DNA from: a virus
Virus record (IMG/VR): IMGVR_UViG_3300020433_000058
Location: 1-21,932 of that record
Direction: 5' to 3' (one strand)
Length of the DNA stretch: 21,932 nucleotides
Shown here: positions 1 to 21,932 of the stretch, piece by piece
Position numbering within the stretch: position 1 is the stretch's first letter
How the letters are laid out: each line of letters starts with the position of its first letter
The notes under the pieces: generated by a model
Database searches by the model: none
Seen by the model: the letters and a program-made list of their open reading frames with translations, nothing else
What the model was told of the DNA's origin: nothing
Program-made: the position numbers and the translations under genes

Positions 1-2361
1 ATTATTGATTTTACCGTCTTTCATATCATCAACTTCATTTTTACCTGCAACATTTATATATTCTTTATTTTTAATTTCTGTAACTTGGTCTTTATGGATA
101 TAAAATTCTTTGCTTGTCTTTTTGCCTTTTTTATCAATTTGGTATACTACATAATATTCATTATTTACTAATTCTTTAATATTAATATCGTAGATAGAGC
201 CTCCTGGACTTGATGGGCCGGCAAGATTAACAGTTTTACCCTCCATCGATGTTTGAGAATATGTCGTTCCTATCACTCTTTTTACATTTCCAGATATAGA
301 ATTTATTGGGATGACAAAAGTTTTTTTATTTTCATCACTTAAAGAATCATATTGCTTTTTTGTTATTGGTTTTTTATCACTTAGATAGTCAGCATTTTGT
401 CTATTTGATCTTCCTAATTTACTAGACATAGATTGATGCACATATATTGGAAACGCATATTGATCAGACTCAGTTCTTAAATTATATCCAATATATTCAT
501 CTTTAATTATTCTAGGTGTGTTTATTTGACTATCTCTTTCTGCAGCTGCCGGATTTTTAGCTGTACTTCTTTTTTGTCTGCCAATTTTGTCGCCACCATG
601 AACATGTAATCTTGCAAGATTTTCTTTGCTATAATTTGACGTTATAACATCACCTATTCTTAATCTAATTAAAGGTGATGCTGTCGGCATTTGTGTGAAA
701 GGAAATGCGTGAGGAGAATTTGATTCCTTACCTAACTTAGTTTTTCTAATTCCTTTTGACCATTGGGGATATACCATTGATACAAGTTTATTAATTTGAT
801 ACCACATTAAATCATGATCATCTTGATTATAAGAAACTAGTGAAAAAGTTGTATTAATTGTTCTTGTTGTTTTGACATAATGTTTAACATCATCAATACG
901 TCCGTATCCTGTTGAAGAAGAATATTCTGGACTAAAGCTATCAGATATAGTATCAATAAACGCATGAAAAGCCAATATTTCATTTGTTCTAAGATCATGA
1001 AAATAAAAAGGCATATATTCATTATCTAAATAATCTTCAACTAACTTAACAACTTCTGCTGATAGTCTTTTTTGTTCTAATTTATTTTTACCTTTGTCAG
1101 AATCATCAAAGTTTTGTTTTAGCTTTCTGTTTTGCATTACAACTTTTTTAATATATGTATTTGTTTTTAAAAGCTGCGGTAAAGACGTTATTGAAAAAGT
1201 ATTATTTCCTTCGTTTCTAGAATCTTCTTGACGCCAAAGATATTTAGACTCATAATCTCCTGTAAACGTGCTGTCGTTAGATATTTTTTTCTTATTTTCT
1301 TCTGTTGTTAACAACATTTTTTTACTTAATAAGTTTCTCTCTTCTGAAAATCTGTGATGTTGTGTAAGATTAGTTGGGCGATCTTTCATAGCTCTTCGCC
1401 AAACTATTCTTCCAATATGCATTCTTTCAATTATAAACTTAAAATAGTATTGACTAAACTCAATGAAAAATTTATCCAAACCTACTGGTTTATTTTCAGG
1501 TGAGTCTTCTTTTGCCTTATATAAAATTCTTTTATGCCAATAGGATTCTTTTTGAAACTTTCTTATAAGCAATAATATTCTATTATGTTCAATCTTAGAA
1601 AGATTAACAATAGTATCTGCAAAATTAACAAGTATAAGTGTTTGCAAAGAAGAAGGATTTGAAAAACTACCTTTTGAAAGTTCAAGCCTATTCTGCCCCT
1701 CTTCCATAAGCGCTGCTATTTTAGGATCTGAATTCATAAATTCATTTAAACCTAATAAAAAATAAGCAACAGGTTCAGCATTATTTGTTAAGCTAAATTT
1801 AGGATAATTGAGAAGATCATGAAAATAGTCATAAAGGGTATTTTTATAGTTTGATAAAGTTCTAGTAACAGCTTCAGCAACTATAATATAGATTATTGAT
1901 TCTAAAACATAATCAAGTACAAAAGAAAATTTTATTAAGTCAACTTGTCCTTTAATATCAACATAACCTATAGAATTAACATCAAAACCTGCTAACATTT
2001 CCAATTCTTCAGCATAAATCTTATAAGCATCATCATCGCCAAAAATACTGTTAAACTGATTATAATATTTTCCGTACAAAGCATAATCTTCTTTACTTCC
2101 AAAAGATTCATTATATAAAAGATTATCTTTATCACTAGTAACTGAAGAATTAGGAAGATCAGTAATTGGCAAAGCAGTAAATGGCGCAATCTTTAATGGA
2201 CCATTTGTTCTTAATTTTTCAAGGTTGTCAAATTTTCCAATTTGATCTTCTGTTGCAGATCCTGCTGAAAGGTTGTTATTTATTGTTGTTACACCTTCTT
2301 CAGAAACTGTAGTTTTTGTAATTGTACCATCAATATTTAACACATATTTTTTAGACGACAT
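1..2361 (-). CDS. Large tail/baseplate-associated structural protein, 3' end outside window
   Basis: An open frame runs from an ATG at 2361 off the left edge, giving 787 visible codons; the C-terminus is missing. The start is preceded by an AAGGAT Shine-Dalgarno sequence and lies 3 bases after the stop of the 87-aa gene. I checked much of the frame codon by codon and found no stop. The N-terminal half is helical and mixed-charge, with a hydrophobic stretch near residues 145-165 (VLDYVLESIIYIIVAEAV). A middle part carries DTISDSFSPEYS, then YGRIDDVKHYVKTTRTI, then MVYPQWSKG and ASPLIRLRIGDVITSNYS. From memory, this run of motifs occurs in large virion proteins coded next to tape measures in other myophages. 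The position after the tape measure matches T4 genes 48/54 and the LysM/gp53-type baseplate genes of other phages. A role in baseplate or tube initiation is inferred from position; no enzyme motif is visible. Confidence 0.6.
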   Translation of the reverse strand, partial: MSSKKYVLNIDGTITKTTVSEEGVTTINNNLSAGSATEDQIGKFDNLEKLRTNGPLKIAPFTALPITDLPNSSVTSDKDNLLYNESFGSKEDYALYGKYYNQFNSIFGDDDAYKIYAEELEMLAGFDVNSIGYVDIKGQVDLIKFSFVLDYVLESIIYIIVAEAVTRTLSNYKNTLYDYFHDLLNYPKFSLTNNAEPVAYFLLGLNEFMNSDPKIAALMEEGQNRLELSKGSFSNPSSLQTLILVNFADTIVNLSKIEHNRILLLIRKFQKESYWHKRILYKAKEDSPENKPVGLDKFFIEFSQYYFKFIIERMHIGRIVWRRAMKDRPTNLTQHHRFSEERNLLSKKMLLTTEENKKKISNDSTFTGDYESKYLWRQEDSRNEGNNTFSITSLPQLLKTNTYIKKVVMQNRKLKQNFDDSDKGKNKLEQKRLSAEVVKLVEDYLDNEYMPFYFHDLRTNEILAFHAFIDTISDSFSPEYSSSTGYGRIDDVKHYVKTTRTINTTFSLVSYNQDDHDLMWYQINKLVSMVYPQWSKGIRKTKLGKESNSPHAFPFTQMPTASPLIRLRIGDVITSNYSKENLARLHVHGGDKIGRQKRSTAKNPAAAERDSQINTPRIIKDEYIGYNLRTESDQYAFPIYVHQSMSSKLGRSNRQNADYLSDKKPITKKQYDSLSDENKKTFVIPINSISGNVKRVIGTTYSQTSMEGKTVNLAGPSSPGGSIYDINIKELVNNEYYVVYQIDKKGKKTSKEFYIHKDQVTEIKNKEYINVAGKNEVDDMKDGKINN

Positions 2362-2364
2362 ATT

Positions 2365-2628
2365 TTATCCTTTAATTACAGGCTTATCTTTTAAATATTC
2401 ATCTAAATCAATATTCTGTTTACTATTTTCTTTAAAGTTTTCGTCTATATTATTATTAAGCATATCTAAAATATCATTAAATCTATTTTCTGTTTTAAGT
2501 GTAACAAGCTTTCTTGCCTGCTCAATATCTATACCAAGTTTTTTTGCGTAAATAGCAGAAAATGTATCTATTATTTTATTTTCATCCAGTAAACTTTGGG
2601 CTTTGTTCTTTAATAAAAACTTATCCAT
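2365..2628 (-). CDS. Small helical protein of unknown function (87 aa)
   Basis: I do not recognise this protein. It is 87 residues, charged and probably all helical (MDKFLLKNKAQSLLDENK at the N-terminus, then ARKLVTLKTENRFNDIL), with no cysteine, signal peptide or membrane segment. Its ATG overlaps the tape-measure stop as TAATG, and its strong Shine-Dalgarno (GGAGGAGG) lies inside the last codons of the tape measure, where it encodes the EGGG of that protein's C-terminus. Translation is therefore likely coupled to the tape measure. The next gene starts 3 bases after its stop. Being wedged between the tape measure and a large tail gene suggests a tail assembly factor or small baseplate part, but this rests on position only. 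Confidence 0.75.
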   Translation of the reverse strand: MDKFLLKNKAQSLLDENKIIDTFSAIYAKKLGIDIEQARKLVTLKTENRFNDILDMLNNNIDENFKENSKQNIDLDEYLKDKPVIKG

Positions 2629-5600
2629 TAAATACCTCCTCCTTCAATTGGATTTCCTGAAGCGTCCAAAACAACACCGTCTGCTAAACGGAATCTAGAT
2701 CTTCCAGGCTTCATTGCTTCTGCAAGTATATCATGATCTAATGCAACCTGCGTTAATACTTTACCGTCAACAGGTATTGATATATTTAAACTTACTGGTC
2801 TTGCATCAGAATTGTTATTCTGCGTAGATCTTTGTCTCATATTTGCTACAGAAGTACTGCTTAAGTCTGTAAGGCCTGCATAACTTATTTCGCTCGGTTT
2901 AGCTGTAAGCGTAACATCTCCTGGCGCATGTTGAAGAACTTTTACGCCGTCAGGTGTATTTTTAATTGTTGCCATCATTCCAGGGCCTAATAACTTATTT
3001 TTTGCATTTTGCATTACACCGTTTATTTTTTCAACGTCTAAAGTTATCATGTTAAAATTTTCTCGCTTACCTTTCATAAAAGCTGCTAAATCTTGTAAGG
3101 CTTCATAATTATCTTCTAATTTTTTAACATCTAATAATTCACTTTTAGACATACTAGATCTTTCAAAAAATTCTTTTAAAAGAGCTTTATCTCTTACAGT
3201 ACCTTCTTTTTCCATTTGATTTAGTACGTACTGCATTTTTCCCCCTAACTTTGCTAGTTCTCCTTCGTTGTCGGTTAAAACATCTGTAATAAAGTTTGTT
3301 TGACCTGCCATTTTATTTGCTAAGTCTTCAATAACTGAAGTTTTACCTTTTAATCCTAATTTTGCTGCTTCTTCTAATCCTTTAACTTTGTTGCCTAAAT
3401 AGTCTGTAGTAAATGGTAAAGCACTTGTAGCACCTTCAGAAAGTGCTTTACCAAAATCAGTTGCAATCCCTACTAACTTTTGATTTATATAAACAAAAAG
3501 ACGCATAAACGGGCCTGTTTTTGAAACTAATGTATCAACTAATTTATTAAAAGTATTTTGAATTGCATTTGCATCTTGTGTATTTAGACCAAATATTTTC
3601 ATCATTTTATCTTTAATACTTTCACCTCCGTCGATACTATATCCACCTCCGTCCAAAAGATCTACTAATCCGCTAAAAGCATCTCCAACAGTTTGTATTA
3701 TTCCTGGACCAATTGCTGCAAAAGCTTTTAAGAATTGACCAACAAATTTTCCGCCTGTTTTAAATATCTCACCTACAATATTTCCTTTTTCATCTAACCT
3801 TGAAAAACTAAAAAATTTTGCTGTGTTGTTTGAAAATTCATATTGTAATAATTCTAAGTCTTCTCCTGAAAATACTCTTCCTAAAAATGTGCCCATACTT
3901 TTTGAAAAACTTTCAAAAGTTGTTTTATATCTTTTAGAATTAAACAAACCTTTTTTGTTTTTACCATCACCAACCATTTCAACCAATAAATTTGTAACTG
4001 GCTTAAATGCTGAGCCAATTGCATTTGTTGCATCTTTTGAAAGCGTTAAACCTGAAGTAAAAAAGTCTTCCATTGTTTCTGATACTCTAAGCAAATGAGG
4101 AGTTAAACCAGAACTAGTTTTTATAGTATGAGCTACACCATTTGCAAAAGAATAAAAGAAGTTTTCACCTGCCATTGTTGCTTTAATTTCTTTTAATGAT
4201 CCACTCATTAATTCAAGATTTTTTATCTGCTGTACTGTTGGATCATCTTCTTTCATTTTTTGCTGTATTTCTGCAAAAGACATTCCCATATTTCTATAAT
4301 TCATAGTTAACTTTAAAGCTTCAGCAGTTAGGCCAGTATGAGTTTGCATTAAAGCTTTTTCATGACGATTTAAATCATCAAATGCTCTTCCAGTTGAAAG
4401 CATAGCATCTCTAAATTGCTCGATAATTTCTTCAGGTTTTTCTGCTCTTAATAATTGAAGCGCATCTAAATTCATTCCAAATGTTTGTGACAACATTGCA
4501 GAAGTTTGAGCAGCTGACTCAAAAGTATCTATTTTACCAAATACTGCAGATGCTTCTTTCATAGAAAGACCCATTTGCGTTAATCTTGCTGTTGTTTTTG
4601 TTAATTCATCGTTAGTAAGATGTCCAAAATTAATAATATCTTTTCTTAATTCAAAAAAGTTTTTTGACATTTTTTTCTTATCTAATCCAAAAGAATCTGC
4701 TGTGTTACTAATAGAAACTAAAACATTATCCATTGCTTGATAAATGCTTTCTCCATTCTTTACAGCCTCTGCAGTAATATATTCAATTTCTGCTGCGCCC
4801 ATGCCCATACTTCTTGTTGCCTTTACAAAAAACAGCGCTGATTCTTCGTTTTTTGCAATGCTTGCACCAACAGTATCCGCCAGCTGATTCATCCCTTCCA
4901 TTCCTTTTTGTATTTCTGAAATGAATGCTGTAACGCCTTGAGTTCCTATGCCAAATAGCTTAACTAAATCACCTCTAACATTTTTAAATCTAGAAAGATT
5001 GTTAACACTCATATCAGAGATATTTTGTATTCCTTTACCCAATCCTGACGTTGCATCAGCAAATTCTTTTGTTTGTTCTACTGCATTACCTATTTGAACA
5101 ACAATTTGTTCTCTAAGTTGATTACCAATTTTTGCTACTGCACCTGTTATTTTTAAAGGTAAACCTACAAAAAACTTTACAAACATACCTCCGTATTTTA
5201 TTCCCATCTTAAAATTATCAAACATTTTTCCAAGAATATAACCAAAAGTTTTTTTGAAAGCTAATACATAAGGATTAGCTGAAAGAGCACTAAAAGCTTT
5301 ACTAATTCCAGACACTCCTGACTTTATTCCCTTAAATACATTTGAAAAACCTCTGGTTAGCTTTGTGACGCCAAATTTTTTTAACAATCCTCCACCCGTA
5401 TCTTTCATTCCTTTAAGAACACCACCACCTATACCCCCCATAAAGCCTCCTAATCCGCTACCAAATTTTTTAAAAGCATTTTTAAATATATTAAATGTTT
5501 TACCTATTCCTACTAAAGTTTCTCCTAATGCACCAAGATCTTTAACTATAAGTCTATTTAGCTGAATTTGTTTTGAAGACTGTTGTAAAAATTTACCGCT

Positions 5601-5846
5601 TTCCTTTTGTCTTTTTTCTTCAATTTTATCAGATTCTTTTCTTGCTTCTTGACTTTTAATTTGAGCTTCGAGTGCGTCACTGAATTTTTGTTGCGCTGAG
5701 TTTTGTGCTTGAGTATTTTCATTAACAGCATCAACCAACTCACTTATGTCAAGTTTATCAAATGAATCAGCAGCTTTCTTTATATCTGGCATTGTAGCAG
5801 CCAAATTATTCATAGCTTCAATTATTTTTTGAGTATTATCAGCCAT
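2628..5846 (-). CDS. Tail tape measure protein (1072 aa)
   Basis: This protein probably sets tail length by spanning the tube lumen during assembly (the role of T4 gp29). The N-terminal 100 residues are polar and coiled-coil-like (AQIKSQEARKESDKIEEKRQ near 61-80). A Gly-rich segment follows at 129-153 (GSGLGGFMGGIGGG), then hydrophobic/amphipathic stretches (MFVKFFVGLPLKITGAVAKI), a long helical middle with MGMGAAEIEYITAEAV and FESAAQTSAMLSQTFGMNLD, and a short beta-like tail ending GNPIEGGGI. Alternating helical and Gly/Ala hydrophobic segments, large size and a place just after the tail chaperone pair are typical of tape measures. At the usual rise of about 1.5 A per residue it would fit a tail of roughly 160 nm, longer than that of T4 (gp29 is about 590 aa); this length is inference. 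The start has a clear AGGAG 7 bases upstream. The stop overlaps the next ATG. Confidence 0.85.
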   Translation of the reverse strand: MADNTQKIIEAMNNLAATMPDIKKAADSFDKLDISELVDAVNENTQAQNSAQQKFSDALEAQIKSQEARKESDKIEEKRQKESGKFLQQSSKQIQLNRLIVKDLGALGETLVGIGKTFNIFKNAFKKFGSGLGGFMGGIGGGVLKGMKDTGGGLLKKFGVTKLTRGFSNVFKGIKSGVSGISKAFSALSANPYVLAFKKTFGYILGKMFDNFKMGIKYGGMFVKFFVGLPLKITGAVAKIGNQLREQIVVQIGNAVEQTKEFADATSGLGKGIQNISDMSVNNLSRFKNVRGDLVKLFGIGTQGVTAFISEIQKGMEGMNQLADTVGASIAKNEESALFFVKATRSMGMGAAEIEYITAEAVKNGESIYQAMDNVLVSISNTADSFGLDKKKMSKNFFELRKDIINFGHLTNDELTKTTARLTQMGLSMKEASAVFGKIDTFESAAQTSAMLSQTFGMNLDALQLLRAEKPEEIIEQFRDAMLSTGRAFDDLNRHEKALMQTHTGLTAEALKLTMNYRNMGMSFAEIQQKMKEDDPTVQQIKNLELMSGSLKEIKATMAGENFFYSFANGVAHTIKTSSGLTPHLLRVSETMEDFFTSGLTLSKDATNAIGSAFKPVTNLLVEMVGDGKNKKGLFNSKRYKTTFESFSKSMGTFLGRVFSGEDLELLQYEFSNNTAKFFSFSRLDEKGNIVGEIFKTGGKFVGQFLKAFAAIGPGIIQTVGDAFSGLVDLLDGGGYSIDGGESIKDKMMKIFGLNTQDANAIQNTFNKLVDTLVSKTGPFMRLFVYINQKLVGIATDFGKALSEGATSALPFTTDYLGNKVKGLEEAAKLGLKGKTSVIEDLANKMAGQTNFITDVLTDNEGELAKLGGKMQYVLNQMEKEGTVRDKALLKEFFERSSMSKSELLDVKKLEDNYEALQDLAAFMKGKRENFNMITLDVEKINGVMQNAKNKLLGPGMMATIKNTPDGVKVLQHAPGDVTLTAKPSEISYAGLTDLSSTSVANMRQRSTQNNNSDARPVSLNISIPVDGKVLTQVALDHDILAEAMKPGRSRFRLADGVVLDASGNPIEGGGI

Positions 5847-5867
5847 TAAATTCTCCTGACCTAAAAA

Positions 5868-6143
5868 CTAAAATCCTTTATTAAATATGTTTTTATTATT
5901 ATTACTATTAGAAGAATTTTTTTGAAGATTGCTGTTTATCTCCTGTTTTTCTTTTTCAAAGTCTTCCTTTAGTTTATATATGAACCATAATCTTTTCCAA
6001 ACAGGTAATTTATAGGCATCCAAATAAGTAAAATTAGCGTGCTTTATTAAAACATATAATTGTTCTAAGATCAAAGTTTTATTTTCAGGCGTCAGGCCAA
6101 AAAAACGAAGCTCCGATTGGTAAATCAACCTCACTTTCTTCAT
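5868..6143 (-). CDS. Second frame of the tail assembly chaperone, probably expressed by frameshift
   Basis: This frame of up to 91 codons overlaps the last 59 bases of the gp26-like gene in the +1 frame. Its only ATG (6143) is inside that gene and has no Shine-Dalgarno before it (GTAAACATTGTC), whereas nearly every other gene here has AGGAG or AAGGA. The part beyond the overlap is a short helical protein with an aromatic, basic patch (KLPVWKRLWFIYKLKEDFEK) and a low-complexity Asn/Ser tail. It ends 21 bases before the tape measure start. In lambda (G/GT), P2 (E/E') and many other phages the gene pair just before the tape measure makes a chaperone and a longer frameshifted form. I infer the same here: a shift at the T7 run 6099-6105 would give a fusion of about 352 residues. 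Independent initiation at 6143, or a gp51-like separate protein, remains possible. Confidence 0.6.
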   Translation of the reverse strand: MKKVRLIYQSELRFFGLTPENKTLILEQLYVLIKHANFTYLDAYKLPVWKRLWFIYKLKEDFEKEKQEINSNLQKNSSNSNNNKNIFNKGF

Positions 6144-6927
6144 GACAATGTTTACAATTCATATGTGACTTCATGTCAACACCTGGCTCATGTTTATCCA
6201 AAAATCTTCGAAGAGCTAAAGAATCTCTAACCGGCATATTCTTAACAAACATAGTAATCTTGTTTTTGTCTGTAATTCCGTCAATTGAGAGTATAGATCT
6301 ACTTAATCTATCAGTTACAGCACTTTCTGTACTTAAACCACTCTTCTTTTTTCTCTCATCAATAATCATCATTTCTCTTTCGTCTTTTCCGGTTAGAAAC
6401 TTAACCATTACAGACTTCTTAGTTACAGGTAAAACAATTTCAAACTCATTAACACCAAACTCAACAGGGTCCACTGTAAGTCTTTTAATCGGTAAAGTAG
6501 AAAGATCAAATGTGTTCTTGCTTGTTTTACCACATGCAGGACATGCAATTTCTAATTCATAATCTGCACCGTAACCAGTAATTCTTAATGCAATTAAAAG
6601 AGCATTTCTATCACCTGAAATTAAATCATCAGGATCTATACTTTTGTCTGATAGACAACTTTTAATTAGACGACTAATTACTGTTCCGTTTTTAATATAA
6701 GCTCTTGAAGTTAAAATATCTTCTTCTTTAGCTGTCATAGGTGCAATATCTAATGTTTCTTTACCGAAAAGAGCACCATCTGTTGTATAAATAACACCTC
6801 TAGAAGGTAGAGGAACGCTTTCTACAGGAATTTCAATTCCAAAATCATCTAACATTACATTTGATTTTTTAATAGGACTACTATCAGAAATCTGTTCGTG
6901 TGAAACTGGCTCATCTAGATTGTTCAT
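6085..6927 (-). CDS. 26: gp26-like baseplate hub / tail assembly protein with zinc ribbon
   Basis: 280 residues. The core resembles the T4 gp26 family (T4_baseplate): IAPMTAKEEDILTSRAYIKN (61-80) and LIKSCLSDKSIDPDDLISGD match the family pattern of a helical segment followed by a count of conserved Asp/Pro turns. Two CxxC pairs, Cys129/Cys132 (CPACG) and Cys258/Cys261 (CKHCHEE), look like a four-cysteine zinc ribbon. An acidic, Ser-rich N-terminal 35 residues precedes the core. In T4, gp26 takes part in building the baseplate hub; relatives in other myophages sit before the tape measure and are thought to act as tail chaperones. That is the position here. The start is chosen for its GGAG 11 bases upstream. 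The 3' end overlaps a second frame, and a T7 run near the end suggests that a longer frameshifted form is also made. Confidence 0.75.
   Translation of the reverse strand: MNNLDEPVSHEQISDSSPIKKSNVMLDDFGIEIPVESVPLPSRGVIYTTDGALFGKETLDIAPMTAKEEDILTSRAYIKNGTVISRLIKSCLSDKSIDPDDLISGDRNALLIALRITGYGADYELEIACPACGKTSKNTFDLSTLPIKRLTVDPVEFGVNEFEIVLPVTKKSVMVKFLTGKDEREMMIIDERKKKSGLSTESAVTDRLSRSILSIDGITDKNKITMFVKNMPVRDSLALRRFLDKHEPGVDMKSHMNCKHCHEESEVDLPIGASFFWPDA
6099..6105 (-). promoter_or_regulatory. Candidate slippery site for programmed frameshift (T7 run)
   Basis: On the coding strand the codons TCG TTT TTT TGG of the gp26-like gene contain seven T in a row, 12 bases before its TGA stop (6085-6087). 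A +1 slip (or a -2 slip) moves ribosomes from the gp26-like frame into the downstream frame that ends at 5868. The fusion would read ...GASFF then GLTPENKTL. Position, the absence of a ribosome binding site for the second frame and the tape measure just downstream all fit. No shift has been shown. Confidence 0.5.
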
Positions 6928-6942
6928 ATATTATAATTCTCC

Positions 6943-6956
6943 ATACTATATAGTAT
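6943..6956. repeat. Perfect 14-bp palindrome at the sheath C / gp26-like junction
   Basis: ATACTATATAGTAT reads the same on both strands. It covers the stop codon of sheath C (TAG at 6946-6948) and ends against the GGAG that serves the gp26-like gene. It could be a dyad protein-binding site, a weak hairpin, or chance in AT-rich DNA. Confidence 0.5.
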
Positions 6957-9900
6957 TATTAATTATATCTACTTCATTTTGGTTTGTAAACTGTTTTATT
7001 TTATTTATTAAATTATTAATATTTAAATTAATAAAATTTTCAGGTCCAGCATCAAATAAAGATATACTAATCTGTCCATATACTATATTATTTAAATAGT
7101 TAGATTCTGAAGATTTATCTAAATCAGCTATATCTACATAAACTGAATAGTTTTTTATAACTCCATCTTCTACTAATCTACCTAAATAACTTTCTATTGC
7201 TAAACTAATTTGTATTTTAGAATTAAATAATATAGAATTTCTACTATTATTAGAAAATAATAAACTATTGTTTTGAACAATAGGTTGTCTTGTTAATATA
7301 TCAGTTAAATCTCTAATAATAGTTTGTTTTATTCTAACATTATGAAATAATCTCATAATACTCTTATTATTTTTAACTAAAGTATTACTTGACAATAATT
7401 TTAAACTTCTATCAGTAGTTAAAATACCAACAGGATTAATTGAAATGTCATATTTTTTAGTTTTTTCTAATAACGAGTCAAATTTATTATTATTGTAAAT
7501 ATAGTGTCTATTTAATACTGTATTATATGATACAAAGTCAGGTGAAAGTATATCTTCGCTATCCAAAGGCGTCTGAATTTCAGTTGATGCAATAGCATTA
7601 ATAGCTAAAATACTTGGCGGTAATATTAATCTTTCTACATTGTCTATAGATGCGTCGACACTATTTAACATAAATAAACTATATTCAGACTGTAAATATA
7701 AAGAAATAAAATCATCAATAGTTTTATCAGAACCTTGACTTGTCATATATTGAAGATCATCTCTTTCATCAATATATTCATCCGGTCTATTATTAGTATT
7801 TTTAAATAATATAGGATCTTTTAAATATGAATTTACATTACTGTAATTACCATTTTCTAAACTTGAATTATAAACAACTTCCGGAACATCAGCAATATAA
7901 GCAAATTGTTTACTGTTTGATTTATCTGATATCTTTCTTAGCAAATCAATATGAGATATGCCTGGCATACAGAAAACATCACAGAGTATATTTTCGTCAT
8001 TGATTATAATATCTGAAGCTTTATCATAAGCATCGTAAATCTGGCCTGTTTTAACTCCTGAAATTTCCTCCTCATATTCTCTTAAAACAGAAACTGAGTG
8101 ATTTCTTCTTTTGTGGTCATCTAAAATATTAAAGCCATCAAAGCCGCCATATGTCATTAAGTCAAAACTTAAAAATTTAGCGTGATATGAATCTCCTAAC
8201 GTGTCAGAACTTAATAATTCATCAACATTTACATATTTATACATAATATCATTAATATTTCCTATATTGTTAATGTTCCTTCCATCACGCTGATAAAATG
8301 CATAGTTCCACATACTTTTTATTTCAGATTCGTTATAAGAATATAATATTTTTTCTAAATGAAAAAACGAATTATATAAATCTATTTCGTTATCTTGTAA
8401 ATCTTCTATCCATACATTATTAATTTTATTTGCATAATCATTTCTAAAAAACTTTGAATAGTCTAAAAACTTTTGATAATGAAAATTATTGTAGTCTTTA
8501 TAAGTGTCAAATTTAATATTTCTTACATAACCTGAAATATTAACATCTTTAAACTCTTTATTTAATACATCATCAAATAGTACACCCCAATATCTGTCTC
8601 CAAAGTATACTTTATCTCCTTCTTTATTTGAAAGCAAATGATTACCAACAAAACTTAAAGGATTTTGTATTATCTTATTACTAAATGACCCTGGTTTATT
8701 TAAACTTGTCTCATCTATATTTAACCTAGGATAAGGCATAAATCCGCACGGAATTAAATCTGTGTTAATTATTCCGTCTTCTACATCATCATGAACTTCA
8801 ACATAAATGTAGTTATTTGTTTTTCTATAATCACCTTTAACTTCTAACTTATTTGTATCAAAATTAAAAAATTCACGTTCAGTACCAATAATATTACAAA
8901 TATAGTTTTCATCTGTAGGATTTAATGTTAAGTCGACAAATTCTTCAATCTTCGTAAAGACATTGTTTTTAAACTCAAACAACTCAATGTTAAACTTCGA
9001 CCAGTTTTCTCTTGTATTTGTAGAATTTACATCACCTTTTCTTCTAGGTTTTATTCTAAATCTAAATCTATTACCTGATTCACCATCGTCATAAGTAAAA
9101 AATCTAAATAACTTTATACAGCTTTTTCTTACTTGTGTTTTATCTGTATCAAGAATATTTTTTCTATTTGTCGGTTGTGATACTATCCATGGCGTTCTTG
9201 CTTTTTTAAACGACGACTTAAAGTTTTCATAATTAACTTGACCGGAGTTCCAACTATTATTACTTGTTGTTAAAAGATATTTGTTTTCATTTTCTTCTAT
9301 CTCTTTACTAAAACATTGTAAATTTCTAAATCTAGAATAAACATAGTGTCCTTTATTTAAAATCCACTCAAGATCTGTGTTTAAAGTATCAGTTTCAAAA
9401 GATTGATTTTCTTTGTCACTATAATACATTTGAATTACATTTTTTGAAGAATCTTTTAATCCTTGTATATAAATCATAGGATTTTTTAAAGTTGAAATGT
9501 TACTTCCTAAAAATGATGCTGCATTATTTAGTTTTGTTGAGAGTTCTTTTCTTTGTGAAATTATATTAACGTTATCTTTAATATCATCCTGTATATACAT
9601 TGAGACACCATGTGTAGTCATTATAACATCTGTAATTACTCCAATTGAATCAATACCAGGATCTAATGTAATACCTAATTGACCAATATAGTCTGAGTAT
9701 GGTGAAACATGATTTGTTGTATCAATATTTTCTACCATTGTTGTTAAAAAGTGAACTTTACCTTCGCTTCCTCCACTATTTGTGAATTTACTTTCACCTT
9801 TGCCATAATCTGAAATACTTCCACTTAAAACTAAGTCGCCAGAAATAAAACCAGCATTATTTGTATTAGGTGCTCCAAGAACTCTTACATAACTTGATTG

Positions 9901-10170
9901 AATTTTTCCGCTTTCAAACCAAACTCTAGCTGATATTGGTCCTATTTGCGTGCTCTGATCTTCAAAGTTACCAAAGACATTTTCCCAAGTATTTAAAAAA
10001 TCATCGCTTCTATCAAAAGAAGTAACTTGCTGGGGTACAAATGCTGGGCCTTTATCTGCTGTACCAACAATACATAGCGTTTCTTCTGTTAAAGAAACGA
10101 TTTGTTCTTCTTTAAATATTAAAGGTGTGCTAATAGAAGCACTTAATTGACTATTAATTATATTAGACAT
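6946..10170 (-). CDS. 18: Tail sheath protein C, divergent paralogue (1074 aa)
   Basis: A sheath protein by shared landmarks with its two neighbours: CIVGTADKGPAFVP at 33-46, WIVSQP near 328, KLFRFFTYDDGESGNRFRFR at 353-372, LNPTDENYICNIIGTEREFF at 416-435 and GGFDGFNILD in the third quarter. It is the most diverged of the three. The ITDY, PWFAPAG, FGQKT and ALDRxNVRRL motifs that sheaths A and B share toward the C-terminus are missing or unrecognisable. It is rich in Asn, Ile, Tyr and Lys, and its codons are more AT-rich by eye. The last beta strands (YGQISISLFD) appear to match the family C-terminus but are followed by an Asn-rich extension. It lies downstream of the tube gene, away from A and B. 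Its ribosome binding site and ATG are inside a 20-bp stem (10169-10239), so expression may be controlled separately. It may be a minor or end-of-tail sheath subunit; that is inference. Confidence 0.8.
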   Translation of the reverse strand: MSNIINSQLSASISTPLIFKEEQIVSLTEETLCIVGTADKGPAFVPQQVTSFDRSDDFLNTWENVFGNFEDQSTQIGPISARVWFESGKIQSSYVRVLGAPNTNNAGFISGDLVLSGSISDYGKGESKFTNSGGSEGKVHFLTTMVENIDTTNHVSPYSDYIGQLGITLDPGIDSIGVITDVIMTTHGVSMYIQDDIKDNVNIISQRKELSTKLNNAASFLGSNISTLKNPMIYIQGLKDSSKNVIQMYYSDKENQSFETDTLNTDLEWILNKGHYVYSRFRNLQCFSKEIEENENKYLLTTSNNSWNSGQVNYENFKSSFKKARTPWIVSQPTNRKNILDTDKTQVRKSCIKLFRFFTYDDGESGNRFRFRIKPRRKGDVNSTNTRENWSKFNIELFEFKNNVFTKIEEFVDLTLNPTDENYICNIIGTEREFFNFDTNKLEVKGDYRKTNNYIYVEVHDDVEDGIINTDLIPCGFMPYPRLNIDETSLNKPGSFSNKIIQNPLSFVGNHLLSNKEGDKVYFGDRYWGVLFDDVLNKEFKDVNISGYVRNIKFDTYKDYNNFHYQKFLDYSKFFRNDYANKINNVWIEDLQDNEIDLYNSFFHLEKILYSYNESEIKSMWNYAFYQRDGRNINNIGNINDIMYKYVNVDELLSSDTLGDSYHAKFLSFDLMTYGGFDGFNILDDHKRRNHSVSVLREYEEEISGVKTGQIYDAYDKASDIIINDENILCDVFCMPGISHIDLLRKISDKSNSKQFAYIADVPEVVYNSSLENGNYSNVNSYLKDPILFKNTNNRPDEYIDERDDLQYMTSQGSDKTIDDFISLYLQSEYSLFMLNSVDASIDNVERLILPPSILAINAIASTEIQTPLDSEDILSPDFVSYNTVLNRHYIYNNNKFDSLLEKTKKYDISINPVGILTTDRSLKLLSSNTLVKNNKSIMRLFHNVRIKQTIIRDLTDILTRQPIVQNNSLLFSNNSRNSILFNSKIQISLAIESYLGRLVEDGVIKNYSVYVDIADLDKSSESNYLNNIVYGQISISLFDAGPENFINLNINNLINKIKQFTNQNEVDIINNTI

Positions 10171-10239
10171 TTAATATCCTATTTTTGTCTTCTCGTATAT
10201 TATTATTTATTTAACAAGAACAAAAATAGGATATTAAAT
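10169..10239 (-). promoter_or_regulatory. Perfect 20-bp inverted repeat sequestering the sheath C ribosome binding site
   Basis: The arms 10169-10188 and 10220-10239 are exact reverse complements over 20 bp, separated by 31 bases. In the leftward mRNA the stem forms right after the tube stop codon (10241-10243). Its 3' arm holds the only Shine-Dalgarno of sheath C (ATAGGATATT) and the A and U of its AUG. Such an RNA should block initiation when the full stem is present. It has no U-run after the stem, so it does not look like an intrinsic terminator in this direction. A protein-binding or RNase III processing site is also possible. Confidence 0.8.
10204..10211 (-). promoter_or_regulatory. Late-promoter-like box in the hairpin loop upstream of sheath C
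   Basis: The coding strand reads AATAAATA, 7 of 8 matches to the T4 late -10 box TATAAATA. It lies in the loop of the 20-bp inverted repeat. RNA started a few bases downstream would lack the 5' arm, leaving the Shine-Dalgarno of sheath C free. AT-rich intergenic DNA makes such matches common, so this is a candidate only. Confidence 0.35.
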
Positions 10240-10240
10240 A

Positions 10241-10729
10241 TTAATATTGTAGAACGCAGTTATCAAATCTAATTGTTAAAGAAATATCTGCTGGATCTTC
10301 ACCGTCATAAGATAAATCACCAAAGTTTGCATTTGTTAAAAACGCGCCTTTAATGTCCCAAAGTTCTACAACAGTTCCTACAGGGTCAAGCATTTTAAGC
10401 TGGCAATCTCTTTTATAGAAATCTGCATAACCTGCTCTACCACTAACTGATTCATAGTGTGTTCTAATCCATTCCATTACTTGTTGAGCTCCACTAGGTG
10501 CAATTGGATCATGTAAAGTAACAGACATCGTATCAAATGTCATCTTACCTGCAACATATCTTTTTGCATTAATAAAGTTTATTTCTTGCTCGCCAATTGT
10601 AAAAGAAGGACGTGCTGCAGTTTTAAGGATAAATGCATCAATACCCTCAATTGCGAAAATCCAGCGATTCTTTCTTTTTGGCTCAAACTTATTCGGAATC
10701 ATTTCCGTGACTGAAAGTGTCTCTGCCAT
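10241..10729 (-). CDS. 19: Tail tube protein (gp19 family)
   Basis: 162 residues, against 163 for T4 gp19. It forms the inner tube through which DNA passes; hexameric rings stack around the tape measure and serve as scaffold for the sheath. The sequence fits the family: a short N-terminal arm with NKFEPKRKNRWIFAIEGID (13-31), ARPSFTIGEQEINFINAKRY, FDTMSVTLHDP, a helix with QQVMEWIRTHYESVSG, and the C-terminal strands GAFLTNANFGDLSYD and ISLTIRFDNCVLQY. It is the only tube gene in the window and lies between sheaths B and C, matching the T4 order 18-19 on its upstream side. AGGAG precedes the ATG at 10729. A 20-bp inverted repeat follows its stop codon at once and may limit reading into sheath C, or protect or process its 3' end. 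Confidence 0.93.
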   Translation of the reverse strand: MAETLSVTEMIPNKFEPKRKNRWIFAIEGIDAFILKTAARPSFTIGEQEINFINAKRYVAGKMTFDTMSVTLHDPIAPSGAQQVMEWIRTHYESVSGRAGYADFYKRDCQLKMLDPVGTVVELWDIKGAFLTNANFGDLSYDGEDPADISLTIRFDNCVLQY

Positions 10730-10754
10730 TTCTTTTTTCTCCTAAAATTCTTTT

Positions 10755-10771
10755 TATATATCTATATATTA
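10755..10771 (-). promoter_or_regulatory. AT box upstream of the tube gene, shared with sheath B leader
   Basis: The coding strand downstream of the sheath B stop reads TAATATATAGATATATAAAA before the tube Shine-Dalgarno. Its first 15 bases are identical to the same position in the leader of sheath B (14275-14289). A TATAAAAA just after it matches the T4 late box at 7 of 8. It may be a late promoter or a shared leader element; AT-richness weakens the case. Confidence 0.3.
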
Positions 10772-13700
10772 GTCAATTGAATTTGTTACAACAAAATCTA
10801 AAGAGATAAATTCAATAGATTTGGTAGGCTGTAAATAAATTTTTCCTCTAATAGTATTGTTTTCAACGTCGTTCTGTGTTGTTGTTGTCGTATCAATTTG
10901 AACTTTATAACGATCAACACCCTGACGTGCTTGAACTTCTGCCATAATTGGTTCAACCAAAGCACTAAATTTAGCAAGAGTTGATTCTCTATTAGGCTCA
11001 AATAAAAGAGTTTGTGCAATATTCTTAACACGTCTTCTAATATTTATTAATAATCTTCTAACATTAATTCGATCTAAAGCTGACTGATTCTGCAACAAAG
11101 TTTTTTGACCAAACGCATATACCTCACCTTTACGACCAGCTGGTTCATAAATAGGATTAATGTCAGCATCATAAAGTTCATCTAATAAATCTCTATTCAT
11201 TTGAACATGTGATCTTACAGCATTAAGACGACCACGATTTAAACCAGCAGGTGCAAACCAAGGATCAGCAATTGTATCATTTAAGCTCATTACACCTAAC
11301 ATTCCAACTGAAGGTGGGACTCTTAAAGGTGAATTATTTGAAGGTTTTCTTACAAAAATGTCTGGATAATAAGCAGCTGCAAATGAAGTATCTAAGCTAC
11401 GTCCTTCAAATCTAGATATAGTATTTCTAACGTTTGATTTAGATGATTCATCCAAAATTACGCTTGAAGATTCATCAACATCTTCAATATCCATAACAAG
11501 CATTGCATCAAATCTAGATTCACAAGCATCAATTGCATAATCTGTAATTAAAGGTTCTCTAATTCCTGGAATTGCAAGTAATTGAAATTCAGTTGCACTT
11601 TTGTCACTCAGTACATCAATTGCGCGCTTATAAGATTCAATAGTAGGACCAGTAAATGTTGCTGTTCCTGTGACTGTACTTGTTTCATCATTTGCTTCTC
11701 TAAATGCTGCAACGGAAGTTAATTCAGCTTTTTCTTTATCAAATATATTAACACCGTCAAAACCACCTTGCATAACAGTTCTAAATTGCATAAACTTAAC
11801 ATTTTGTCCGGTGGCATCTGATGAAGATTGTAAGAATCTTGCATAATTTGCTGGAAGTATTCCATTTCTACAATATGTTGCGCTTGACCAATCAATTGCT
11901 CCAGAACTTAAGAGTTTAACTGCAATTTTTTCCAAAGAAAAATAACTTGATTGGAAAGCATCAGCTTCATCACCCTCTAAAATTGCCTTAACTTGTCCTA
12001 AATCTGGAAAGTATTTTGTCCAAGAAGATACACTATCATTTCTATAAATATGACTAGTTTCTTTATAACTCTCATCACTGCTAGTTTTTCTACCAAACTT
12101 CATACCCCAAGGTAATACAGAATCAGCTACTAAAGATGATCCAGATTTACGAGAAACTGACTTTACAAAATTTGCAGGTAAAACCATAAGGTTATCAAAC
12201 TTGTTTGAACCAATCAAAGCGTTTTGGCCTGAACCGTTTGTGCCTTTTTCTGCAAAAATTCTATCACCAGAACCGCTATAAACAGTATTTAAAGATTTAA
12301 GACCACCAAAGCTTACAGGAAGTGAATTAACAGGAACATCACCTTGTTTAACTAAGTCACTAACTTCAACTCTTACATATCTATTTTTAACTTCAAAATC
12401 ACCTATTTCTTCTAAACGTTGCTTAGAAAGTGACTTGTCAAAATTAAAGAATGTGTGTTTATCACCAATAACTCTAGCAATATAATTTCTGCTATCTGGA
12501 TCTAAATTTAAATTCTTCCAAGAGATAAGAACTTCACCTTTAACAGGATCAGAATCAAATGCTTCAAGAGATAAATCGAAAGAACCAAACTTACTAGAAC
12601 CTGAACTTCTAACATTTGAAACCAAAACTCTAAATCTTGTATTTCCTGATTCACCATCATCAATTGAATATAATTTAAATAATTTATATGCACCACTTGC
12701 TGAAAGTGTTGTTCCTCTTTGAGTTGTACTTCCTTTTCCAAACAATTGTGAAGTGATCCAAGGTGATTCTGATGTTCTAAATCTTGATTCAAAAGATTCA
12801 AAATCTTGCACATTTGTACTATCATTTCCTGGAAGACAAAATGCTGTATTACCGTCTGCTATTGAAGCAACAGCAGGATAAACATCCCAATTTGCATACA
12901 AAAAGTGTCCTTTTTCTTCTATTTTAGTTGAATCTGTATTTAAAACTTTAGCAAAATAATTAACACTATCAGGATCAAAAGAACATGTTAAAATTTGAGA
13001 TTCAATTGAACTTTTAAAACCGTTTAGTATAAGAGTAAAAGAATTATTACTAACTAAACCAACTTCATTTCCTAAAAGATTAGAAGCAGCATTACTACCA
13101 AAATTTCGTAAATTATCACCAGTAGCAACAGCTTTTGCTGAATTTGTGCCAGATTCATAATCAGAATAATTTGCTTGATTAGATGCAACATTAATACTTG
13201 CAACAACACCTTGAGGAGTCATTAAAACGCCACGAATAACTGGTGCTGGAGTTGATGCCCCTGTTAAAGTTTTGGTATGCAAACCGCCAACTAAAGTAGT
13301 TGTTCCGCCTAATAAAGTTTGACCGCCGGATGTTTGCGTTAAAACAACTTCATCACCTTCTTTTCTAGTAGAATCTAATGTTATTGTTTTTCTCACATTA
13401 GAACCACCAACGTCAGTTACAGTAAAAACTTGTGAAGGATTAATCCCTGATAAATCACTAAACTTAAATTCACCTTCATCAGCTGCAGTGTTATTATAAT
13501 TTAATGCGTTTTTAATAGCAGTTGCCATAACCACATCACCAGCATGTACTATTTCTATTTTGTTTTTTGCAACAGCACCAACCGATTTTGCGTTAACTAA
13601 TTCAAGTGTTAATGTAACATCTGTCGTTACTGCTGCCGGTGTCACTTCTTTAGGTAAGAATATGGTAATGCTATTACCAACTGCCGCAGTTCCAGCTACA

Positions 13701-14248
13701 TCAATTGCGCCAATTAAAGATGCAGCAGTTGATTCTGGTTGAACACCTGCATCTGTTAGATATCTTGAAGCAGGCATATCTGCCATCATAGCACCTAACA
13801 TATATGTTCTTCCAGCTTTATTAAGTCCTGCTTGATTTGCGCCTGTAGTATAAATTTCTGCATTGTTTTTTAAATCATTTGAACCATCATGTGAAACAGG
13901 ACTTCCTACTTTAAAACCTGCATTAGTTACTTTATTATTTATTGCTTTTTGTCCGTCACCTACGCCTAAAACTCTCATGTATGTTCCTGCCTGCGCATTC
14001 TTCATCCATTCGTTAAGTGCTAAAGGTGCGTGCAAGTTAGAATTGCTAAGTCTACTTTGTTCAAGCATGCTACCAAATGTTTCGCTAAACTGCTGAATTG
14101 TTGCAAAAGTCTTAGGTACAAAAGCTGGACCTCGTTTTGCAGGACCAACAACAGCAGCTGGAACACCTTGAGGAAGTTGTTCTTGATCTCTAACTTGTGA
14201 TAAATCTATTTCTTTAAGAGTTACTCTTGCTGAGCCTTGTCCAGCCAT
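10769..14248 (-). CDS. 18: Tail sheath protein B with extra surface domain (1159 aa)
   Basis: Contractile sheath subunit, much larger than T4 gp18 (659 aa). The N-terminal landmark VGPAKRGPAFVP is at 34-45. Residues about 170-330 form an Ala/Thr/Val/Gly-rich beta domain (NSITIFLPKEV, VTLTLELVNAKSVG, KTITLDSTRKEGDEVVLTQT) that sheaths A and C lack in this form; insertions of this kind usually lie on the outer tail surface. Two copies of a short module follow (FDPDSVNYFAKVLNTD near 424 and LDPDSRNYIARVIGD near 582), with DDGESGNTRFR between them. The C-terminal half holds GGFDGVNIFD, LAIPGIREPLITDY, PWFAPAGLNRG, FGQKT, ALDRINVRRL and the closing strand EFISLDFVVTNS, the region that in known sheaths contacts the tube and links neighbouring subunits. 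AGGAG precedes the ATG at 14248. With all core motifs present it should be able to assemble and contract. Confidence 0.9.
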   Translation of the reverse strand: MAGQGSARVTLKEIDLSQVRDQEQLPQGVPAAVVGPAKRGPAFVPKTFATIQQFSETFGSMLEQSRLSNSNLHAPLALNEWMKNAQAGTYMRVLGVGDGQKAINNKVTNAGFKVGSPVSHDGSNDLKNNAEIYTTGANQAGLNKAGRTYMLGAMMADMPASRYLTDAGVQPESTAASLIGAIDVAGTAAVGNSITIFLPKEVTPAAVTTDVTLTLELVNAKSVGAVAKNKIEIVHAGDVVMATAIKNALNYNNTAADEGEFKFSDLSGINPSQVFTVTDVGGSNVRKTITLDSTRKEGDEVVLTQTSGGQTLLGGTTTLVGGLHTKTLTGASTPAPVIRGVLMTPQGVVASINVASNQANYSDYESGTNSAKAVATGDNLRNFGSNAASNLLGNEVGLVSNNSFTLILNGFKSSIESQILTCSFDPDSVNYFAKVLNTDSTKIEEKGHFLYANWDVYPAVASIADGNTAFCLPGNDSTNVQDFESFESRFRTSESPWITSQLFGKGSTTQRGTTLSASGAYKLFKLYSIDDGESGNTRFRVLVSNVRSSGSSKFGSFDLSLEAFDSDPVKGEVLISWKNLNLDPDSRNYIARVIGDKHTFFNFDKSLSKQRLEEIGDFEVKNRYVRVEVSDLVKQGDVPVNSLPVSFGGLKSLNTVYSGSGDRIFAEKGTNGSGQNALIGSNKFDNLMVLPANFVKSVSRKSGSSLVADSVLPWGMKFGRKTSSDESYKETSHIYRNDSVSSWTKYFPDLGQVKAILEGDEADAFQSSYFSLEKIAVKLLSSGAIDWSSATYCRNGILPANYARFLQSSSDATGQNVKFMQFRTVMQGGFDGVNIFDKEKAELTSVAAFREANDETSTVTGTATFTGPTIESYKRAIDVLSDKSATEFQLLAIPGIREPLITDYAIDACESRFDAMLVMDIEDVDESSSVILDESSKSNVRNTISRFEGRSLDTSFAAAYYPDIFVRKPSNNSPLRVPPSVGMLGVMSLNDTIADPWFAPAGLNRGRLNAVRSHVQMNRDLLDELYDADINPIYEPAGRKGEVYAFGQKTLLQNQSALDRINVRRLLINIRRRVKNIAQTLLFEPNRESTLAKFSALVEPIMAEVQARQGVDRYKVQIDTTTTTQNDVENNTIRGKIYLQPTKSIEFISLDFVVTNSID

Positions 14249-14274
14249 ATCTATGTTCTCCTATTTTTTATTCT

Positions 14275-14289
14275 TATATCTATATATTA
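14275..14289 (-). repeat. 15-bp direct repeat in the sheath B leader, copy of 10757-10771
   Basis: The coding strand TAATATATAGATATA starts with the sheath A stop codon. The identical 15 bases start with the stop codon of sheath B at 10757-10771. Both lie about 40 bases upstream of the next ATG (sheath B here, the tube there). This may be a duplicated leader left by the sheath gene duplication, or a shared promoter element. Confidence 0.55.
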
Positions 14290-17200
14290 TGGAAATTCTA
14301 CACCTGAATTTGTAATTACAAAATCTATTGCAATAAATTCAACTGCTCTTGTTGGAACAATAATAATCTTACCGTTCAAACGATTATTATCAACATCTTC
14401 AGGAGTATTATTGGTATCATCCATTACTACTCTAAAATCTTCTATACCTTGATTTATTTGTATGCTTGATAGTTGACTAGTTGCACTTAAAATAAAGTTT
14501 TGACGAGTTGTATCATTATTTTGCTCAAACAATAGACCTTGAGCAATTAATCCAATTCTTCTTTTTACTTCCAAAACTAATCGTCTTACGTTAACTCTAT
14601 CTAAAGCTGTTCTTGCCAATTGAGAAGTTTTTTGTCCAAATATAACAAATTGTTTATTTGGGAAGTTAGCAATAGGATTAATACGTGCTTCATAAAGTGT
14701 ATCACGATCCTCTGCGTTTAATCTTACGTCAATAGAAGATATAGAATCTAAAGAACCTCTACTAAATCCTGCAGGAGCAAACCAGGGCTTTGATTCATTA
14801 TCAGTTTTTGCCAGTGCGCCTAAAGCCACAATCGAAGGAGAAACTTTTATAATTCTTCTACTATTTACAGCAGCTTCATCATCATCACCACTATCTAAAA
14901 CTTTTACGTCTGGAAAATATGATGATGTATATGATGAATTAACTTCTCTTAAGTTAAACTTGCTTGATGTAACTTCAACATCAGGTCTAGAAGATTCAAC
15001 ACCTCGAGAATCAACAAAGATTCTATTGTCATCAGCGTCAAATTGTTGAATATCCATTAAGTACAATGCTTTACCATAATCTTCAATTTTTTCTTTTACG
15101 TAATCTGTAATAAATGGATCTCGGATATTTGGTATTGCAAGAACATTATGATTCACAACCAGTTCATCTGTCATTATTCTTATAGCATTTTTATAAGAAG
15201 CAACAATGTTATTCTCGTCTTCAACACCTTGCATAATACCTGTACTATCATCAGTACCACTTAGAGCACTAGTAAATCCACCACTTCCAGCTTTACCATT
15301 TTCTTCAGTTGATGCAGATCTATCTGTCATAAAGAAAGAGTCTCTATCAAAAATATTTAATCCGTCAAAACCACCATGTAAAGGTGAAGTAAACTTCATC
15401 ATCAATGAATACTTGTTAAATTTCACAGGATCTTCAGCTAACATCTTTGCCAAAGAAACTCTGTTTGCGCCTGATTCAATATCATCGGTTGTACCTGCCA
15501 TTTTAATTAAATGATTTGCTGAATCGTACAAACTAGTAGAATCAGCGTCTGCGTTTCTTATATAAGCAGCATCTTTAAATACGTCGCTAATACTACCAGT
15601 AATTTGTGTTAAATCGTCTCCTTTAAGAGCTACTTTTGCCAAAGTAAATTTATTATTGTTATGCTTGTCAGATAGTGAACTTGAACTAATTACAGTTGAA
15701 TCGCTACCTAAAAACTTAGTGTAGTTAGAAATCAAGTGATTAAACTCAGTTCCTTTATTGGCATTGTTAATATCTTCAACTCTATGTGTCATTAAACCCC
15801 AGTGAAGATTTAAATTAACACTTTCAGAAGCTGAAGCTTCGCCTAAGAAAGTTTGCCCATATGATGATCCACCTGTTCTTATATCACCAACAGTCACCTT
15901 AAATCTAAATGGAAGTGGTGGCAGTACTGATCTTTGTAATCCTACACCATCACTTGGATCAGTCATAAATGTTGTAGAAGCACCTGATTGACCAGCATCT
16001 TTACCGTCTGAATTTGAAAGTAAAGAAGGTAATCCTCTGTAACCAAAAGGCAATGCTGACTCAGGAACTTCACTTCTTAACACATCATCACTCATTATAA
16101 TTCTTACACGAGTTGACTTATTTTCATAAGAACCTTCACGTACTAGTCTTCTTTCATCTTCATCAGCAGCGTCAAAGTCAAAATAAACTTTTTCATCACC
16201 AATAACTTTTGCAACAAAATTTGATGCATTAGGATCTAAAGAACATTGATTAAATACTTCATAAATAATCTGTGAATCATCTGTGTCCATTATGTCACGA
16301 ACAACAACACTAAATGTTCCGAAGTTATTTGTTGGATCTGTGCTTGCTTTAAGATTTTTTATAGAAATCTTATATTTTCCGCTAGCAAAAGTACCATCAT
16401 CTAAAGATTCAAAATGAAAAAGATCATACTCTTTTTGGCCAAAAGGTTGTGAAATAAACTTTGTTGTTTGCGGAGCATTAAATCTACTAGAAAAGTTACC
16501 AAACTTTGTTGCATTAGTTGCATCACCACTTAATACAGCAACTTTTCCTCCAACAACTTGAGCAACTTCCTTGTCAACAGGAAAATGTGCAAACAAATAA
16601 TGTTTTTCACTTTCCAAAGAAAATGCATCAGTATTTAAAACTTTAGAAATGTATTTATCACTACTAGGATCTAAAGAGACTTGTAAAATATCAGTATTTG
16701 CAGAACCGTCTGTAAATCTAATATTAAATAAACCTGAAGATGCATTAACTGAGCTAGATGAAAAGTCTGTAGATGCTGCTGCAGAAATTACCATTTTATA
16801 ATCTTTATGTGTAAAGATCATTGCACGAATTAATTCAACAGTTGCATCTGCTGCTGTAGAAGCTCCTGTTGCTAAATCTAAATTAAAGTCTGTCTTATGT
16901 GAATCGTTATCATTAAAGTTTGCTAAACCTAAATGTTCTCCAACATTAACTGTATGTTGTGCTGATATAAAGTGAGGTGATCCACTAAAATTACTGCCGG
17001 CAGCATTTTTTGGGCTCATTTGAAATCCAGCATTTTGACCGTCAACTAATCCACTACCTAAAGTTCTACAAAAAGTTAGTGCTTTACCATTGTTTCTAAA
17101 AAATTCTGCCATTGCATGACCACTTAATCTATTGCGGTCAGGGGCTCCAAAGATTCGAATGTATTCTTCACGTGAAGTAACTGTAGTTGGTACAAATGCA

Positions 17201-17322
17201 GGTCCTCTTTCTGATGGACCTATTAAACCGACAGGCGTTGCATTATTTCTAAATAAAGGCCTGCTAATTACTTCTATTTCTCTTTCAAAGAATCCTGGAG
17301 ACTTGAATGTCTGCTCTGCCAT
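14287..17322 (-). CDS. 18: Tail sheath protein A (1011 aa)
   Basis: First of three sheath paralogues, directly downstream of gp15 as expected for a sheath gene. The landmarks are VGLIGPSERGPAFVP at 31-45, LDPSSDKYISKVLNTD at 217-232, LDPNASNFVAKVIGDE at 362-377, GGFDGLNIFD, LAIPNIRDPFITDY, PWFAPAGFSRG, FGQKT, ALDRVNVRRL and the final strand EFIAIDFVITNS. These match sheath B nearly point for point, but the proteins differ over most other positions, so the duplication is old. An acidic stretch (DSGDDDEAAVNSRR) lies between LREVNSSYTSSYFPD and the APAG region. It lacks the 160-residue insert of sheath B. AGGAG lies before the ATG at 17322; a GATAAATA late-promoter-like box lies about 58 bases upstream. 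It is a good candidate for the main sheath subunit, but A and B cannot be ranked from sequence. Confidence 0.92.
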   Translation of the reverse strand: MAEQTFKSPGFFEREIEVISRPLFRNNATPVGLIGPSERGPAFVPTTVTSREEYIRIFGAPDRNRLSGHAMAEFFRNNGKALTFCRTLGSGLVDGQNAGFQMSPKNAAGSNFSGSPHFISAQHTVNVGEHLGLANFNDNDSHKTDFNLDLATGASTAADATVELIRAMIFTHKDYKMVISAAASTDFSSSSVNASSGLFNIRFTDGSANTDILQVSLDPSSDKYISKVLNTDAFSLESEKHYLFAHFPVDKEVAQVVGGKVAVLSGDATNATKFGNFSSRFNAPQTTKFISQPFGQKEYDLFHFESLDDGTFASGKYKISIKNLKASTDPTNNFGTFSVVVRDIMDTDDSQIIYEVFNQCSLDPNASNFVAKVIGDEKVYFDFDAADEDERRLVREGSYENKSTRVRIIMSDDVLRSEVPESALPFGYRGLPSLLSNSDGKDAGQSGASTTFMTDPSDGVGLQRSVLPPLPFRFKVTVGDIRTGGSSYGQTFLGEASASESVNLNLHWGLMTHRVEDINNANKGTEFNHLISNYTKFLGSDSTVISSSSLSDKHNNNKFTLAKVALKGDDLTQITGSISDVFKDAAYIRNADADSTSLYDSANHLIKMAGTTDDIESGANRVSLAKMLAEDPVKFNKYSLMMKFTSPLHGGFDGLNIFDRDSFFMTDRSASTEENGKAGSGGFTSALSGTDDSTGIMQGVEDENNIVASYKNAIRIMTDELVVNHNVLAIPNIRDPFITDYVKEKIEDYGKALYLMDIQQFDADDNRIFVDSRGVESSRPDVEVTSSKFNLREVNSSYTSSYFPDVKVLDSGDDDEAAVNSRRIIKVSPSIVALGALAKTDNESKPWFAPAGFSRGSLDSISSIDVRLNAEDRDTLYEARINPIANFPNKQFVIFGQKTSQLARTALDRVNVRRLVLEVKRRIGLIAQGLLFEQNNDTTRQNFILSATSQLSSIQINQGIEDFRVVMDDTNNTPEDVDNNRLNGKIIIVPTRAVEFIAIDFVITNSGVEFP

Positions 17323-17378
17323 GCTAATTCTCCTAATATATAAATTAATTTACATAAACTAATTATGCAATTCAATCT

Positions 17379-18593
17379 CTATTTATCGTTATTTGATATA
17401 TTAAAAATTACTTCAGCATATTTTTGATCGTAAACTGTCTCTCCTGAGTTTTGATTTTGAGAAACAATAGGAATAATATTTCCATCCGAGTCTTTAAAAA
17501 TAACTTTTTTATTTTCTGCATGTTCAGAATTTAAATTTCCAACTACATCTTCACTATTAGAGGTATTATCTGTAACAACATATGCTTTACTTTTATCTTC
17601 AAATAAGTTTTCTAAAGATCTAATTGCAGGAACACCTGATTGTTGTCCTACTTGATAACCGTCATCACTAATTAATTCATCTAAAATCTTTGCATTAGGA
17701 TCGTTACTTCTTACACCAACTACTTTTGGATCTAAATCTGTATAGTTTGTCATAACATCAAAACTTATTTTAGGTGCGCTTACAATAGACTTTAAACCAA
17801 CTTTGCCACCATCAACATTTGGTGCTAGTATATAACCTGTTGCACTTAAAGTTAATGTATGCCTTATATACCTTTCAGAGTCAGTAAAATCTGCGTAACT
17901 TGTATCCTGACTAATAGAACTATCAAAAAATGCTGGAAACCAATAACCCTTTTTGCTTTCTAATTTAATTTGTCGACCCGGATTAATTGTATAAGAACTC
18001 ATTATTGCTGTAACGAGATCATTCATTTGCTGTGTAAAAGATGACCATATTGTTATTTCATATGTGCAACCAAAATATTTAACGGGAGGTATTTCTAAAG
18101 TTTCATAAATATTATTTAATTGAGGTTTTAGAGAATAACCTCTGTTTTCACTTTTTTCTGTATGTTTAATATTGTTAAAGCCTTCAAAGTTTTTCTGCTG
18201 GCGCCACTCTAGATTGTTTTCTGCTATTCTTCTTGCAACAACTTCAGGAATCATTTCATTGTTTGAAGTTCCTTTTTGTGGAGAATTTTCTATGTTGCCT
18301 CTTGTAATAGATATTAGTGGAAGTATAAGTGCACCACTTTTGTCTGTTATAGGCTTTTTTCTTCTAAGAATAGCAAATCTTTCGCCTGTTGCAAAAATAA
18401 CAGGAACTCTACGTCTTTCATTTTTTATAGAATAAAATAAAGGTATTTGTTCATTAAAAAGATCAAAAACAGCTTTGTCTAAATCTTCTAATCCACATGA
18501 TGGAATAAAATAATCATACGATCTTTGAGCATCTTCATAACCTGTAAGAATTTTATTTTTTGTTTCTTTACTTTGATCGTATCTAGTTGACAT
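17379..18593 (-). CDS. 15: gp15-like proximal tail sheath stabiliser / tail completion protein
   Basis: 404 residues, against 272 for T4 gp15, which caps the last tube and sheath rings and joins the tail to the neck. Three segments match T4 gp15 in order and spacing as I recall it: RRVPVIFATGERFAILRR (61-78), PPVKYFGCTYEITIWSSFTQ (169-188) followed by QMNDLVTAIMSSY, and YIRHTLTLSATGYILAPN (242-259). The last 145 residues, after the conserved core, are an Asp/Ser/Asn-rich extension not found in T4 gp15. The ATG overlaps the stop of the gp14-like gene as TAATG, with GGAG inside the upstream gene, so translation is probably coupled. The order gp13-gp14-gp15 supports the call. T4 places terminase genes 16 and 17 between 15 and 18; here the sheath follows at once. 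Confidence 0.8.
   Translation of the reverse strand: MSTRYDQSKETKNKILTGYEDAQRSYDYFIPSCGLEDLDKAVFDLFNEQIPLFYSIKNERRRVPVIFATGERFAILRRKKPITDKSGALILPLISITRGNIENSPQKGTSNNEMIPEVVARRIAENNLEWRQQKNFEGFNNIKHTEKSENRGYSLKPQLNNIYETLEIPPVKYFGCTYEITIWSSFTQQMNDLVTAIMSSYTINPGRQIKLESKKGYWFPAFFDSSISQDTSYADFTDSERYIRHTLTLSATGYILAPNVDGGKVGLKSIVSAPKISFDVMTNYTDLDPKVVGVRSNDPNAKILDELISDDGYQVGQQSGVPAIRSLENLFEDKSKAYVVTDNTSNSEDVVGNLNSEHAENKKVIFKDSDGNIIPIVSQNQNSGETVYDQKYAEVIFNISNNDK
17380..17387 (-). promoter_or_regulatory. Late-promoter-like box upstream of sheath A
   Basis: The coding strand GATAAATA, at the very end of the gp15 gene, matches the T4 late box TATAAATA at 7 of 8 and lies about 58 bases before the sheath A ATG. 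The 56-base gap to sheath A holds no gene and ends in AGGAG. The same octamer also occurs at the gp14/gp15 junction, where it overlaps coding sequence, so chance is a real possibility. Confidence 0.3.
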
Positions 18594-19249
18594 TATTTAT
18601 CTCCATAAAAAGAGGAACCAATATTATTTATGCTCTTACTAGAATTATCAGGTGCAACCTTATTAGGTCCGCTAATAGGAGATTCTAAAACTTCATCTTT
18701 TTGCAATTGCCTCGTATCGTGATCTGTTGTACCTCTTTGCTGCTCAAAAGTTGTTTGGATTGCATCAGCATCATTATAACCTTCGTAAGTTGGACCTATA
18801 GCTTTCTTGAATATATGCTCAATTCTAGTTTGTTTTGCGTTTAGTTTTAAAGAAACAATTCTTTCAACTTGACCATAAACTAACTTATCATATATTAAAG
18901 ATGTTATTTCAAAGAAATATTCTCCGTAAGATATGTAATCACCTTGTAATATATTAAGGTCTCTATCTATCAAATCTCTACCATGTAAAAATGCTGTAAT
19001 TTGTTTAATTTGTTCGTGACCAAATTGATTTGTTTTAACTTCAGAAGGTTGCCATTCAACTAAACATTCAAGTTCTATAGGAGGATTAAATATTTTATGC
19101 ATTGATTCTTCATATATATTGTGAACATCAGATAAATCTTCTCGAACTGTATAGTAATATATTTTTTGTCCTGCAACATCTTTTATAATTTCTTTAGTAA
19201 TGTCTGCAAAAAAATCAACTTCTCTCTGTCCTACAAATAAACGTGCCAT
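18593..19249 (-). CDS. 14: gp14-like neck protein
   Basis: 218 residues (T4 gp14 has 256). In T4, gp13 and gp14 form the neck that closes the filled head and receives the tail. The match is in pattern rather than identity: an N-terminal helix leading into GQKIYYYTVREDLSDVHNIY (27-46; T4 has VECYYVPREY...LIFGED), a beta-rich middle, QGDYISYGEYFFEI (102-115; T4 has EGDLIYFPMDNSLFEI), and a basic IVSLKLNAKQTRIEHIF region. The C-terminal 60 residues are Gln/Asp/Ser-rich and look disordered. Flanking homologues of gp13 and gp15 strengthen the call. The AGGA Shine-Dalgarno is inside the last codons of the gp13-like gene, 4 bases separate the two genes, and its own stop overlaps the next ATG; all three neck genes are probably translated from one message. 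Confidence 0.72.
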   Translation of the reverse strand: MARLFVGQREVDFFADITKEIIKDVAGQKIYYYTVREDLSDVHNIYEESMHKIFNPPIELECLVEWQPSEVKTNQFGHEQIKQITAFLHGRDLIDRDLNILQGDYISYGEYFFEITSLIYDKLVYGQVERIVSLKLNAKQTRIEHIFKKAIGPTYEGYNDADAIQTTFEQQRGTTDHDTRQLQKDEVLESPISGPNKVAPDNSSKSINNIGSSFYGDK

Positions 19250-19253
19250 TTTT

Positions 19254-20744
19254 TTATCCTATAATGATTGCTCTTCCGTTAGGAACTGGTATTCTTTTTA
19301 AGATTTGTGACATTGACTCAGACTGTGCAGCATCACTTTCTAATAACTTCTGATATGTTAACTTATCTAAGGTTTCTGCTAATGACTCTGCTAATCTTTG
19401 TCTATCTTCCCTACCTTGACTTATTAAGTCACTACCGTTCATTTGTAAATCACTTCCAGGAATAGGTACAGAACTAAATTTTGATCTTGTAAGTCCTAAA
19501 GTTTCTTTGCAAAGTGCCAAAGTATATTGTCTTATCCAATGCCTAGACATTTGATTTATTTCGCTAAATTTAATATTTCCAAAAGGAACATTAGATATAT
19601 TTGAAACACCGTCAATAGATTGATCATCATATGGTAAATTTGGTTTAAAGGGATCTGCGGGAAAAGAAAATTTAACAAATAAATTTAAAGGATTATCTTG
19701 CGTAGGTCTTGGAAATATTCTTAAATCTTGTCCTTGCAACTTATAACTATAATTACTTCTTCTAACTCTATTTGATATATCTAATTGTCCAGCACGCAAT
19801 AGGTCTTCAAAAACAGGAAGAACATAAAAAACAGTTTCAGGAGTAAATGATTCAAATGCAAACTGATTATTTAAGTAATTAATTGCAGACGTTGTATCAA
19901 AAAACCTGTAAGCAGCTTGTGGTGAAAAGTGAAATACTTCATTAACCTTTATTTTTGTTGTAGTTGCTGTTGGCAAAACATCTTTTTTATATTCCGGGTT
20001 AAATATTGTTAACTGCTCTGCACTTGAACTTGGATCGTATGCTGTTAAAGTTAGCTTTTTTGTTTCGTTTCCTACTTCATGTGGAATTATTAAATCTTTA
20101 TAAATATTATAGTCTTGTACACCAGTCTTTAGTTCTATATAACCACGTAAAGAGTTTGAAACACCTCCAACAAAAGCTTCTGAAGCATAAGGTTCAGCAC
20201 GTCTTATTAAATAATCATGTGTTTCTCTAGGAAATCTTTGTTCCTCACCATGCGGACCAAGTTGTTTATCTAAGACAGGACTCGCTGCAATATTTCCTAC
20301 TTTAGCTTCAATTGCACCCTGATGGTATTGCCCTCTTGTATTATGCAAATTAAATCTTGGATCTGATACGTCTTGAATTGTAAGCGGTTGTGTATCTTTT
20401 TGTGTTTGTGTTATATTGTCACTTGTTTGACCTGCATCTGTATCTATAAAGTAATAGTCACCTTTTGCATTTTTTTTAAAAGAATTAACTTGCCCTATTG
20501 ATAAACCCATCAAGTTCGACATATAAACTTCAGCTTGATGTGCATTAACTTGTTTTGAAAATTCTAACGTAGATTCTTCAAAGTTTGCCCATATTTGTTT
20601 GCTTGTTAATTCTACTGATAATACGTCATCGCCTAAACGTCTTTTAACATATAATATAATACTATCTGCTTCTTCTATAAAATGCAGATCACTATCATAT
20701 ACACCAAAAGGTGTAGGCCGTGTCGTGTTACTAAACGAAGCCAT
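19254..20744 (-). CDS. 13: gp13-like neck protein
   Basis: 496 residues, against 309 for T4 gp13, a head completion protein. The N-terminal segment ADSIILYVKRRLGDDVLSVE (26-45) then LTSKQIWANFEESTLEFSK fits T4 gp13 ([31 protein letters not shown]). The C-terminal segment RHWIRQYTLALCKETLGLTR (401-420) with IPGSDLQMNGSDLISQGRED fits T4 (RWVKDYATALAKELNGQIL...LPGGVTIDGQRLIEEAR). Between them lies an insertion of roughly 180 residues, polar and Gln/Thr-rich at 85-200, then FFDTTSAINYLNNQFAFESF and LRIFPRPTQDNPLNLFVKFS, which resemble the T4 middle again. The gene leads the neck-tail unit: a terminator and an AT-rich promoter-like stretch lie upstream, with AGGAG before the ATG. Confidence 0.75.
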   Translation of the reverse strand: MASFSNTTRPTPFGVYDSDLHFIEEADSIILYVKRRLGDDVLSVELTSKQIWANFEESTLEFSKQVNAHQAEVYMSNLMGLSIGQVNSFKKNAKGDYYFIDTDAGQTSDNITQTQKDTQPLTIQDVSDPRFNLHNTRGQYHQGAIEAKVGNIAASPVLDKQLGPHGEEQRFPRETHDYLIRRAEPYASEAFVGGVSNSLRGYIELKTGVQDYNIYKDLIIPHEVGNETKKLTLTAYDPSSSAEQLTIFNPEYKKDVLPTATTTKIKVNEVFHFSPQAAYRFFDTTSAINYLNNQFAFESFTPETVFYVLPVFEDLLRAGQLDISNRVRRSNYSYKLQGQDLRIFPRPTQDNPLNLFVKFSFPADPFKPNLPYDDQSIDGVSNISNVPFGNIKFSEINQMSRHWIRQYTLALCKETLGLTRSKFSSVPIPGSDLQMNGSDLISQGREDRQRLAESLAETLDKLTYQKLLESDAAQSESMSQILKRIPVPNGRAIIIG

Positions 20745-20760
20745 ACAAAACTCCTATAAT

Positions 20761-20782
20761 CTTTTATATACATATCTAATTA
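20761..20782 (-). promoter_or_regulatory. Promoter-like AT box upstream of the neck-tail gene cluster
   Basis: The coding strand reads TAATTAGATATGTATATAAAAG about 20-40 bases before the gp13-like ATG and downstream of the terminator at 20826-20862. It resembles the boxes ahead of sheath B and the tube gene (TAATATATAGATATA...AAAA). A promoter is expected here if the terminator works. The match to a T4 late box is only partial (TATAAAAG, 6 of 8). Confidence 0.35.
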
Positions 20783-20825
20783 TAAAAGTCTTTGCTAAAG
20801 AATACGATTTCAAACAGCAAATACT

Positions 20826-20862
20826 AAAAAACCCCAAAGAGTATCTCTACTACAATGAGGTT
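20826..20862 (-). terminator. Intrinsic terminator between the 177-aa gene and gp13
   Basis: On the coding strand AACCTCA pairs with TGGGGTT (7 bp, one G-T) around a 19-base loop that itself contains the small stem AGAG-ATA-CTCT. The stem is followed at once by a run of T (six in a row including two of the stem). It lies 23 bases after the stop of the 177-aa gene, in the longest gap of the window (20745-20884). This would separate the right-edge genes from the neck-tail unit. The stem is modest, so read-through is likely. Confidence 0.55.
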
Positions 20863-20884
20863 ATTTTTAATTTAAAGGAATAGT

Positions 20885-21418
20885 TTACACAAGTGATACA
20901 GCAGCAGGCCCAAACCACTCAATAATAACAACAACTTTTGGCGTTCCAGTCATAGCTGCCATGTTTTCTTTTGCAGCTAATTGGAAATAAGACACGTCTG
21001 TTCCTCGATCAATTGCTGCAAGAGTACCCATGTTAATGTTATCATTAAGTGTATCACCTGATCCTAAATTTAGGTCGGAATCAGGAAGTGATTTATTGCC
21101 TGCTTCATCAGCACCTACGATTTCTGTTCCTGCACTTGCAGCATCTACAGCAACATCAGCAGTATGTACTTCAAGTGCAACAGATGCATCTGCTGATGTT
21201 GCAAGCTCAGTACCAATAATGTGTGCATTTGTAATTCTTGCTTGTGCAGGAATATACATACCAACACGAGCAGCAACATCATTATCAGCAACTGCAGAAA
21301 TACTTAGTTCTTCTACCCATCTGTGAAAACCAACTTCACCTGCTGTATCTGAATGTTCAAAACCTTTACCTGAAAGTTGTACTAGACCTTTTGAGTTTGA
21401 TAATTGTACTTTTGGCAT
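20885..21418 (-). CDS. Putative virion surface/decoration protein (177 aa)
   Basis: Small, Ala/Val/Asp-rich, nearly Cys- and Lys-poor protein predicted to be mostly beta. Its features are IPAQARITNAHIIGTEL (57-73), a spaced acidic/Ala stretch ELATSADASVALEVHTADVA, LNLGSGDTLNDNINMG (116-131), and a closing pair YFQLAAKENMAAMTGTPKVV then VIIEWFGPA. This layout, with a beta sandwich of alternating small residues and a terminal IEWFG-like strand, recalls small head decoration or spike-tip proteins coded near major capsid genes in other phages, but I cannot name a family. GC content is higher than its neighbours by eye, as often seen in abundant capsid genes. AAGGAG precedes the ATG at 21418. It is followed by a terminator, so it ends a transcription unit that begins beyond the right edge, perhaps with the capsid genes. 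Confidence 0.75.
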   Translation of the reverse strand: MPKVQLSNSKGLVQLSGKGFEHSDTAGEVGFHRWVEELSISAVADNDVAARVGMYIPAQARITNAHIIGTELATSADASVALEVHTADVAVDAASAGTEIVGADEAGNKSLPDSDLNLGSGDTLNDNINMGTLAAIDRGTDVSYFQLAAKENMAAMTGTPKVVVIIEWFGPAAVSLV

Positions 21419-21456
21419 TTTATATCTCCTTTTTCTTTCTTTATTATTTTAAGTTA

Positions 21457-21873
21457 TTATACCAATGAGAGTTGTGAAGACTCATATAAATAAGTCTTGC
21501 GCGGGTTTCTTTCGCTTCTCACTTCGAAATACCCTTTACGATTAATTGCGATAACTGTTCCACGCTTGCCAGATGGCATTGTTACTAACGAACCAATCTC
21601 TACAACACGTGGTGCCGGTGCAACAGCTTGAACTGCTACTTGCTCTACAACTGGCTCAACAACCGGTTCAACAACTGGTGAAGGCTCTGGTGCAGGTGGC
21701 GGCGGCGGAGGCAACTCTTCTTGAACTGGTGTTGGAGCAACCTTTTCAACTGCTTTTTTAGGTGCAGCCTTCTTAGGCTCCTCAACCTTAGGCTCAATAA
21801 CTTCTTTCTTAGGAGATTCTACTACTTCTTCTTTTTTCTTTGTTGTAGACTTTCTTCCTCTACTTGTTGCCAT
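21457..21873 (-). CDS. Pro/Lys/Glu-rich protein with KOW/SH3-like C-terminal domain (138 aa)
   Basis: Residues 1-90 are low complexity: a Lys/Glu/Ser/Thr start (SRGRKSTTKKKEE), repeated KK/PKK and EEPKK blocks, a run of six prolines at 55-60, and three PVVE-type repeats (66-77). Residues 92-138 form a compact beta domain, with IGSLVTMPSGKRGTVIAINR, a GYFEVRSE strand and a YLYESSQLSL strand, resembling KOW or SH3-like barrels that bind nucleic acid or protein. The protein therefore looks like a basic/acidic flexible arm tethering a small barrel. No signal peptide is present, so a TonB-like role is unlikely despite the proline linker. AAAAGGAGG lies before the ATG at 21873. The next gene (177 aa) starts 38 bases after its stop. 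Function is unknown; a virion-internal or head-assembly role is a guess from position. Confidence 0.72.
   Translation of the reverse strand: MATSRGRKSTTKKKEEVVESPKKEVIEPKVEEPKKAAPKKAVEKVAPTPVQEELPPPPPPAPEPSPVVEPVVEPVVEQVAVQAVAPAPRVVEIGSLVTMPSGKRGTVIAINRKGYFEVRSERNPRKTYLYESSQLSLV
21645..21680 (-). repeat. Three tandem 12-bp units inside the Pro-rich gene
   Basis: Three near-identical 12-base units (plus strand CAACAACYGGTT-like) encode the PVVE/PVVE/PVVE stretch. Such in-frame repeats can gain or lose units by slippage, changing linker length without breaking the frame. Confidence 0.7.
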
Positions 21874-21932
21874 AACTTCCTCCTTTTAGGATAAACTTGT
21901 CCGCATGATTCCGATGCGCTGGCGGGGTCAGC
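21874..21932 (-). other. GC-rich edge upstream of the Pro-rich gene; no gene assignable
   Basis: The last 59 bases hold the AGGAGG of the 138-aa gene and then a GC-rich stretch (about two thirds G+C over 21899-21932). Two small stems can be drawn (CGCAT/ATGCG at 21902-21918 and GCTG/CAGC at 21918-21932). Two minus-strand frames are open to the edge and could be the C-terminus of an upstream gene overlapping the next start (one ends GGSYGNK), but the piece is too short to judge. Confidence 0.4.

Follow-up and report, generated by a model that had tools for sequence, protein, structure and literature searches.

How is a third tail sheath gene translated when the DNA before it folds, at the RNA level, into a hairpin that covers its own start? 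The question is raised by a 22-kb virus fragment (the window, 21,932 nucleotides at its full length), in which the tail genes are read from the minus strand in the order gp15-like protein, sheath A, sheath B, tube, sheath C and baseplate genes. The tube was recognised through PHROG models, its match to Pfam gp19 (E 2e-4) falling short of the cut-off. On its own, sheath C of the window matched neither PHROG nor Pfam models; a profile built from ten relatives was aligned by hhalign across 887 columns with sheath B (E 6e-41) and across 699 columns with sheath A (E 2e-18), which justifies the name "sheath" and bears out the original prediction that the gene is a sheath paralogue. Structure prediction of sheath C gave a mean pLDDT of 32, and its identity as a sheath rests on the profile comparison. 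All three sheath paralogues in the window are very large, and relatives have sheath B open frames of up to ~1400-1630 aa. The features of the locus, in the order of transcription, are as follows.

14287-17322, minus strand: sheath A, 1011 aa
10769-14248, minus strand: sheath B, 1159 aa
10730-10768, minus strand: tube leader with TAATATATAGATATATAAAAAG, proposed tube promoter element, conserved in relatives
10241-10729, minus strand: tail tube gene (gp19-like), upstream neighbour of sheath C; phrog_4542 (E 3e-28) and phrog_45
10220-10239, minus strand: 5' arm (anti-SD, anti-AUG), directly 3' of the tube stop codon; inverted repeat, arms covarying across 22 relatives
10214-10219, minus strand: 6-bp inner helix, 5' side; minimum-energy fold
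10204-10211, minus strand: AATAAATA in the apical loop, putative promoter-like box, first part of the conserved loop element
10191-10196, minus strand: 6-bp inner helix, 3' side, above a 2-nt bulge, partner of 10214-10219; minimum-energy fold
10169-10188, minus strand: 3' arm, with the Shine-Dalgarno sequence (SD) and the AU of the sheath C AUG; inverted repeat, minimum-energy fold
10177-10180, minus strand: SD of sheath C, AGGA, 10 nt before the AUG; read from the sequence
10168-10170, minus strand: sheath C start codon AUG; read from the sequence
6946-10170, minus strand: sheath C, third sheath paralogue and putatively gated gene, 1074 aa; hhalign to sheaths B and A

The 70-bp gap between tube and sheath C lies almost wholly within a perfect 20-bp inverted repeat, whose arms (10169-10188 and 10220-10239) are 31 nt apart and complementary at 20 of 20 positions; among the 21 inverted repeats listed in the window, this is the only fully complementary pair. 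The RNA fold calculation that the original prediction had called for gave a stable structure, with a fold energy of -28.7 kcal/mol where shuffled sequences averaged -9.1 (z -7.9; z -6.3 for a wider stretch of 131 nt), and the predicted perfect hairpin over the sheath C start was thereby confirmed. In the minimum-energy fold two extra outer pairs bring the entire AUG into the stem, and the apical loop comprises 17 nt (10197-10213). The hairpin matched none of the Rfam families at the gathering score.

Occlusion of the start and covariation of the arms

Opening the region from SD to AUG has a computed cost of 21.2 kcal/mol in RNA read through from upstream, versus 5.2 kcal/mol in RNA that starts in the loop, the range at 11 other genes of the window being 2.6-10.9 kcal/mol. 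These values agree with what had been proposed for the two messages, namely that the SD and part of the AUG are hidden in read-through RNA and that RNA started in the loop, lacking the 5' arm, is translatable, in so far as the computed occlusion is lost. The computed opening energy is lower for the loop-start RNA in every listed main-clade relative as well. In a 239.5-kb relative (G001), sheath C ranks second of 228 genes with 19.0 kcal/mol, the median being 4.4, and five genes reach 13 kcal/mol versus the 0.4 expected from shuffled leaders.

Viral-contig searches with the tube protein and the sheath C alignment as queries supplied the relatives, about two dozen marine contigs in which the tube is followed by a homologue of the third sheath gene. 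Sheath C of the window alone, used as query, found no relatives, an exact search of viral contigs with the 3' arm plus ATG gave no match, and genome contigs yielded no relatives. A hairpin was found at the sheath start in every representative checked, with z values of -3.7 to -8.2 in the main clade. In an alignment of 22 sequences, 92.1% of the cells of a 16-bp helix are paired, and changes on both sides were found at 7 pairs, in 20 cells. None of 500 shuffles, which leave some relatedness in, matched the observed paired percentage, the number of double-change cells or the covariation score. When the partner was shifted by 1-3 columns, a control that retains relatedness, pairing fell to only 37-50%. 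The compensating changes in the two arms that the hairpin had been expected to show in relatives are therefore present. Moreover, the cells of this helix include 23 G-U versus 5 A-C combinations, which indicates that the sense RNA, and not the DNA or the opposite strand, is the folded molecule. The conclusion that the hairpin has been selected as RNA, and with it the fold of the gated RNA, is strongly supported.

The sequences of the arms vary freely among the relatives, and the loop columns AATA are near-invariant. A more distant relative (L040) has a 21-bp hairpin of unrelated sequence at the same place (z -6.3). The stem is in a different register in L099-L101, with the box itself inside the 5' arm, and several relatives (L009, L010 and L099) have stems of only 12-15 bp. 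In a separate lineage (L049:6490-6605 and L060:3206-3320), an exact TATAAATA lies at the loop edge of an SD hairpin with a shorter, 9-bp stem.

Hairpins and terminators after the tube gene

Where the third sheath gene has no such hairpin, an intrinsic terminator nearly always follows the tube. In 16 representative hairpin loci the SD is occluded (median opening energy 15.9 kcal/mol) and there is no terminator, whereas in 16 terminator loci the SD is mostly open (median 4.5 kcal/mol); the difference has a P-value of 1e-4, for loci that are not independent of each other. L012 is an exception that has both a hairpin and a terminator, and L030 and L031 carry a G+C-poor terminator-like hairpin, uncounted by the terminator scan. 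A weakly supported tree of the tube calls for two changes of the hairpin state, in a large clade and in L040, and a single origin is possible. The exchange of hairpin and terminator suggests a function: both structures probably insulate the third sheath gene from tube transcripts and so keep it independent of them.

The loop element as a candidate promoter

The motif ATAAATA occurs in 10 of the 16 representative loops, versus 1.6 in shuffles (maximum 7 in 500 shuffles), and on the opposite strand in only one of the 16. With a matrix derived from the tube and sheath B leaders, the loops outscore their shuffled versions (6/500). Many loops read ATAAATAGTTATATAA or near it, and the sheath B leaders read AATAGTTATAAATA or ATATAGATATAA, a likeness from which one element seems to be common to both; an element similar to the TAATATATAGATATATAAAAAG of the tube leader also precedes sheath B. 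In several lineages the conserved loop element is ATAAATAGTTATATAA rather than TATAAATA, and in L010, L065 and L098 the box is weak or absent. Within the window, TATAAATA and AATAAATA are no commoner than expected by chance, so that the box proves nothing unless the relatives are considered with it. Among fifty listed T4 late promoters, A replaces T at -13 in nine (PMC2988020), which makes AATAAATA a natural variant by the standards of T4.

Upstream of genes, TATAAATA is not enriched on the coding strand (11 sense versus 17 antisense in G001, 8 versus 11 in a second long relative, G002). The gp55 models phrog_234 and phrog_12791 matched nothing in the relatives, phrog_234 having matched no control genome either, and de novo motifs upstream of G001 and G002 genes reflected coding bias or an early-type promoter, with no late consensus. 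For these reasons promoter function and the start site are what we infer from the loop element, whose identification as a promoter is moderately supported. Of the late-promoter-like box originally placed in the loop, a conserved and strand-specific element was thus upheld; its late character drew no backing from a strand bias of TATAAATA or from a gp55 in the relatives.

In two long relatives there is a gene for an RpoD-like sigma factor whose sequence stops short of region 4.2, by which the -35 is read; such a factor fits a loop element lacking a -35. In T4, gp55 together with gp33 has been termed a split sigma (PMC2988020), and minimal helix-turn-helix sigma factors have been described for group 2 jumbo phages in a review (PMC7824862). 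The sigma factor of G001 is apparently itself split: the gene at L128:1075-1824 (minus strand) covers regions 1.2-4.1 and stops ahead of the helix-turn-helix that reads the -35, and an 87-aa gene ~158 kb away, at L118:4203-4466 (plus strand), continues the sigma profile, the two pieces covering positions 429-692 and 693-738 of phrog_351. The 87-aa product matches region 4.2 of SigA/RpoD in solved structures. The sigma gene of G002 lies at L129:1369-2133, and G009 also has a separate small match.

The same 87-aa gene has the most occluded SD of all 228 in G001 (20.5 kcal/mol), in a hairpin at L118:4150-4205 (plus strand) whose loop holds TATAATA and ATAAATA, suggesting a gate of the same type on a transcription factor. 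Further long SD hairpins were seen at the gene starts L110:10446, L117:7075, L112:3645 and L111:12622, the genes concerned being a 110-codon gene, a 127-codon gene, a methyltransferase gene and a 790-codon gene, the last with a divergent neighbour that has a mirror-image leader. A strong early-type promoter (GTGTAAAT, ~17 nt, TATAATA) was found before ~20 genes and on the sense strand only (8-mer, 11 versus 0), at L119, L120, L109 and L112 of G001 and at L122-L126 of G002; the sheath and tube leaders are without it.

Precedents, competing explanations and sheath dosage

More likely than not, the hairpin gates translation in cis, in the manner of T4 gene e, and sheath C is made only from RNA starting in the loop; of the mechanisms considered, this one, put forward in the original prediction, is the most likely. 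In RNA running on from the sheath and tube genes, the 5' arm would pair with the sheath C start, SD and AUG alike, and would thereby block the 30S subunit. A phage promoter consisting of a -10 only, formed by the conserved AT element, would start RNA inside the loop, and this RNA, without the 5' arm, would be translated. The gate would thereby unlink the output of sheath C from the abundant tube message, doing the same job as the terminator in related phages.

In T4, read-through RNA of gene e, which encodes lysozyme, is translated about 100-fold less than RNA from its late start (PMC3014915). Our calculation, applied to gene e, gave an opening energy of 15.1 kcal/mol and placed TATAAATA in the loop, so that the likeness to a T4 e-type layout asserted by the original prediction withstood this comparison. 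In both cases the SD lies in the 3' arm, with a late-promoter box in the e loop and a promoter-like box here; the sheath C stem (20 bp) is longer than that of e, and its box is AATAAATA or ATAAATAGTTATATAA, not TATAAATA. Gene e is gated against early read-through, whereas the genes upstream of sheath C are structural genes of late type. T4 soc, I-TevI, I-TevII, I-TevIII and segB and Aeh1 mobE likewise have a ribosome-binding site that is hidden in read-through RNA, and a middle or late promoter a short way upstream of the gene (PMC2988022). Soc is an accessory capsid protein and the others are homing endonucleases, mostly in early or middle units; this set includes no tail-sheath paralogue. 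Among T4 tail genes, 25 and 38, with their split translation starts, also begin with a conserved stem (PMC3014915); it is placed between SD and AUG and aids translation, whereas the sheath C hairpin covers both and blocks it. Gene 25, whose stem enhances translation (PMC3014915), was therefore dropped as a structural-gene precedent. The sheath C hairpin would be a control of the e, soc and I-TevI type, new in lying within a late operon.

Part of this layout is shared with translational coupling. In coupling of the RNA phage replicase type, the start of the downstream gene is hidden in a hairpin that has the stop codon of the upstream gene at its base, as it has the tube stop here. The hairpin would then block free initiation, a ribosome ending at the tube stop would cover the 5' arm and free the SD, and sheath C would be translated from the same message at a fixed lower ratio to the tube, with no need of a loop promoter. 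The 5' arm indeed begins 1 nt past the tube stop in the window and its close relatives, and with 12 nt past this stop masked, the opening energy in the window is 4.5 instead of 20.8 kcal/mol, and it falls likewise to about 2-4 kcal/mol in L001, L084, L004, L007, L002, L006 and L033. With such a modelled stop-codon ribosome, however, the SD stays occluded in about half of the relatives, at 10.6-17.8 kcal/mol in L003, L094, L005, L009, L097, L088 and L047, in which the arm begins further on or the stem is longer. The loop element is conserved but the spacing from stop to arm is not, and coupling leaves the strand specificity of that element, the exchange with terminators and the family-wide conservation unexplained. 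As the general explanation it is unlikely; it is a serious rival in the window's own subclade, where it may add to the control.

We find it improbable that the gate is opened after transcription, by nuclease processing (RNase III on the stem or an RNase E-type enzyme on the AU-rich loop) or by a phage protein, for instance that of a sheath or the tube, that binds the hairpin as a feedback operator. The structure is conserved, and a stem of at least 20 bp with an AU-rich single-stranded loop is, from general knowledge, a plausible nuclease substrate; but the stems of 12-15 bp noted above are short for RNase III, cleavage in the loop would leave the arms paired, and the freely changing arms and the unrelated stem of L040 argue against a protein that recognises a specific sequence in the stem. 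It would be very surprising if the hairpin were a terminator or attenuator, or if the repeat had arisen by chance and had no role. Hairpins after the tube in other relatives are terminators, but this stem has no U-run after it and is not listed by the terminator scan, and chance is ruled out by the compensating changes, the arms moreover always including the sheath C SD. An intrinsic terminator and a chance repeat were rejected on these grounds, and a known Rfam family for want of a match.

To our knowledge, sheath and tube are late in all known T4-like phages. Because sheath A, sheath B and tube upstream are of late type, the classical reason for a gate, early read-through, may not apply, and a different timing of sheath C is not directly supported. 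Of the two outcomes first envisaged, expression at a different time or in a lower amount, the timing is thus unsupported, and a lower or independent dosage is the better reading. A more speculative extension, which we offer with considerable doubt, is that hairpin gate and terminator are interchangeable insulators that leave a third sheath, probably minor or specialised, under separate control of its dosage within a single late tail operon, and that the gate may sense tube translation or be subject to feedback by a tail protein, setting the ratio of sheath isoforms in the tail.

These results extend a T4 control principle to a sheath paralogue in uncultured large marine phages, inside a late operon, with covariation as strong evidence for the RNA fold. 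They suggest that sheaths A, B and C are produced in unequal amounts and under more than one control, which makes distinct roles of the sheaths in the tail testable.
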